Part shown: positions 1 through 64,000 of the stretch, piece after piece
Position numbering within the stretch: position 1 is the first letter of the stretch
Layout: each line of letters starts with the position of its first letter
From: Sphingomonas sanxanigenens DSM 19645 = NX02
GTDB taxonomy: Bacteria; Pseudomonadota; Alphaproteobacteria; Sphingomonadales; Sphingomonadaceae
Assembly (NCBI RefSeq): GCF_000512205.2
Contig: NZ_CP006644.1
Span: forward strand, 4,292,501-4,356,500
Direction: 5' to 3'
DNA: 64,000 bases
Notes under the pieces: generated by a model
The model's input: the letters and a program-made list of their open reading frames with translations, nothing else
Database searches by the model: none
Told to the model about the DNA's origin: nothing
Position numbers and translations under genes: made by a program

Positions 1-861
1 CTGCCCTCGTTCAATCTCGTGATCGAGCCGACCGACGACATCGTCGTCCGCCTCGCCGCGGCCAAGACGATGTCGCGTCCGCCGCTGGGCAACCTCGCCG
101 GCGCGACGACGGTGAGCGTTTCGGGCGGTTCCCGCACGGTGAACAGCGGCAACGCCTTCCTGAACCCGTTCAAGTCGGACAATGCCGACCTGTCGATCGA
201 ATGGTATCCGATGCGCGGGTCGATCGTTTCGGCCGGCCTCTTCTACAAGAAGATCAATTCCTACATCCAGGGCAACACCGTCACCGCGCCCTATTCGACC
301 ACCGGCCTGCCCGTGGAGCTGCTCGCCGGCACCGGCGTGACGCCCGATACCGATTTCGTCATCACCAGCGTGATCAACACGCCGGGCGGCCCGCTGAAGG
401 GCATCGAGCTCAACCTGCAGCAGCAGCTGAGCTTCCTGCCGGCGCCGTTCGACGGCTTCGGCGTGCTCGCCAACTACACCTATGTCGACTCGAACATCGA
501 TTACCGGGCGGGCACCGCGCTGTTCAACGCGACCTTGCTCAACCTGTCGAAGAACTCGATCAACGGCACGCTCTATTATGAGAAGAACGGCTTCCAGGCG
601 CGTGTCTCGGCCAATTACCGCGACCAGTTCCTGACCGGCGTGCCCGCCTCGTTCAACCAGGACGTCGCGGGCACCCGGTCCGCCACCTATGTCGACGCTG
701 CGATTTCCTACGCGCTGACCGAGAATATCACGGTGAGCGTCGACGGCATCAACCTGACCAACCAGGCGGATGTGCAGTACACCGACTCCACCGCGCAGCG
801 CTGGGTCAACTACCGCCTTAACGGCCGCCAATTCTATCTGGGGGTGCGCGCCACCTTCTGA
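1..861 (+). CDS. TonB-dependent receptor, C-terminal part (5' end outside window)
   Basis: The reading frame is open from base 1, so the N-terminal signal, TonB box and plug domain lie outside the window. The roughly 286 visible residues look like the end of an outer-membrane beta-barrel: alternating short strands rich in Tyr, Gly and Asn, with several inward-turn motifs, ending in YLGVRATF with the terminal Phe typical of TonB-dependent receptors. Such receptors import large or scarce ligands (siderophores, glycans, vitamins) using TonB energy. The substrate cannot be told from this part. The GntR regulator and GMC oxidoreductase that follow suggest a catabolic locus, but that is inference. 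A strong terminator follows the stop codon. Confidence 0.85.
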   Translation: MPSFNLVIEPTDDIVVRLAAAKTMSRPPLGNLAGATTVSVSGGSRTVNSGNAFLNPFKSDNADLSIEWYPMRGSIVSAGLFYKKINSYIQGNTVTAPYSTTGLPVELLAGTGVTPDTDFVITSVINTPGGPLKGIELNLQQQLSFLPAPFDGFGVLANYTYVDSNIDYRAGTALFNATLLNLSKNSINGTLYYEKNGFQARVSANYRDQFLTGVPASFNQDVAGTRSATYVDAAISYALTENITVSVDGINLTNQADVQYTDSTAQRWVNYRLNGRQFYLGVRATF

Positions 862-921
862 ACGATCTTTCCGATCCTATGTCGTGTCACTCTGGAATCC
901 CTTCTCTCCGACACGACCCCT

Positions 922-959
922 GGGGGCGCTGCACACGTGCAGCGCCCCCTGTTTTTTTT
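922..959 (+). terminator. Intrinsic terminator of the TonB-dependent receptor gene
   Basis: A perfect 13-bp GC-rich inverted repeat (arms 922-934 and 937-949) is followed by eight T residues at 952-959, 61 bases after the receptor stop codon. This is a textbook rho-independent terminator for plus-strand transcription. The rest of the 862-1153 gap holds no other gene. Confidence 0.93.
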
Positions 960-1153
960 GCCATGTGTGATGCCCATCGCGCTTGTCCGGATCGGCCTGC
1001 CGATCCACGGCAAAAATGCCGGCGGCGTTGGTCGCGCGGGCTTCAGGATAAATATTGGGCACCGGTGTGCGCGCCGGATCATCCCACAATATGGTTACGA
1101 TTCGCTGTATATGGTCGTCAACCTATGCTATATGTAGCCAACTGATATGACAA

Positions 1154-1891
1154 GTGGCTGACGAAGGACCGAGATTGACGGGCAGGAACGCGGAAGACAG
1201 CAGCGGTTCGCTGACCGACAGGCTGTTCGCCACGCTGGAGGCGGGTATCAGATCCGGCCGCTATCTCCCCGGCTGCAAGCTCCCCAGCCAGAAGGATATC
1301 GCCGAGGACGCCGGCGTCAGCCGCACGGTGGTGCGTGAGGCAGTGGCGCGGCTGGCGGCGAAGGGCGTGCTCGTCTCCCGCCAGGGATCGGGTGTGTTCG
1401 TGGAGGAGGTGCCCGATTTCCGCGCCTTCCAGATCGCGCCGGATGAATTGCAGGAACTTGCCGACGTCATCCGGCTGCTCGAGATCAGGCTCGCGGTAGA
1501 GACCGAGATGGCCGGCCTCGCCGCCGCGCGCCGCACCACCGCGGACATCACCGCGATGAAGACCGCGCTCGACGACATGGCCGCGTTCCGCTCCGACCCC
1601 GCCGCCGCCGCGGAAGCCGATGCCCGTTTCCACGCGGCGATCGCGCGCGCGACGCAGAATGATTATTTCCCGCGCATGATCGATTTCATCGGCGTGCGCC
1701 TCGTCCCGCGCCGGACGCTGCTGCTGCGCGGCCATTCCGCGGACGAACAGGATGCCTATGCGGAAAAGGTGCTGCGCGAGCATGAGGCGATCTTCGACGC
1801 GATCGTCCGCATGGAAAGCGCCGCCGCCCGCAACGCCGCCCGCCAGCACATGCAGGAAAGCCTGACGCGCCACCAGATGCTGGCGCGCTGA
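1154..1891 (+). CDS. GntR-family transcriptional regulator with FCD ligand domain
   Basis: A 245-residue regulator of the FadR subfamily. Residues about 20-85 form the GntR winged helix-turn-helix (LPSQKDIAEDAGVSRTVVREA, then the GSGVFV wing). Residues about 105-240 form the all-helical FCD domain, with the expected metal/ligand cluster at Asp156, His160, His210 and His232. FCD regulators usually respond to small organic acids and repress neighbouring transport or catabolic genes. The natural targets here are the receptor upstream or the convergent GMC oxidoreductase (inference). The GTG at 1154 is the start used; an ATG just upstream at 1147 stops after four codons. The ligand is not predictable. 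Confidence 0.85.
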   Translation: MADEGPRLTGRNAEDSSGSLTDRLFATLEAGIRSGRYLPGCKLPSQKDIAEDAGVSRTVVREAVARLAAKGVLVSRQGSGVFVEEVPDFRAFQIAPDELQELADVIRLLEIRLAVETEMAGLAAARRTTADITAMKTALDDMAAFRSDPAAAAEADARFHAAIARATQNDYFPRMIDFIGVRLVPRRTLLLRGHSADEQDAYAEKVLREHEAIFDAIVRMESAAARNAARQHMQESLTRHQMLAR

Positions 1892-1921
1892 GCGGCGCTC
1901 CCCCAAGGGAAGGAGCGCCGC
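1892..1921. terminator. Shared hairpin between convergent genes
   Basis: A perfect 10-bp inverted repeat (1892-1901 and 1912-1921, 10-base loop) sits between the GntR gene and the convergent GMC oxidoreductase gene. No T tract is present, so termination strength is uncertain, but its position suits a bidirectional terminator. Confidence 0.45.
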
Positions 1922-1945
1922 CCATGCCCGCCCGCGTTGGCGGAC

Positions 1946-3556
1946 TTACAACCCGTACTGACGCCGCAGGATATCCGCCGCACGCTCGCCCACGATCGTG
2001 CAGGGTGCCTGGGTATTGCCGGTCGGCACCTTCGGCAGGATCGAACCATCCGCCACGCGCAAGCGCCCGACACCGTGGACGGCAAGCGAGGCATCGACCA
2101 CCGCCATGTCGTCCAGCCCCATCCGCGCGGTGCCGCACTGGTGCCAGTAGGTGACGGCCGCATCGCGGATGAAGGCGTCGTCGAGATCGTTGCCGTCCCC
2201 CGGAATCGCCTCACGGCTGACGAAGGGATCGAACGCCGCCTGATTGCCCAGGTCGCGGCAGAGCTTCACGCAGGCCCGCGCCGCCTCCATGTCGCGCGGA
2301 TCGGACATCATGTTGGCATCGACCACCGGTGCCATGGCCGGGTCCGCCGATTGCAGCCGCACCTGCCCGCGGCTGTGCGGATGCGCGAGCCCCGCGAACA
2401 TCGTCCAGCCATGCTCGGGGACACCGCAGGCGGCGGTGCGTTCGCTCGGCACGGGGAACTCGACCTGGCAGAACAGCAGGTCCGGCGCCTCCAGATCGGG
2501 CCGGCTCTTCCAGTACAAGGTCGCCTCGCTGCCGCTGTTGCGGGGCGCGATCGGCGCGCGATATTCCCAGGTGAGGCCGAACGAGACATGATCCTGCAGG
2601 TTCCGGCCGACGCCCGGCAGATGGCGCACGAGCGGGATTCCCAGCCGGTCGAGTTCGCCGCGGTCGCCGATGCCGGAGAGCATGAGCAGCTTCGGCGTAT
2701 TGATCGCACCGGTCGAGATGATGACCTCGGTACCTGCGGTGATCGCCCGGATCCGGCCCGCCAGCTCGATTTCCACGCCCGATGCCTGCGTGCCGTCGAA
2801 CAGGATCCGGCGGACCAGCGTGTCGGTCAGGATGGTCAGGTTCGGACGGTCGGCGACGGGGTGGACATAGGCGCGGTACAGCGAGTGGCGCCGGCCGTCG
2901 CGCACCAGCATGTCGGTGTAGGCGGCCCCTCCCCCGCTCTCCATCATCCGCCCGTTGGGGCTGTCGAAGGTCGGAATGCCAAGCGCGCTGGCGGCGTCCA
3001 GCAGGCCGCCGGCGATCGGGCTCGGATCGTTGGCCGGCTGGACCCACACCGGCCCCGCGGTGCCGCGATAGTCGGGGTCGGGTTTGCCCTGCCAGTTCTC
3101 GATGCGGCGATAGATGCCGAGCACGGCATCATAGCCCCAGCCATCGTCGCCGGACACGGCAGCGAAATGGTCCCAGTCGCTGCGGTGGCCGCGCGCCCAG
3201 ACCATGACGTTGACGCTGGACCCGCCGCCGAGCCCCTTGCCCATCGACATGGAGAGTGCCCGCCCGCCGAGATGCGGGTTCGGCTCGGCCGCGAAGCCCC
3301 AATCGCGCTCGCTGCCGAGGTTGAGCGGCCAGCGGCCGGGATCCATCACGACCTCGTCCTCGTCGCTGCCGCCGGCTTCGATCAGGAGCACGCTGCAGCC
3401 GGGGTTTTCGGCGAGGCGGCGTGCGATCACCGAACCCGCCGCGCCGGCGCCGCAGACGATGAAATCATAAGCGGTCTTGACGTCGGCCCGGCGCCGGGCC
3501 TGGTTCTCGCGCGCACGCCGATCGAAGTCGGCATCGCCGAAGGATGAATGAGACAT
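1946..3556 (-). CDS. GMC-family FAD-dependent oxidoreductase (choline-dehydrogenase-like)
   Basis: A 536-residue flavoprotein of the glucose-methanol-choline family. The FAD-binding GAGAAG fold is at residues 36-41, the GMC signature GKGLGGGSSVN lies near residue 115, and the C-terminal catalytic pair is His472 (YWHQCGTARMG) and Asn514 (TGNTQAPC). These enzymes oxidise primary or secondary alcohols (sugars, choline, polyethylene glycol, aryl alcohols) and pass electrons to oxygen or an acceptor. The substrate cannot be read from sequence. The ATG at 3556 is chosen because AGAAGG precedes it at good spacing; an open extension upstream has no family resemblance. No signal peptide is visible, so it is probably cytosolic. 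It converges on the GntR gene. Confidence 0.9.
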   Translation of the reverse strand: MSHSSFGDADFDRRARENQARRRADVKTAYDFIVCGAGAAGSVIARRLAENPGCSVLLIEAGGSDEDEVVMDPGRWPLNLGSERDWGFAAEPNPHLGGRALSMSMGKGLGGGSSVNVMVWARGHRSDWDHFAAVSGDDGWGYDAVLGIYRRIENWQGKPDPDYRGTAGPVWVQPANDPSPIAGGLLDAASALGIPTFDSPNGRMMESGGGAAYTDMLVRDGRRHSLYRAYVHPVADRPNLTILTDTLVRRILFDGTQASGVEIELAGRIRAITAGTEVIISTGAINTPKLLMLSGIGDRGELDRLGIPLVRHLPGVGRNLQDHVSFGLTWEYRAPIAPRNSGSEATLYWKSRPDLEAPDLLFCQVEFPVPSERTAACGVPEHGWTMFAGLAHPHSRGQVRLQSADPAMAPVVDANMMSDPRDMEAARACVKLCRDLGNQAAFDPFVSREAIPGDGNDLDDAFIRDAAVTYWHQCGTARMGLDDMAVVDASLAVHGVGRLRVADGSILPKVPTGNTQAPCTIVGERAADILRRQYGL

Positions 3557-3606
3557 GTTCTGAACCTTCTCTGGTAAGCGCGGCACGTCGCCGCTTGCGC
3601 GCCGGA

Positions 3607-4416
3607 TCAGCGCGCTGTGGAGGACTGGCGGGCGGCTTCGTCGATCACGTCGGCGACGACCCTGGGCTGGGTCAGGAAGAGGGCATGGCTGGCTGAGACA
3701 TTGGTCACCCTGGCGCCGATGCGCTTGGCCATGCCCTGCAGCATGCGCTGGTCGAAGGCCTTGTCCTCCGTGGCGATCACCGCCCAGCTCGGCTTGGTCC
3801 GCCACGCGGCGTTCTGCAGCTTGACGCCGAAGCTCGCCATGTTGATCGGCACCTGCGAGGCGTTCAGGAAGGCGGCATCGGCCGGCGTCGCGTCCGCCGC
3901 GAAGCCGGCGACGAACTTGTCCGGCTTGATGAAGCCGAAGCCGTCCTTGCCGGTTTCGATCACGAATTCGGGCGGCGTCTTATAGCCTTCATATTGCTGC
4001 GCGGTGGTCTCGCCGGCGTCGGGCGACAGCGCGGACACATAGACCAGCCCGCGGACCCGGGGGTGCACCCCCGCCTCGGTGATGATCGTCCCGCCCCAGC
4101 TGTGGCCGACGAGGATGGCGGGACCATCCTGCCGGTCGAGCGCACGCCGGGTCGCGGCGACATCGTCGGCGAAGGAGGTCAGCGGGTTCTGGACGACGGT
4201 CACATGATAACCGCGTGCGGTGAGTTCCTGATAGACGCCGCGCCATCCCGATCCGTCCGCGAAGGCGCCGTGAACCAGCACGACATTCTTCACGGCCGCG
4301 GTGGCCGCCGTCCCGGCGGGATTTTCATGCGATTGCGCCAGCGCCGGCTGCTGGACGCCGACAGTGGCAGCAGCAGCGGCGGCAACGAATGCAACGGTGC
4401 GGATCGTCTTGAACAT
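3607..4416 (-). CDS. Secreted alpha/beta hydrolase
   Basis: A 269-residue hydrolase with an N-terminal signal peptide (MFKTIRTVAF, then an Ala-rich core, cleavage near ALAQ at residue 28), so it is predicted to be periplasmic. The fold signatures are VLVHGAFADGSGW (oxyanion region), the nucleophile elbow GHSWGG with Ser106, and the C-terminal His near residue 244 (SASHALF). It belongs to the broad esterase/lipase-like group PF12697, and the substrate is unknown. The ATG at 4416 is supported by GGAGGG four bases upstream. It is divergently transcribed from the OhrR-like regulator, and the shared promoter region carries two copies of a palindrome, so that regulator probably controls it (inference). 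Confidence 0.88.
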   Translation of the reverse strand: MFKTIRTVAFVAAAAAATVGVQQPALAQSHENPAGTAATAAVKNVVLVHGAFADGSGWRGVYQELTARGYHVTVVQNPLTSFADDVAATRRALDRQDGPAILVGHSWGGTIITEAGVHPRVRGLVYVSALSPDAGETTAQQYEGYKTPPEFVIETGKDGFGFIKPDKFVAGFAADATPADAAFLNASQVPINMASFGVKLQNAAWRTKPSWAVIATEDKAFDQRMLQGMAKRIGARVTNVSASHALFLTQPRVVADVIDEAARQSSTAR

Positions 4417-4446
4417 GGAACCCTCCATTGATATTGCGGCAATTGT

Positions 4447-4505
4447 TATCGCGATATCCATATCGTCGATGTGGATCGGCTTGTCCAGATAAATTTATCG
4501 CGATA
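4447..4505. promoter_or_regulatory. Twin palindromic operator, probable MarR/OhrR-like binding sites
   Basis: The perfect palindrome TATCGCGATA occurs twice (4447-4456 and 4496-4505), each time inside the longer shared word TTATCGCGATAT, with 49 bases between equivalent positions. Both copies lie in the 124-base divergent region between the hydrolase and the regulator. MarR-family dimers bind such short palindromes, usually overlapping their own promoter. The copy near the regulator is about 35 bases from its start codon, and the other about 31 bases from the hydrolase start. Confidence 0.7.
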
Positions 4506-4540
4506 TATGTTACGGCGGTAATGCGTAGGAGAATGAATTG

Positions 4541-5017
4541 ATGTCAGATGCAGCGACGGTGCCGGTGCCGCTGGAAGACCAGCTCTGCTTCGCGATCTAT
4601 TCCGCCGGGATCGCGATCCAGCGGGCCTACAAGCCGCTGCTCGACGGGCTCGGGCTGACCTATCCCCAGTACCTCGTGCTCAACGTGCTCTGGCGGCAGG
4701 ATCTGCAGACCGTCGGCAGCATCGCCCAGCAACTCGCGCTCGAATCCAGCACGCTCACCCCGTTGCTCAAGCGCCTCGAGACCGCCGGCCTGGTCGCGCG
4801 CGCGCGCAATCCGGCGAACGAGCGGCAGGTCGTCGTTTCACTGACGCCATCGGGCGATGCGCTGCGCTTCCGCGCCGGCTGCCTTGGCAATACGTTGCTG
4901 GAGGCTTCGGGCGAGACGCCGGCCGCGCTCGCCGACCTCAACCGCGAGGTCACCCGCCTGCGCGATGCGGTCTATGACCATATCGGCGCATGGGCGGCGC
5001 CCGAGGCGGCCGGCTAG
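4541..5017 (+). CDS. OhrR-like MarR-family regulator, probable thiol peroxide sensor
   Basis: A 158-residue MarR-family winged-helix protein with the N-terminal OhrR signature QLCFAIYSA. Cys16 aligns with the peroxidatic Cys22 of Xanthomonas OhrR. Tyr30 and Tyr41 keep exactly the spacing of its Tyr36 and Tyr47, which hydrogen-bond that cysteine. A second Cys at 114 could be the resolving residue of a 2-Cys type. OhrR repressors release DNA when organic hydroperoxides oxidise the cysteine. Here the partner is not ohr/osmC but a secreted hydrolase, so the true signal may differ. AGGAGA eight bases before ATG 4541 decides the start. It ends three bases from the convergent SDR remnant. Confidence 0.86.
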   Translation: MSDAATVPVPLEDQLCFAIYSAGIAIQRAYKPLLDGLGLTYPQYLVLNVLWRQDLQTVGSIAQQLALESSTLTPLLKRLETAGLVARARNPANERQVVVSLTPSGDALRFRAGCLGNTLLEASGETPAALADLNREVTRLRDAVYDHIGAWAAPEAAG

Positions 5018-5020
5018 CGC

Positions 5021-5202
5021 TCAGGCGGTCGGCACGGTCCCGCCGTCGATGACATATTCGGTGCCGGTGATGCTGCCCCACGATCGGACGCCAGGAACGC
5101 GATCAGGCTGGCGACCTCCTCCGGGCGGGACGGCCGGCCGATCGAAATGCCGCCCAGCGAGTCCATGATGCGCTTGCCTTGCAAGCTGAGAAACGGGGTC
5201 AT
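5021..5202 (-). pseudogene. Short-chain dehydrogenase remnant: internal deletion plus frameshift
   Basis: The reading starts MTPFLSLQGKR, the usual opening of a classical SDR. It jumps straight to the C-terminal SDR segment (GRPSRPEEVASLIAFLASDR) and then, in a shifted frame, to TGTEYVIDGGTVPTA before a stop at 5021. Roughly 190 codons with the cofactor loop and the catalytic Tyr-x-x-x-Lys are missing. Removing one base near 5080 would restore the tail frame. Its ATG overlaps the stop codon of the NTF2-like gene (ATGA), the layout of a once-intact two-gene operon. It cannot encode an active enzyme. Confidence 0.85.
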
Positions 5203-5528
5203 GCCACGATCTCCAGACCCGCGATCTTCCCGCCATCCAGCGTGAAGCCGTAGCGCAGATCGACAGGACTGCCGGGGAAGTCGCCGGCGACATGGCCGGT
5301 CACGACCGTCCGGTCGCCCTCCATCGCGATGGCAACCGGCTCGACGGTGTAGCTGTATTTCTGCGAGGATGCCGTCTTCCACTGCCGGATCGCGTCCCTT
5401 CCGGAATAAGCGTGTCCCTCATCCCGGACGATGGCTTCGTCGGAAAAGCATCGTGCAACGCCATCCGCATCCTTCGCTGCGTCAGCGGCAAAATAATCGG
5501 CAATGGGCTTCGGTAGCGCGATCGCCAT
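5199..5528 (-). CDS. NTF2/SnoaL-like small protein
   Basis: A 109-residue protein with the cone-shaped NTF2-like pattern: an N-terminal helix ADYFAADAAKDADGVARCF, then DEAIVRDEGHAYSGRDAIRQW and antiparallel strands with VVTGHVAGDFPGSPVDLRYGF. The family includes polyketide cyclases, ketosteroid isomerases and many uncharacterised proteins that bind small hydrophobic ligands. No firm function can be assigned. It sits directly upstream of the SDR remnant, with start and stop codons overlapping, a pairing common in detoxification or tailoring operons. The gene itself looks intact although its partner has decayed. Confidence 0.75.
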   Translation of the reverse strand: MAIALPKPIADYFAADAAKDADGVARCFSDEAIVRDEGHAYSGRDAIRQWKTASSQKYSYTVEPVAIAMEGDRTVVTGHVAGDFPGSPVDLRYGFTLDGGKIAGLEIVA

Positions 5529-5824
5529 CTTCGTCTCCTTCGGTCGGCCGATGCACGGCAGCGCGGCTGTCGCGGTGCGGCTGCATCCTTGTCTTCGATG
5601 CCGATTTAGCGACGGGCCCGCCCCAAGATAATCGGGACGATATGGGATGTGATGTTACGAAAGGCGGGACAATGGGCCGCCATAGCCTGATCGAGCGGAT
5701 TCGGTGCTCGCTCGACACCTTCGAAGGGCCCTGTGGGTGGAACAGAGGCACGAAGCACCGAACAGAATCGCACGCGCTACGTTCTTTTTCTCGAGAGCAA
5801 CAAACCCACACCGAAGGAAGCGGT
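5529..5824. other. Intergenic region without a supported gene
   Basis: The roughly 296 bases between the divergent NTF2-like gene and the frameshifted dehydrogenase hold no reading frame with family resemblance. GAAGGAAG at about 5814-5821 is the ribosome binding site of the dehydrogenase. I see no clear promoter or repeat. Confidence 0.5.
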
Positions 5825-6786
5825 ATGAAAGCGGCGATTTACGACAAGGCGGGCGGCCCCGACGTGCTCAGATATGCGGATGTGCCCGATCCGGTATGCG
5901 CCGACGACGGTCTCGTCATCCAGGTCAAGGCGGTGTCGATCGAGGGCGGTGACACGATCAACAGGGCCACGCAGGAGCCACCCCATCCCGCCTATGTCAT
6001 GGGTTACGCGGCTGCCGGAGAGGTTGTCGAGGTCGGGCGCAATGTTCTCGGCTTCTCCATCGGTCAACCTGTCACGACGATGGGAATGGACGGCTCGCAC
6101 GCCGAATTGCGCTCAGTATCGGCGAAGACGAGTTGGGCAGTACCTGATGGGCTCGATTACGGCGCGGCTGCCGCAATCCCGATCGCCTTCGGCACGCTCA
6201 CCAGTGCCTGCACGCGGCTGGGCGGCTCCGGGAAAGCGAGACGGTGCTCGTTCAGGGCGGCGCGGGCGGCGTGGGCATTGCGCTGATCCAGCTGGCCAAG
6301 CTGGCTGGCGCACGCGTCATCGCTACCGTGTCGGGTCGGGAGCGGGCGGACCGACTGCTGCGGCTGGGCCTTGATGCCGCGATCGACCATCGGGCCGAGA
6401 ACGTCGCGGACGCTGTCCGCCGGTTGACGGATGGAGCCGGTGCCGACCTGGTCGTCGACCCCGTCGGCGGACATACACTCCCAGCTTCCCTTGCGTCGCT
6501 GAAGCCGCATGGGCGGCTCGTATTTGTCGGCAACGCTGGTGGCGGTGAACTGACACTGGATCTGTGGCCCGCGATGATGGCCAACCTGTCCCTGACCGGC
6601 GTGTTCATGGGGGCCGAGTTCGACAAGGAAACGGTTTACCAGAACGTAGCCGGGTTGCTCGCGCAAGCCGCGCGCGGCGAAATCGACGTCGTAATCGATA
6701 GGCGCTTCGCGCTCGCCGAAGCGGCCCAAGCGCACCGGTATATTGCCGAGAATCAAGGGTTCGGTCGGGTTCTACTGATTGCCTGA
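5825..6786 (+). pseudogene. Frameshifted MDR-family NADPH:quinone oxidoreductase / alcohol dehydrogenase
   Basis: Two adjoining frames make one medium-chain dehydrogenase/reductase of about 320 residues. The first frame (MKAAIYDKAGGPDVLRY through AIPIAFGTLTSACTRLGG) supplies the catalytic domain. The second (ETVLVQGGAGGVGIALIQLAKLAGA through GFGRVLLIA) supplies the Rossmann cofactor domain with its GGAGGVG loop. The join falls at about 6225-6232, where one missing base explains the shift. The first frame otherwise runs to a stop at 6286. No zinc-ligand pattern is seen, pointing to the quinone-oxidoreductase type. It is either a recent pseudogene or a sequencing error; the decayed SDR nearby favours real decay. 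Confidence 0.82.
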
Positions 6787-6814
6787 CGGCTCTATTCGCT
6801 GCAGCATCGACGTC

Positions 6815-6928
6815 ATGTCCCTGGATAAGTTCTTTGCGAGATCGAGACCTGTCGTCGTTTCGCTCGCTGGCTGGATCACGGGCGGAATCACGGAGTTCAC
6901 GCAGCAGAAGATGCGCAAGGGGGCGTGA
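6815..6928 (+). CDS. Tiny ORF coupled to the next frame, unknown
   Basis: A 37-codon frame starting ATG at 6815 (MSLDKFFARSRPVVV) and ending TGA at 6926-6928. The next ATG overlaps it (TGATG). One moderately hydrophobic stretch (PVVVSLAGWITGG) is visible. There is no recognisable family. It may be a remnant of a larger gene or a chance frame, since the surrounding segment is decayed. Confidence 0.25.
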   Translation: MSLDKFFARSRPVVVSLAGWITGGITEFTQQKMRKGA

Positions 6929-7191
6929 TGAAAGACGTCGCCGTGCCGATGCACCCGTTCTGGCTGGCCGAGTTGCAGGAGCGGATCCGCGCGCTGATGG
7001 ACAAGGATGCGGTGCGCGAGGTCGGCTCGATCCTTGGCGTGTCGCCTGAGATTGTGCGCCATTACGGCAAGCGTGCGGGCGCTGATGATCGCGAAAGCGC
7101 CGCAGCCCACCGGGGGCAAAATCACCCCGATCGCAGGGCTAAAAGCTTCGAAGCGATGCCACCGAAAACCGCAGCATCCTGCGCGTGGTGA
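6928..7191 (+). CDS. Unrecognised 87-residue ORF abutting tRNA-Glu; possible recombinase or HTH remnant
   Basis: The frame begins MKDVAVPMHPFWLAELQERI and contains EVGSILGVSPEIVRHYGKRAG. That segment can be read either as the end of a tyrosine recombinase (a Gly-x-Ser-x5-His-Tyr pattern around the nucleophile) or as a simple helix-turn-helix. The remaining 35 residues look random, and the stop at 7189-7191 falls inside the 3' end of the tRNA-Glu gene. Its position beside a tRNA 3' end fits an integrase remnant, but no arm-binding or catalytic Arg/His boxes are visible. I do not assign a function. Confidence 0.3.
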   Translation: MKDVAVPMHPFWLAELQERIRALMDKDAVREVGSILGVSPEIVRHYGKRAGADDRESAAAHRGQNHPDRRAKSFEAMPPKTAASCAW

Positions 7192-7260
7192 CCCCTACGG
7201 GAATCGAACCCGTGTTTCAGCCGTGAAAGGGCCGCGTCCTAACCGCTAGACGAAGGGGCC
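7186..7260 (-). tRNA. tRNA-Glu (UUC anticodon), CCA encoded
   Basis: The minus strand folds as a 75-nt tRNA: acceptor stem GGCCCCT pairing with AGGGGTC, D-arm with TAGCGGTTAGGAC, anticodon loop CTTTCAC (anticodon TTC), and T-arm GGGTTCGAATCCC. The terminal CCA is encoded at 7186-7188. Anticodon and identity elements match bacterial tRNA-Glu. Its 3' end faces the decayed gene stretch at 5.0-7.2 kb, a usual integration point for mobile elements. Confidence 0.96.
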
Positions 7261-7277
7261 GCTCGGTGCGGGCCGTC

Positions 7278-7306
7278 CGCTTAGGAGCTTGCGACGATAC
7301 GGTCAA
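7278..7306 (-). promoter_or_regulatory. Probable promoter of tRNA-Glu
   Basis: On the minus strand TTGACC (7301-7306) is followed after exactly 17 bases by TAAGCG (7278-7283). The predicted transcription start lies about ten bases before the tRNA 5' end. The same TTGACC -35 element occurs at the str-operon promoter. Confidence 0.55.
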
Positions 7307-7319
7307 GGGGGCGATTCAA

Positions 7320-9083
7320 TCAATCCGCCCAGGCGGCATCGTCGAGGTGGAGTTCGGCCGCCGGGCGCGCCGCCCAGTCGTCGATGCGGGCGCGGCCGGC
7401 CAGCCAGAGGCGGCGATGCGGCCCCGCGCCGAGCAGCGCCTGCCCCAGCGCGGTCTCCGCGGCGCGGAACGCCACCGTCTTGAGCGAACGACCGTCGTCG
7501 CCCGCCACCACCGCGCGGACATGGCCGGTGCCGACGATATCGGCCCGCACGACGCGCACCGGGCCGGTGGCGACGCGCGGTGCCGGCCAGCCGACGCCAT
7601 AGGGCCCGCCCGCCTCCAGCGCCTCGACGATCGCCGGCGTCACCCCGCCGGGCGCCAGCACCGCATCGAACAGCAGCGCGCGTTCGCCCTGCGCACGGGT
7701 GACGTCCGCCGCCAGCCTCTCTTCCAGGAAATCGGCGAGCGCATCGATGCCGCCACCATGCACCGTGAGCCCCGCCGCCATCGCATGGCCGCCGCCCGCG
7801 GCGAGCAGGCCCATATCCTTCGCGGCGAGCACCGCGGCGCCGAGATCGACGCCGCCGATCGACCGGCCCGAGCCCTTGCCGACGCCCGCCTCGTCGAGCG
7901 CGATGACGATCGCGGGGCGGCCGAGCTTCTCCTTGAGGCGCCCGGCGACGATGCCGATCACGCCGGGGTGCCACCCCTGCCCCGCGACCACCGCCACCGC
8001 GCGATTGCCCTGGCGGACAGCGGCCTCCTCGGCCTCCACCTGCACCGCCGACTCGATCGCGCGGCGTTCCTCATTGAGGCGGTTGAGCTCGAGCGCGATG
8101 GCGCGGGCCTCGTCCGGATCCTCGGTGGTCAGCAGGCGCACGCCGAGGTCGGACTTGCCGACGCGGCCGCCGGCATTGATGCGCGGCCCCAACGCGAAGC
8201 CGAGATCGGTCGCGGTCGGCGCGCGTTCCAGCCGCGCCGCCTCGATCAGCGCCGTCAGGCCGACGTTGCGCCGCTGCGCCATCACCTTGAGGCCCTGCGC
8301 GACGAACGCGCGGTTGAGCCCGCGGAGCTGCGCGACATCGGCCACCGTGCCCAGCGCGACGATATCGAGCAGGTCGAGCAGCCGCGGTTCGGCACGCCCG
8401 GCGAAGAACCCCCGTGCGCGCAATGTCCGCAGCAGCGCGGCACCGAGCAGGAAGGCGACGCCGACCGCGGCGAGATGGCCGTGCGCGCGCCCCTCATCCT
8501 CGTCCAGCCGGTTGGGATTGACCAAAGCGAGCGCCACCGGCAGCGCGGTGGCGCATTTGTGATGGTCCACCACGATCACGTCGACGCCCACGTCGCGCGC
8601 CATCTCCAGCGCCTCGAACGCCTGCGCGCCGCAATCGACCGTCACGATCAGCCGCGCGCCGCCTTTGGCGATGCGCACCAGCGCCTCGCCCGAGGGGCCG
8701 TAGCCTTCCATCAGCCGGTCCGGGATATAAGCGCGCGGATCGAGCCCCAGGTCGCGCAGCAGCCGGATCAGCAGCGCCGCGGACGTCGCGCCGTCGACGT
8801 CGTAATCGCCGAACACCGTCACCGGCTCACCGGCGATCACCGCGTCGGCGAGCCGCCCGGCGGCACGGTCCATGTCGCGGAAGATCGAGGGGTCGGGCAT
8901 GAAGGCACGGATGCTGGGCGTACGGTGCGCCTCCAGCGCATCGGGGGGACAGCCGCGCGCGAGCAGCAACTGGGTGACGAGATCGTCGCTGCCCATCGCA
9001 TCCTCGCGCGCGTCCGCGGCGCGCGCGCGCCAGCGCCAGGGCTGGCCGAGGATGGAATGGGCGATGTTGAGCACGGACGTCAT
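7320..9083 (-). CDS. recJ: Single-stranded-DNA-specific exonuclease RecJ
   Basis: A 587-residue 5'-3' ssDNA exonuclease of the DHH superfamily, acting in RecF-pathway recombination, mismatch and base-excision repair. Motif I is FGDYDVDG around residues 91-98, motif II is TVDCGAQ near 149, and motif III is DHHKC with Asp173, His174 and His175. These acidic and histidine residues hold the catalytic Mn ions. The DHHA1 substrate domain carries GGGHAMAAGL, and an OB-like C-terminal part follows. Length and motif order are normal. The gene lies between tRNA-Glu and a beta/gamma-crystallin-like gene, all on the minus strand. Confidence 0.96.
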   Translation of the reverse strand: MTSVLNIAHSILGQPWRWRARAADAREDAMGSDDLVTQLLLARGCPPDALEAHRTPSIRAFMPDPSIFRDMDRAAGRLADAVIAGEPVTVFGDYDVDGATSAALLIRLLRDLGLDPRAYIPDRLMEGYGPSGEALVRIAKGGARLIVTVDCGAQAFEALEMARDVGVDVIVVDHHKCATALPVALALVNPNRLDEDEGRAHGHLAAVGVAFLLGAALLRTLRARGFFAGRAEPRLLDLLDIVALGTVADVAQLRGLNRAFVAQGLKVMAQRRNVGLTALIEAARLERAPTATDLGFALGPRINAGGRVGKSDLGVRLLTTEDPDEARAIALELNRLNEERRAIESAVQVEAEEAAVRQGNRAVAVVAGQGWHPGVIGIVAGRLKEKLGRPAIVIALDEAGVGKGSGRSIGGVDLGAAVLAAKDMGLLAAGGGHAMAAGLTVHGGGIDALADFLEERLAADVTRAQGERALLFDAVLAPGGVTPAIVEALEAGGPYGVGWPAPRVATGPVRVVRADIVGTGHVRAVVAGDDGRSLKTVAFRAAETALGQALLGAGPHRRLWLAGRARIDDWAARPAAELHLDDAAWAD

Positions 9084-9131
9084 GGTCGCGCGCTCATGCC
9101 ACGCCGGGACCTCCGGCGGAAGCGTTATGCC

Positions 9132-9746
9132 TCAATAGCCCGAGCGCACGCAGAGCACATCGACGACATGGTTGCGCCGGGCAACCGTGCGCAGCGCCGC
9201 GTTGCGCGAGCCGTTCCAACCGGCGCTGCGGCAGAACGCATCCGCCGTCTGCTTCGCGCACGCTGCCGTGCCCGTCCGGCACTCCAGCGCCACGCCGCCG
9301 CGACGCGGATTGGGGAAGAACTCCGCCGCCATCCCGCGCAGTGACTGGCCCCCGGTGCCACCACCAACGCCACCGCCGCCGGGTGGTCGCGGCGGCGCGA
9401 CGTCGTAGACCGGCCGTATCGAAAGGATGCGCCGATAGGATTCGGCGATCACCGGCACGTCTCGCATCAATATGTCGCAGCGGCCGGTGAAGGACGGGCC
9501 GGTGCAGATCTGCCATCGGCCGGTCTGCACCCGGATCGACTGCACCGGCCAGGTGACGCCGAGATTGGCCTCCGCCCGCTGCACCGAAACCGCGGGCCCC
9601 GCGAAATTGCGCTCGCGATAGAGCGTCGCCTGATGCCGTCCGCTCCATCCGGGCGGCGGCCGGAAGCGGGCATCCTGATCCTGCGCCGATCCCGGCGCCG
9701 GCAGGCCGGAGAGCAGGGCGACAGTGATGATCGTCCGCCGAAACAT
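9132..9746 (-). CDS. Secreted beta/gamma-crystallin-like protein
   Basis: A 204-residue protein with a signal peptide (MFRRTIITVALLSGLPAPGSAQ). Residues about 40-110 show the beta/gamma-crystallin strand pattern (ATLYRERNFAGPAVSV, then GRWQICTGPSFTGRCDIL and VIAESYRRILSIRPV). A Gly/Pro-rich linker follows, then a roughly 75-residue C-terminal domain with four Cys, likely two disulfides in the periplasm. Bacterial crystallin-like proteins often bind calcium, but the loop residues here do not show a clear D/N-x-x-S site. The ATG at 9746 is supported by AGGAG; an upstream in-frame ATG would disrupt the signal peptide. Function unknown. Confidence 0.7.
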   Translation of the reverse strand: MFRRTIITVALLSGLPAPGSAQDQDARFRPPPGWSGRHQATLYRERNFAGPAVSVQRAEANLGVTWPVQSIRVQTGRWQICTGPSFTGRCDILMRDVPVIAESYRRILSIRPVYDVAPPRPPGGGGVGGGTGGQSLRGMAAEFFPNPRRGGVALECRTGTAACAKQTADAFCRSAGWNGSRNAALRTVARRNHVVDVLCVRSGY

Positions 9747-9790
9747 GGCTTGCTCCTTTTCGTGCATCCGCTCGCCGCGCCGGCGGCGCC

Positions 9791-11146
9791 TCAGACCACG
9801 CCGTAGGCCAGCATCGCATCCGCCACCTTCTTGAACCCGGCGATGTTCGCGCCCTTCACATAGTCGACATAATCGTCGCTCTCGCGGCCATAGCGCAGGC
9901 AGCTTTCATGGATGCCGGCCATGATATCGAGCAGCAGCTGCTGCAGCTCGGCTTCCTTCCACTGCCGCCGTTCCGAATTCTGGCTCATCTCCAGCCCCGA
10001 AACGGCGACACCGCCGGCATTGGCCGCCTTGCCCGGCGCGTAGAGGATGCGCGCGTCCTTGAACACGTGCACGCCCTCCAGATCGGTCGGCATGTTGGCG
10101 CCTTCGGAGACCGCGAAGCAGCCATTCTTCACCAGCGTGCGCGCGTCCTCGGCCAGCAGTTCGTTCTGGGTGGCGCAGGGCAGCGCGACGTCGCACGGCA
10201 CGCCCCACGGCGTCTTGCCCTCGTGGAAACTGGCGCCGGGATATTGCTTCACATAGTCGGACAGGCGGCCGCGGGTGTGCGTCTTGTGGTGCTTCACCCA
10301 GTTGATCTTCTCCAGACCGATGCCGTCGGGATCATGGACGAAGCCGCCGCTGTCGCTGAGCGTCACCACCTTGCCGCCGAGTTGCGTCACCTTCTCCGCC
10401 GCGTGGGTGGCAACATTGCCGGAGCCGGAGATCACCGCGACAAGCCCCGCCAGATCGCGGTTGCGCGTCGTCAGCATGTTCTGGAGGAAATAGGTGGCGC
10501 CATAGCCGGTCGCCTCGGGCCGGATCAGCGAGCCTCCGAATTCCAGCCCCTTGCCGGTCAGCACGCCGGTGAACTGGTTGGTGATCCGCTTGTACTGGCC
10601 GAACATATAGCCGATCTCGCGCGCACCGACGCCGATATCGCCGGCGGGCACGTCCACGTCCGCGCCGACATGGCGATACAGCTCGGTCATGAAGCTCTGG
10701 CAGAAGCGCATGACCTCGCGGTCGCTCTTGCCCTTGGGGTTGAAATTCGCGCCGCCCTTGCCGCCGCCCATCGGCAGGCCGGTCAGCGCATTCTTGAAGG
10801 TCTGCTCGAACGCCAGGAATTTGAGGACGCTCTCGGTGACCGAGGGATGGAAGCGGATGCCGCCCTTGTAGGGCCCGATCGCGTTGTTGTTCTGCACGCG
10901 CCAGCCGCGCTGCACGCGGACATTGCCGGCATCATCTTCCCAGCAGACGCGGAACGAGATGATCCGATCCGGCTCGGCGATGCGCCGCAGGATCTGCTGC
11001 GAGTGATAGGCTTCCTTGTCCTCGATGAACTCGAAGATGTCCTCGGCCACCTCCTGCACCGCCTGGACGAACTCGTCCTGCCCCGGATTGCGCTTCTTGA
11101 CGCCTTCGATGAACGTCGGAAGATCGACGTGGTCGGTTACCGCCAT
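9791..11146 (-). CDS. gdhA: NADP-specific glutamate dehydrogenase
   Basis: A 451-residue hexameric glutamate dehydrogenase that makes glutamate from 2-oxoglutarate and ammonia with NADPH. Diagnostic segments are GPYKGGIRFHPSV, the catalytic-Lys loop LPMGGGKGGANFNPKGKS and GDIGVGAREIGYM. The Rossmann loop GSGNVATHAAEK and the C-terminal ANAGGVAVSGLEMSQN are also present. The length matches the small bacterial GDH class (about 450). AGAGGG precedes the ATG at 11146. It provides a high-ammonium route of nitrogen assimilation alongside GS/GOGAT. It appears monocistronic. Confidence 0.96.
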   Translation of the reverse strand: MAVTDHVDLPTFIEGVKKRNPGQDEFVQAVQEVAEDIFEFIEDKEAYHSQQILRRIAEPDRIISFRVCWEDDAGNVRVQRGWRVQNNNAIGPYKGGIRFHPSVTESVLKFLAFEQTFKNALTGLPMGGGKGGANFNPKGKSDREVMRFCQSFMTELYRHVGADVDVPAGDIGVGAREIGYMFGQYKRITNQFTGVLTGKGLEFGGSLIRPEATGYGATYFLQNMLTTRNRDLAGLVAVISGSGNVATHAAEKVTQLGGKVVTLSDSGGFVHDPDGIGLEKINWVKHHKTHTRGRLSDYVKQYPGASFHEGKTPWGVPCDVALPCATQNELLAEDARTLVKNGCFAVSEGANMPTDLEGVHVFKDARILYAPGKAANAGGVAVSGLEMSQNSERRQWKEAELQQLLLDIMAGIHESCLRYGRESDDYVDYVKGANIAGFKKVADAMLAYGVV

Positions 11147-11271
11147 TGTTCAGGTCCCTCTCCGCACTCTTATCGCAACGAGCGACCCAGCCCCGGCCTT
11201 CCTTGAGTCGGGGCCGTTATGCTGCGCCACCCTTAGCACAATCGGGTGCAGCACAAGCCTGTCACGCGGGG

Positions 11272-11799
11272 CTATTGCGCGGGCGTCTCGGCGAAGCGCC
11301 TGAGACCATCGAGTTGCTGCACCAGCACGCCATCCACCGCCGGGGCGAGCGCTGCGACGTCGCCGTCGATCGCACCGCCGACGATGTAGCGCAACGTCAC
11401 CTCGGTGCCACCATCCCGCGGCTTGAGCGCGATATGGAGGTTGCCGGAGACCGCCATCGCCTGCAACGGCCCGAGCGCGCCGAAGAGGCGCAGCTCGCTG
11501 CCCGGCCGCGCGAGCATCACCCGGCCATGCTCGACGCTGCCCTTCACGTCGGGCAGCAGCTCGCAGAAGCAGCCGCCGGCCTGCGCGCTCAGATACAGGT
11601 TCTTCGCGTCGCCCGACCATGTGTGGTCGCCCGACCACCAGCGGTTGGGCTTGATCAGAGCCTCCCACACGATTTCGGGCGGTGCCGCGATCTGCACGGT
11701 GCTGGCGGTCTCGAACCGCCCGGCGTCCTGCGAGACGACCTCGGCGTGCAGCGGTGCGGCACAGGCCAGTGCCGCGACACAGGCTGAAACGATGCGCAT
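11272..11799 (-). CDS. Secreted SRPBCC (START/Bet v1-like) protein
   Basis: A 175-residue protein with a signal peptide (MRIVSACVAALACAAPLHA) followed by a single SRPBCC domain. The domain opens with TVQIAAPPEIVWEALIKPNRWW, then SGDAKNLYLSAQAGGCF, and closes with a long C-terminal helix (VLVQQLDGLRRFAE). The fold makes a deep hydrophobic pocket for lipids or aromatic compounds. Related proteins are annotated as polyketide cyclase/dehydrase or AHSA1-like, but no catalytic residues can be named. The ATG at 11799 has GGGAGGG upstream, and the longer open frame is not signal-like. It lies between adk and gdhA. Confidence 0.75.
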   Translation of the reverse strand: MRIVSACVAALACAAPLHAEVVSQDAGRFETASTVQIAAPPEIVWEALIKPNRWWSGDHTWSGDAKNLYLSAQAGGCFCELLPDVKGSVEHGRVMLARPGSELRLFGALGPLQAMAVSGNLHIALKPRDGGTEVTLRYIVGGAIDGDVAALAPAVDGVLVQQLDGLRRFAETPAQ

Positions 11800-11869
11800 G
11801 GCGAGTCCCTCCCGGTCCGCATCACAGCAGATGATAAGGGGGCTGACCAGCCGGGGGAAGCGCAATGCA

Positions 11870-11901
11870 TTCTCCTTCCCGAACGCAGCCGGGGAGGAGA
11901 A
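11870..11901 (-). terminator. Hairpin downstream of adk
   Basis: An 11-bp inverted repeat with one mismatch (11870-11880 against 11891-11901) begins ten bases after the adk stop codon. It lacks a T tract. It resembles other CTCC/GGAG-type intergenic hairpins in this window and may end the spc transcript. Confidence 0.4.
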
Positions 11902-11910
11902 ACGCTCACA

Positions 11911-12561
11911 TCACGCCGAGGCGAGCACGTCCTCGATCGCGCGGCTGACCTCCTCGATATCGGCCATGCCGTCGACCCGCGTCACGATGCCGCGGGCTTC
12001 GTAGATCGGCAGGATCGGGGCGGTCTTGCCACGATATTCCGCCATGCGCGTGCGCACGGTCTGGGCATTGTCGTCGGGACGGCGCTTGAACTCATGGCCG
12101 CCGCAGCAGTCGCAGGTGTTCTCGACCTTCGGCTGCTTGAACAGATCATGATAGCCCTCCCCGCAGGTGGCGCAGGTGAAGCGGCCGGTGATGCGCTCGA
12201 CCAGCGCATCCTCGTCCACGCCCAACTCGATGACATGATCGAGCGTGCGGCCACGCTCGGCCAGGATCAGGTCGAGCGATTCGGCCTGCGCCGCGGTGCG
12301 CGGATAACCGTCGAAGATGGCGCCCTTTTCCGCGCCCATCTCGTCGAGCTTGTCGCCGATCAGCGCCGAGACGATCTCGTCCGACACCAGTTCGCCGGCA
12401 TCCATCACCGCCTTCGCCTTGAGACCCACCGGCGTTCCCGCCTTGACCGCGGCGCGGAGCATGTCCCCGGTCGAGAGCTGGACCATGCCATGCTCCTCGA
12501 CCAGCCGGCTCGCCTGGGTGCCCTTGCCCGCCCCCGGGGGCCCCAGCAGAATGATGTTCAT
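11911..12561 (-). CDS. adk: Adenylate kinase
   Basis: A 216-residue adenylate kinase that interconverts ATP + AMP and 2 ADP. The P-loop GPPGAGKGTQ is at residues 7-16, the NMP-binding segment is LSTGDMLRAA, and FDGYPRT follows. The LID is the long form with a structural-zinc arrangement (CATC then CDCC, 16 residues between the pairs), typical of alphaproteobacteria and Gram-positives but not of E. coli. It follows secY in the spc operon, 37 bases apart. It is the last gene of the ribosomal block here. Confidence 0.97.
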   Translation of the reverse strand: MNIILLGPPGAGKGTQASRLVEEHGMVQLSTGDMLRAAVKAGTPVGLKAKAVMDAGELVSDEIVSALIGDKLDEMGAEKGAIFDGYPRTAAQAESLDLILAERGRTLDHVIELGVDEDALVERITGRFTCATCGEGYHDLFKQPKVENTCDCCGGHEFKRRPDDNAQTVRTRMAEYRGKTAPILPIYEARGIVTRVDGMADIEEVSRAIEDVLASA

Positions 12562-12598
12562 CAGTGCGCGATCCTTCCCCTTTGCGCCGCTGACCGCG

Positions 12599-13966
<1,368 letters not shown>

Positions 13967-13980
13967 GTCTACGATCCCGG

Positions 13981-14024
13981 AAAAACAGAGGCGGCGGGAA
14001 TGCGCATCACGCGCCCCCGCCGCC
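13981..14024 (-). terminator. Intrinsic-terminator-like hairpin between rplO and secY
   Basis: On the minus strand a 9-bp arm (14016-14024) pairs with 13990-13998, with an additional inner 4-bp GCGC stem. Five T residues follow (13981-13985). It ends 15 bases before the secY start codon. It could attenuate read-through from rplO. Confidence 0.6.
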
Positions 14025-14025
14025 C

Positions 14026-14054
14026 CATATAATGCCTCAACCGCGCTTGTCTAA
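14026..14054 (-). promoter_or_regulatory. Candidate promoter for secY-adk
   Basis: On the minus strand TTAGAC (14049-14054) and TATATG (14026-14031) are 17 bases apart. The predicted start near 14019 would lie within the 5' arm of the adjacent hairpin, so transcripts from here would not form the terminator while read-through transcripts would. This is an inference from spacing only. Confidence 0.4.
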
Positions 14055-14091
14055 CCGCGCGGGGACAAAAGCGGCACGCCGATAAACGGCG

Positions 14092-14622
14092 TCAGGCCTT
14101 GGCGGCCTTGCGCGCCGCGATCGCACTGCCCTTCTTGGCCTTGGCCTTGTCGGCGGCCGGAACCACCTCGATCAGTTCGACCGAACCGCCGGCCTTCTCG
14201 ATCGCCTCGCGGGCGCCCTTCGAAATGCCGGCGACCTTCAGGCTCAGCTTGGCCGAGAACGCGCCCTTGCCGAGAACGCGAACGCCGTCCTTGCCGCCAC
14301 GGGCGACGCCGGCCGCCTTCAGCGCGGCATGGTCGATCGTGCCGTCGGTCGCGAGCGTGCCGGCATCGATAAGCTTCTGGATCGCGCCCAGGTTCACCTC
14401 GGCATAATCCTTGGCGAAGATGTTGTTGAAGCCACGCTTCGGCAGGCGCATGTGGAGCGGCATCTGGCCGCCCTCGAAGCCCTTGATCGAAACGCCTTCA
14501 CGGCTCTTCTGACCCTTCTGGCCGCGGCCGGCGGTCTTGCCGACGCCCGAGCCGATGCCGCGGCCGACGCGAACGCGGCTCTTGCGGGCACCCTGGTTGT
14601 CGCTGATCTCGTTGAGTTTCAT
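14092..14622 (-). CDS. rplO: 50S ribosomal protein L15
   Basis: A 176-residue L15, a late-assembly large-subunit protein. The N-terminal [22 protein letters not shown], the Gly/Lys-rich extended arm ([18 protein letters not shown]) and the conserved [18 protein letters not shown] identify it. The C-terminus carries a roughly 25-residue Ala/Lys tail longer than the E. coli protein (144 aa). The ATG at 14622 is the conserved start. It is separated from rpmD by 184 bases that hold three hairpins. Confidence 0.97.
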
Positions 14623-14687
14623 AGTCTGCACTCGCTTTCGCTTTTGACGCGCTGAAAGAATCATCCCCGGCCCCGGTCGGGCGCGGG

Positions 14688-14770
14688 AAAAATGGGCCCT
14701 TAGGCCCGACAGGGAGAGGGGGCAATGGCGAATCTACGCCATGCCCCCTCTCCCTGGCCGCCTTGCGGCC
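14688..14770 (-). promoter_or_regulatory. Multi-hairpin leader between rpmD and rplO, ending in a terminator-like stem
   Basis: In minus-strand order there is first a 6-bp stem (14756-14761 with 14765-14770). Next comes a long hairpin of 14 + 5 bp with a one-base bulge (14711-14755). Last is a 5-bp stem (14694-14698 with 14703-14707) followed by five T residues (14688-14692). The final stem resembles a weak intrinsic terminator. The middle hairpin has the CCCTCTCCC/GGGAGAGGG type of arms also seen at 33305-33334. Confidence 0.6.
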
Positions 14771-14806
14771 GCCCCGCCCCCCGAGGGAGGAGGGATGTTC
14801 GTCACA

Positions 14807-14983
14807 TCAGTCGAGGACTTCGACCATGTGCTGCACCTTGCGGATCATGCCGCGAACTTCAGGGGTATCCTGCAGTTCCGACACGCGGTGCATCTTGTTG
14901 AGGCCCAGGCCGATCAGCGTCGCGCGCTGATCCTGGGTACGGCGGATGGGCGAACCCGTCTGCTTGATCTTGATGGTTGCCAT
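14807..14983 (-). CDS. rpmD: 50S ribosomal protein L30
   Basis: A 58-residue L30 in the expected spc-operon place between rpsE and rplO. It starts [15 protein letters not shown] and carries [24 protein letters not shown], the family core, ending VEVLD. The length is normal for bacterial L30 (58-60). Its start is five bases after the rpsE stop, so the two are probably translationally coupled. Confidence 0.96.
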
Positions 14984-14988
14984 CGAAC

Positions 14989-15714
14989 TTACTCCGTGAC
15001 CGCTTCGGCCTCGGCCTGGGCAGCGGCCTTGTCGGCACCACCACGACCGAGCAGATCGGCGATCTTCTTGCCGCGGCGCTGCGCGACGGCCTTGGGCGAG
15101 GTCTGCTCGCCCAGCGCCTCGAAGGTCGCCCGGATCATGTTGTAGGGGTTCGAGGTGCCGACCGACTTGGTCACAACGTCGGCAACGCCGAGGCTCTCGA
15201 ACACCGCACGCATCGGACCGCCGGCGATGATGCCGGTGCCCTGCGGGGCGGAACGGACGGTCACGCGGCCGGCGCCGAAATGGCCCTTGCCGTCGTGGTG
15301 AAGCGTCCGGCCCTCGCGCAGCGGCACGCGGACCATCTTCTTCTTCGCCGACGCGGTCGCCTTCGAAATGGCTTCCGGCACCTCACGCGCCTTGCCATGA
15401 CCGAAGCCGACACGGCCCTTGCCGTCACCCACGACGACCAGCGCCGCGAAGCCGAAGCGCTTGCCGCCCTTCACCGTCTTCGAGACACGGTTGATGTGGA
15501 CGAGCTTTTCGATCAGCTCCTCGCCCTGGTCCTCGTTGTTGCCGCGACGATCGTCGCGGCGACCACGGTTACCGTCACGGCCACGGCCGCCACGATCGCC
15601 GCCGGGGCCACGGCCACGACCGCCACGCGGACCGCGGTTCTCGCGCGGGGCGTCGGCGGGCGCTGCGGCTGCCTCCGGAGCGGCCGCGACCTGATTTTCG
15701 GTTTGCTCAGCCAT
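14989..15714 (-). CDS. rpsE: 30S ribosomal protein S5 with a long Gly/Arg-rich N-terminal extension
   Basis: A 241-residue S5, against about 166 in E. coli. The conserved body begins near residue 62 ([19 protein letters not shown]) and carries the S5 signature with [14 protein letters not shown] and [13 protein letters not shown]. Before it lies an Ala/Pro/Glu-rich start and a roughly 35-residue RGG-type stretch ([16 protein letters not shown], then [10 protein letters not shown]). S5 takes part in decoding accuracy and mRNA entry. The extension would lie at the mRNA-entry side and could bind RNA (inference). The ATG at 15714 is one base from the rplR stop. Confidence 0.96.
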
Positions 15715-15715
15715 G

Positions 15716-16069
15716 TTAGAACTCCAATCCGCCTTCACGCGCGGCATCCGCCAGCGCCTTCACGCGACCATGAAACAGGAAGCCGCCGCGGTCGAACACG
15801 ACCTTGGTGACGCCGGCTGCCTTCGCCTTCTCGGCGACGCGCTTGCCCACATCGGCAGCAGCCGAGAGGTTCGCGCCGCTCTGGCCACGGACGTCCTTCT
15901 CGAGCGTCGAAGCCGAGGCCACGGTGTGGCCGGCCGCGTCGTCGATGACCTGCGCGTAGATATGACGACCCGAGCGGTGGATCGACAGGCGGGCACGCGT
16001 GCCCGAACGCGCGCGGAGCGCGGTACGGACGCGCTGGCGGCGCTTCGCGAAGAGAGAGAGCTTTGCCAT
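15716..16069 (-). CDS. rplR: 50S ribosomal protein L18
   Basis: A 117-residue L18, a 5S-rRNA-binding protein of the central protuberance. It opens [21 protein letters not shown] and holds [18 protein letters not shown] and [32 protein letters not shown]. The length is as expected. It lies one base upstream of rpsE and one base downstream of rplF in the tightly packed spc operon. Confidence 0.97.
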
Positions 16070-16070
16070 C

Positions 16071-16604
16071 TTACTTCTTCTTTCCTTCCTTGCGGAAGAT
16101 GAACTCGCCGCGATACTTGATGCCCTTGCCCTTATAGGGTTCCGGCTTCCGCCAGCGGCGGATCTCGGCGGCGACCTGGCCGACCTTCTGCTTGTCGATG
16201 CCCGTGATCTCGACCGTGGTCTGATCCGGGGTCTTGATCTCGATGCCTTCCGGCACCGCGAAATCGACATCGTGGCTGTAGCCGAGTTGCAGCTTCAGGT
16301 TCTTGCCCTGCGAGTTGGCGCGGTAGCCGACGCCGGTGATCACGAGGGTCTTCGAAAAGCCCTCGGTCACGCCGGTCACCAGGTTCTGCACCAGCGTACG
16401 CTGCATGCCCCAGAAGGCGCGTGCCCGCTTGGTCTCGTTGGCCGGCTGGACGGCGATCTGGCCGTCCTGCACTTCATAGCTGACGTCGTCGGCCAGCGGC
16501 ATGCTCAGCGTGCCCTTGGGGCCCTTCACCGAAAGCTTGCCCTGGTCGATCGTCGCGGTGACACCTGCCGGTACCGGAACCGGCTTCTTACCGATGCGGC
16601 TCAT
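16071..16604 (-). CDS. rplF: 50S ribosomal protein L6
   Basis: A 177-residue L6, located near the factor-binding centre of the large subunit. It starts [15 protein letters not shown] and has two similar alpha/beta domains. The signature [14 protein letters not shown] near the C-terminus is intact. Its start codon overlaps the rpsH stop by one base (TGATG), indicating coupled translation. Confidence 0.97.
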
Positions 16605-16999
16605 CAGAAGACCTCCGCGAGGATCTCGCCACCGACGTTCTGATCGCGCGCTTCCGCGTCCGACAGAACGCCACGCGGCGTCGAGACGATGGTGATGCCC
16701 AGGCCGTTGCGAATGCGCGGCAGCTCCTTGGAGCCCGAATAGACGCGGCGGCCCGGCTTCGAGACGCGCGCGACGTGCTTGATCGCCGGCTGGCCCTCGA
16801 AATATTTCAGCTCGATGCGCAGGCCGCTGTGGCCGGCAACCAGCTCCTCGGAATAGCCGCGGATATAGCCTTCGCGCTTCAGCACGTCGAGCACGCGGGC
16901 GCGCAGCTTCGACGCCGGAGAGATCACGCTGTCCTTGCGCGCGCGCTGGCCGTTGCGGATGCGGGTGAGCAGATCACCCAAGGGATCGGTCAATGCCAT
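16604..16999 (-). CDS. rpsH: 30S ribosomal protein S8
   Basis: A 131-residue S8, a primary 16S-rRNA binder of the central domain. In E. coli it is also the translational repressor of the spc operon, acting on the rplE leader. It starts [18 protein letters not shown] and carries the C-terminal signature [20 protein letters not shown]. The spacing to rpsN (10 bases) and to rplF (overlap) keeps the operon compact. A repressor site was not identified here. Confidence 0.97.
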
Positions 17000-17009
17000 T
17001 ATCGATTCC

Positions 17010-17315
17010 TCACCAGCTCGACTTCGTGACGCCCGGGATCAGGCCCTTGTTGGCCAGCTCCCGCAGCTGCACGCGGCAGAGACGGAATTTACGGTAGTAA
17101 GCGCGGGGACGACCGGTCACCTCGCAACGGTTGCGGATACGCGTCGGATTGCCGTTGCGCGGGATCTCCGCCATCTTCAGGCGCGCGATCAGGCGCTCGG
17201 TCTCGTCCAGAGACTCGTCGTTCGCGACCGCCTTGAGGCGCGCGTAACGGCCCGCATAGCGCTTCACCAGCTGCTTGCGCTTCTCGTTCTTGTTGATCGA
17301 ACTCAGTTTCGCCAT
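17010..17315 (-). CDS. rpsN: 30S ribosomal protein S14 (long, zinc-free form)
   Basis: A 101-residue S14 of the long type that lacks the CxxC zinc motifs. It begins [16 protein letters not shown] and holds [21 protein letters not shown], the signature, ending PGVTKSSW. It binds 16S rRNA in the 30S head. The standard position between rplE and rpsH is conserved. Confidence 0.97.
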
Positions 17316-17359
17316 GACTTAAGTTCTCTTCCTTATCTTGCCATGAGCCGCATGAGGGC

Positions 17360-17944
17360 TCAGGCCGCCTTCTTCTCGGCGGCGGCCTGGTCCTGCGGGA
17401 ACGGGAAGCCGAACAGACGGAGCAGCTCGCGCGCTTCCTCGTCGGTCTTCGCCGTGGTGGTGACGATCACGTCCATGCCCCGGACCTTGTCGATCTGGTC
17501 ATAGTTGATCTCGGGGAACACGATCTGCTCCTTGAGGCCCATGGCATAGTTGCCACGGCCGTCGAAGCTCTTCGGGTTAAGCCCGCGGAAGTCGCGAACG
17601 CGCGGCAGCGCGATCGTGATCAGGCGATCGAGGAACTCGTACATGCGCTCGCGACGAAGGGTGACCTTCGCGCCGATCGGCATGCCCTCACGCAGCTTGA
17701 ACTGCGCGATCGACTTCTTCGCGCGCGTCACGACAGGCTTCTGGCCGGCGATCCGCTGCATTTCCTGCGCGGCGGTCTCGACCTTCTTCTTGTCCTGCGT
17801 CGCTTCGCCCACGCCCATGTTGAGCACGATCTTCTCGATCTTGGGCACCTGCATGTGGTTTGCATAGCCGAACTTCTCGGTCATCGCCTTGGCGATGCTC
17901 TCGTCGTACAGCTTGCGCATGCGGGGCGTATAGGTGTCAGCCAT
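17360..17944 (-). CDS. rplE: 50S ribosomal protein L5
   Basis: A 194-residue L5 that holds 5S rRNA to the large subunit and contacts P-site tRNA. It starts [17 protein letters not shown] and contains the signature [19 protein letters not shown] and [16 protein letters not shown]. About 15 residues form an Ala/Lys tail beyond the E. coli end. Its start overlaps the rplX coding end by eight bases, so it depends on rplX translation. The ATG at 17944 is the conserved start. Confidence 0.97.
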
Positions 17945-18260
17945 TGATGGCCTCCCCGGACTTGACGGCGACGCGAACCTTCTTGCCGTCCTGGATCTCG
18001 AAACGGACGCGCGTGGGCTTGCCCGGGTTCTTCGGGTCCTCGAGCGCGACCTTGCTGATCGCCATCGGCGCCGGCAGACGGTCGATGCCGCCCTGCGGGT
18101 TGCCCTGGCTCGGCTTGCGGTGGCGGGCGGCGACATTGACGCCGTCCACGAGCACCTTGCCGTCCTTCGGAAGCACCTTCAGCACTTCACCCGAGCGGCC
18201 CTTGTCCTTGCCGGACAAGACGACGACCTTGTCGCCCTTCTTGATCTTGGCAGCGGACAT
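17937..18260 (-). CDS. rplX: 50S ribosomal protein L24
   Basis: A 107-residue L24, an assembly initiator of the 50S subunit, with the KOW motif [25 protein letters not shown] at residues 7-31. The length is normal. It starts overlapping the rplN stop by one base and ends eight bases inside rplE. Confidence 0.97.
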
Positions 18261-18628
18261 TACAGCACCTCCGGCGCGAGCGAGATGATCTTCATGTAGT
18301 TCTTCGCGCGCAGCTCGCGGACGACCGGCCCGAAGATACGGGTGCCGATCGGCTCCTCGTTCTTGTTGACCAGCACCGCGGCGTTGCCGTCGAAGCGGAT
18401 GGTCGACCCATCGGGACGATGGATGTCCTTGGCGGTACGCACGATCACCGCACGGTGAACGTCGCCCTTCTTAACCTTGCCGCGCGGAGCCGCTTCCTTC
18501 ACGCTGACGACGATCACGTCGCCAACGGTCGCGAAACGGCGCTTCGAGCCGCCCAGCACCTTGATGCACTGCACCCGCTTCGCGCCGCTGTTGTCGGCGA
18601 CGTCGAGATTGGATTGCATCTGGATCAT
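18260..18628 (-). CDS. rplN: 50S ribosomal protein L14
   Basis: A 122-residue L14, which contacts S-subunit helix 14 in the inter-subunit bridge and binds L19. It starts [19 protein letters not shown] and has GRVRE-like basic strands and the signature [22 protein letters not shown]. It opens the spc part of the block. The 83-base gap to rpsQ is short and holds no clear promoter. Confidence 0.97.
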
Positions 18629-18711
18629 CGATCCGGTTCCTTCTCAATTGGCCTGCCGGGACCTGACGCCCGGTGGTTCCTGGTTTCCTCTTGGTCCCGC
18701 TTTCGCGAGGA

Positions 18712-18978
18712 TCAGCCCTCGACCACGACCGGCGACTGGTGCGTATCGACGCGACCGATCACCTTCCAGGTCTTGAGCTTCGAGATCGGCGCCGTCTCTT
18801 CGATGCGAACGGTTTCGCCTTCGCGATAATCGTTCGCCTCGTCGTGGGCGTGATACTTCTTCGAACGGCGGATGATCTTGCCGTAGAGCGGGTGCTTGAC
18901 CTTCCGCTCCACCTTCACAACCACCGTCTTGTCGGTCTTGTCCGACACGACCAGTCCGGTCAGCACGCGCTTCGGCAT
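18712..18978 (-). CDS. rpsQ: 30S ribosomal protein S17
   Basis: An 88-residue S17, a primary binder of the 16S 5' domain. It starts [21 protein letters not shown] and includes [21 protein letters not shown] and the signature [20 protein letters not shown]. It is the final gene of the S10-type group. Length is normal. Confidence 0.97.
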
Positions 18979-18992
18979 GGCTTCCCTATTCC

Positions 18993-19196
18993 TTACTTGG
19001 CCGCCGAGCGCGAACGCTCGGCCTGCAGCGTCTTGATCCGGGCGATGTCGCGGCGCACTTCGCGCACGCGGGCCGGCTTCTCGAGCTGGTTGGTCGCCGA
19101 CTGGAAGCGCAGGTTGAACTGCTCGCGCTTCAGCTCCGAAAGCTGCGACTGCAGCTCGTCATCGGTCTTGACCTTGAGATCGGCAGGCTTGGTCAT
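18993..19196 (-). CDS. rpmC: 50S ribosomal protein L29
   Basis: A 67-residue L29 lying at the peptide exit tunnel, where trigger factor and SRP dock. It reads [19 protein letters not shown] and has the two long helices with [35 protein letters not shown] split across them. Two consecutive ATG codons (19199 and 19196) overlap the rplP stop, so translation is coupled. I chose the second; the first adds one Met. Confidence 0.95.
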
Positions 19197-19630
19197 CATG
19201 CGCCCCCCAGGTGGGTGAAGTCGCCGAGACGGGCGACGACCTTCGTCTTGATCGGCAGCTTCATCGCCGCACGCTCGAACGCTTCCGCGGCGAGCGGGCC
19301 GGGGACGCCGTCCAGCTCGAACAGGATGCGGCCGGGCTTGACGCGCGCGACCCAATATTCGGGCGCGCCCTTACCGGAGCCCATGCGGACTTCGGCCGGC
19401 TTCGACGAGACGGGAACGTCCGGGAAGATGCGGATCCACAGACGGCCCTGACGCTTGATGTGACGCGTGATCGCGCGGCGGGCCGCCTCGATCTGACGCG
19501 CGGTGATCCGCTCCGGCGCCAGCGCCTTCAGCCCGTAGGAGCCGAAGTTGAGCTGGGTGCCGCCGGGGGCGTCGCCATGGATACGGCCCTTGTGGGCCTT
19601 GCGGAATTTAGTGCGCTTCGGTTGCAGCAT
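19196..19630 (-). CDS. rplP: 50S ribosomal protein L16
   Basis: A 144-residue L16, needed for tRNA positioning at the A site. It starts [19 protein letters not shown] and carries both signatures, [19 protein letters not shown] and [14 protein letters not shown]. The Arg within the [14 protein letters not shown] region that can be hydroxylated in some bacteria is present. Length is standard (about 137-144). Confidence 0.97.
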
Positions 19631-19645
19631 TGTCTCTAATTCCTA

Positions 19646-20341
19646 TCAGCGCGCCGGCCGGACGCCGGAGGTCTGAGCCTCCATCATCAGCCGGTCCTGC
19701 GCCATCGGGTCGTGGCCCAGGATCTCACCCTTGAAGATCCAGACCTTGACGCCGCAGACGCCATAGGCGGTGTGCGCCTGGGCTTCCGCATAATCGACGT
19801 TCGCACGCAGCGTGTGCAGCGGAACCCGACCCTCGCGATACCATTCGGTCCGCGCGATCTCGGCGCCGCCGAGGCGGCCGCCGCAGGTGATCCGGATGCC
19901 TTCGGCGCCCAGACGCAGCGCCGACTGCACCGCCCGCTTCATCGCGCGACGGAACGCGACGCGACGCTCGAGCTGGTCGGCGACCGACTGCGCGACGAGC
20001 TTCGAGTCGATTTCCGGCTTGCGGATCTCGACGATGTTCAGCGACACGTCCGACGAGGTCATCGCGCCGAGCTTCTTGCGAAGCTTCTCGATGTCCGCGC
20101 CCTTCTTGCCGATGATCACGCCCGGACGGGCAGCGAAGATCGAGATGCGGCACAGCTTCGCGGGACGCTCGATCACCACCTTGGAGATCGCCGCCTGCGG
20201 GATCGCCTTCATGATGTACGTGCGGATCGCGAGATCCTCGAGGAGCAGACGACCATAGTCCTCGCCCTCTGCGAACCAGCGGCTGTCCCAGGTCCGGTTG
20301 ATCTGCAACCGGAGGCCGATCGGATTGCTCTTCTGACCCAT
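19646..20341 (-). CDS. rpsC: 30S ribosomal protein S3
   Basis: A 231-residue S3 forming part of the mRNA entry channel with S4 and S5. It starts [23 protein letters not shown]. The KH domain [18 protein letters not shown] is at about residues 60-95, and the C-terminal signature with [27 protein letters not shown] is intact. Its start overlaps the rplV stop by one base. Confidence 0.97.
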
Positions 20342-20718
20342 TATGCTTCTTCCTGCTCGCGCACGACGACGCGGAGGCGGCTGAAGGGCTTGACGATCCG
20401 GCTCGAACGACCACGCGCACGGGTCGCGAAACGCTTCATCGACAGGCTCTTGCCGACGCTTGCTTCCGACACGACCAGCGCATCGACGTCGAGGTTGTGG
20501 TTGTTCTCCGCGTTCGCGATCGCCGAGGCGAGCACCTTGCGGACGTCGATCGCCATCGCCTTCTTGGAGAATGCGAGGATGTTCATCGCGTCACCGGCCT
20601 TGCGGTTACGGATCAGCGCGGCGACCAGATTGAGCTTCTGCGCGGAACCACGGATCGTGGTGCCGACGGCGAGCGCTTCCTTGTCGCCGACGCGGCGGGG
20701 GGATTTAGGCTTCGACAT
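20341..20718 (-). CDS. rplV: 50S ribosomal protein L22
   Basis: A 125-residue L22 whose beta-hairpin lines the exit tunnel. The first residues [19 protein letters not shown] precede the conserved body [22 protein letters not shown]. The loop [24 protein letters not shown] is the tunnel-lining hairpin where macrolide-resistance changes occur in other bacteria. No indel is evident. It sits three bases after rpsS. Confidence 0.97.
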
Positions 20719-20721
20719 CGC

Positions 20722-20997
20722 TTACCTCTTGCCCTTCTTGTCGGCCGCGTGGCCGGGGAAGTAGCGCGTGGGCGCGAACTCGCCGAGCTTGTGACCCACC
20801 ATATCCTCGTTGACCGAGACCGGAACGAACTTGCGACCGTTGTAGACGTTGAACGTCAGGCCAACGAACGTCGGCAGGATCGTCGAACGACGCGACCAGG
20901 TCTTGATCGGCGCACGCGCGTTGGTGTCCTGAGCCGTCTCCGCCTTCTTCAGCAGATGCAGGTCGACGAACGGACCTTTCCAGATGGAACGGGCCAT
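20722..20997 (-). CDS. rpsS: 30S ribosomal protein S19
   Basis: A 91-residue S19 of the 30S head, forming an inter-subunit bridge with S13. It starts [20 protein letters not shown] and carries the signature [23 protein letters not shown]. The length is normal. The gene lies three bases from rplB and from rplV. Confidence 0.97.
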
Positions 20998-21000
20998 GAC

Positions 21001-21837
21001 TTACCTCTTCTTCTTCGCGTGACGGGACCGGATGATCATCTTGTCCGTCGACTTGTTGTTGCGCGTGCGCGCGCCCTTGGTCGGCTTGCCCCACGGGGTG
21101 ACCGGGTGACGGCCGCCCGAGGTCCGGCCTTCACCACCGCCATGCGGGTGGTCGACCGGGTTCTTCGCGACGCCGCGCGTCAGCGGACGACGGCCCAGCC
21201 AGCGGTTGCGGCCCGCCTTCGCGAGGTTCTGGTTGGCGTTGTCCGGGTTCGACACCGCGCCGACCGTCGCCATGCAATCGCCGCGCAGGTAGCGCTGCTC
21301 GCCCGAGTTCAGGCGGACGATCACGAGACCGCGGTCACGGCCGACGACCTGCACATAGGTGCCGGCCGAGCGCGAGATCTGACCGCCCTTGCCCGGCTTC
21401 ATCTCCACGTTGTGGACGATGGTGCCGACCGGCATCTGGCCCAGTTCCATGGCGTTGCCCGGCTTCACGTCGGTCTTCTTGCCGGCGATCACCTTGTCGC
21501 CCACCGCCAGGCGCTGCGGCGCCAGGATGTAGGCCTGCTCGCCATCGTCATACTTGACGAGCGCGATGAACGCGGTGCGGTTCGGGTCATATTCCAGACG
21601 CTCGACGGTCGCCTCGACGTCCCACTTGCGGCGCTTGAAATCGACGATGCGATAGCGCTGCTTGTGGCCGCCGGCGATGCCGCGCGAGGTGACATGGCCC
21701 TTGTTGTTGCGGCCACCGGTCTTGCGCTTGCCTTCGGTCAGCGCCTTGACGGGCTTGCCCTTGTGCAGCGCCGAGCGGTCGACGAGGATCAGGCCGCGGC
21801 GGGCCGGGCTCGTCGGGTTATAGTGCTTGAGTGCCAT
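21001..21837 (-). CDS. rplB: 50S ribosomal protein L2
   Basis: A 278-residue L2, needed for subunit joining and peptidyl-transferase structure. It opens [20 protein letters not shown] and includes [22 protein letters not shown]. The signature [26 protein letters not shown], with the universally conserved His, is near the C-terminus. Length is standard (about 273-278). Confidence 0.97.
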
Positions 21838-21847
21838 CTATCCCGCC

Positions 21848-22162
21848 TCAAATACCGGTGGTGACGTCGATCGACTGGCCTTCGGCCAGCGTCACGATCG
21901 CCTTCTTGACGTCCGAGCGACGGTAGGCCTCACCCTTCCAGCGCTTGGTCTTGCCCTTCTGGACGATCGTGTTGACGCCAGTGACGGTGACGTTGAACAG
22001 CGCCTCGACCGCCGCCTTGATCTGCGGCTTGGTCGCGTCACCGGCCACCTTGAAGACGACCGCGTTGTGCTCGGAGAGAAGCGTCGACTTCTCGGTGATG
22101 TGCGGCGCGACGACGACGTCGTAGTGACGAAGGTCGACGGCGCCCGCCTGCTTCTTAGCCAT
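21848..22162 (-). CDS. rplW: 50S ribosomal protein L23
   Basis: A 104-residue L23 at the exit-tunnel mouth and main docking point for trigger factor. It starts [25 protein letters not shown] and contains [22 protein letters not shown]. The Glu of the [10 protein letters not shown] region is kept. Its start overlaps the rplD end by eight bases. Confidence 0.97.
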
Positions 22163-22781
22163 TGAACCGCGCCTCCAGCTTCTCGACAGCCGCGCGGGTC
22201 AGCACCAGCGTGTCATGCTTCAGGATATCGTACACGTTCGCGCCGATCGCCGGCAGAACGTTGATCGCCACGAGGTTGGCCGACGCACGGGCGAAGCTCT
22301 GCTCCACCGCTTCGCCGTCGATCACCAGCGTGCTCTTGCCGAAGCCGAGCTTGACGAGATCGGCCGCGAGCGCCTTGGTCTTGCCGTCCTGCACGGTCAG
22401 CGAGTCCATGACGATGAGCTGGCCGGCCTTCGCCTTCGACGACAGCGCCATCTTGAGGCCGAGCACGCGGACCTTCTTGTTCAGCGACGGGTTGAAGTCG
22501 CGAACGCGGGCGCCGTGAGCCTTACCGCCGCCGACGAAGATCGGCGCACGGCGATCGCCGTGACGGGCGGTACCGCCGCCCTTCTGGCGACCCAGCTTCT
22601 TGCCGGAACGGGCAACGTCGCTGCGCTCGCGGGTGCCGCGGGCGGTGCCGCGACGCTTCTCGAGCTGCCAGGTTACGACCCGGTGGAGGATGTCCGCGCG
22701 CGGTTCGACACCGAAGATCTCGTCGTTGAGATCGATGTCGCCGTTTTCGCTGGCATCCAGGTTCTGAACCTTGACCTTCAC
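22155..22781 (-). CDS. rplD: 50S ribosomal protein L4
   Basis: A 208-residue L4 lining the exit tunnel. In enterobacteria it also represses the S10 operon by attenuation. The start [20 protein letters not shown] is followed by the tunnel loop region [44 protein letters not shown] divided among conserved blocks. L4 feedback here would have its natural target in the terminator-bearing leader just upstream of rplC (inference). Confidence 0.97.
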
Positions 22782-22784
22782 GAC

Positions 22785-23534
22785 TTAGCCCTCCTGGCCT
22801 TCGGTCGCTTCAACCGCAGCCACATCCTCGGCGGGCGTGTCGGCGGGAGCGTTGGAATTGGCGGCCTTCAGGCCGGCGGGATACGGCGCTTCGGCGTGGC
22901 GCGGCAGCTTCACCGCATCCTTGACGAGCAACCAGGTGCCCTTGTGACCGGGAACCGAACCCTTGACGAAGATCAGGCCGCGCTCGACGTCGGTCGAGAC
23001 GATCTCGAGGTTCTGCTGGGTGCGCTGACGGTCGCCCATGTGACCGGCCATCTTCTTGTTCTTGAAGACGCGGCCCGGATCCTGGCGGTTACCCGTCGAA
23101 CCGTGCGAACGGTGCGAGACCGAAACGCCGTGCGTCGCGCGCAGACCGCCGAAGCCCCAGCGCTTCATCGCGCCGGCAAAACCCTTGCCCTGGGTGTGGC
23201 CGGTGATGTCGACATACTGGCCGGCAACGAAATGATCGGCCGAGAGCCACGCGCCAACGTCGAGGAGCGCATCCTCGGCGACACGAAACTCGGCGAGCTC
23301 CGCCTTCGGCTCGACCTCGGCCTTGCCGAAGTGGCCGCGCTGCGGCTTGGCGACGTTCTTCGCCTTGGCGACGCCGGCGCCGAGCTGGACGGCGACATAG
23401 CCGTCGACAGCCTCAATCTTGCGAGCGACGACCTGGCAGCCTTCGAGGCTGAGGACGGTGACCGGCACGTGCCGCCCATCGTCCTTGAACAGGCGCGTCA
23501 TGCCCATTTTCTTCGCGATCACGCCAGTGCGCAT
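22785..23534 (-). CDS. rplC: 50S ribosomal protein L3 with acidic/Ala C-terminal tail
   Basis: A 249-residue L3, an early-assembly protein reaching the peptidyl-transferase centre. It starts [23 protein letters not shown]. The signature with [21 protein letters not shown] and the Gln-methylation-site region [23 protein letters not shown] are intact. A 35-residue acidic/Ala-rich tail ([19 protein letters not shown]) extends beyond the E. coli length. The ATG at 23534 has AGAAGGGAA before it. An intrinsic terminator sits about 50 bases upstream. Confidence 0.96.
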
Positions 23535-23584
23535 GATCTGGTTCCCTTCTGCATAGGCTCGCGTTAGCGGCGAGCGTACCAACG

Positions 23585-23676
23585 AAAAAAGCTCCGGTTT
23601 CCCGAAGCCCAGCCCAAATTACCGATTGCCCCCACCCGGGCCGGATGCCGCGTTCCCGAAGGAGGCGGCGGTGGGG
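23585..23676 (-). promoter_or_regulatory. rplC leader with intrinsic terminator (candidate attenuator)
   Basis: In the 203-base gap between rpsJ and rplC the minus strand first folds a larger hairpin (outer 7-bp arms 23670-23676 and 23630-23636). It then forms a compact stem GCTTCGG-GAAA-CCGGAGC (23591-23608) with a GNRA tetraloop, followed by six T residues (23585-23590). The second element is a textbook intrinsic terminator lying inside the S10 operon. This two-hairpin layout suits attenuation control of the downstream ten ribosomal genes. Confidence 0.8.
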
Positions 23677-23737
23677 ACTCGGACAACGCCGGCGCCCTGA
23701 AGCGCCGCCGTTCGGTATCCCGTTATGCCGAGCTGGC

Positions 23738-24049
23738 TCAGGCCAGCTTGATCTCGACGTCGACGCCGGCGGCAAGGTCGAGCTTCATCAGCGCGTCCAC
23801 CGTCTGCGGCGTGGGCTGCACGATATCCAGCAGCCGCTTGTACGTCCTCACCTCGAACTGCTCGCGCGACTTCTTGTCGATGTGCGGGCCGCGGTTCACG
23901 GTGAACTTCTCGATGCGCGTCGGCAGGGGGATCGGACCGCGAATGAGCGCGCCCGTGCGACGGGCGGTGTCGGCAATGTCGCCAGTGGCCTGATCCAGCA
24001 CGCGGTGATCAAAAGCCTTGAGGCGAATACGAATATTCTGCGTTTCCAT
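23738..24049 (-). CDS. rpsJ: 30S ribosomal protein S10
   Basis: A 103-residue S10, which also acts as NusE in transcription antitermination. It starts [24 protein letters not shown] and has the signature [26 protein letters not shown]. Length is standard. It is flanked by a hairpin after tuf on one side and a terminator-bearing leader on the other, so it may be expressed differently from the rest of the S10 operon. Confidence 0.97.
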
Positions 24050-24130
24050 GTCCCAACCGATGCGAAAGAGCCAAGCCCGTCTCGAAAACCTGTCCGGTTT
24101 CCGATTCGGGCGAAAAACCTTAAAAGCGCA

Positions 24131-24162
24131 ACCGCGCGATTCCCCGAGGAGAATCGCGCGGT
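24131..24162 (-). terminator. Hairpin between tuf and rpsJ
   Basis: A perfect 12-bp inverted repeat (24131-24142 and 24151-24162, 8-base loop) starts 13 bases after the tuf stop codon on the minus strand. The following sequence GCGCTTTTAAGG has a short T run. It is a weak terminator or processing hairpin separating the str and S10 groups. Confidence 0.55.
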
Positions 24163-24174
24163 AGCAGCCCTATA

Positions 24175-25365
<1,191 letters not shown>

Positions 25366-25456
25366 GTCTGTCCTACCTTCTTCTCAACTCGATTTTCGTC
25401 GCGATTCGGGCGCGCCGCCGCGCGGCGGAACGGCGCCCTTAGCGATGATTTATGGA

Positions 25457-27532
<2,076 letters not shown>

Positions 27533-27553
27533 GACGTGGTTTCCTTAGCAATG

Positions 27554-27580
27554 TGGGGAGCCGGACGGTCCAGCTCCCCA
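27554..27580 (-). promoter_or_regulatory. Intercistronic hairpin between rpsG and fusA
   Basis: Arms 27554-27561 (TGGGGAGC) and 27573-27580 (GCTCCCCA) pair over 8 bp, and three further inner pairs are possible. There is no T tract, so this is more likely an RNA structure affecting processing or fusA translation. In E. coli the equivalent rpsL-rpsG gap is the S7 target. Function inferred. Confidence 0.4.
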
Positions 27581-27611
27581 GATATAGGTGTTCGCGGTCA
27601 GGCGGACCAGA

Positions 27612-28082
27612 TCACCAGCGATAGTGGCTGAAGGCGCGGTTCGCTTCGGCCATGCGGTGCGTGTCCTCGCGCTTCTTCACGGCGTTGCCGCGGTTGTTCG
27701 CGGCATCGAGAAGCTCGCCGGAAAGGCGCGCCGACATCGTGTTCTCGCTGCGCGACCGGGCGGCCGTGATGAGCCAGCGGATCGCCAGCGCCTGGGCACG
27801 CTCGACGCGCACTTCGACCGGCACCTGGTAGGTCGCACCACCGACGCGGCGGCTGCGGACCTCGATGCCCGGCTTCACATTGTTGAGCGCATCATGGAAC
27901 ACGCCGAGCGGCTCGCGCTTCGCGCGCGTCTCGATGGTTTCCAGCGCGCCATAGACGATGCCCTCGGCGACGGACTTCTTGCCGTCGAGCATCACGCTGT
28001 TCATGAACTTCGAAAGCACCACATCCCCAAACTTGGGATCGGGCAGGATTTCCCGCTTCTCGGGACGACGACGACGAGCCAT
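27612..28082 (-). CDS. rpsG: 30S ribosomal protein S7
   Basis: A 156-residue S7, the primary assembly protein of the 30S head. It starts [20 protein letters not shown] and contains the signature [21 protein letters not shown] with the basic surface following. It ends FSHYRW, as in the long S7 form. Its place between rpsL and fusA is conserved. Confidence 0.97.
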
Positions 28083-28160
28083 CTGATTTTCCTTCTAAAC
28101 TTCAGCCTTGAGGGCCGGAACCGCCAGAGCCGGCCAAGCGCCGGATAGCCGCCGGACGGC

Positions 28161-28532
28161 TTACTTCGGACGCTTGGCGCCGTACTTGGAGCGGGACTGC
28201 TTGCGGTTCTTGACACCCTGGGTATCGAGGACGCCGCGCAGGACGTGGTAGCGCACGCCGGGAAGATCGCGCACACGGCCGCCGCGGATCAGCACGACCG
28301 AGTGCTCCTGGAGGTTGTGGCCTTCGCCCGGGATGTAGCTGATGACTTCGCGCTTGTTGGTCAGACGGATCTTGGCCACCTTGCGAAGCGCCGAGTTCGG
28401 CTTCTTCGGGGTCGTCGTGTAGACGCGGGTGCAAACACCACGCTTCTGCGGGTTCTGCTCCATCGCAGGAACCTTCGACTTGACCTTCTGCAGTTCGCGG
28501 CCCTTGCGGACCAGCTGGTTAATCGTAGGCAT
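28161..28532 (-). CDS. rpsL: 30S ribosomal protein S12, carrying Arg at the position-88 streptomycin site
   Basis: A 123-residue S12, the decoding-accuracy protein. It starts [15 protein letters not shown] and carries the signature [14 protein letters not shown] with Lys43 intact, and the Asp89 loop [14 protein letters not shown]. In most bacteria the latter reads GRVKDLPG. Here residue 88 is Arg (codon CGC, bases 28269-28271). Lys-to-Arg at this site (Lys87 in E. coli, Lys88 in M. tuberculosis numbering) is a classical streptomycin-resistance change. The ATG at 28532 gives the standard length; an upstream in-frame ATG at 28544 is disfavoured. Confidence 0.97.
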
Positions 28533-28701
28533 GAAGCCCTTCACCTTCTCTGGTTACTTTGCTGGAGCCCGTTCAAACCCAATACAAAAGAGCCCCGGCG
28601 GCCTTACGGCCCCCCTGGCCCTCACATGCACCCAGCAATGTTCAAGCTCAAAAGCCCGAATGGAGTCGTGCGGACGCACCACCCTCCTTCGGGCAGCGGC
28701 G

Positions 28702-28730
28702 CCTATAGCGACGGTAAGCCACCCGGTCAA
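28702..28730 (-). promoter_or_regulatory. Probable str-operon promoter
   Basis: On the minus strand TTGACC (28725-28730) and TATAGG (28702-28707) are separated by exactly 17 bases. The predicted start near 28695 leaves a leader of about 160 bases before rpsL. The leader contains GGCC-GTAA-GGCC, a small GNRA-loop hairpin. The rest of the 28533-28747 gap has no gene. Confidence 0.65.
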
Positions 28731-28747
28731 CGGGCGGCGGCAGACTC

Positions 28748-28987
28748 CTAGAGTTCGAACCCCCGGCGACGCAAGCGTTCCGTCAGCATCGCGCGATGCG
28801 TCTGCACCGCGCGTTCGCGCCCCGGCGACCCTTCGGGCTCGAGCATCATCGACGCCGCGGTGCGTCGCAACCCGCGCTCGAGATGCTCCTCGGACAGGGC
28901 ACGGATCTGGTCGGATCGCCGCCGCTCGCGCCAGGCATCGAGCCGGCTGAGTGCGATCGATGCCCAGCTCCTGTCATCTGTCGGCAT
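28748..28987 (-). CDS. Small charged helical protein, unknown
   Basis: A 79-residue protein rich in Arg and Glu. It starts MPTDDRSWASIALSRLDAWRERRRSD and continues as amphipathic helices (ALSEEHLERGLRRTAASMM) to RLRRRGFEL. No domain is recognised. GAAGGAAC lies at good spacing before the ATG at 28987, which favours this start over one 44 codons further upstream. It stops just before the str promoter region. It could be a small regulatory or nucleic-acid-binding protein, but that is a guess from composition. Confidence 0.55.
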   Translation of the reverse strand: MPTDDRSWASIALSRLDAWRERRRSDQIRALSEEHLERGLRRTAASMMLEPEGSPGRERAVQTHRAMLTERLRRRGFEL

Positions 28988-29128
28988 CACCAGTTCCTTC
29001 GCCACGACCCGTCTCCAGCAGCCTTTTCGAGGGCTAGCATCCGACTCGCGCGCGAGGCTGTGACCTGAATCACTGCCGCCCCGCAGAAGATGAACCGTGG
29101 CTTGATGCGATGGCGTCATGCCGCGCGA

Positions 29129-29398
29129 TCAATGCTCCGCAGCGCCGCCGTCATGGCCGGGATTCCTCACCGATTCGGCAGCATCGTCGCCCTGCTCGCG
29201 CAATTCCGCGGCGTTGGCGGCATAGGTATCCTCCGCCCGTTCGCTGGTCGCGTTGGCAGCCATCGCATCCTGCTGGTTGGCGAGATCGTCGTACTGGTTC
29301 TCGAGATTCCGGGCGACGGCCTCGTCACCCCTTTCGCCGCAGGCCGAAAGCGAAAGCGCCGCCGCGAGCATCGCGGCCGGACCGACAAGCCTGATCAT
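29129..29398 (-). CDS. Small predicted lipoprotein
   Basis: An 89-residue protein with a lipobox: MIRLVGPAAMLAAALSLSAC, so Cys20 would be lipidated. The mature part is acidic and Ala/Asn/Gln-rich (ARNLENQYDDLANQQDAMAAN), predicted as a helical coiled-coil-like segment. GGAGGA precedes the ATG at 29398. No family is recognised. It lies 38 bases from the PAP2 phosphatase gene upstream and may be co-transcribed with it. Confidence 0.65.
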   Translation of the reverse strand: MIRLVGPAAMLAAALSLSACGERGDEAVARNLENQYDDLANQQDAMAANATSERAEDTYAANAAELREQGDDAAESVRNPGHDGGAAEH

Positions 29399-29436
29399 CC
29401 CCTGTCCTCCTCGGCGACGGCATCGTCGCGCGTTGC

Positions 29437-30048
29437 TCAAGCCGTGGCGCGCGGGTTGGTTCCGAGACGATCGTGCACCGCAACGGCGATCAGCGCCATG
29501 CCGCCGCCGAACAGCCAGCCGGCGAGTACGTCGCTGGGCCAGTGCACGCCCAGCACGACGCGCGAGACGCCGACCAGCAGCGGCACGACCAGCGCCGCCG
29601 CCGCCCAGCCGCGGCGCGGCAAGAGCAACAGGGCGGCCAGCGCCCAAAGCGCCATGTTGTGCGCGGCATGGCCGCTGGGGAAGCTCAGCGTCACCACGGT
29701 GTCGAGATGATCCAGCAACGCCGGTCGCGGCCGCGCGAAGGCAAGCTTCAGCCCGCTTGTCGCCACCGTCTCGATCAAGGTCGCCAGCGGCAGCAGCGCC
29801 GCCGCCCCGGCCTTGCGCCGGACCAGCAGCAGCACGACCGCGACGGCCGCGAAGCCGATCCGCGCGGGGGCATCGCCGATCCGGGTGAAGGCGATCCACG
29901 GCCCGGCATCCGCGCGCAGCGCCGCCGCCTGCTCGATCAGCCACAGATCGGCCAAGACGATCGGCGTCGCCCCGAGCGAGAAACCGATGAGGAGCGACAG
30001 GAGGATGCAGAGCGCACCCGCGACGGCGGAGGACAAAGGCGGATTCAT
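29437..30048 (-). CDS. PAP2-family membrane phosphatase
   Basis: A 203-residue membrane protein with five or six hydrophobic segments and the complete acid-phosphatase tripartite motif. Motif 1 is KLAFARPRP, motif 2 is SFPSGHAAH, and motif 3 is SRVVLGVHWPSD. In bacteria such enzymes dephosphorylate undecaprenyl pyrophosphate, phosphatidic acid or related lipids on the periplasmic side. The exact substrate is not determinable. The ATG at 30048 has AAGGGGGG before it. It is followed by a small lipoprotein gene. Confidence 0.85.
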   Translation of the reverse strand: MNPPLSSAVAGALCILLSLLIGFSLGATPIVLADLWLIEQAAALRADAGPWIAFTRIGDAPARIGFAAVAVVLLLVRRKAGAAALLPLATLIETVATSGLKLAFARPRPALLDHLDTVVTLSFPSGHAAHNMALWALAALLLLPRRGWAAAALVVPLLVGVSRVVLGVHWPSDVLAGWLFGGGMALIAVAVHDRLGTNPRATA

Positions 30049-30243
30049 CCCCCCTTCAAGCCGCTGTCGGCGCACAGCGCAAGCCGCGAAGGGTTACGTC
30101 GCAAACATCCTATAATCGCCATCGCGAATCGGCCATTATCATCGCCGCAAGCTTCAGACCCGGATGAACGGACAGCGCGCGCGAGCAGGTCGTCGCCGCG
30201 CAGGACGGCTTGCGCCCTAGAACATATCAGCCTGGAGGCCGTT
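30049..30243. other. Divergent intergenic region
   Basis: These 195 bases separate the PAP2 gene from the plus-strand 549-residue gene. A TATAAT word occurs at 30111-30116 on the plus strand, but no -35 element is found at 16-18 bases, so I do not call a promoter. GGAGG at about 30235-30239 serves the downstream gene. Confidence 0.4.
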
Positions 30244-31893
30244 ATGGCTATGATTGCGTTTGACCGACCGATTCCCGACGCCCCGATTCCACCACTGCCG
30301 GATTTTCCGATCCCCTTCCCCGGCCTGCCGCAGTTCGAGCGCCGTCCGCGTTTCGAATTCGAGCGCCCCGTCCACCTCAACATCCGCTACGGCCCCGCCA
30401 AGGTCCGCGTGCTGGTGATGAGCGACGGCTCCGCCTACGACACCGCCAGCGGATTCTCGCTGGGTCTCGCGCTGCAGGATGCGTTCGACCCGTCGCATCC
30501 CGACCATCCGTCCTATGCCCGCTTCGAATTCGTGCGCGCCCACCGCAACAATGCGGCGGGGGTGACCCCGGGCTATGACGATTTCCACTTCAACCCCGGC
30601 AGCCTCGACGATTTCGACGAGCTCTGGCTGTTCGGCTACACGCCGGGAAATCCCTATCTTTCCGCCGGCGAGATCGATGAGATCCACACCTTCATGGACG
30701 CCGGCGGCGGCGTGCTCGCGATGGGCGACCATGAGGATCTCGGGCTCGGCCTGTGCGGCGGCATCCAGCGCGTGCGCTCGATGCGCAAATGGTGGTTCGA
30801 TTTTCCTGCCCCGCCCGCCGGCATGGAGCGCGCGCCCGACAATGCCGACCTGACCCGCAATGACACCCAGCAGCCCGCCTTCCCCGGCGGCCCGCCCAAT
30901 GGCGGATCGGAATCGGATGGCGCGCCGCAGCCGATCCACCCCAATTACCGCTTCGGCCACCGGTTGTGGCGCCCCTGGGGCCGCTATAAATTCCCCCACC
31001 AGGTGCTGTGCGGTCCGCGCGGCGCGATCAAGGTGCTGCCCGATCACCCGCACGAGGGGGATTGCATCAAGCCCAACGCCGCCTTCGCCAACGAATATCC
31101 CGGCGGCGTCGAGGTGGACATCGTCGCCCACGGCCACAACGTCGTCGGCCGCACCAAGAGCGGCTACACCATCACCGACGATCGCGCCTTCGGCCTGATC
31201 GGCGCGTGGGACGGGCACAAGCCCGCTGCGAACCGCGGCCGGGTGCTGGTCGATTCGACCTGGCACCACTGGTTCAACGTCAACCTTTCCGGCCTGCGCG
31301 CGGAGAATGGCGACGAGTACAAGGATATCCTCGCCTATTTCCGCAACGTCGCGGTGTGGCTGGCGCCGAAGGAACGGCAGGACCGGATGAAGAAAGCCGG
31401 GCAGCTGATCATCCTCGCCATTCCCCACTTCGTGGAGCGCGCGGCGACGTTGCGGCGGATCCGCCCCGAGCTGATCTATGTGATCGGCATCGAGGCGCGC
31501 GACGCGCTGGGCCGGATCGCACCGCAATGCCAGTCCGCAGCGTGGTTCATCGACATCGTCAGCCCGCACCTGCCGCGCCACATCATCGAACTGATCGAGA
31601 AGCCCAGGCTCGATCTGCCCTTCGATCCGTTCGAGGCGGCGGCGATCGACATCTATGCCACCACGGTGTTCGGCGGCATCGTCAACGCGATCGCGGTGCG
31701 CGCCAACGAGGTCGGCCTCGAATCGCTGGAAAAGATCCAGGACGATCTCGACCGCATCGCCGCCGCCGGCGCCAAGGCCGGGCTGGAGCAGGCGCGCCGG
31801 ATGCTGGACGCGAGCCAGAAGCGGCTGGCGCCGTTCACCGAGGCCGGCGAACCGAAGACGCAGCGCGCCTGCGAACCTGAAAGCGTGGCGTAA
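30244..31893 (+). CDS. Large conserved-looking protein of unknown function, possible class I amidotransferase-like fold
   Basis: A 549-residue protein with no signal peptide. Residues 8-36 are Pro-rich. A Rossmann-like core follows: strand KVRVLVMSDG (53-62), strand DELWLFGYTP (126-134), the helix after LSAGEIDEIHTFMDAGGG, and strand VLAMGDHEDLG (157-167). Later come a His-rich middle (HPHEGDCIKP near 268-277, VAHGHNVVG near 294-302) and GRVLVDSTWHHWFNV near 332-345. This order resembles ThuA or GATase-like folds, in which a Gly-rich turn follows the third strand, but no catalytic Cys triad is clear. A helical C-terminal third follows. GGAGG supports the ATG at 30244. It appears to be a single-gene unit. 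Confidence 0.7.
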   Translation: MAMIAFDRPIPDAPIPPLPDFPIPFPGLPQFERRPRFEFERPVHLNIRYGPAKVRVLVMSDGSAYDTASGFSLGLALQDAFDPSHPDHPSYARFEFVRAHRNNAAGVTPGYDDFHFNPGSLDDFDELWLFGYTPGNPYLSAGEIDEIHTFMDAGGGVLAMGDHEDLGLGLCGGIQRVRSMRKWWFDFPAPPAGMERAPDNADLTRNDTQQPAFPGGPPNGGSESDGAPQPIHPNYRFGHRLWRPWGRYKFPHQVLCGPRGAIKVLPDHPHEGDCIKPNAAFANEYPGGVEVDIVAHGHNVVGRTKSGYTITDDRAFGLIGAWDGHKPAANRGRVLVDSTWHHWFNVNLSGLRAENGDEYKDILAYFRNVAVWLAPKERQDRMKKAGQLIILAIPHFVERAATLRRIRPELIYVIGIEARDALGRIAPQCQSAAWFIDIVSPHLPRHIIELIEKPRLDLPFDPFEAAAIDIYATTVFGGIVNAIAVRANEVGLESLEKIQDDLDRIAAAGAKAGLEQARRMLDASQKRLAPFTEAGEPKTQRACEPESVA

Positions 31894-31903
31894 CGTGGGG
31901 GCA

Positions 31904-31928
31904 CCGGGGCGGCCGCGTGCCGCCCCGG
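31904..31928. terminator. Shared hairpin between convergent genes
   Basis: A perfect 9-bp GC-rich inverted repeat (31904-31912 and 31920-31928) lies between the stop codons of the unknown 549-residue gene and the convergent amidohydrolase gene. There is no T tract, but the location suits a bidirectional terminator. Confidence 0.55.
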
Positions 31929-31935
31929 CGTTCGC

Positions 31936-33210
31936 TCAGTCCACGCGCCGGATCAACACCCCACTCTTGATGACGACATCGACATCGGCGAGTTCGCCGA
32001 CGTCGGCCAGCGGATCGCCGCCGACCGCGACGATATCGGCGTAGCGGCCGACAGCGATCGCGCCGACATCCTTTTCACGCCCCAGCGCCAGCGCGGCTTC
32101 GCGCGTCGCCGCCTGGATCGCCTCCATCGGCGTCATTCCATATTGCACCATCACCCGGAACTGGCCGCCCGCGGTGCCGTGCGGCATCACCCCGGCGTCG
32201 GTGCCGAACACCAGCTTGACGCCCGCCGCATGCGCCTTGCGGAAATTGTCGCGCTGGATCTGCGCCACCTCGCGGTCCTTGCGCAGATTGTCTTCGAGCA
32301 CGCCGTTCTTCTTGCCCTCGGCCTGGGTGTAATCGGTGTTGAAGATGTCCATCGACAGCCGGGTGCCACGCTCCTTCGCAAGCCGGATGCCCTCGTCGTC
32401 GATCAGGCTGGCATGTTCGATCGTGTCGATGCCCGCGCGGATCGCCGCCTTGATGCCCGCCGCGCCATGCGCATGCGCGGCGACCTTGAGGCCCCATTGA
32501 TGCGCCTCATCGGCGATCGCGCGCAATTCCTCCTCGCTCAGCTGCTGCTGCCCGGGCTCGGTGTTGCGCGAGAAGACGCCGCCGGTCGCGCAGACCTTGA
32601 TCACCTCGGCGCCGTACTTCCGCTGCTCGCGCACGATCCGACGGAGATCCGCCGGACCGTCCCCCACCGCGACGCCTTTCGCCTTGAACGAGGGCGGCAG
32701 ATAGGTGCTGTCGCAATGGCCGCCGGTGGCGCCGAGCGCGTGCGCCGCGGGCACGATGCGCGGGCCGGCCATCAGCCCTTCGTCGATCGCCTGCTTGTAG
32801 GCGACATCCGAATAATTCTCCGAGCCGACGTTGCGCACCGTCGTGAAGCCGGCATCGAGCATCGCCTTCGCATTGCCGACACCCTGCACGGCCCAGAACA
32901 GGTCGGTGAACTGCAGCCCGGTATAGCCGCCGTAGAGCGGGTTGGCATCGAGATGGACGTGCATGTCGATGAAGCCCGGCAGGATCGTCTTGCCGCCGAG
33001 GTCGATATGGCGAACATCGGCGCCCCAGCGCACGGTGCGCGCATCGGCGATGCCGGTGATGCGGCCGTCGGTCACCATCACCGCGGGGTGATCGACCACC
33101 TTGCCGGCGATGACGTCGATCATCCGGTCCGCGGTGATGATGACGGTTTCGGCACTGGCCGGGGTGGCGCAGGCGATGGCGGCCAGGCAGGCGGCGGCGA
33201 GCAGCTTCAT
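31936..33210 (-). CDS. Secreted metal-dependent amidohydrolase (imidazolonepropionase/prolidase-like)
   Basis: A 424-residue enzyme with a signal peptide (MKLLAAACLAAIACATPASA), so it is periplasmic. The amidohydrolase-superfamily metal ligands are visible: HxH in DMHVHLD near residue 85, the likely carboxylated Lys in EVIKVCATGG, His in KVAAHAHG and EHASLIDD, and Asp in FGTDAGVMP. Related secreted members hydrolyse Xaa-Pro or other dipeptides and cyclic amides. The substrate here is not determined. The ATG at 33210 is chosen for the signal peptide; upstream in-frame ATGs would mask it. Confidence 0.87.
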   Translation of the reverse strand: MKLLAAACLAAIACATPASAETVIITADRMIDVIAGKVVDHPAVMVTDGRITGIADARTVRWGADVRHIDLGGKTILPGFIDMHVHLDANPLYGGYTGLQFTDLFWAVQGVGNAKAMLDAGFTTVRNVGSENYSDVAYKQAIDEGLMAGPRIVPAAHALGATGGHCDSTYLPPSFKAKGVAVGDGPADLRRIVREQRKYGAEVIKVCATGGVFSRNTEPGQQQLSEEELRAIADEAHQWGLKVAAHAHGAAGIKAAIRAGIDTIEHASLIDDEGIRLAKERGTRLSMDIFNTDYTQAEGKKNGVLEDNLRKDREVAQIQRDNFRKAHAAGVKLVFGTDAGVMPHGTAGGQFRVMVQYGMTPMEAIQAATREAALALGREKDVGAIAVGRYADIVAVGGDPLADVGELADVDVVIKSGVLIRRVD

Positions 33211-33304
33211 TCCGATTGTCCCCCGTACGAACGAGCGCATGTGGTCGCAGGCAATGCGCGCGGCGGCAATCGGGTTTTCGACGGGGGTTGTGGAGGTGCG
33301 AATG

Positions 33305-33334
33305 GCCCTCTCCCGCACTTCGCAGGGAGAGGGC
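33305..33334. repeat. Short intergenic palindrome (REP-like)
   Basis: GCCCTCTCCC (33305-33314) and GGGAGAGGGC (33325-33334) form a perfect 10-bp inverted repeat with a 10-base loop in non-coding DNA. The same CCCTCTCCC/GGGAGAGGG core forms the base of the long hairpin at 14711-14755. Two occurrences in one window suggest a dispersed palindromic element. Confidence 0.5.
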
Positions 33335-33374
33335 TATTCGGCACGCGCCTCGATCATCTAACTACGCTTGGCTG

Positions 33375-33409
33375 AAGGCCCGGCGCACGAGCCGGCAGCC
33401 GGGCCTTTT
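33375..33409 (-). terminator. Hairpin downstream of the MAPEG-lpdA group
   Basis: A perfect 10-bp inverted repeat (33375-33384 and 33398-33407) lies 57 bases after the MAPEG stop. The plus strand side has TTTT directly after the stem, while the minus strand side has only CCTT, so direction is ambiguous. I read it as the end of the minus-strand lpdA-MAPEG transcript because no plus-strand gene precedes it. Nothing else is seen in the 33211-33465 gap apart from the palindrome above. Confidence 0.45.
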
Positions 33410-33465
33410 CACTTCAGTCGACCTGTTGCGCGCACTGTATCAGGATCAGGCCGCAGAAGCGGCCT

Positions 33466-33912
33466 TCACCCCGTCAACGCATCCAGATGCGCCACGGCGA
33501 AGTCGATCGTGAAGCCGATCCACATCGCCATCAGCACCGCGCACGACATCAGATACCAGCGGAACCGGGTCATCACCCGGTTGATGCCGACATGCTCCCA
33601 GCTGTGGAGCGCGCGGAAGACGACGTAGAGGCAGGCGAGGATGGTCTGCGCCACCGTCGCGTGCCCCGTCGTCAGCAGCAGAGGCACGAGTGCGAAATAG
33701 AGCACCGGCATCTCGAACAGATTGGCCAGGTTGTTCGCCGGCATTTCCACGGGCTGGAAATAGCGCAGCGCCGCCGCACCGGTCCTGAACTGGTCCTCGG
33801 TCGGCGGGTTCGCCCTCAGATGCGCGATGCGCTTCTGATACATGCGAAACCACACCGCCCAGGTCAGCGCGACCAGCGCGATCGTCGGCCAAACGATCGA
33901 GAAGGCGGCCAC
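33466..33912 (-). CDS. MAPEG-family membrane protein
   Basis: A 148-residue protein with four hydrophobic segments (starting near residues 5, 66, 84 and 120) and the MAPEG core pattern: the first helix and its basic loop, then PVEMPANNLANLFEMPVLYFAL, RALHSWEHVGINRVMTRF. Eukaryotic relatives are glutathione-dependent detoxification or eicosanoid enzymes; bacterial members are uncharacterised. The start is GTG at 33912, sharing a base with the lpdA stop, so the gene is translationally coupled to lpdA. The functional link to the pyruvate dehydrogenase complex is not evident. Confidence 0.82.
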   Translation of the reverse strand: MAAFSIVWPTIALVALTWAVWFRMYQKRIAHLRANPPTEDQFRTGAAALRYFQPVEMPANNLANLFEMPVLYFALVPLLLTTGHATVAQTILACLYVVFRALHSWEHVGINRVMTRFRWYLMSCAVLMAMWIGFTIDFAVAHLDALTG

Positions 33913-35306
33913 TAGAAGTGCAGCGCCCGGCCGTACGCGCCCAGCACGCTCTCATGCATCATCTCGGAGAGCGTCGGGTGCGCGAACACGGTGTGCATCA
34001 GCTCTTCCTCGGTGGTTTCGAGCTGGCGGGCGATGACATAGCCCTGGATCAGTTCGGTCACCTCGGCGCCGATCATGTGCGCGCCCAGCAGTTCGCCGGT
34101 GGTCTCGTCGAACACCGTCTTGATGAAGCCCTCGGCCTCGCCCAGCGCGATCGCCTTGCCGTTGCCGATGAAGGGGAACTTGCCCACCTTCACCTTGTGC
34201 CCGGCGTCCTTGGCCTTCGCCTCGGTCAGGCCGACCGACGCGATCTGCGGGCGGGCATAGGTGCAGCCCGGGATGTTCCAGGTCTCGAACGGGTGCGGGT
34301 TCTTGCCCGCCAGCGCCTCGACGCAGACGATGCCCTCATGGCTCGCCTTGTGCGCCAGCCACGGCGGCCCGGTGACGTCGCCGATCGCGTAGATGCCCTC
34401 GACATTGGTGCGGCCGAAGCCGTCGACGACGATGTGGCCGCGGTCGGTCTTCACGCCCAGCGCCTCGAGGCCGATATTCTCGGTGTTCGGCACGATGCCG
34501 ACCGCGACGATGACATGGCTGAACCTGGTCGTGGTGACCTTGCCGTCCTTGCCCTTGATCGAGGCGGTGACGCCGTCCTTGGCGACATCGAGCTTCTCGA
34601 CGCCGGCACCGGTCAGGATGGTCATGCCCTGCTTGGTCAGCGCCTTGGTCATGAACTCGCTGATCTCGGCATCTTCCACCGGCACGATGCGATCGAGCAT
34701 CTCGACGATGGTCACCTTGGCGCCCATGTCCGAATAGAAGCTGGCGAACTCGACGCCGATCGCGCCGGAGCCGATCACGAGCAGCTCGGTCGGCATCGCC
34801 GGCGGCACCATCGCGTGGCGATAGGTCCAGATGCGGTCGCCGTCCGCCTTGGCGAAGGGCAGGTCGCGGGCGCGGGCGCCGGTCGCGACGATGATGTGCT
34901 TGGCTTCGAGCTGCACCTTGCCGCTGCCGCTGGTGACTTCCAGCTTGCCCTTGCCGGTGATCGCGCCGACGCCCTCGACGACGGTGACCTTGTTCTTCTT
35001 CATCAGCCCCTTGACGCCGGCATTGAGCTGCCCGGCGACCTTGCGGCTACGCTCCGTGACCTTGGCGAGATCGAACGAAGGCTTCTCCACCGACAGGCCA
35101 TAGGCGTCGGCATGGGTGATGTAGTGATAGACTTCCGAGGTGCGCAGCAGCGCCTTGGTGGGGATGCAGCCCCAGTTGAGGCAGATGCCGCCCAGCTTCT
35201 CGCGCTCGACGATCGCCGTCTTGAGGCCGAGCTGCGCCGCGCGGATCGCGGAGACGTAACCGCCGGGGCCGGAGCCGAGCACAATGAGGTCGTAGGTGTC
35301 AGCCAT
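33912..35306 (-). CDS. lpdA: Dihydrolipoyl dehydrogenase (E3)
   Basis: A 464-residue FAD enzyme that reoxidises dihydrolipoyl groups of 2-oxoacid dehydrogenase complexes with NAD+. The FAD loop is GSGPGG at residues 11-16, and the redox disulfide is Cys42 and Cys47 in GGICLNWGCIP. The NAD fold GSGAIGVEFASFY lies near 180, and the C-terminal active-site pair is in FAHPTLSEMMHES. The length is normal. It follows the E2 gene, but an intrinsic terminator sits between them. The neighbour suggests service to pyruvate dehydrogenase. Confidence 0.96.
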   Translation of the reverse strand: MADTYDLIVLGSGPGGYVSAIRAAQLGLKTAIVEREKLGGICLNWGCIPTKALLRTSEVYHYITHADAYGLSVEKPSFDLAKVTERSRKVAGQLNAGVKGLMKKNKVTVVEGVGAITGKGKLEVTSGSGKVQLEAKHIIVATGARARDLPFAKADGDRIWTYRHAMVPPAMPTELLVIGSGAIGVEFASFYSDMGAKVTIVEMLDRIVPVEDAEISEFMTKALTKQGMTILTGAGVEKLDVAKDGVTASIKGKDGKVTTTRFSHVIVAVGIVPNTENIGLEALGVKTDRGHIVVDGFGRTNVEGIYAIGDVTGPPWLAHKASHEGIVCVEALAGKNPHPFETWNIPGCTYARPQIASVGLTEAKAKDAGHKVKVGKFPFIGNGKAIALGEAEGFIKTVFDETTGELLGAHMIGAEVTELIQGYVIARQLETTEEELMHTVFAHPTLSEMMHESVLGAYGRALHF

Positions 35307-35375
35307 CGAAGTCTCCGATACAGCCGCCGCTGCTGGCGGGGGCTGGCGTGGGGGATGTAATGCGCACCCCCCGGG

Positions 35376-35403
35376 AAGAAAACAGGTGCGCGGGGCCGCG
35401 CAC
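35376..35403 (-). terminator. Intrinsic terminator after the E2 gene
   Basis: On the minus strand GTGCGCG (35397-35403) pairs with CGCGCAC (35386-35392), followed by CTGTTTTCTTC (35376-35385). It lies about 50 bases after the E2 stop and 70 bases before lpdA, so E2 and E3 may be separate or only partly co-transcribed. Confidence 0.65.
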
Positions 35404-35453
35404 GAGACCGCCGCCGGCCGCGCTTCGGCGCGCGGCGCGGCGGCGGAACGGGA

Positions 35454-36740
35454 TCAGGCGATCAGCGCGAGCGGGTTCTCGACGAGGGTCTTGAACGCCT
35501 TCATCAGCTGGGCGCCGTCGGCCCCGTCGATCGCGCGATGGTCGAAGCTGCCGGTCGCGCTCATCACCGTCGCCACGCCCAGCGCGTCGTCGACGATATA
35601 GGGGCGCTTCTCGCCGGCACCGATCGCCATGATCATGCCCTGCGGCGGGTTGATCACTGCCTCGAACTGCTTGATGCCGAACATGCCCATGTTGGACAGG
35701 CTGGCGGTGCCGCCCTGATATTCCTCGGGCTTCAGCTTGCCGTCCTTGGCGCGCGCTGCGAGATCCTTCATCTCGGTCGCGATCGCCGACATCGCCTTGG
35801 CTTCGGCACCGACGATGATCGGGGTGATCAGGCCGCCCGGGATCGAGACCGCCACCGAAATGTCGGCGCGGCTGAACTTCAGCAGCGTGTCACCGGCGAG
35901 CGAGACGTTGCACGCCGGAACTTCGATCAGGGAGGCAGCCAGCGCCTTGATCAGCATGTCGTTGACCGACAGCTTGACGCCGCGGCTCTCCAGCGCCGCA
36001 TTCAGCTCGGTGCGCAGCTTGAGCAGCGCGTCGAGTCGGATGTCGACGGTCAGGTAGATGTGCGGCACCTGCTGCTTCGATTCGGTCAGGCGGCGCGCGA
36101 TCGTCTTGCGCATGTTGCTGAGCTTGACCGCTTCGTGCGGGATGCTGCTCTCGGCGACGGGCGCGGGCGTTGCGGCCGGCGCTGGCGCGGCGGCGGGAGC
36201 GGGCGCAGGCGCCGCGGCAGCGGCGGGAGCGCCTGCCTTGGCGCCCTCGACGTCGGCCTTCACCACCCGGCCGTTCGGGCCGGAGCCGGCCACGCCGGCG
36301 AGGTCGACGCCCTTGGCAGCGGCGATGCGGCGCGCGAGCGGGCTGGCGTTGACGCGGTCGCCGGCAGCACGCGCCGGCGCAGGCGCGGCGGCAGGGGCCG
36401 GAGCGGGCGCCGGCGTCGCGGCCTTGGCGGCGACTTCGGGTTCGGGCTTGGGCTCGGACTTCGGTTCGGCCGGGGCGGCGGGTGCGGACGCATCCTCGCC
36501 CTCGCCGGCGATCAGCGCGATCACCGCGCCCACCTTGACGCCGTCGGTCCCTTCGGCGACGAGGATCTTCTGGATGGTGCCCTCGTCGACGGCTTCGAAT
36601 TCCATCGTCGCCTTGTCGGTTTCGATCTCGGCGAGCAGATCGCCCGACTTGACCGTGTCTCCTTCCTTGACCAGCCACTTGGCCAGCGTCCCCTCCTCCA
36701 TCGTCGGAGAGAGGGCGGGCATCTTGAGCTCGATCGGCAT
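35454..36740 (-). CDS. pdhC: Dihydrolipoamide acetyltransferase (pyruvate dehydrogenase E2)
   Basis: A 428-residue E2 with one lipoyl domain (residues 1-78, lipoylated Lys43 in [13 protein letters not shown]). An Ala/Pro-rich linker follows, then the E1/E3-binding domain ([18 protein letters not shown], about 130-165) and a second Ala/Pro linker. The acetyltransferase core ends with His401 and Asp405 (FDHRAIDG). The PSPA-type lipoyl start [17 protein letters not shown] is typical of alphaproteobacterial PDH. The E1 genes are not in the window. The ATG at 36740 begins the conserved domain; upstream in-frame residues are not conserved in character. A 12-bp inverted repeat lies in the leader. 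Confidence 0.94.
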
Positions 36741-36762
36741 TGGCTTGGACTTCCCTTGGCGA

Positions 36763-36796
36763 GTGCTTTGGTCGCGGCACCTCTCGACCAAAGCAC
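36763..36796. promoter_or_regulatory. 12-bp inverted repeat in the E2/Usp divergent region
   Basis: GTGCTTTGGTCG (36763-36774) and its exact complement (36785-36796) flank a 10-base loop. It is 22 bases before the E2 start codon and 77 bases before the Usp start codon. It may be an operator for a dimeric regulator or an RNA hairpin in the E2 leader. Confidence 0.45.
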
Positions 36797-36873
36797 CGTC
36801 AATGGTCAAGCCACAGGGTTGCCAGCAACGATTCGCTGCCGCATTTTTCATGTCCCAGAAGCCCGAGGAACCC

Positions 36874-37329
36874 ATGCGCACCTATCTGGTCGTGATCGAC
36901 GAGACCGACGAGTCGGGAGCCGCCCTGCGGTTCGCCGCACGGCGCGCGGCGAAGACGGGCGGCACCGTCGAGATCCTCGCGCTCGTGCCGCCCGCAGAGT
37001 TCGTCCAGTGGGGCGGCGTGCAGGCGACGATGGAGCAGGAAGCCCGGCAGCGCGCCGAAGCGCTGGTTGCCGGTGCCGCCGGCGCGCTGGTCGAGGAGGC
37101 CGGCGTGCAGCCCAAGATCACCGTGCGCCAGGGAGAGCCCGTCGCGGTGGTGCGCGACATGCTGCGCGAGAATCCCGGCGTCGCCGCGCTGGTGCTGGGC
37201 GCCGCCCCCTCCGGCTCGCCGGGCGTGCTGGTGAGCCACTTCGCCGGCGTAGACGCGGGCAAGCTCCCCTGCCCGCTGATGATCGTGCCGGGTTCGCTCG
37301 ACAGCGAGGCGATCGACCGGCTGAGCTGA
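36874..37329 (+). CDS. Universal stress protein family protein
   Basis: A 151-residue UspA-type alpha/beta protein. It begins [26 protein letters not shown] and has the central [13 protein letters not shown] strand. The C-terminal nucleotide-loop region reads [19 protein letters not shown], with VPG at the end; this is a partial match to the G-2x-G-9x-G-S/T ATP-binding pattern. Usp proteins aid survival under starvation and oxidative stress. GAGGAA five bases before ATG 36874 favours this start over ATG 36850, which has no ribosome binding site. Confidence 0.82.
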
Positions 37330-37818
37330 TTATCCGGCGATGCGCGCCCCGATGCGCGCCACGAACGCCTCGGCGCCCGCTGCATCCGCCACGCCGAACC
37401 GCGCCGGGCTGGGGCTGTCGATGTCGAGCACGCCGATCAGCCGGCCATCGACCACGACCGGCACGACCAGTTCGGAGGCGGAAGCCGCGTCGCAAGCGAT
37501 GTGCCCGGGAAACGCGTGGACATCCTCCACCCGCTGCGTCTCGCGCGTCGCCGCCGCGGCGCCACAGACGCCCGCGCCCATCGCGATGCGGATGCAGGCG
37601 GCCTTGCCCTGGAACGGCCCGAGCACCAGCTCGCCGCCCACCAGCCGATAGAAGCCCACCCAGTTGATATCGGCCAGATATTCCCACAGCAAAGCGGCGA
37701 GGTTCGCCATGTTGGCGATCGCGTCGGGCTCGCCCGCGGTCAGCGCGTCGCCGGCTTGGCCGATCTCGTGCCAGAGAGTCGCGGCATCCTGATCCGCGGC
37801 GATGGTGAAGACATGCAT
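37330..37818 (-). CDS. msrC: Free methionine-(R)-sulfoxide reductase (GAF domain)
   Basis: A 162-residue single-GAF-domain enzyme that reduces free Met-R-sulfoxide with thioredoxin. The three cysteines Cys75, Cys85 and Cys109 keep exactly the 10- and 24-residue spacing of Cys84, Cys94 and Cys118 in E. coli fRMsr. Diagnostic segments are INWVGFYRL, GPFQGKAACIRIAMGAGVCG and GHIACDAASASELVVPVV. It converges on the Usp gene with the two stop codons adjacent. It is followed upstream by arfB on the same strand. The oxidative-repair role fits its stress-gene neighbour. Confidence 0.93.
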   Translation of the reverse strand: MHVFTIAADQDAATLWHEIGQAGDALTAGEPDAIANMANLAALLWEYLADINWVGFYRLVGGELVLGPFQGKAACIRIAMGAGVCGAAAATRETQRVEDVHAFPGHIACDAASASELVVPVVVDGRLIGVLDIDSPSPARFGVADAAGAEAFVARIGARIAG

Positions 37819-37828
37819 TCCTGTTCCC

Positions 37829-38242
37829 TCAATCCAGCGAGACCTTGCCGCGCCCGCGCTTGACGCCGGAGCGGATCGCCTTGCCTTCCAGTCGCTTGAG
37901 CTTGGCGGTGCGGCTGACCTTGGTCTTGATCCGCTTCACCGGCCGCTCGTGCGCACGGCGCAGCAGTTCGCCGACGCGCTGCCGGGCATCGGCGCGGTTG
38001 GCCTCGCGCGTGCGGAAGCTCCGCGCGGTGACGACGATCGCGCCGTCATCGGTGAAGCGGCTGCCCGCCAGCACCTTCAGCCGACTGTAGGTGCCGGGGT
38101 CAAGTCGCAGCGCGAACACGTCGACCCTGAGCTGCACGGCGGTGGCCACCTTGTTGACGTTCTGGCCGCCGGGGCCGGTGGCGGCGAGGAACTTCTCCTC
38201 GATCGCCTCTTCGGGGATCGGCCAGGGTTCAGCCGCCGGCAT
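37829..38242 (-). CDS. arfB: Alternative ribosome-rescue factor ArfB (peptidyl-tRNA hydrolase-like)
   Basis: A 137-residue codon-independent release factor that frees stalled ribosomes. The catalytic GGQ lies at residues 25-27 (ATGPGGQNVNKVATAVQLR). The RF1-like fold follows, then a Lys/Arg-rich C-terminal tail (KTKVSRTAKLKRLEGKAIRSGVKRGRGKV) that in E. coli enters the empty mRNA channel. Its start lies 14 bases inside the end of the pseudouridine-synthase gene. The ATG at 38242 gives the standard length. Confidence 0.94.
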   Translation of the reverse strand: MPAAEPWPIPEEAIEEKFLAATGPGGQNVNKVATAVQLRVDVFALRLDPGTYSRLKVLAGSRFTDDGAIVVTARSFRTREANRADARQRVGELLRRAHERPVKRIKTKVSRTAKLKRLEGKAIRSGVKRGRGKVSLD

Positions 38243-38912
38243 CGAGATAGCCCTCGGGCAAGGCGAATCCCGCTGCGGCGAAGCGTTCGGGCAGCGGCGC
38301 CACCGCTTCCACCGGGCGCTTGCCCTCGCGCGGCAGCACCAGCTTGAGCGCGTGCAGCAGCATCGGCGCGCCGGCGCGGCCGTAGATCGGATCGCCGACG
38401 ATCGCGGCGCCGAGGCCGGCGGCGGCATGGACGCGGATCTGGTGGGTGCGGCCGGTTTCGGGGCTGAACGCGATCAGCGCGCGGCCGTCCCGGGCGTCGA
38501 GCAACCGCCAGCGCGTGAGCGCGGGCTTGCCGCCCGCCGCAGGCACCATCCGCCAGCCCGCCTCGCGCGTCGAGGTCTTGTCCAGCGCCAGATCGATGAC
38601 GCCGGCCTGTTCGGCAGGCACGCCTTCGACGACCGCGACATAGGTCTTCTCGACCTCGCCCGATTCGAACGCCTGCGCGAAACGGCGATGCGCCTTGGGA
38701 TGGCGCGCCAGCAGCAGGCAGCCGGACGTGTCACGATCCAGCCGGTGCACCGGCGACGGCCAGCGTTTGAAGCCGAAGCTCAGGCTTTCGAGATGATTTT
38801 CGACGCTGAGCGATCCGTCGCGCGGCGGATCGACCGGCAGGCCGCTGGGCTTGTCGACGACCAGCGCCTCGGCATCGATGAAGAGAACATGGTCGGCGAG
38901 CATCGCGCGCAT
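38229..38912 (-). CDS. RluA-family RNA pseudouridine synthase
   Basis: A 227-residue enzyme of the RluA/RluC group without an S4 domain. The catalytic Asp59 is in the motif VHRLDRDTSG. Other conserved parts are ADHVLFIDAEALVVDKPSGLPVD and FSPETGRTHQIRVHAAAGLGAAIVGDPIYG. It converts uridine to pseudouridine in tRNA or rRNA; the position modified is not determinable. Start choice is uncertain: ATG 38912 and ATG 38903 both precede the conserved core and neither has a strong ribosome binding site. The extra upstream residues to 39035 are not family-like. Confidence 0.88.
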   Translation of the reverse strand: MRAMLADHVLFIDAEALVVDKPSGLPVDPPRDGSLSVENHLESLSFGFKRWPSPVHRLDRDTSGCLLLARHPKAHRRFAQAFESGEVEKTYVAVVEGVPAEQAGVIDLALDKTSTREAGWRMVPAAGGKPALTRWRLLDARDGRALIAFSPETGRTHQIRVHAAAGLGAAIVGDPIYGRAGAPMLLHALKLVLPREGKRPVEAVAPLPERFAAAGFALPEGYLDAGG

Positions 38913-39085
38913 ATGGGCCGCGCGGCGCGCGGGCGCAAATGCTGCGTGCGCCACCAACCGGGACAAGCCCCGGCGAGTCGCTGGCGCGCGGGCGCCCGGC
39001 GCGACAGGCCGCACCCGGCCATGAACGATGCACATCCATGAAAACGGCGGTTTTCCGCGTCGTTCACGACGAGGTTGCAGGGAAA

Positions 39086-39118
39086 TTAACCTTTTGTCTT
39101 CACATCTGCGTTGGTTAA
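39086..39118 (+). promoter_or_regulatory. CtrA-type half-sites upstream of ctrA
   Basis: TTAACC at 39086-39091 and its inverted copy GGTTAA at 39113-39118 lie 84 and 52 bases before the ctrA start. TTAACC is the core half-site of the CtrA box (TTAA-N7-TTAA or TTAACCAT). An AT-richer stretch surrounds them in otherwise GC-rich DNA. They suggest autoregulation, as in Caulobacter. Confidence 0.6.
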
Positions 39119-39169
39119 TGCATAGGTTGCGATGCGGCGGGAGGCTGACCGCACACAGGGGATGCCGGC

Positions 39170-39871
39170 ATGCGCGTGCTGTTGATCGAGGATGATGCGA
39201 CCATGGCCAAGGCGGTCGGGCTGATGCTCACCACCGAAGGCTTCAACGTCTACACCACCGATCTCGGCGAAGAGGGTTTGGACCTCGGCAAGCTCTATGA
39301 CTACGATATCATCCTGCTCGACCTGAACCTGCCCGACATGCACGGCTACGACGTGCTCAAGAAGCTGCGCGTCGCCAAGGTGCTGACGCCGGTGCTGATC
39401 CTGTCGGGGATCGACGAGATGGATACCAAGGTGCGCAGCTTCGGCTTCGGCGCCGACGATTATGTCGTGAAGCCCTTCCATCGCGAGGAACTCGTCGCGC
39501 GCATCCACGCCGTCGTCCGCCGCTCGAAGGGCCACAGCCAGTCGGTGATCCGCACCGGCAAGCTATCGGTCAATCTCGACGCCAAGACCGTCGAGGTCGA
39601 TGGCAGCCGCGTCCACCTGACCGGAAAGGAATATGCGATGCTGGAGCTGCTTTCGCTCCGCAAGGGCACGACGCTGACCAAGGAGATGTTCCTCAACCAT
39701 CTCTATGGCGGCATGGACGAGCCCGAACTCAAGATCATCGACGTGTTCATCTGCAAGCTGCGCAAGAAGCTGAGCCTGGCCTGCACCGGCGACAATTATA
39801 TCGAGACCGTCTGGGGTCGCGGCTATGTGCTGCGCGATCCCGATGATGTTCAGGTGCCGCAAGTGGCCTGA
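39170..39871 (+). CDS. ctrA: Cell-cycle master response regulator CtrA
   Basis: A 233-residue OmpR-family regulator nearly matching Caulobacter CtrA along its length. The phosphorylated residue is Asp51 (ILLDLNLPD), with the acid pocket Glu7-Asp8-Asp9 and Lys in DDYVVKPFH. The linker [14 protein letters not shown] and the winged-helix core [30 protein letters not shown] split between conserved blocks are CtrA hallmarks. The C-terminus does not end in the Ala-Ala of Caulobacter CtrA used for ClpXP turnover; here it is QVPQVA. It controls division, flagella and polar functions in alphaproteobacteria. Confidence 0.97.
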
Positions 39872-39897
39872 TTTTTCGGTTGGACCGATGCATTGCA

Positions 39898-39925
39898 GCG
39901 GCCGGCGGAGCGATCCGCCGGCCGC
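39898..39925 (+). terminator. Hairpin downstream of ctrA
   Basis: A perfect 12-bp GC-rich stem (39898-39909 and 39914-39925) closes a GCGA tetraloop, 27 bases after the ctrA stop. It is followed by TTCGCATTTG, a weak T run. Probable ctrA terminator. Confidence 0.65.
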
Positions 39926-40016
39926 TTCGCATTTGTCAATATGCCCCCCTTGTGCGCCGCAATAATCCGGCGCAGTCTGCGGTTCTCACGGGCGGATCTT
40001 GAACTGACGGGGGAGC

Positions 40017-41462
40017 ATGGCGGGGCCTAGGGCGTTCGACGAAATCTGGGGCAACAGCGCCGGAGGGAGTGCAAGATCGGGTTTCGCGCCGATCACGCGG
40101 TGGATGGAAGAAACGCCGGCCGCCGAGTTGCAGCGACGCCAGCAGGCGGCGGAGGCGGCCTTCCGCCAGCTCGGCATCACCTTCGCGGTCTATGGCGAGG
40201 AGGATGCGGCGGAACGGATCATCCCGTTCGACATCGTGCCGCGTATGTTCACGTGGAGCGAATGGTCGAGGCTGTCCGACGGACTGGTCCAGCGCGTGCA
40301 GGCGCTCAACGCCTTTCTCGACGATATCTATGGCGAGCGCCGTATCCTCAAGGAAGGCGTGGTACCGCCCGAACTGATCCTCACCAACCCGCAATTCCGG
40401 CCAGAGGCGGCCGGCACCAAGCCGCCGCACGGCATCTATTCGCACATCTGCGGCATCGACCTGGTCCGCACCGGGCCCGACCAGTTCTGGGTGCTGGAAG
40501 ACAATGCGCGCACCCCCTCCGGCGTCTCCTACATGCTGGAGAATCGCGAGGCGATGATCCGGCTGTGCCCCGAACTGTTCCGCCAGTTCCGCGTCGCCGC
40601 GGTCGACAGCTATCCCGACCGGCTGCTGGCGACGATGCGCTCGGTCGCGCCGCGCGCCACCGCCGCCGATCCGGTCTGCGTGATCCTGACGCCGGGCCGC
40701 TTCAACTCGGCCTATTACGAGCACAGCTTCCTCGCCGACAATCTCGGCATCGAGCTGGTCGAGGCGGCCGACCTGATGGTCGACGACGACATCGTCTGGA
40801 TGCGCACCATCACCGGCCCGGTGAAGGTGGACGTGATCTATCGCCGCATCGACGATGACTTCCTCGACCCCCTCGTCTTCCGCCCCGATTCGCTGCTGGG
40901 CGTGCCCGGGCTGATGGCGGCCTATCGCGCCGGCAACGTCACATTGGTCAACGCGCCCGGCACCGGCATCGCCGACGACAAGGCGATCTACAGCTATATG
41001 CCGGAGATCGTGCGCTTCTATTCGGGCGGCGAGGCGCTGCTGCCCAATGTCGAGACGTGGCGCTGCCGCGAGCCGCAGGCGCTGAACTATGTGCTCGACA
41101 ATCTTTCCGAGCTGGTGGTGAAGCTGGTCGACGGCTCGGGCGGCTATGGCATGCTCGTCGGTCCGACCGCTTCCAGGCAGGAGATCGAGACGTTCCGCGC
41201 TGCGCTGATCGCCGAGCCGCACCGCTATATCGCGCAGCCGACATTGGCGCTTTCGACCGTACCGACCCTGACCGACGAGGGGGTCGCCCCGCGCCACGTC
41301 GATTTCCGGCCGTTCGTGCTGACCGGCGCCAACGGCGTCGACATCGTTCCGGGCGGGCTCACCCGCGTGGCGCTGAAGAAGGGATCGCTGGTGGTCAATT
41401 CCAGCCAGGGCGGCGGCACCAAGGACAGCTTCGTGCTGCTCGACGAAGGGGCGGCCGGCTGA
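40017..41462 (+). CDS. Circularly permuted ATP-grasp protein of the Anbu operon
   Basis: A 481-residue protein of the circularly permuted ATP-grasp family (formerly DUF404/DUF407). Conserved stretches include FRQLGITFAVYGEEDAAERIIPFDIVPR, then NPQFRPEAAG, the acidic/metal region QFWVLEDNARTPSGVSYMLENR and VVKLVDGSGGYGMLVGP. ATP-grasp enzymes form peptide-like bonds through acyl-phosphates. The four-gene order here (ATP-grasp, alpha-E, transglutaminase-like, proteasome-like) is a known bacterial co-occurrence, suggesting a peptide-tagging or peptide-synthesis and degradation unit. GGGGGAG precedes ATG 40017. Its stop overlaps the next start (TGATG). Confidence 0.9.
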   Translation: MAGPRAFDEIWGNSAGGSARSGFAPITRWMEETPAAELQRRQQAAEAAFRQLGITFAVYGEEDAAERIIPFDIVPRMFTWSEWSRLSDGLVQRVQALNAFLDDIYGERRILKEGVVPPELILTNPQFRPEAAGTKPPHGIYSHICGIDLVRTGPDQFWVLEDNARTPSGVSYMLENREAMIRLCPELFRQFRVAAVDSYPDRLLATMRSVAPRATAADPVCVILTPGRFNSAYYEHSFLADNLGIELVEAADLMVDDDIVWMRTITGPVKVDVIYRRIDDDFLDPLVFRPDSLLGVPGLMAAYRAGNVTLVNAPGTGIADDKAIYSYMPEIVRFYSGGEALLPNVETWRCREPQALNYVLDNLSELVVKLVDGSGGYGMLVGPTASRQEIETFRAALIAEPHRYIAQPTLALSTVPTLTDEGVAPRHVDFRPFVLTGANGVDIVPGGLTRVALKKGSLVVNSSQGGGTKDSFVLLDEGAAG

Positions 41463-42397
41463 TGCTGTCGCGCACCGCCTCCTGCCTCTACTGGCTCGGC
41501 CGCTATATCGAGCGCGCCGATTTCACCGCGCGCCTGGTCGAGGCCACCGTCCGGCTCGATGCGCTGTCCGCGCAGCCCGCCGGCGAGGTCGCGTGGATGA
41601 GCGCGCTGCTCGTCACCGATGCCGATGCCGCCTTCATGGCGACGGGGGAGAAGCTGACGCCGCAGAATGTCAGTCGCTTCCTCACGCTTTCGACCGAGCA
41701 CCCCGGATCGATCATCAACTGCCTCGATCGCGCGCGCGACAATGCCCGCTCGGTGCGCACCGCGCTGACCCGCGAGGCGTGGAGCGCAATCAACCGCGCC
41801 TGGATCATCTCGCACGGCCGCGCGAGCCCCGGGGGCACGCAGGCGACGCTCAACCTCGTCGACCAGACCAAGGCGGAAGTGCGCAGCTTCGAAGGCGCGC
41901 TGCACCGCATGATGCGCAACCAGGCGAGCTGGTTCATCCGCCTCGGCCAGGCGATCGAACGCGCGGACAACACCGCGCGCCTGCTCGACGTCAAATATCA
42001 TATCCTGCTGCCCGAGGGCGAATATGTCGGCGGCACGATGGACCGCGACCAGTGGACGACGATCCTCCAGACCGTCTCCGCCGTCACCGCCTATCGCTGG
42101 CTCTATTCGGAAGGGCTCACGCCCAGCCGGGTGACCGAATTGCTGGTGCTGCGCCGCGAACTGCCGCTGTCGATCGCCGGCGCCGCCGAGGAGGTGGTCG
42201 AATTGCTGAGCGCGCTCGGCAAGCGCACCGGGCTGCAGGGAGAGGCGGACCGGATGGCGCGCGCGCGGCTGAGCAAGCTGGGCGCGACCAGAGTGGGTGA
42301 CGTCGTCAGCCGCGGCCTGCATGAGTTCCTCGAGGCCTTCATCATCGAGAACGCCGCGCTCGACGGTGCGATCGGCCGCCAGTTCAGGTTCGTCTGA
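41462..42397 (+). CDS. Alpha-E domain protein of the Anbu operon
   Basis: A 311-residue all-helical protein of the alpha-E family (formerly DUF403). It opens MLSRTASCLYWLGRYIERADFTARLVE and repeats a related segment SWFIRLGQAIERADNTARLLDVKYH around residue 160, showing the internal duplication of the YxxRxxERxxxxAR motif. Biochemical role unknown. It is always found with the permuted ATP-grasp protein. Its start and stop codons overlap those of both neighbours, so the three genes are translationally coupled. Confidence 0.9.
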   Translation: MLSRTASCLYWLGRYIERADFTARLVEATVRLDALSAQPAGEVAWMSALLVTDADAAFMATGEKLTPQNVSRFLTLSTEHPGSIINCLDRARDNARSVRTALTREAWSAINRAWIISHGRASPGGTQATLNLVDQTKAEVRSFEGALHRMMRNQASWFIRLGQAIERADNTARLLDVKYHILLPEGEYVGGTMDRDQWTTILQTVSAVTAYRWLYSEGLTPSRVTELLVLRRELPLSIAGAAEEVVELLSALGKRTGLQGEADRMARARLSKLGATRVGDVVSRGLHEFLEAFIIENAALDGAIGRQFRFV

Positions 42398-43203
42398 TGC
42401 GTCTCACCATCGATCACCGCTCCCGTTACAGCTTCAGCGAGCCGCAGGCGCGCATCGTCCAGATGCTGCGCGTCACGCCGCAGGATCATGGCGGCCAGAC
42501 CGTCGCCGGCTGGCGCATCGACATCGATCAGGATTGCCGCCTGCGCGAGGGACGCGACGGGTTCGGCAACATCACGACGATGCTTTATATCGATGGACCG
42601 CTGACCGAGTTCGCGATCAGCGTCCATGGCGAGGTGCTGACCGAGGCGTGCGGCGGCCGCGTGTCCGGCGCGCCCGATCCGCTGCCGCCGCTGGTCTATA
42701 CCCGCCAGACCGCGCTCACCCGTGCCGACACCGCGATCGAGGCGCTGGCGCGCGAAGGCGGTGCTCCGGAGGCGATCAGCCGGCTGGTGCAGGGGCGTGC
42801 GCGCCTGTTCAAGTCGCGCCCTGTGCTCGGCCGCACCGCGGCGCAGACGCTCGCCGAGGGCCAGGGCACCGCGCGCGACATCGCCCATCTCTTCGCCTCC
42901 GCGGTGCGCGTCGCCGGCTATCCGGCGCGCTTCGTCGCCGGCCATTGCCTGGCGTTCAGCAGCGGCCCCGCCGCACGGCCGCACAGCTGGGTGGAAGTGC
43001 TGATCGACGATGAATGGATCGCGTTCGATCCGTGCGTCGGCGCGCGCGCCGAAGTCGACTATGTCCGCGTCGCCGCCGGTCTCGACGCCAGCGACGCCAC
43101 CCCGATCTCGGGCGCGCGCGAGGGCGGCGGCATCGAGATGCTCGACGTCGATGTCGACGTCGAAGTCGAGGATGCGGGTCAGGCGCGACAGCAGCAGAGC
43201 TGA
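42397..43203 (+). CDS. Transglutaminase-like protein of the Anbu operon, catalytic Cys replaced
   Basis: A 268-residue protein with an N-terminal bacterial-transglutaminase beta domain (LTIDHRSRYSFSEPQARIVQMLRVTP) and a transglutaminase-like core. In active relatives the nucleophile lies in G-V-C-Q-D-x-A-H. Here the aligned segment is GTARDIAHLF, so Ala stands at the Cys place (bases about 42867-42890). The His and Asp partners are kept (RPHSWVEV and AFDPCVG). It is therefore probably not an active cysteine protease or transglutaminase, and may be a substrate-binding pseudoenzyme. It overlaps the alpha-E gene by one base; the next gene starts 87 bases on. Confidence 0.88.
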   Translation: MRLTIDHRSRYSFSEPQARIVQMLRVTPQDHGGQTVAGWRIDIDQDCRLREGRDGFGNITTMLYIDGPLTEFAISVHGEVLTEACGGRVSGAPDPLPPLVYTRQTALTRADTAIEALAREGGAPEAISRLVQGRARLFKSRPVLGRTAAQTLAEGQGTARDIAHLFASAVRVAGYPARFVAGHCLAFSSGPAARPHSWVEVLIDDEWIAFDPCVGARAEVDYVRVAAGLDASDATPISGAREGGGIEMLDVDVDVEVEDAGQARQQQS

Positions 43204-43290
43204 TCGCATCAGTGATTCCGCTGCCGTTCGCGCGCGAAAGGCGCTAATCATCTCCCATAAGAAGCTGGCCAGCGGACCGGAGAGGATGAC

Positions 43291-44040
43291 ATGACCTATT
43301 GCGTCGGGCTGCTCACCCGCGCCGGCATGGTGATGATCGCGGATACGCGCACCAATGCCGGCATCGACAACATCTCGATCTACCGCAAGCTGCACATCTT
43401 GCAGGATAATGAGGACCGGCTGATGGCGATCGCCTCGGCCGGCAACCTCTCCGTCACCCAGTCGATGCTCTCGATGCTCACCGAGGGGCTGCCGCCGGTG
43501 GAAGAGGGCGGCGTTGCGCGCACATTGGCCGGCGTGCCGACGATGTTCCGCGCCGCGCAACTCGTTGGCGAGGCGGTCCGCGCCGCGAGCTATTCGGTGG
43601 GCGCCACGCTCAGCGGCACCGGCATCAACGCCGGCATTTCGCTGCTGCTCGGCGGCCGCATCCATGACGGACCGCTCCACCTCTACATGATCTATGGCGA
43701 GGGCAATTTCATCGAGTGCAGCCCCGACAGCCCCTTCCTCCAGATCGGCGAGCTCAAATATGGCAAGCCCATCCTCGACCGCGCGCTCGCCTATGACACC
43801 GAGCTCGACGAGGCGGTGAAGGTCGGGCTGATCTCGTTCGACAGCACCCTGCGCTCCAACCTGTCGGTCGGCCGCCCGTTCGACCTGCTCGTCGTGCCGT
43901 CGGACGCGACCAGGCCGGATATCCGCCTGAGAATCAGCGAGGACGACGCCTATTTCGACATGCTCTCGTCCGAATGGGGCCGGTTGCTCAACGAGAGCCG
44001 CGCGGCGATCCCGGTGCCGCCGTTCATGAAGGCGGTGTGA
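43291..44040 (+). CDS. Proteasome-like Ntn hydrolase Anbu
   Basis: A 249-residue member of the Anbu (ancestral beta-subunit) family of self-compartmentalising Ntn hydrolases. After Met removal Thr2 would be the N-terminal nucleophile, with Asp18 (IADTRT) and Lys33 (YRKLHI) at the places of proteasome Asp17 and Lys33. Later family blocks are LLLGGRIHDGPLHLYMIYGEGNFIE and LISFDSTLRSNLSVGRPFDLL. Structural work on homologues shows open-ring assemblies, and the substrate is unknown. GAGAGG precedes the ATG. The upstream ATP-grasp and alpha-E genes are its usual partners. Confidence 0.93.
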   Translation: MTYCVGLLTRAGMVMIADTRTNAGIDNISIYRKLHILQDNEDRLMAIASAGNLSVTQSMLSMLTEGLPPVEEGGVARTLAGVPTMFRAAQLVGEAVRAASYSVGATLSGTGINAGISLLLGGRIHDGPLHLYMIYGEGNFIECSPDSPFLQIGELKYGKPILDRALAYDTELDEAVKVGLISFDSTLRSNLSVGRPFDLLVVPSDATRPDIRLRISEDDAYFDMLSSEWGRLLNESRAAIPVPPFMKAV

Positions 44041-44064
44041 GGGGCAATCGTCAGCGAAGCCGAT

Positions 44065-44138
44065 GGTGGAGGGGCCGGCGTGGACGTAGCCGACCGACCC
44101 TTTCGCGCTCACGATACTTCAGTTCCGGCCCCTCCACC
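44065..44138. repeat. 14-bp inverted repeat with a 46-base spacer
   Basis: GGTGGAGGGGCCGG (44065-44078) is perfectly complementary to 44125-44138 across 46 bases, in the 156-base gap between the convergent anbu and bpt genes. There is no T tract. A bidirectional terminator or an intergenic repeat element are both possible. Confidence 0.5.
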
Positions 44139-44196
44139 ACCAGCCTGCGGCTGGCGGCCACCGACGCCGCGCGCCGGGGAGGAATTTTCAGCCGTA

Positions 44197-44994
44197 CTAG
44201 CGCACCAGTTTCCCGTGATTGCCCGGCGCCGGCGGCGCGGACGGTGCCTCGACATCCTCCGCCGGCTCGAAACGCTGCCAGCCGCCCTGCGCCAGCTGCT
44301 CGATCGGGCGGAAACGGGTCTTGTACTGCATGCGCTTGGCGCCCTCGACCCAATAGCCGAGATAGACATAGGGCAGCCCCGCGGCCTGCGCGCGGCGGAT
44401 ATGATCGAGGATGATGAAGGTACCGAGGCCGGGGCGGACCTCATCCTCCGCATCGAAATAGCTGTAGATCATCGAGAGGCCATCGGCCTGGCGATCGGTG
44501 AGGCAGGCCCCGACCAGCCGGCCGCGGCCACCCTCCGGCGCGGGTTCGCGATATTCGATCACATAGGATTCGACCGGGGTCTGCTCGACCATGTCGGCAT
44601 AGTCGATCTCGTCCATGTCGGCCATGCCGCCGCCCGGGTGGCGCGCCGTCAGGTAACGGCTCAGCAGGTCGAACTGCTCGTCGGTCGACCAGGGCTTGCA
44701 GGTCGTGACCTCGAGATCGGCATGACGGCGCAGCAGCCGGCGCTGGGTGCCGTTGGCCTTGAACGCGCCGGCGACGACGCGCACCGAAACGCAGGCCGAA
44801 CACCCGATGCAATTGGGACGATAGGCAACGCTCTGGCTGCGGCGGAAGCCGATCCGCCCCAGCGCATCGTTCAGCTCGATCGCGTTCGGACCCTTCAGCT
44901 CGGTAAAGACCTTCCGCTCGGTGCGGCCCGGCAGATACGGGCAGGGGGAAGGGCTGGTCACGAAGAAGCGGGGAAACCGAAAAGGTGCAGTCAA
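44197..44994 (-). CDS. bpt: Aspartate/glutamate leucyltransferase (N-end rule)
   Basis: A 265-residue aminoacyl-tRNA-protein transferase of the ATE-like class. It adds Leu to N-terminal Asp or Glu, sending the protein to ClpS/ClpAP. The cysteine pattern [20 protein letters not shown] and [13 protein letters not shown] is typical of Bpt, as is [18 protein letters not shown] near the C-terminus. The conserved N-terminus [10 protein letters not shown] follows directly on a TTG at 44994, and a GGGGGG ribosome-binding site sits eight bases upstream, so TTG is the start used. The upstream ATG at 45108 adds unrelated residues. Confidence 0.92.
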
Positions 44995-45188
44995 CGCCCG
45001 AATCCCCCCTCTTTGCCTGCGCACAGTGAGCACCGCCGGCCGAGCCGATGAGGAGACCATCGGCGCGCGGCTGGGGCATCGCAGCCCCGGTTCCAGCGGC
45101 ATGATCATCTGGCCATCATGCCCGGCCTCCCACAGGCCGATCCGGCGATGATAGCGCGGGGCCTGCCCGTCGTGAAGCGCCTATGCGC

Positions 45189-46439
45189 TCAGGCGAGTTC
45201 GACCGGGCTTACCTCGTAACCGCCGGCGCGCAACGCGGCGATCAACCGGTCGAGATGCGCGGAATCGCGCGTTTCGCACTCGATATCGGTGATCAGGCCC
45301 TTGGCCGGCAAGGTCGTGAACACGCGCTGGTGATAGACCTCGATGATGTTCACGCGCTGCTCGTCGAAGATCCGCGCGACGTGGAACAGGGCGCCCGGGC
45401 GGTCCTGCAGCCGCACGCGCAGGCGGGCGAGTCGGCCCGATCGGGCAAGATCGCGCAGCAGCACATTGGCCAGCAGCCGCGTGTCGATATTGCCGCCCGT
45501 CAGCACGATGCCGACATTGCGGCCGCGGAACATCTCCGGATAGGTCAGCAGCGCGGCGAGGCCTGCGGCACCGGCGCCCTCGACCACGGTCTTCTCGATC
45601 TGCAGCAGCAGGCTGACAGATTCCTCCAGCCGCCGTTCGTTGACCAGCACGACATCGTCGACGAGCTGCGCGACCATGCGACGGGTGAGATGGCCCGGCT
45701 CCTTGACCGCGATGCCTTCCGCCAGCGTATCGCCCTCGCACGGCAAGTCGAGCTGCTTCAGCGCGGCATAGGTGGACGGATAGAGTTCCGCCTGGATGCC
45801 GACGAGCATCATATCCGGCTTCAGCCCGCGCGCGGCGACACCGCAGCCCGAAAGCAGCCCGCCGCCGCCGATCGGGATCGCCAGCGTGTCGATCGCCGGC
45901 ACATCCTCCAGCATTTCCAGCGCCACCGTGCCCTGGCCCGCGACGACATCGGGCTCGTCGAACGGGTGGACGAAGGTCAGTCCGCGCTCGGTCTCCAGCT
46001 GCCGGGCGTGGGCGTAGGCGGCATCGAAGGTTTCGCCGTGGAGGATCACGTTCGCGCCATGCCCCTCGGTCTGCGTCACCTTCACCGTGGGGGTGAGCTC
46101 GGGCATCACGATCGTGGAGGGGATGCCGAGTCGCGTCGCGTGATAGGCGAGGCCCTGCGCATGGTTGCCGGCGGAGGCGGCGATCACGCCCTTGCGGCGT
46201 TCCGCCTCACCCATCAGCAGCAGCCGGTTCAGCGCGCCGCGTTCCTTGTAGGCGGCGGTGAACTGCAGGTTTTCGAACTTCAGCCACACATTCGCGCCGG
46301 TCAGCTTCGACAGCGTCTGGCTGAACAAGGTCGGGGTGCGTACGATCGAAGGCGCAATCCTCGCATGCGCCGCGCGCACGTCTTCGAGGGTCACGGGCAG
46401 GTCTGTGGCCTGCGGTTCGAGCTGTACGATGCTTGCCAT
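45189..46439 (-). CDS. ilvA: Threonine ammonia-lyase (threonine dehydratase), ACT-regulated form
   Basis: A 416-residue PLP enzyme converting threonine to 2-oxobutyrate for isoleucine synthesis. The PLP Lys is Lys65 in TAAYKERGA, the Ser/Gly phosphate loop is GGGGLLSGCG, and SAGNHAQG follows the Lys region. The C-terminal roughly 85 residues form one ACT-like domain (RLRVRLQDRPGALFHVARIFDEQRVNIIEVYHQRV), the short regulatory type. It is divergently arranged with the hydroxyisobutyrate-dehydrogenase-like gene. The ATG at 46439 (MASIVQLEP) is the family start. Confidence 0.94.
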   Translation of the reverse strand: MASIVQLEPQATDLPVTLEDVRAAHARIAPSIVRTPTLFSQTLSKLTGANVWLKFENLQFTAAYKERGALNRLLLMGEAERRKGVIAASAGNHAQGLAYHATRLGIPSTIVMPELTPTVKVTQTEGHGANVILHGETFDAAYAHARQLETERGLTFVHPFDEPDVVAGQGTVALEMLEDVPAIDTLAIPIGGGGLLSGCGVAARGLKPDMMLVGIQAELYPSTYAALKQLDLPCEGDTLAEGIAVKEPGHLTRRMVAQLVDDVVLVNERRLEESVSLLLQIEKTVVEGAGAAGLAALLTYPEMFRGRNVGIVLTGGNIDTRLLANVLLRDLARSGRLARLRVRLQDRPGALFHVARIFDEQRVNIIEVYHQRVFTTLPAKGLITDIECETRDSAHLDRLIAALRAGGYEVSPVELA

Positions 46440-46499
46440 AAGGCTGCGCCCCCTAGCCCATCTGGCGGCGGAGCGAAACACGCCTTATGCAGGCGTCCC

Positions 46500-47366
46500 A
46501 TGGCGAAAGTAGCATTCATCGGGCTGGGCGTCATGGGCGCGCCCATGGCAGGGCATCTTGCGAAGGCGGGGCATGAGGTGACCGTCTACAACCGGTCTTC
46601 GGCCAAGGCCGACGCCTGGGTGGAGCGCCATGGCGGCAGCAAGGCGGCGACCCCGCAGGAGGCCGCGCGCGATCGCGATGCGGTGATCGCCTGCGTCGGC
46701 AACGACGACGATCTCGCCGCCGTCACCATCGGCCAGCAGGGTGCATTCCGCGTGATGAAGCGCGGCGCCGTGTTCATCGATCACACCACCGTCTCCGCGC
46801 GCATCGCCCGCCAGCTCGCCGTCGAGGCGAAGGATCTCGGTATTCACAGCGTCGATGCCCCCGTTTCGGGCGGCCAGGCCGGTGCCGAGAACGGCACGCT
46901 TTCGATCATGTGCGGCGCGCAGCCCGCCGCGTTCGAGGCGGCACGGCCCTATATGACCGCCTATGGCGCGCGCATCGTCCATGTCGGCCCGCCGGGTGCC
47001 GGGCAGACCACCAAGATGGTCAACCAGATCGCGATCGCGGGCGCGGTCCAGGGCGTGGCCGAAGCGCTGCATTTCGCGCAGCATGCCGATCTCGACCTCG
47101 ACAAGGTGTTCGAGGCGATCTCGGGCGGCGCCGCATCGAGCTGGCAGATGGTCAATCGCTGGAAGACGATGGCGGAGGACCGTTTCGACTTCGGTTTCGC
47201 GGTGGACTGGATGCGCAAGGATCTCGGGCTGACGCTGGAGGAGGCGCGGACCAATGGCGCCAGCCTGCCGGTGGCGGCGCTGGTCGACCAATTCTATGCC
47301 GAGTTGCAGGCGGCCGGCGGCGGCCGGCTCGACACCAGCTCGCTCGTGCGCAGGCTGCCCAAATGA
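46500..47366 (+). CDS. 3-hydroxyisobutyrate dehydrogenase family NAD(P)-dependent oxidoreductase
   Basis: A 288-residue beta-hydroxyacid dehydrogenase. The dinucleotide loop GLGVMG is at residues 8-13, the substrate motif DAPVSGGQAGAENGTL at 119-134, and the catalytic Lys172 is in GQTTKMVNQ. The family includes 3-hydroxyisobutyrate dehydrogenase, tartronate semialdehyde reductase and related gamma-hydroxybutyrate enzymes; the N-terminal GLGVMGAPMAGHL favours the GLYR1/GlxR-like branch but the substrate is not certain. Its stop codon overlaps the next start (ATGA). It is divergent from ilvA, separated by about 60 bases. Confidence 0.9.
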   Translation: MAKVAFIGLGVMGAPMAGHLAKAGHEVTVYNRSSAKADAWVERHGGSKAATPQEAARDRDAVIACVGNDDDLAAVTIGQQGAFRVMKRGAVFIDHTTVSARIARQLAVEAKDLGIHSVDAPVSGGQAGAENGTLSIMCGAQPAAFEAARPYMTAYGARIVHVGPPGAGQTTKMVNQIAIAGAVQGVAEALHFAQHADLDLDKVFEAISGGAASSWQMVNRWKTMAEDRFDFGFAVDWMRKDLGLTLEEARTNGASLPVAALVDQFYAELQAAGGGRLDTSSLVRRLPK

Positions 47367-49060
47367 GGCGGCTGGCCGGGACGGCCGCGGCAGCGGCCGC
47401 GCTTCTGCTGGCATCGCCCGCCTATGCCGACGGCATGATCGACAATGTTAACGGCATCACCCTCGATGCCGAGGGCAAGGTGGTGCGCTTCACCGGCATC
47501 GTCATCGATCGCGAGGGCAAGGTCGGCAAGCTGCTCAAGCGCGGCGACAAGCGCCCGCGCGACAAGCAGCTCGACTGGAAACGCGACGGCCAGGGCGCGA
47601 CGCTGCTGCCGGGCATGATCGATTCGCATGCCCATATCCTGCCGATGGGCTTCGCGGCGCTGTCGCTCGACCTGTCGGACACAACATCGCTCGCCGAGGC
47701 GCAGGCGAAGATCGCCACCTATGCCAGGGAGAACCCCGCCCGCCCATGGATCCTCGGTACGGGCTGGAACCAGGAACGCTGGGGCCTGGGCCGCTTTCCG
47801 ACCGCCGCCGAACTGGATGCGGCGGCCGGCGACAAGCCGGTCTGGCTGAGCCGCGTCGATGGCCATGCCGGTTGGGCGAACAGCGCGGCGATGCGCGCGG
47901 CGGGCGTGACCGCCGGTACCGCAGCCCCCGCCGGCGGCCGCATCGAGAAGGCGGGCAGCCAGCCTTCGGGCATCTTCGTCGACGAGGCGATGATGCTCGT
48001 CGAGAAGGCGGTGCCGGCACCGCTCCCGCGCGACCGCGACAATGCGCTGATGAAGGCGCAGCAGATGCTGCTCGCCAATGGCGTCACGACCATCGCCGAC
48101 ATGGGCACCTCGCTCGACGACTGGATGGCGCTGCGCCGCGCCGGTGACACCGGCCAGCTCCGCCTGCGCGTGCTCTCCTACGCCGCGGGCACGGACGTGA
48201 TGCAGACGATCGGCGGCAGCGGCCCGACGCCTTGGCTCTATTTCGACAAGCTGCGGCTGGTGGGCGTCAAGCTCTGGCTGGATGGCGCGCTCGGTTCGCG
48301 CGGGGCCGCGCTCAAGGCCCCCTATGCCGATGCGCCGGGCGAGCGCGGGCTGCAGATGCTGGACGAGACCAAGCTTCGCAACCTGATCAGCCGCGCGTCG
48401 ATGGACCGTTACCAGATCGCCGGCCACGCGATCGGCGACGCCGCCAACGCGCAGCTGCTCGGCGCGATCGAGGAGCTGAGCGGCGATTTCCCCGGCGACC
48501 TGCGCTGGCGCATCGAACATGCCCAGATCATCGACCCCGCAGACATCCCGCGCTTCGCCAGGCAGGGCATCATCGCCTCGATGCAGCCGATCCACCAGAC
48601 GAGCGACCGGACGATGGCGGAAGCACGGCTCGGCCCCGACCGGCTGGGCGGCGCCTATGCCTGGCAGTCGATCCTGCGCGCCGGCGGCCGGCTGGCGTTC
48701 GGATCGGACGCGCCGGTCGAGACCTCCAACGTGTTCGAGGGGCTCTATGCCGCGATCACCCGCCAGGGCACGGACGGGCAGCCCGCAGGCGGCTGGCACC
48801 CCGCAGAGCGGCTGAGCCGCGAACAGGCGCTGGCGGCCTATACGACCGGCGGCGCCTGGGCGGGCTTCGCCGAGGATCGGATCGGCTCGCTGCTGCCCGG
48901 CCACCGCGCCGACTTCATCCTCGTCGATCGCGATCCGCTGACCGTCGCCCCTGAGGCGCTGCGCCAGACGAAGGTCAGCGAGACGTGGGTCGGCGGCTAC
49001 CGGCAATATCCGCGCGACGCTGCGCCTGCGGCCGCTACCCCGGCGGCCAGGCGGCAATGA
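47363..49060 (+). CDS. Secreted YtcJ-like amidohydrolase
   Basis: A 565-residue amidohydrolase-superfamily member with a signal peptide (MRRLAGTAAAAAALLLASPAYA). Metal-site motifs are DSHAHILPMG near residue 92, GHAIGDAAN, RIEHAQIID and FGSDAPVET. YtcJ-type enzymes are annotated as N-substituted formamide deformylase-like or as acting on exo-amides; the true substrate is unknown. The C-terminal ~25 residues are Ala/Pro-rich. It starts overlapping the preceding dehydrogenase stop, so the two form an operon, although the enzyme is exported and the dehydrogenase is cytosolic. Confidence 0.88.
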   Translation: MRRLAGTAAAAAALLLASPAYADGMIDNVNGITLDAEGKVVRFTGIVIDREGKVGKLLKRGDKRPRDKQLDWKRDGQGATLLPGMIDSHAHILPMGFAALSLDLSDTTSLAEAQAKIATYARENPARPWILGTGWNQERWGLGRFPTAAELDAAAGDKPVWLSRVDGHAGWANSAAMRAAGVTAGTAAPAGGRIEKAGSQPSGIFVDEAMMLVEKAVPAPLPRDRDNALMKAQQMLLANGVTTIADMGTSLDDWMALRRAGDTGQLRLRVLSYAAGTDVMQTIGGSGPTPWLYFDKLRLVGVKLWLDGALGSRGAALKAPYADAPGERGLQMLDETKLRNLISRASMDRYQIAGHAIGDAANAQLLGAIEELSGDFPGDLRWRIEHAQIIDPADIPRFARQGIIASMQPIHQTSDRTMAEARLGPDRLGGAYAWQSILRAGGRLAFGSDAPVETSNVFEGLYAAITRQGTDGQPAGGWHPAERLSREQALAAYTTGGAWAGFAEDRIGSLLPGHRADFILVDRDPLTVAPEALRQTKVSETWVGGYRQYPRDAAPAAATPAARRQ

Positions 49061-49137
49061 CCGGCCTGCGCCGCGTCCGGCCAACGACCCGTCCCGCCTC
49101 GCTTGCGCCGGCGCGGTTCAGCGCATAGGGCAACGGC

Positions 49138-49992
49138 ATGCGCCGCCTGATCGTCGCTTCGCTGCTGCTGCTCGCCGCTTGCGGCGAGACGTCCGCCCCG
49201 TCCGATTCCGCCGAGGACAGCCTCGGCGCGGCCGATGCCGCGCCGGGCGATAGCGGCAACGCTGCCGACGCACCCGCACCCGTTGCGCTGCAAACACGCG
49301 AGCCGACCTGGTTCTATCGCGACGATCCCGGCGGCGGGCTCGCGCTCTATGGCGAAGCGGGCGGTCAGGGGCAGTTCGCGATCCGCTGCGACCGACGCGG
49401 CCGCCGCTTGCTGCTGCAGCGCGCAGCGGGCGGCACCGATGCCGCCGAACTGACGCTCACCGTCGATGGCAGCGAGACGCGCTATGCGGCGCGCGCGCGC
49501 GGCGGCGGCACACCGCGGCTGGAAGCGGCCGCCGCGCTCGACGACGATGCGATCGACCGGCTGCTCGGCGCCGGCACCCTCGCGGTCGACGCGACCGGCA
49601 CGCAGCCGCTGCAACTGCCGGTCAACGGCACCGTGCGCCGCGTGATCGAAAGCTGCCGCGCACCCGTCCGCCAGGCGGCGGTGGCCGATGGCGCGCGGTT
49701 CCAGGGCAGCCTGCCCTGCGCCGACTGCGCGGGCGTCGATCTGGTGCTGAGCTTTACCGCGCGCGGCCCCGAGACCGAGCGCTACCGGCTCGAACGCCGC
49801 CGCCGCGACGGCGGCACCGACCTCACCGAAGGCAGCGTCGAGCTGATCGGCGAGGGGGATGCCCAAAGCTATCAGCTCACGCCCGACAATGGCGATGCGC
49901 CGATCATGATGACGCGCGGCGCGGATGGCGCGCTGCTGTTCCCGTCCGACACCGGCGATGGCGGCACCGTGCGGCTGACGCCCGGATCCTGA
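49138..49992 (+). CDS. NlpE-like outer-membrane lipoprotein
   Basis: A 284-residue lipoprotein with lipobox LLAAC (Cys15), then a low-complexity Asp/Ala/Ser stretch to about residue 45. The C-terminal part (from about residue 185) holds FQGSLPCADCAGVDLVLSF, the CxxC signature of the NlpE N-terminal domain. In E. coli NlpE is a copper-resistance and envelope-stress sensor for Cpx. The middle part has a repeated-Cys region (SCRAPVR) of unknown type. The family is also called META/NlpE-like. It converges on the DsbD-like gene, four bases apart. Confidence 0.8.
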   Translation: MRRLIVASLLLLAACGETSAPSDSAEDSLGAADAAPGDSGNAADAPAPVALQTREPTWFYRDDPGGGLALYGEAGGQGQFAIRCDRRGRRLLLQRAAGGTDAAELTLTVDGSETRYAARARGGGTPRLEAAAALDDDAIDRLLGAGTLAVDATGTQPLQLPVNGTVRRVIESCRAPVRQAAVADGARFQGSLPCADCAGVDLVLSFTARGPETERYRLERRRRDGGTDLTEGSVELIGEGDAQSYQLTPDNGDAPIMMTRGADGALLFPSDTGDGGTVRLTPGS

Positions 49993-49996
49993 CCGC

Positions 49997-52123
49997 TCAG
50001 GAGCGGTCGATCGCCTTCAGCACCATGTCGATGGTCAGCAGCTGCGGCAGCGCCTGCGGGTCCTCGCCCGGACCATAATACAGGTAGAGCGGCACGCCGC
50101 TGCGGCCGTGGCGTTCGAGGAAGCGGCTGATCGTCGCGTCGCCCTGCGTCCAATCACCCACCAGCACCGCCACGTTGCGCTGCGCGAACGCGTCCACCAC
50201 GCGCCGCCGCTGCAGCACTGCCTTCTCGTTGACCTTGCAGGTCACGCACCAGTCTGCGGTGAAATAGACGAACACCGGCCGCCCTTCGGCCTGCAGCGCG
50301 GCGAGGCGACGTTCGCTGAAACGCTCGTCACCCGGCACGCCGCCATTCTCGACCGGCACCGCGACGTGCGGCAGCAGCACCAGCGCGGCGAGCGCAAGCG
50401 CAAGCGCGGGGACCATCGGCAGCCAGCCGCGGCCGCCGCCCGTCCACTGCCGCCGCCCCGCCCACCACAGGGCGAGGCCGACCGCGAGCGCGGCGCTCAG
50501 CCCCAACGCCAGCCCGTCGACGCCCGACTGGCGGCCGAGCACCCAGGCGAGGCCGAGCGCGGTGATGAACATCGGGATCGACAGGATCCGCCGGAACCGC
50601 CCCATCCAGGCACCGGGCTTCGGCATCCGCCGGCGCAGCGCCGGCACGAAGGCGATCAGCAGGAAGGGCAATGCCAGCCCGATACCGAGCCCGCCAAACA
50701 CCGCGAGCGCTGCGGGCCACGGCAGCACGAGCGCGGCGCCCAGCGCGGTGGCCATGAACGGTCCGCTGCAGGGGGTGGCGACGAAGGCGGCGAGCGCCCC
50801 CGCCCAGAAAGCGCCGGCGGCGCCGCCCTGCTGCGCCAGCCGCTCGCCGCCGGCGATGCTGCCGATCTCGAACAGCCCGGCGAGATTGAGCGCGATCGCC
50901 AGCACCACGACCAGCAGCAGCAGGATGATGCGCGGGTCCTGGAGCTGGAACGCCCAGCCGACGAGCTCGCCGCCGGCGCGCAGCGCGAGCAGCAGCCCGC
51001 CCAGCAGCAGGCAGGTGAGCACGACGCCGCCGGTATAGGCCAGCGCCTCGATCCGCGCGCTCCGCTCGTCTCCGCCGGCGCGGATCAGGCTCAGCGCCTT
51101 CAGGCTGATGATCGGGAACACGCAGGGCATGATGTTGAGCAGCAGCCCGCCCAGCAGCGCCGCGCCGAGCGCGAGCAGCACGGTCGCCGGCAGCCCGGCG
51201 ACGTCGGCGGGCTCACCGGCGTTGAGCGGCGCCGCGGTGGCGAAGGCGGCCGCATCGACCGCGCCGGGCCGCGCGTGCAACGCGAGCCCGCGGCCGCCGC
51301 CGATCGCCAGCACGCCGTCGAGTGCCGCGGGTGCACCGCCCCTGAGTGCCGCCTCGACGAACACTGTGTCGCCCTTGCGCCGCACCGCCTGCGGCGCGGC
51401 ATAATCGATCGCACCCTCGGTCAGCGGAAAGAAATAGGTTTCGCCGACCTCGGCGGAAGCCGGGATCGGGATCGCCAGCCGCAGCTTGCCCGCCTTCGCC
51501 TCGAACAGCGCCTCGCCACCCAGCGGTCGCGGCAGCGCCATCCGCCACGCATCGAAGCGCCCGCGCCGCGCGGCGTCGACGATGCCGTCTCCCACCACCA
51601 GATCCAGCGCCAGTTCGGCGCGCTCAGGCACGCAGATCTCGTCGGTACAGGCAAGCCAGTCGGCCTGGACGCGGATCGGCAGCGACGTGCCCGGCGCCAG
51701 CCCCACCGGGACGTCGAGCGTCACCAGCTGCGCGTAATCCGCCTCATAGACATAGTTCATCAGCCCCGCGACGATCAGCCGCTGCGGCACCGGATAGCGC
51801 AGCGGGGATACCGTGACCCCCGGCGGCAAGGTCCATTTCAGCCGCATGCCGAGGCCGGCATCGCCCGGATTCGCCCAATAGCCGTGCCAGCCCGGCGCCG
51901 GCTTCATCTCGAAGGCGAGCGCGACGACACCGCCGGCGGCCGGCCTGTCCGATTCGGCGACCAGCGCTGCCCTGATGTTGGGCTGCCCGCCGGGGGCGGG
52001 TAGCTGCGCCTGCGCGAGCGGCGCAAACAGCATCGCCAGCAACGTCGCGAGTGCGAACGTCATCAAGCGGAAACCGTTCACCGCCAACGAACCTGCTTGC
52101 CGCGCTGCCATCGCGGGTTTCAT
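49997..52123 (-). CDS. DsbD-family thiol:disulfide interchange protein
   Basis: A 708-residue membrane reductase that moves electrons from cytosolic thioredoxin to periplasmic partners. A signal peptide (ending PLAQAQ near residue 40) precedes the N-terminal alpha domain with a Cys pair (WLACTDEICVP). The CcdA-like membrane core carries the two conserved Cys in MPCVFPI and TPCSGPF. The C-terminal thioredoxin domain has Cys626 and Cys629 (DWCVTCK). It resembles the ScsB/DsbD branch with an extended N-terminal region. In-frame ATG 52063 would also give a signal peptide; neither start has a strong ribosome binding site. Confidence 0.88.
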   Translation of the reverse strand: MKPAMAARQAGSLAVNGFRLMTFALATLLAMLFAPLAQAQLPAPGGQPNIRAALVAESDRPAAGGVVALAFEMKPAPGWHGYWANPGDAGLGMRLKWTLPPGVTVSPLRYPVPQRLIVAGLMNYVYEADYAQLVTLDVPVGLAPGTSLPIRVQADWLACTDEICVPERAELALDLVVGDGIVDAARRGRFDAWRMALPRPLGGEALFEAKAGKLRLAIPIPASAEVGETYFFPLTEGAIDYAAPQAVRRKGDTVFVEAALRGGAPAALDGVLAIGGGRGLALHARPGAVDAAAFATAAPLNAGEPADVAGLPATVLLALGAALLGGLLLNIMPCVFPIISLKALSLIRAGGDERSARIEALAYTGGVVLTCLLLGGLLLALRAGGELVGWAFQLQDPRIILLLLVVVLAIALNLAGLFEIGSIAGGERLAQQGGAAGAFWAGALAAFVATPCSGPFMATALGAALVLPWPAALAVFGGLGIGLALPFLLIAFVPALRRRMPKPGAWMGRFRRILSIPMFITALGLAWVLGRQSGVDGLALGLSAALAVGLALWWAGRRQWTGGGRGWLPMVPALALALAALVLLPHVAVPVENGGVPGDERFSERRLAALQAEGRPVFVYFTADWCVTCKVNEKAVLQRRRVVDAFAQRNVAVLVGDWTQGDATISRFLERHGRSGVPLYLYYGPGEDPQALPQLLTIDMVLKAIDRS

Positions 52124-52159
52124 TAGCGGTGTGAGAGCCCGTTCGCCAAGGAGTCATTC

Positions 52160-53818
52160 GTGAAGTCAGCCCTTCGTTTCGCTGGAACCGTATCGGCGTT
52201 GCTCTGCGCCGCGCAGGTGCAAGCCCAGGCGCCCGCCCGGCAAAGTGCCGCGAAGCCGGCACCGCGGCTGGTCGTCGCCATCTCGGTGGACCAGTTCTCG
52301 GCGAACCTGTTCGCGGAATATCGCCAGATGTTCCGGCTGGGCATGAAGCGGTTGACGCAGGGCGTGGTCTTCCCCTCGGGCTATCAGAGCCACGCCGCGA
52401 CCGAGACCTGCCCCGGCCATTCGACGATCCTTACCGGTTCGCGCCCCTCGCGCACCGGCATCATCGCCAATGACTGGATCGATCTGGGCGCCGCGCGCGC
52501 GGACAAGGTGATCTATTGCGCGGAAGATCCCACCGCACCGGGCTCCAGCTCCAGGAACTATGTCGTGTCGCCGCGCCATCTGAAAGCGCTGACGCTGGGT
52601 GACCGGATGAAGGCGGCGGCACCCGCGGACCGCGTCGTTTCGGTTGCAGGCAAGGATCGTGCGGCAGTGATGATGGGCGGCCACCAGACCGACCAGATCT
52701 GGTTCTGGGGCGGAAAGTCGTTCGTCACGTTACCCGATCGCACCGGCGCGGCGCCCGCAACCGTCGGCCGCGTCAACGCGCAGGTCGCAGCCACCATCGC
52801 CAGGCCCGAAAAGGTCGTGCTTCCCGCGGAATGCCGCAGCCGCGCCATCGCGGTGCCGATCGGCGCCGGCAAGTCGGTGGGTGTACCGGTCGATCGCAAG
52901 GCGGAGGATTTCAGCGGCTTCCGCGTCGCCGCCGGCTTCGACGCCGCAACCACCGACCTCGCGATCGGCCTGATCGACGAGATGAAACTCGGCCGTGGGC
53001 AGGGGACCGATGTGCTGGCCATCGGGCTTTCCGCCACCGACTATGTCGGCCATGCCTTCGGCACCGAGGGTGGCGAGATGTGCGCGCAGTTGATGGGGCT
53101 CGACGCCAATGTCGGCCGCATCCTCGACGCGCTCGACGCGACCGGCACGCCCTATGTCGTCGCGCTTACCGCCGATCATGGCGGGCATGACCTGACCGAG
53201 CGCGACACGGCGCGCGCCTTCCCCGGCGCGCAGCGCGTCGATCCGAAGCTGAACTCGGACACGATCGGCAAGGCGATCGCGGCGGAGCTGGGCATCACGC
53301 TCGATGGGCCCCTGCTCTCGTCGACCGGCCCGTTCGGCGACTGGTATGTCTCGCGCGCGCTGCCCGCCGCGCTGCGCCCGCGCGTAATCGCACTCGCGCA
53401 GGCGAAGCTGCAGGCCTATCCCCAGATCCAGACGGTGCTGACCGCCGACGATCTGCGCCGCATGCCCAGCCCGCAACCGCCGGTCGAGGAATGGTCGCTC
53501 GCCGAGCGCGCCCGCGCCTCGTTCGATCCCGAGCGGTCGGGCGACCTGATCGTGTTGCTGAAGCCGAACGTGATGCCGATCCCGGATCCGACCAAGGGCT
53601 ATGTCGCGACCCATGGTTCACCGTGGATCTACGACCGCCGTGTGCCGATTCTGTTCTATCGTCCCGGCGCCACGGGCTTCGAACAGCCGCTGGGCATCGA
53701 GACCGTCGATATCCTGCCGACGCTTGCCGCGCTGATCGGCCTCGACGTGCCGAGCGAGGAAATCGACGGCCGCTGCCTCGATCTCGACGCCGGCCAGGCC
53801 GACACCTGCGCGAAATGA
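52160..53818 (+). CDS. Alkaline phosphatase of the PhoK/PafA (phosphodiesterase-like) type
   Basis: A 552-residue secreted enzyme (signal peptide MKSALRFAGTVSALLCAAQVQA) of the alkaline phosphatase superfamily branch with a Thr nucleophile. Thr83 in ATETCPGHST, Asn104 in IIANDWID, and Lys165/Arg167 in AGKDRAAV match the spacing reported for PhoK of Sphingomonas sp. BSAR-1 (Thr89, Asn110, Lys171, Arg173). Metal ligands include Asp43, Asp/His in ATDYVGH, and TADHGG. It hydrolyses phosphomonoesters to release phosphate. The start is GTG 52160 with AAGGAG eight bases upstream. It is divergent from the DsbD-like gene, which may assist folding of secreted enzymes. Confidence 0.9.
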   Translation: MKSALRFAGTVSALLCAAQVQAQAPARQSAAKPAPRLVVAISVDQFSANLFAEYRQMFRLGMKRLTQGVVFPSGYQSHAATETCPGHSTILTGSRPSRTGIIANDWIDLGAARADKVIYCAEDPTAPGSSSRNYVVSPRHLKALTLGDRMKAAAPADRVVSVAGKDRAAVMMGGHQTDQIWFWGGKSFVTLPDRTGAAPATVGRVNAQVAATIARPEKVVLPAECRSRAIAVPIGAGKSVGVPVDRKAEDFSGFRVAAGFDAATTDLAIGLIDEMKLGRGQGTDVLAIGLSATDYVGHAFGTEGGEMCAQLMGLDANVGRILDALDATGTPYVVALTADHGGHDLTERDTARAFPGAQRVDPKLNSDTIGKAIAAELGITLDGPLLSSTGPFGDWYVSRALPAALRPRVIALAQAKLQAYPQIQTVLTADDLRRMPSPQPPVEEWSLAERARASFDPERSGDLIVLLKPNVMPIPDPTKGYVATHGSPWIYDRRVPILFYRPGATGFEQPLGIETVDILPTLAALIGLDVPSEEIDGRCLDLDAGQADTCAK

Positions 53819-53829
53819 GTTGAATTCTC

Positions 53830-53854
53830 CTCCCCGGCGCGCAGCGTCGGGGAG
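53830..53854. terminator. Shared hairpin between convergent genes
   Basis: CTCCCCG (53830-53836) and CGGGGAG (53848-53854) pair perfectly, between the phosphatase stop codon and the convergent ferredoxin stop codon. There is no T tract on either strand. It matches other CTCC/GGAG hairpins in the window. Confidence 0.5.
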
Positions 53855-53876
53855 CTCGGGCAGGAAAATTAAAGCA

Positions 53877-54218
53877 TCAATCGCCCGCGCCGGGCTCCGG
53901 CGAGAAATATTTCTCGAACTTGCCGGTCTGGCCCTTCATCGCGTCGGCATCGTCCGGGGTCTGGTCAAGCTTGCGGGTCACGTTCGGCCACTGCGCCGAA
54001 TAGGTCGTGTTGAGCTCCAGCCACTGCTCGAGACCGCTTTCGGTATCGGGCAGGATCGCCTCGGCCGGGCATTCGGGCTCGCAGACGCCGCAGTCGATGC
54101 ATTCGCTGGGGTTGATGACGAGCATATTCTCGCCCTCATAGAAGCAGTCGACCGGACACACCTCTACGCAATCCATATATTTGCAGCGGATGCAGGCGTC
54201 CGTAACGACGTAGGTCAT
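53877..54218 (-). CDS. fdxA: Seven-iron ferredoxin FdxA
   Basis: A 113-residue ferredoxin with both clusters of the Azotobacter FdI type. The cysteines lie at 9, 12, 17, 21 and 25 in the first half and at 40, 43, 46 and 50 in the second, consistent with one [3Fe-4S] and one [4Fe-4S]. An acidic C-terminal extension follows ([18 protein letters not shown]). FdxA serves as a low-potential electron carrier in alphaproteobacteria. It lies 41 bases after the S4-domain gene and next to the SUV3-like helicase, a common order in this class. Confidence 0.95.
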
Positions 54219-54259
54219 TGTCTCAAAGCTCCCCGGGGAAACGTCCCGTGGCGGCCCCG

Positions 54260-54616
54260 CTAAGGTTCGCGCCCCGGCGCGTCAACATCTTCGCCATTGC
54301 TGCAAGTCGTTTTCAGCGGCGGCGGTGACAGATCGGCATAGCATTTGCGGGCTTCCAGGGCCGGTCCCCGCCGCGCCGGCAGGGCCTCGACGCGAATCAC
54401 CCGCACCCGGCCGTCGAGCGCGAAGGTCAGCACATTGCCCGGCCTGACGGGCGCGTGCGCGCGATCGACGACGCGGCCGTCGATCCTGAGACGCCCCGCT
54501 TCGGCGATCGTCTGCGCCAGCGACCGCGTCTTGACCAGCCGCACGAACCACAGGAAGCGGTCGAGCCGCTGGCTCGGCCCCGCACCCCCCGCCGGCCCGC
54601 CGGCTTCAGTGGCCAT
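54260..54616 (-). CDS. RNA-binding S4-domain protein (Hsp15-like)
   Basis: A 118-residue protein with an S4 RNA-binding domain at about residues 16-70 ([33 protein letters not shown]). It resembles Hsp15, which in E. coli binds free 50S subunits carrying nascent chains. An Arg-rich C-terminal part follows ([16 protein letters not shown]). Its start overlaps the end of the upstream helicase gene by 11 bases. The overlap, and the order helicase-S4-ferredoxin, point to an operon. Confidence 0.86.
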
Positions 54617-57164
54617 CCGCCGTCCGCCATTCCGCCAGCACGGCGAAGGCATTGCCCGGTCGCTGGACCGCGCGCCGGCGCTGCCGCTGCAGCCCGCGCC
54701 AAACCCAGCGCGGGCCGGTGCGGCCGTCGTCCGCGGCATCCGCGGGGCGGAAGCCCAGCGCCAGCATCAGTTGCGCGAAACTCGGCGGGCGCAGCCCCAG
54801 CGATGTCGCGAGCCCCGGATCGGGGCTGAACGGCGCGCGTCCGCCGCCATCGCCGCCGGTGCGCGCATCATGCGCGATCCGCGCCAGCCGCTCGGCAAGG
54901 TCGATGCGCAGCATCTGCGCGCCGAGCGGGCGATAGCCGGCGCGCACCGCCGCCTCGAACCGCATCGGATCGCCGGGCGTCGCAACCGCCGCGGCGCCCG
55001 CCTGCGGCAGTTCGGGCATGTCACTGCCCTCGCTCGCCGCGAGCAGCGCCAGCCGCCAGCGCGCCGCCTCGGGCTTCAGCAACACCGGGCAGAAGATGTC
55101 GAGCGTGCCGATCTTCACACCCAGCCGCCCCGCCTGCTGGCGCATCGTGCGATCGAGCCCGGCCACCGTCGCGTCGAGATCGGCGCGCGCGGCTATACCG
55201 CCGGCGTCGGCAAGCGGCGCATAGAGTGCGCGGATCTGCGGCGGCACCTGCGGGTCGCGCGCCGCCGCCGCCAGCGCGGTCACGGGCTTCAGGTGGCGTC
55301 GCGTCTGCGCCTGCAGCCAGCCCGCCAGCCGTTCGGTCACCGCCGAGCGGTCATCGGCGGAGAGCGCGTCGAGCGCCTTGTAGAGGCGGACATGCGGCTG
55401 CAGCAACCCCCTGCCCTTTTCCAGCCGCGCGACGATATCGCCGCGCCAGAAGATTGCGACCGGGCGACCGACATCGGTGGCGAGCATGAGTTCCTCGTCG
55501 GGCGCTGCGGCAAGCTGTGTCGCGCGGCGCGACAATTCCCCGCCCAGCCGCCGCTCCGCCGCCGCCATCAGGCGCTTCATGTCACCATGCCGCGCCTGAT
55601 GATCGACCCGGAAGCGGAAACCTTCGAGGTGACCGATATGCTCGCCGCCCACCAGCACCGCGCCATCCGCCTCGACGGTCACCGGCAGCGCGTCATGCCC
55701 CTTGGCGCCGAGATCGCGCATCAGCACCGAGGTGCGGCGATCGACGAAGCGCTGCGTCAGCCGCTGGTGGAGCGCATCGCTGAGCTTTTCCTCCAGCGTG
55801 CGCGTGCGGTCCGCCCAGCGGCCGGGTTCAGCCAGCCAGTCGGCGCGGTGCGCGATATAGGCCCAGGTGCGTGCGGCCGCGATCCGGTCGGCGATCGCCT
55901 CGACATCGCCCTGCACATTGTCGAGCCGGGCGATCTCGTCGGCGAACCAGGTAGCGGGGATATGCCCCTGCCCCTCGCTCAGATGGCCGTAGATGCGGCT
56001 GACCAGCCGGCTGTGCGCCTCCGCGCCGGTCTTGCGGAAATCGGGCAGGCCGCAGGCGGCCCACAGCCGGCGGACGGCGCGCTCGCCGCGGGCGCGGGCG
56101 CCGACATAGGGTTCGGCCGCCAGCCGCTTGAGCACCGCCAGGTCCACCGCCTGCGGTGCCGCGCGCAGCTGCGGCCGTTCGGGCCGCGCCTCCAGCGCCT
56201 CGATCAGCCGATCCACGCTCGCCATGTCGGGATCGCCGTCGCGCCAGAACAGATGGTCGAGCGGCGGGAAGCGATGCTCCTCGATCGCCTCGATATCCTC
56301 GGGCAGGAAGCGCCGCGTCTCATTCCCCTCCAGCGCGAGCTCGCCGAACGTGCCGTCGCGCTGGTGGCGCCCGGCGCGGCCGGCGATCTGCGCCATTTCG
56401 GCCAAGGTCAGCCGGCGGCGGCGGCGCCCGTCGAACTTGGAGAGCGAGGCGAAGGCGACATGCGCCACATCCATGTTCAGGCCCATGCCGATCGCATCGG
56501 TGGCGACGAGATAGTCGACCTCGCCCGCCTGATACATCGCGACCTGGGCGTTGCGGGTGCGCGGGGAAAGCGCGCCCATCACCACCGCTGCGCCGCCGCG
56601 CGTCCGCCGCAGCATCTCCGCCACGGCATAGACTTCCTCCGCGCTGAACGCGACGACCACCGAGCGCTTGGGCAGCCGGCTGAGCTTCTTTGCGCCGGCA
56701 TAGCTGAGCGTGGAGAAGCGCGGCCGGGTGATGATCTCGGCATCGCGCACGAGCGCGCGGATCATCGGCCGCATGCTCTCGGAGCCGAGGATCATCGTCT
56801 CTTCGCGCCCGCGCGCATGGAGCAGCCGGTCGGTGAATACATGGCCGCGCTCGGGATCGGCGCCGAGCTGCGATTCGTCGAGCGCGACGAAGGCGAAATC
56901 GCGCTCCATCGGCATCGATTCGGCGGTGGAGAGGAACCAGCGCGCACCCTCGGGCACGATCTTCTCCTCGCCGGTGATCAGCGCGACTTCCCTGGGCCCC
57001 TTGATCGCGACGACGCGGTCATAAACCTCTCGCGCCAGCAGCCGCAGCGGAAAGCCGATCATTCCCGACGAATGGCCGCACAGGCGCTCCACCGCGAGGT
57101 GGGTCTTGCCGGTATTGGTGGGCCCCAGCACGGCGGTCACAGCCGATCGGGCGAACGCGCTCAT
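54606..57164 (-). CDS. SUV3-like superfamily 2 RNA helicase
   Basis: An 852-residue SF2 helicase resembling mitochondrial SUV3 and its alphaproteobacterial homologues. The Walker A is GPTNTGKT at residues 14-21, the DExx box is ALDESQLG, and further motifs are VVAFSAEEVYAVAE, ATDAIGMGLNMDV and QIAGRAGR. A long C-terminal accessory region follows, with Ala/Arg-rich helices. In mitochondria the family unwinds RNA for the degradosome. The ATG at 57164 is chosen because the Walker region starts within about 13 residues, as in relatives; upstream in-frame residues are not conserved in character. Confidence 0.9.
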   Translation of the reverse strand: MSAFARSAVTAVLGPTNTGKTHLAVERLCGHSSGMIGFPLRLLAREVYDRVVAIKGPREVALITGEEKIVPEGARWFLSTAESMPMERDFAFVALDESQLGADPERGHVFTDRLLHARGREETMILGSESMRPMIRALVRDAEIITRPRFSTLSYAGAKKLSRLPKRSVVVAFSAEEVYAVAEMLRRTRGGAAVVMGALSPRTRNAQVAMYQAGEVDYLVATDAIGMGLNMDVAHVAFASLSKFDGRRRRRLTLAEMAQIAGRAGRHQRDGTFGELALEGNETRRFLPEDIEAIEEHRFPPLDHLFWRDGDPDMASVDRLIEALEARPERPQLRAAPQAVDLAVLKRLAAEPYVGARARGERAVRRLWAACGLPDFRKTGAEAHSRLVSRIYGHLSEGQGHIPATWFADEIARLDNVQGDVEAIADRIAAARTWAYIAHRADWLAEPGRWADRTRTLEEKLSDALHQRLTQRFVDRRTSVLMRDLGAKGHDALPVTVEADGAVLVGGEHIGHLEGFRFRVDHQARHGDMKRLMAAAERRLGGELSRRATQLAAAPDEELMLATDVGRPVAIFWRGDIVARLEKGRGLLQPHVRLYKALDALSADDRSAVTERLAGWLQAQTRRHLKPVTALAAAARDPQVPPQIRALYAPLADAGGIAARADLDATVAGLDRTMRQQAGRLGVKIGTLDIFCPVLLKPEAARWRLALLAASEGSDMPELPQAGAAAVATPGDPMRFEAAVRAGYRPLGAQMLRIDLAERLARIAHDARTGGDGGGRAPFSPDPGLATSLGLRPPSFAQLMLALGFRPADAADDGRTGPRWVWRGLQRQRRRAVQRPGNAFAVLAEWRTADGH

Positions 57165-57547
57165 GGATCGATAGATCGTGCCGATCGGCCTCAGGCGCAA
57201 GCGGCGATTTCCCGGCGCCGCCTCGGGTCGGTCCGCTGATCGGTCGGCCAGTCGCTCTCAACGGGCAACGCACCGGCAGAGACGAAATCCCCCGGATCGG
57301 CGCGGGGATGGATGTCCACCGTCTTGCCCGCCGGCTGCGCAACCCTGACGGAGGCCTCGTTCGGCGACCGGCGAGGGAGGCGGTGATGAATTGTTTCCAC
57401 CTCAACGCCGGAAATGTCCGCAGCATGACAAACCGTTGCTATGCAGAAGCGGTGAGCGGTAACAACGGAGGCCAGGTTGACCACGGGTTTCACCCTACCT
57501 ACCTCGCGGCGCATGACAACGCCATCGAGCTGCGTATATATCCGCTG
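57165..57547. other. Divergent intergenic region without a supported gene
   Basis: The 383 bases between the helicase and response-regulator genes have open frames on both strands, but none shows a recognisable domain or a plausible ribosome binding site. TTGACC at about 57477-57482 on the plus strand has no good -10 partner at standard spacing. The response-regulator promoter is probably here. No repeat is seen. Confidence 0.45.
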
Positions 57548-58258
57548 ATGACCTCGCCGAACATCGTCCTCGTCGAAGACGATCCGCCATTGCGGACGCT
57601 CACCGCGCGCGCGCTTCAGGAAAATGGTTATCGGGTGCAGACCGCATCGTCCGCGCCCGAGATGTGGATCGCGTTCGAGAACGGCCATGTCGATCTCCTG
57701 CTGCTCGATATCATGCTGCCGGGCACCAACGGCATCGACCTGTGCCGCGAGATCCGCCGCCGCAGCGACGTGCCGATCATCTTCATCAGCGCGAAGAACA
57801 GCGAGGCCGATCGCGTGATCGGCCTGGAACTTGGCGCCGACGATTATCTCGCCAAGCCCTTCGGCGCGCGCGAGTTGGTGGCGCGCGTCCGCGCCGTCCT
57901 GCGCCGCGGCGGGCTGGAGCGCCAGCCGTCCGGCCCGCGCGACAATGAGGACAAGTTCGACGGCTGGGCCGTCAACTATCCGCGGCGCGAGTTGAAGTCG
58001 CCCGACGGCGCGGTCGTGCCGTTGACCGGTGCCGAATTCGACCTGCTGGCGAGTTTTCTCGGCCAGCCGCAGCGCGTGATCGCGCGCGAACGGCTGATCG
58101 AATTGTCGCGCACGCGGCTGGGCGATTCGTCCGACCGCAGCATCGACGTTCTCGTCAGCCGGCTGCGCCGCAAGCTTTCGACCGAGGACAAACCGGCGCC
58201 GATCGTCACCGTGCGCGGCGTAGGCTATATGTTCAACGCCACGGTCGAACGCAGCTGA
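57548..58258 (+). CDS. OmpR-family response regulator
   Basis: A 236-residue regulator. The receiver domain has Glu10-Asp11-Asp12, the phosphorylated Asp54 (LLLDIMLPG) and Lys in DDYLAKPFG. The winged-helix output domain carries PLTGAEFDLLASFLGQPQRVIARERLIEL and VSRLRRKL with GVGYMF near the end. It is followed after 65 bases by its partner histidine kinase. The target genes are unknown; the carbonic anhydrase-SulP operon is directly downstream and is a candidate (inference). The ATG at 57548 is the family start. Confidence 0.92.
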   Translation: MTSPNIVLVEDDPPLRTLTARALQENGYRVQTASSAPEMWIAFENGHVDLLLLDIMLPGTNGIDLCREIRRRSDVPIIFISAKNSEADRVIGLELGADDYLAKPFGARELVARVRAVLRRGGLERQPSGPRDNEDKFDGWAVNYPRRELKSPDGAVVPLTGAEFDLLASFLGQPQRVIARERLIELSRTRLGDSSDRSIDVLVSRLRRKLSTEDKPAPIVTVRGVGYMFNATVERS

Positions 58259-58323
58259 ACCGCTGGCGCGATCGGCGGCGCGGCATTACCGGTCGCACAG
58301 CGCAACAATCCGGTTATCATCCC

Positions 58324-59643
58324 GTGTTCGGAACGACCCGGCATCATCTGGGCCTGCTAGGCCGGATCCTCGCGATCCTTCTGCTGACCGTCGTCATCGA
58401 GTTCGGTGCCAGCACGGTGCTGTACGAACGCGCCGCGCGCCTGTCGCTGCGCGAGGACGAGGCCCGGCGCCTCGCCGAGCATCTCGTGATCGCACACAAG
58501 CTGATGGACGAGCGGTCGTGGAAGCAGCGGCCGCAGATGGCGAGCGAGCTGACCACCGACCGCTATATCCTCAGCTGGGGGCCGACGCCGCTGGTGCCGC
58601 CGCCGCTGTCAGCCGAGCTGCGGGCGATGCGCCGCCAGATCGTCGCCTGGGAGCCCGAGCTGGCGAAGACCGACCTCAGGCTCAAGCTGCTCTCGCCCGG
58701 CCGCAAGGCGACGGTGAGCGGCGATCTCCGGCTGCCCGACGGCAGCTGGGTTCATTTCACCGCCAAGGGCCTCGTCCACAGCTGGGACCTCGCGTTCGGA
58801 CGCGTGCTGCTGGCGATGATCCCCGCGGTCGCGCTGCTGATCCTCGGCGCGCTGCTGATCCGCCGCGCGCTCAGCCCGTTGCGCCGGCTCGCGCATGCGA
58901 CCGAGCGAATCGGCCTGGGCGAGGAAGTGCTGGTCCGCGAGACCGGCACCTTCGAGGTGCGCGACGTGATCCGCGCGTTCAACGCGATGCAGTTGCGCAT
59001 CCACCGCCTTATCGACGAGCGCACCGAGGCGCTGGCCGCGGTCGGCCACGATATCCGCACCCCGATCGCCCGCCTGCAGCTCCGGCTCGATTCGGTCCGC
59101 GACGAGCAGATCCGCGAGGCGATCCAGGGCGATCTCGACGAAATGGACGGCATGATTGCCTCGCTGCTCGCGTTCCTCGGCGGTGAGCGCGATCCCGAAC
59201 AACCGGTGCTGACCGACCTTGCCGTGCTCGCCGCGACGATCGCCGAGGAATGCGCGGATCGTGGCCATGATGCGAGCTACGAGGGGCCGGACCATCTGAA
59301 CTTCCGGCTCCGCCCGTTCAACATGCGCCGCGCGATCGGCAATCTCGTCGGCAATGCGCTGCGCTATGGCGAACGGTGCGTGGTTTCGGTCGCGATGGCG
59401 GAGCACGAGGTGCTGATCCGGGTCGATGACGAAGGCCCCGGCATCGCCGAGGACAAGATGGAGGAAGTGCTTCAGCCGTTCACCCGGCTCGATAGCGCGC
59501 GCCAGCGCGACACGCAGGGATTGGGGCTCGGCCTCGCGATCGTCGTGCGCGCGGTGGATCTGGAAAAGGGCCGCCTGACCCTGTCGAACCGGCCGGAAGG
59601 GGGCTTGCGCGCGGAAATCGCACTGCCCATCGCGCAGCAATAA
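58324..59643 (+). CDS. Sensor histidine kinase
   Basis: A 439-residue inner-membrane kinase paired with the upstream response regulator. Two transmembrane helices (about 11-33 and 160-180) frame a periplasmic domain of about 125 residues. A HAMP linker follows (RALSPLRRLAHATERIGLGEE), then the phosphorylated His242 (AVGHDIRTPIARLQ) and the ATP domain (N box NLVGNALRYGE, G1 DEGPGIAE, G2 GLGLGLAI). The start is GTG 58324; its ribosome binding site is weak, so translation may be coupled or low. Signal unknown. Confidence 0.9.
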   Translation: MFGTTRHHLGLLGRILAILLLTVVIEFGASTVLYERAARLSLREDEARRLAEHLVIAHKLMDERSWKQRPQMASELTTDRYILSWGPTPLVPPPLSAELRAMRRQIVAWEPELAKTDLRLKLLSPGRKATVSGDLRLPDGSWVHFTAKGLVHSWDLAFGRVLLAMIPAVALLILGALLIRRALSPLRRLAHATERIGLGEEVLVRETGTFEVRDVIRAFNAMQLRIHRLIDERTEALAAVGHDIRTPIARLQLRLDSVRDEQIREAIQGDLDEMDGMIASLLAFLGGERDPEQPVLTDLAVLAATIAEECADRGHDASYEGPDHLNFRLRPFNMRRAIGNLVGNALRYGERCVVSVAMAEHEVLIRVDDEGPGIAEDKMEEVLQPFTRLDSARQRDTQGLGLGLAIVVRAVDLEKGRLTLSNRPEGGLRAEIALPIAQQ

Positions 59644-59734
59644 TTCTTAACGCTACCGCTGCGTCGCAGCAAAGCCGGTTTCCTAGCTCCATGGCAAGGC
59701 GCGCGCACCGCGCGCAAGCCAATGGAGAACACTC

Positions 59735-60430
59735 ATGAACGACGTCATCGGGCGCGTATTCAGCTTTGAGAAGCAGGTCTACCAGACCAAGCAGGCGCTT
59801 TATTCCCGTCTTGCCGACCATGGCCAGAGCCCCAAGGCCCTCATGATCTCCTGCGCCGATTCGCGGGTGGTTCCCGAAGAGATCATCCAGGCCCAGCCGG
59901 GTGACCTGTTCGTCTGCCGCAACGCCGGCAACATCGTCCCCCCCTTCTCGCAGGCCAATGGTGGCGTCTCCTCCACCGTCGAATATGCGGTGATGGTGCT
60001 CGGCGTGACCGATATCATCGTCTGCGGCCATTCCGACTGCGGCGCGATGAAGGCGCTGGGCGACGACGTCACGCTCGCGAAGATGCCCAACGTCGCCGCA
60101 TGGCTGCGCCACTCGTCGGCCGCGCATCATGTCGTGACGCAGGGCTATCCGGAACTCACCCGCCCGGAGCAGGTGCGCGCCGTCTCGCTCGAGAATGTCG
60201 TCGCGCAGCTCGCCCATCTCCGCACGCATCCGTCGGTCGCCGCCGGCATCGCCCGCGGCGAAATCTCGCTGCATGGCTGGTTCGTCGACATTCATGCCGG
60301 CCAGGTTCTGGCGCTCGACGGGGAGAGCGGCCGCTTCGTGCAGCTCGACCACGAGAAGCCGCTGCCGGTTGCGCTGCCGGCGCGTCAGCGCCTCGCGTCC
60401 GACGTCATTTACGCCCAGGCCGCGGAATGA
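59735..60430 (+). CDS. Beta-class carbonic anhydrase
   Basis: A 231-residue enzyme interconverting CO2 and bicarbonate. The zinc ligands are Cys40, His99 and Cys102 with the Asp42-Arg44 dyad (SCADSRVVP and CGHSDCGAMKAL), the pattern of the active open-site type. The C-terminal SGRFVQLD is typical of the clade. Its stop codon overlaps the SulP start (ATGA), so the two are translationally coupled. Together they likely supply bicarbonate for growth (inference). Confidence 0.94.
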   Translation: MNDVIGRVFSFEKQVYQTKQALYSRLADHGQSPKALMISCADSRVVPEEIIQAQPGDLFVCRNAGNIVPPFSQANGGVSSTVEYAVMVLGVTDIIVCGHSDCGAMKALGDDVTLAKMPNVAAWLRHSSAAHHVVTQGYPELTRPEQVRAVSLENVVAQLAHLRTHPSVAAGIARGEISLHGWFVDIHAGQVLALDGESGRFVQLDHEKPLPVALPARQRLASDVIYAQAAE

Positions 60431-61947
60431 GCACCGCTGCCTCCATGTTCGCGGGCAAGACGATGGGGCGGGATCTCACCGCCTCCATCGTCGTGTTCCT
60501 CGTGGCGATGCCCCTCTGCATGGGCATCGCCGTCGCCTCGGGCGTCCCGCCTGAAAAGGGTCTGATCACTGGCATCATCGGCGGCATCGTCGTCGGCCTG
60601 CTCGCCGGTTCGCCACTGCAGGTCAGCGGCCCCGCCGCCGGCCTCGCAGTGATCGTGTTCGAGATCGTCCAGGAGCAGGGCCTCTCGGCGCTTGGGCCGA
60701 TCCTCGTGCTCGCCGGCCTGTTCCAGATCGCCGCCGGCCTGTTCAAGCTCGGCGGCTGGTTCCGCGCGATCTCGCCCGCCGTGGTCCATGGCATGCTCGC
60801 CGGCATCGGCGCGCTGATCGTGATCGGTCAGTTCCACGTGCTGTTCGACGCCAAGCCGCTGTCGAGCGGTCTCGAAAATCTGGCAGCGATGCCGGGCCGC
60901 GTTCTCGGACTGTCGCCCAGCAACATCGAGGCGACCGAACTCGCCCTGCTGATCGGCCTGCTGACCATCGGCGCGATGGTCGGCTGGGAAAAGCTCCGCC
61001 CGCGGTCGATGCGGCTGGTGCCGGGCGCGCTGGTCGGCGTCGTCGTCGCCACCGTCGTCACCGTCGCGCTCGGCCTCGGCGTCGCCAAGGTGGACGTGCC
61101 GGCCTCGATCTTCGCTGCGGTCGACACGCCCGGCGAAGGGTTCCTCGCCACCCTGCTCTCGCCGAGCGTGATCGTCACAGCGATCGCCATCGCCTTCATC
61201 GCCAGCGCCGAGACCCTGCTGTCGGCCGCCGCGGTCGATCGCATGCATGACGGTGTCCGCACCAACTACGACAAGGAATTGTGGGCGCAGGGCGTCGGCA
61301 ACATGCTGTGCGGCGTCGCCGGCTCGCTGCCGATGACGGGCGTCATCGTCCGCTCGTCGGCCAACGTCCAGGCCGGTGCCGTCACCCGCATGTCGGCGAT
61401 CATGCACGGCGTATGGATCCTCGGCTTCGTCGCACTGCTGCCCTGGCTGCTGCGCGCGATCCCGATGGCATCGCTGGGTGCGATCCTCGTCGTCACCGGC
61501 TGGCGCCTGGTGAGCCTGAGCCATGTGAAGCACCTGTTCAGCCATTATGGCGCGATGCCGGTGGTGATCTGGCTGGCGACCTTCGTCATGGTCGTCGCGA
61601 CCGACCTGCTGACCGGCGTGCTCGTCGGCCTCGGTCTCTCGCTGGTCGAACTGGCGCCCAACCTGCGCCGCCTGCGCCTGCGGGTGAACACCGACCATCA
61701 GCCCGAAGCGAGCCACATGTCGCTGGACGGCGCGGCGACCTTCGTCACGCTGCCCAAGCTCAGCAAGGCGCTCGACGCCCTGCCCGAAGACAAGCCGGCG
61801 AAGATCGACTTCGCCCGGGTGTCGGCGGTGGACCACACCGTCGCCGAGATGCTCTCCGACTGGCTGCAGCGCAAGCGCCGCAGCGGCATGTCGATCGAGT
61901 TCGCGGGTGCGCCTGGTGCACTGCGGCATCTCAACAACACTCATTGA
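60427..61947 (+). CDS. SulP-family inorganic anion transporter
   Basis: A 506-residue transporter with about 11-14 membrane segments. It has the SulP signature region with VAMPLCMGIAVASGVPPEKGLITGIIGG near residues 26-50, and later VHGMLAGIGALIVIGQ and AETLLSAAAVDRMHDG. Residues from about 420 form a short STAS-like domain. SulP members carry sulfate, bicarbonate or C4 acids. Coupling to a carbonic anhydrase suggests bicarbonate, as in BicA-like pairs, but substrate selectivity is not readable. Its ATG overlaps the carbonic anhydrase stop. Confidence 0.9.
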   Translation: MSTAASMFAGKTMGRDLTASIVVFLVAMPLCMGIAVASGVPPEKGLITGIIGGIVVGLLAGSPLQVSGPAAGLAVIVFEIVQEQGLSALGPILVLAGLFQIAAGLFKLGGWFRAISPAVVHGMLAGIGALIVIGQFHVLFDAKPLSSGLENLAAMPGRVLGLSPSNIEATELALLIGLLTIGAMVGWEKLRPRSMRLVPGALVGVVVATVVTVALGLGVAKVDVPASIFAAVDTPGEGFLATLLSPSVIVTAIAIAFIASAETLLSAAAVDRMHDGVRTNYDKELWAQGVGNMLCGVAGSLPMTGVIVRSSANVQAGAVTRMSAIMHGVWILGFVALLPWLLRAIPMASLGAILVVTGWRLVSLSHVKHLFSHYGAMPVVIWLATFVMVVATDLLTGVLVGLGLSLVELAPNLRRLRLRVNTDHQPEASHMSLDGAATFVTLPKLSKALDALPEDKPAKIDFARVSAVDHTVAEMLSDWLQRKRRSGMSIEFAGAPGALRHLNNTH

Positions 61948-61971
61948 CCAAAACACCTCCGGGCCTGACCA

Positions 61972-62002
61972 GCAATGTTTTGCAATAAATCAGCAACATT
62001 GC
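61972..62002 (+). promoter_or_regulatory. 8-bp inverted repeat in an AT-rich patch upstream of the porin gene
   Basis: GCAATGTT (61972-61979) and AACATTGC (61995-62002) flank 15 bases, about 130 bases before the TorF porin start. The patch is clearly AT-richer than its surroundings. It could be an operator or part of a SulP terminator; there is no T tract. Confidence 0.35.
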
Positions 62003-62129
62003 AGTAAGGCTCGGAGGATATTTCGGGTGCGACCTGAGGCACCCGGCACGGCGTGTGGGCTTTGTCGGCGGATGAGGCCGGGACTTTGGGTACGCAGGAG
62101 GAACGTTCTCTCGGAAAGGGGAATGTTCC

Positions 62130-62951
62130 ATGATCAACCGTTTCGCCGTTGCAGCGCTGCTGATGTCGCTCTCGGCGCCCGCCTTCGCCCAGGAAGCCGC
62201 TGAAGAGCCGGCCGAACCCATCACCGTTTCGGGCAGCGTTGCGCTCGTTTCCGACTATCGCTTCCGCGGCGTCTCCCAGAGCGACAAGGAAATGGCGATC
62301 CAGGGCGGCATCACCGTCAGCCATGAAAGCGGCGCCTATGCCGGCACCTGGGGCTCCAACCTGTCCGGCTGGGGCACCTTCGGCGGCGCCAATATGGAAC
62401 TCGACCTGTTCGCGGGCTACAAGCTCGAAGTCGCCGAGGGCACGTCGCTGGACGTCGGCCTGACCTGGTACATGTATCCGGGCGGCTTTTCGAACACCGA
62501 CTTTGCCGAGCCCTTTGCGAAGCTCAGCAGCACGGTCGGACCGGCCAGCGTCCTCGTCGGCATCGCCTATGCGCCCAAGCAGGAAGCGCTGGGCAACTTC
62601 GAGCGGACCGTGAACAGCCGCGGCCAGAAGCAGGACAATCTGTACATCTGGGGTGACGTCTCGGGCGGCATTCCGGAGACCCCGCTGACGCTGAAGGGCC
62701 ATCTCGGCTATTCGAACGGCAACCCGGGCCTCGGCCCGAACGGCACGTCGCTCGCGCCGACCGGCGAATATCTCGACTGGCTGGTCGGTGCCGATCTGGC
62801 GCTGGGCCCGGTCGTGCTGGGCGTGGCCTATGTCGATACCGACATCACGAAGCGTGAATCGGCCTATCTGCAGCCCAACTTCTCCTCGACCAAGAACGGT
62901 TCCTCGATCGCGGCCAGCCAGGTCGTGTTCTCGATCAGCGCCGCCTTCTGA
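62130..62951 (+). CDS. TorF-family putative porin
   Basis: A 273-residue outer-membrane protein of the Gcw_chp/TorF group. The signal peptide (MINRFAVAALLMSLSAPAFAQ) is followed by an acidic stretch and ISVSG-like strands: ALVSDYRFRGVSQSDKEMAIQGGI, then alternating Gly/aromatic strands to VVFSISAAF with the terminal Phe of beta-barrels. Function is not established; related genes often sit near ammonium or solute transport. Nucleotides 62100-62129 can fold so that the likely ribosome binding site AAAGGGG lies in the loop and the start codon follows the stem. Confidence 0.88.
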   Translation: MINRFAVAALLMSLSAPAFAQEAAEEPAEPITVSGSVALVSDYRFRGVSQSDKEMAIQGGITVSHESGAYAGTWGSNLSGWGTFGGANMELDLFAGYKLEVAEGTSLDVGLTWYMYPGGFSNTDFAEPFAKLSSTVGPASVLVGIAYAPKQEALGNFERTVNSRGQKQDNLYIWGDVSGGIPETPLTLKGHLGYSNGNPGLGPNGTSLAPTGEYLDWLVGADLALGPVVLGVAYVDTDITKRESAYLQPNFSSTKNGSSIAASQVVFSISAAF

Positions 62952-62969
62952 TTCAGGCGTCGGCCTGAA

Positions 62970-63028
62970 CGGGCGGGAAGGATCGTCGCGCGCCGGCTGC
63001 CCCCGGCACCGGCGATCCTTCCCGCCCG
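62970..63028 (+). terminator. Long hairpin downstream of the porin gene
   Basis: A perfect 16-bp inverted repeat (62970-62985 and 63013-63028) with a 27-base loop begins 18 bases after the porin stop codon. No T tract follows, so it may terminate, protect the mRNA 3' end, or both. It also ends about 165 bases before the MFS start codon. Nothing else is seen in the 62952-63192 gap. Confidence 0.6.
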
Positions 63029-63192
63029 AGACGGGTTCGAAATTCGAGCGTTGCGGAAAGATATCGTAACGATCCAGCAATGTCGTGCTACGGCAAGGGG
63101 CGTGATGCTGATCCTCACCCCTTCGCCGATCGCGAACCGGCCTGGTCGGGCATGCAGCGCCCACCGGCCACTGCCAACCGAGTGATCCGGCC

Positions 63193-64000
63193 ATGAGCGG
63201 CGGCGGCACTTCACCGGACTATGTGTTCGCGCCGCATGAGCGGCCGTTGCTGCCGGGCTCCCCGGCCACGCCCGCGCATCCCACTTCCCGCCGCTTTGCC
63301 TATTTCGCCATCGGCGTGTTTGTCGGCCTCACCGGCGGCTTCGGCAATGCGATGGTCACCACCAACCTCGCCAACATCCAGGGATCGCTCGGCCTCTACA
63401 GCGATCAGGCCGCATGGCTGACCGCCGCCTATCTGATGACCAACGTCTCGATGAGCCTGCTGCTGGTCAAGTTCCGCCAGCAATTCGGCCTCGTCACCTT
63501 CGCGCGCATCTTCCTGCCCGCCTATGTGCTCGTCACCGCGGCGCACCTCGTCGCCCACAGCTACACGACCGCGCTGATCGTGCGCGGCGCCAGCGGCATC
63601 GCCGCCAGTGCGCTTTCCACGCTGTGCCTGCTCTACATCATCCAGGCGATGCCCGCACCGTGGCGACTGAAAGGCATCGTGCTGGGCATCGGCATCCCGC
63701 AGCTCGCCACACCGCTCGCGCGGCTGCTGTCGTCCGACCTGCTCGAACGCGGCCAATGGACGGTGCTCTATGTGTTCGAACTCGGCCTCGCGCTGATCAG
63801 CGCCGCGCTGGTGATGCTGCTGCGCCTGCCGCCCAGCGAGCGGATGAAGGCGTTCGAGCCGCTCGATTTCCTCACCTTCGCGCTCTACGCGCCGGGCGTC
63901 GCGCTGTTGTGCGGGGTGCTGGCGCAGGGCCGCATCCTGTGGTGGACCGAGGCGCCGTGGCTCGGCTACGCCGCCTGCGCGGCGATCGTGCTGATCGCCG
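63193..64000 (+). CDS. MFS transporter of the DHA2 (EmrB/QacA-like) type, 3' end outside window
   Basis: The frame from ATG 63193 is open to the end of the window (269 codons). A hydrophilic N-terminus of about 32 residues (MSGGGTSPDYVFAPHERPLLPG) leads into membrane helices: FAYFAIGVFVGLTGGFGNAMV, then AAWLTAAYLMTNVSMSLLLVKFRQQFG, which matches the DHA2 motif A region. At least seven hydrophobic segments are visible. The family exports drugs and other amphiphiles by proton antiport; an adaptor-fusion (EmrA-like) partner may lie downstream. The substrate is unknown. Confidence 0.85.
   Translation, partial: MSGGGTSPDYVFAPHERPLLPGSPATPAHPTSRRFAYFAIGVFVGLTGGFGNAMVTTNLANIQGSLGLYSDQAAWLTAAYLMTNVSMSLLLVKFRQQFGLVTFARIFLPAYVLVTAAHLVAHSYTTALIVRGASGIAASALSTLCLLYIIQAMPAPWRLKGIVLGIGIPQLATPLARLLSSDLLERGQWTVLYVFELGLALISAALVMLLRLPPSERMKAFEPLDFLTFALYAPGVALLCGVLAQGRILWWTEAPWLGYAACAAIVLIA

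Follow-up and report, generated by a model that had tools for sequence, protein, structure and literature searches.

The 124-bp gap between a divergently transcribed hydrolase gene and an OhrR-like regulator gene in the window (the whole 64,000-nucleotide stretch analysed here) belongs, judged by sequence, to an EstR–EstC locus, and the two identical palindromes in it are very probably the operators of a cysteine-based redox repressor of the EstR/SydR type. The EstR/SydR system itself is already known, having been published in two relatives. What is new is the compound, outward-extended form of the operator and its placement ahead of various peroxide-linked target genes. We favour, with some reserve, a model in which each operator is an outward tandem pair of sites 15 bp apart, the two operators making up a mirror-symmetric four-site array (outer–inner–53 bp–inner–outer) that would take two dimers per operator. 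In the same model the array is a portable module found before at least three target enzymes (the EstC esterase, another alpha/beta hydrolase and the Ohr peroxidase); in seven loci it precedes an ohr–estC pair.

The two copies of the perfect 10-base palindrome TATCGCGATA lie between the hydrolase ATG at 4416 (reverse strand) and the regulator ATG at 4541 (forward strand), a gap that spans 4417–4540, and are separated from the respective start codons by 30 bp on the hydrolase side and 35 bp on the regulator side (Table 1). Both sit within a common 12-mer, TTATCGCGATAT; an earlier note on this DNA, which had described two perfect 10-base palindromes in a shared 12-base word within a 124-base divergent region, thus had the layout right. 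Shine–Dalgarno-like sequences precede both start codons, GGAGG at 4422–4426 (reverse strand) for the hydrolase and AGGAG at 4527–4531 (forward strand) for the regulator. The first hydrolase ATG given by the ORF finder, at 4461, would place site 1 inside the gene; the start at 4416 is preferred on the strength of its Shine–Dalgarno sequence and the alignment to EstC. In the sigma-70 promoter scan no candidate passes.

Table 1. Features of the EstR–EstC-type locus in window coordinates
Feature	Position	Strand	Basis or remark
GMC oxidoreductase ('cdh' neighbour of estC), likely start ATG 3556	1946–3556	−	Annotation of window
EstC-like alpha/beta hydrolase, 269 aa	3607–4416	−	Pfam Abhydrolase_6; alignment to EstC
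O1 outward half-site GCGGCAA (putative)	4436–4442	+	Family consensus GCGATAA; 5/7 match
O1 core palindrome TATCGCGATA, hydrolase-proximal (putative operator)	4447–4456		Sequence; corresponds to EstR site OI
Candidate hydrolase −35 box TGGACA, adjoining O2	4482–4487	−	Sequence
O2 core palindrome TATCGCGATA, regulator-proximal (putative operator)	4496–4505		Sequence; corresponds to EstR site OII
O2 outward half-site TTACGGC (putative)	4510–4516	+	Half-site TTATCGC, family consensus TT(T/A)T(C/T)GC; 5/7 match to TTATCGC
EstR/SydR-type MarR-family regulator, 158 aa, Cys16 + Cys114	4541–5017	+	Sequence comparison
SDR gene ('scd'), C-terminal remnant	5071–5175	−	Against intact gene in L106 (A. fabrum)
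SnoaL/NTF2-like protein	5199–5528	−	Same neighbour in A. fabrum and S. meliloti

The regulator (Pfam MarR) has X. campestris OhrR as its best solved relative (E 4.8e-36), which, together with its orthology to EstR/SydR, bears out the description 'OhrR-like' in the earlier note. Two loci served for closer comparison: the EstR locus of A. fabrum C58 (L106) and the pSymA locus of S. meliloti ml47 (L107), a strain other than that of the SydR paper. Over 147 aa the regulator is 72.1% identical to EstR and 71.4% identical to the SydR-type protein of S. meliloti, and it carries Cys16, Tyr30, Tyr41 and Cys114, the residues that mark membership of the EstR/SydR group. Across an alignment of 100 regulator sequences, window copies and distant paralogues included, position 16 is cysteine in all 100 and position 114 in 96. 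The hydrolase shares 71.1% of its residues with EstC and 69.3% with the S. meliloti hydrolase, has a GHSWG motif and, by alignment, a Ser106–Asp218–His244 triad equivalent to S101, D213 and H239 of EstC (the residue numbers in L106 agree with the published triad). Its N-terminus is hydrophobic and, by eye, resembles a signal peptide. The gene order scd–estR–estC–cdh/zdh is present here with scd reduced to a remnant, a GMC oxidoreductase (cdh type) beside the esterase and the NTF2-like neighbour retained. Further along the same stretch, at 5825–6786 on the forward strand, a zinc-binding/quinone-type dehydrogenase is split over two frames with a break at about 6250–6290, possibly a pseudogene or a sequencing error.

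The binding behaviour of the palindromes is documented in the two relatives. In A. tumefaciens, EstR is reported to repress its own gene and that of the esterase, estC, by way of two operators, both of which carry TATCGCGATA and were footprinted with DNase, and EstC is reported to have esterase activity (PMC5201249). In S. meliloti, SydR is described as repressing itself and SMa2023 via two perfect TATCGCGATA repeats, with sensing through C16, NaOCl as a strong inducer and repression of about 1,000-fold, and its gel shift disappears once both repeats are cut (PMC11633110). The proposal of the earlier note that one regulator controls itself and the hydrolase, the palindromes being its operators, is thus very probably right: it has been demonstrated for the orthologous EstR and SydR, and the pair is conserved in 80 of 86 related loci (see below).

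The genome-wide search for the word that the earlier note had suggested yields six copies of TATCGCGATA (6,580,298 bases, 2 contigs; reversed-pattern control, three), of which the four outside the gap all fall within mechanical ORFs of 276–422 aa, and it confines the 11-mer TTATCGCGATA to this gap, where both of its genome-wide occurrences lie. A pair of TATCGCGATA words with starts 40–70 bp apart is present in 6 of 385 class genomes, our own included, against 0 of 385 for the reversed control. In the window alone, with one mismatch allowed, the count is unremarkable (three matches, a number reached by 13 of 100 shuffles). Allowing one mismatch in TTATCGCGATA gives 97 matches genome-wide, the exact ones among them (52 on the forward and 45 on the reverse strand, where the reversed control gives 15 and 22), and no second pair of separate places within 70 bp of each other appears in that list besides the window's. 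Of 28 of these places that were inspected (L108–L135), 25 fall inside mechanical ORFs of 150 aa or more, the exceptions being L116 and the overlapping L117/L118; among six one-mismatch places looked at more closely (L146–L151, one of them the L116 site), L147 has no ORF over it but one of 106 aa, and L150 has none at all. Position inside an ORF is weak evidence, since mechanical ORFs cover much of the DNA in a G+C-rich genome. The centre of L117 (G000:C1:567666) is a one-mismatch copy, TTGTCGCGATA, which has no partner, falls in no ORF of 150 aa or longer and lies some 4 kb away from the genome's ohr–ohrR operon; next to it are an ABC-transporter-like ORF and some unclear frames. Further weak targets of the regulator beyond this gap are possible and we claim none.

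Conservation among relatives supports the palindromes as regulatory sites. The loci were the best 80 of 321 named loci and those from eight same-family genomes (own included; 8 of 199 matched at E 1e-45). Of 93 loci, 86 were kept after dropping L002 and L003 (window duplicates), L004 and L005 (paralogues), L006 (no relative) and L033 and L064 (less than 150 bp upstream); the 86 upstream regions include the window itself (L001). A palindrome pair with at most three mismatches in total is found in 80 of the 86, and 49 pairs are perfect. The divergent gene next to the regulator encodes an EstC-like hydrolase in 68 loci, is ohr in 12 (with an EstC-like hydrolase behind the ohr gene in six of these 12) and is neither in six, and the correspondence is exact: the 80 regions with a pair are those with a divergent EstC-like hydrolase or ohr, and the six without a pair have neither. 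Five of these six (L007, L008, L034, L050 and L053) retain one TATCGCGATA-like site 43–59 bp before the regulator, with no more than one mismatch, which is what a division of roles would predict, site 1 acting on the target gene and site 2 on the regulator. In 72 of the 80 loci a GTC[AC]A word resembling a hydrolase −35 box stands 12–16 bp before site 2.

The genes behind the array vary. In L024, L026, L041, L044, L045, L055 and L097 a single array is followed, divergently from the regulator, by ohr and then an EstC-like hydrolase, an apparent ohr–estC unit; in L010, L012, L013, L048, L059, L072 and L094 the array precedes ohr and no EstC-like hydrolase was found in the fetched stretch. Ohr was identified by the Ohr model above its curated cut-off in L012, L048, L059, L072 and L094 and by 62–91% identity to the L059 protein in the others. 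Five loci found by the pattern only all adjoin related regulators (5/5), 48–74% identical to that of the window; their divergent genes encode an EstC-like hydrolase (L096), Ohr and then an EstC-like hydrolase (L097), Ohr (L094) or another alpha/beta hydrolase (L095 and L098). With regulators 48–56% identical, L094, L095 and L098 are the most independent of the loci, and L106 and L107, near relatives of loci that the set already contains, are not independent. Regulator, hydrolase and site or sites also occur together in contigs labelled Opitutaceae, Bordetella and Trabulsiella (L058, L062 and L093), which hints at horizontal transfer or, for a metagenome bin, misassignment.

When 77 non-redundant regions (the 80 less three near-duplicates) are aligned, a recognisable further half-site appears on the outward sides only: GCGATAA at −11 to −5 of site 1 and a TT(T/A)T(C/T)GCG-like word at +14 to +21 of site 2. 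Both are TTATCGC read outward and begin 5 bp past the palindrome edge, and this therefore amounts to a tandem site 15 bp away. In the same alignment the central part of the spacer is almost devoid of information, so that mere relatedness does not account for the signal. Scored over 70 loci (seven more being removed for a spacing of 60 bp or more) without using the outer sites to place the array, matches to TTATCGC at offset 5 average 6.27 of 7 at O1 and 4.63 of 7 at O2, against 1.64 (sd 0.15) and 1.83 (sd 0.13) for shuffled flanks. The inward means in these loci are 2.33 and 3.21, a weak excess inward of O2; on the inner flank of site 2, positions −6 and −5 are conserved as A and the −35-like word is present too, so that some flank conservation has causes other than the half-site. 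The 33 loci with dissimilar spacers, for which registration counted the outer sites, give 6.18 and 4.58 outward and 2.03 and 3.12 inward, and the five pattern-only loci match at 7, 6, 6, 7 and 7 positions of 7 at site 1 and at 4, 3, 4, 5 and 5 at site 2. Searched genome-wide with up to three mismatches, half-site plus palindrome gives 28 matches (reversed control, 11), of which the best two, and the only ones with two mismatches, are the window's two operators in mirrored orientation.

The published footprints can be read in the same light. EstR is reported to protect +16 to −18 and −46 to −82 of estC, with the start site 34 nt upstream of the ATG (PMC5201249). Placed on L106, these blocks fall at 2875–2908 and 2936–2972, reaching outward 14 and 21 bp and inward 10 and 6 bp and so covering the outward half-sites, in a mapping that depends on the published start site and may be off by a base or two. 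We judge it somewhat likelier than otherwise, from half-sites and footprints together, that an EstR-type operator takes a second dimer, and the second SydR gel-shift complex, ascribed to non-specific binding in PMC11633110, may be that second dimer.

From these observations a working mechanism can be proposed. A dimer of the reduced regulator on O1 would cover the hydrolase promoter and start region, and a dimer on O2 would occupy the regulator promoter, next to the hydrolase −35 box, so that both genes would be repressed while O1 and O2 are filled. Organic hydroperoxide or hypochlorite, by oxidising Cys16, would then release the repressor and allow hydrolase and regulator to be made. Each operator would be a compound site in which an outward half-site is set one 15-bp step from the perfect palindrome, with a second dimer, or at least one extra subunit, presumably seated on the outward half-site about 1.4 turns round the helix; the two compound operators would form the symmetric four-site array. 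In this genome the evidence consists of sequence, conservation, synteny and key residues, whilst binding, repression and release on oxidation are taken from the orthologues, from which we infer function in this organism.

Other arrangements of protein on the array have to be weighed against this one. A single dimer might span some 35 bp at each operator, the outward half-sites being contacted by its wings in the flanking grooves; this would suit the strong conservation of only the proximal half of the outer site and the description, in the available parts of the EstR paper, of one named palindrome and one protected block per operator (PMC5201249). We nevertheless consider it unlikely, since the conserved outer word reads as the same half-site and its distance from the main site is exactly 15 bp on either side, and since the outer position holds a near-complete second palindrome in L015, L035, L046 and L075 (one mismatch each) and the perfect palindrome in L010 and L082. 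Less probable still is that looping or cooperative bridging joins the two palindromes into a single unit, a possibility raised in the earlier note, which placed them 49 bases, or about five helical turns, apart on one face of the DNA. The offset of 49 bp corresponds to 4.67 turns at 10.5 bp per turn. A free search between 40 and 70 bp returns spacings of 48–56 bp in 72 of the 80 loci and of 64–68 bp in the other eight, which look, by sequence, as if registered on an outer site; after registration, which was limited to 44–61 bp and used the outer sites, so that its range is not independent, all spacings are 48–56 bp (mean 52.7 bp, or 5.02 turns; sd 2.0). Bounded spacing with a mean so near five turns speaks for bridging, a scatter of 9 bp and the 4.67 turns of the window speak against it, and the −35-like box between the sites, which may itself bound the spacing, can account for the bounds. 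Helical phasing (resultant 0.47 at 10.5 bp per turn) is not claimed, as shared ancestry and the same box could produce it. Looping is moreover not needed, because SydR is reported to bind and repress each half of the S. meliloti region separately (PMC11633110), and EstR to protect its two sites at different concentrations (PMC5201249); same-face co-operation thus finds no support.

Two alternatives leave the EstR-type operator out altogether. An ordinary OhrR–ohr type system, acting through an OhrR operator, might be suspected from the structural match to X. campestris OhrR and from the 12 of 86 loci in which related regulators with the same array adjoin ohr. The operator, however, differs from the TACAATT-AATTGTA of OhrR as given in PMC5201249, and no box of that type was seen in the 124-bp gap, where ohr is not adjacent either. 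The genome has two paralogues of the regulator, 49–51% and 48% identical to it, and the 350 bp before each contain no TATCGCGATA, even with one mismatch. One of them is the ohrR of a separate ohr–ohrR operon, which has the inverted repeat CACAAT-TAT-ATTGTG, and not TATCGCGATA, before ohr. An OhrR system in the ordinary sense is thus very improbable here, and the EstR-type switch of this genome is separate from its classical Ohr switch. That the palindromes arose by chance, or are bound by an unrelated protein, is scarcely credible. The 10-mer alone is admittedly not rare, with twice as many copies genome-wide as its control, yet the pair persists across the family whilst the middle of the spacer between its members does not, the pattern-only matches lie without exception beside related regulators, and for the orthologues EstR footprinting refutes the idea (PMC5201249).

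Operators of an EstR/SydR-type repressor remain our reading of the palindromes, and the gap is now placed in a known redox-switch family, with EstR and SydR connected as the same locus. The outward extension of the operator could explain both the long published footprints and the tight repression. The presence of the array before ohr, and before ohr–estC pairs in seven loci, supports the view that EstC, a poorly understood hydrolase, is part of the peroxide/hypochlorite response; if that is true, the pairs behind the array would make EstC a partner of Ohr in the peroxide response. Among the matches listed in a search of the open-access literature there was no further paper on the EstR/SydR system or on outward half-sites, a result that does not establish their absence from print.

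Of the known systems, EstR–EstC of A. tumefaciens/fabrum C58 is closely alike: regulator and esterase are orthologous, the triad and Cys16/Cys114 are the same, the order is divergent and there are two TATCGCGATA operators, 53 bp apart there and 49 bp apart here. The outer half-sites match at 5/7 and 5/7 in the window and at 7/7 and 5/7 in A. fabrum. The neighbours differ, in that the A. fabrum order runs zinc-binding dehydrogenase, hydrolase, regulator, short-chain dehydrogenase and NTF2-like gene, with the SDR gene intact, whereas the window has an SDR remnant and a GMC oxidoreductase. SydR–SMa2023 shares the two perfect TATCGCGATA repeats and, as reported, sensing through C16, and its GMC neighbour is as in the window; the S. 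meliloti record, in which the gene table is incomplete, gives GMC oxidoreductase, hydrolase, regulator and NTF2-like gene. The L107 regulator shares 86.5% of its residues with EstR and the L107 hydrolase 89.7% with EstC, which makes the two named systems one and the same locus. In the SydR text (PMC11633110) a word search returned neither EstR nor Agrobacterium nor esterase.

The OhrR–ohr systems are more distant kin. They have in common with the EstR/SydR type the MarR/OhrR fold and cysteine sensing, and a further likeness lies in the two adjacent binding motifs described for S. meliloti OhrR, and stated in the same source to occur in other OhrR operators also. They differ in operator sequence and usual target gene, and also in operator number: a single operator is counted for A. 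tumefaciens OhrR, whilst EstR has two separate ones, unlike OhrR's in sequence (PMC5201249).
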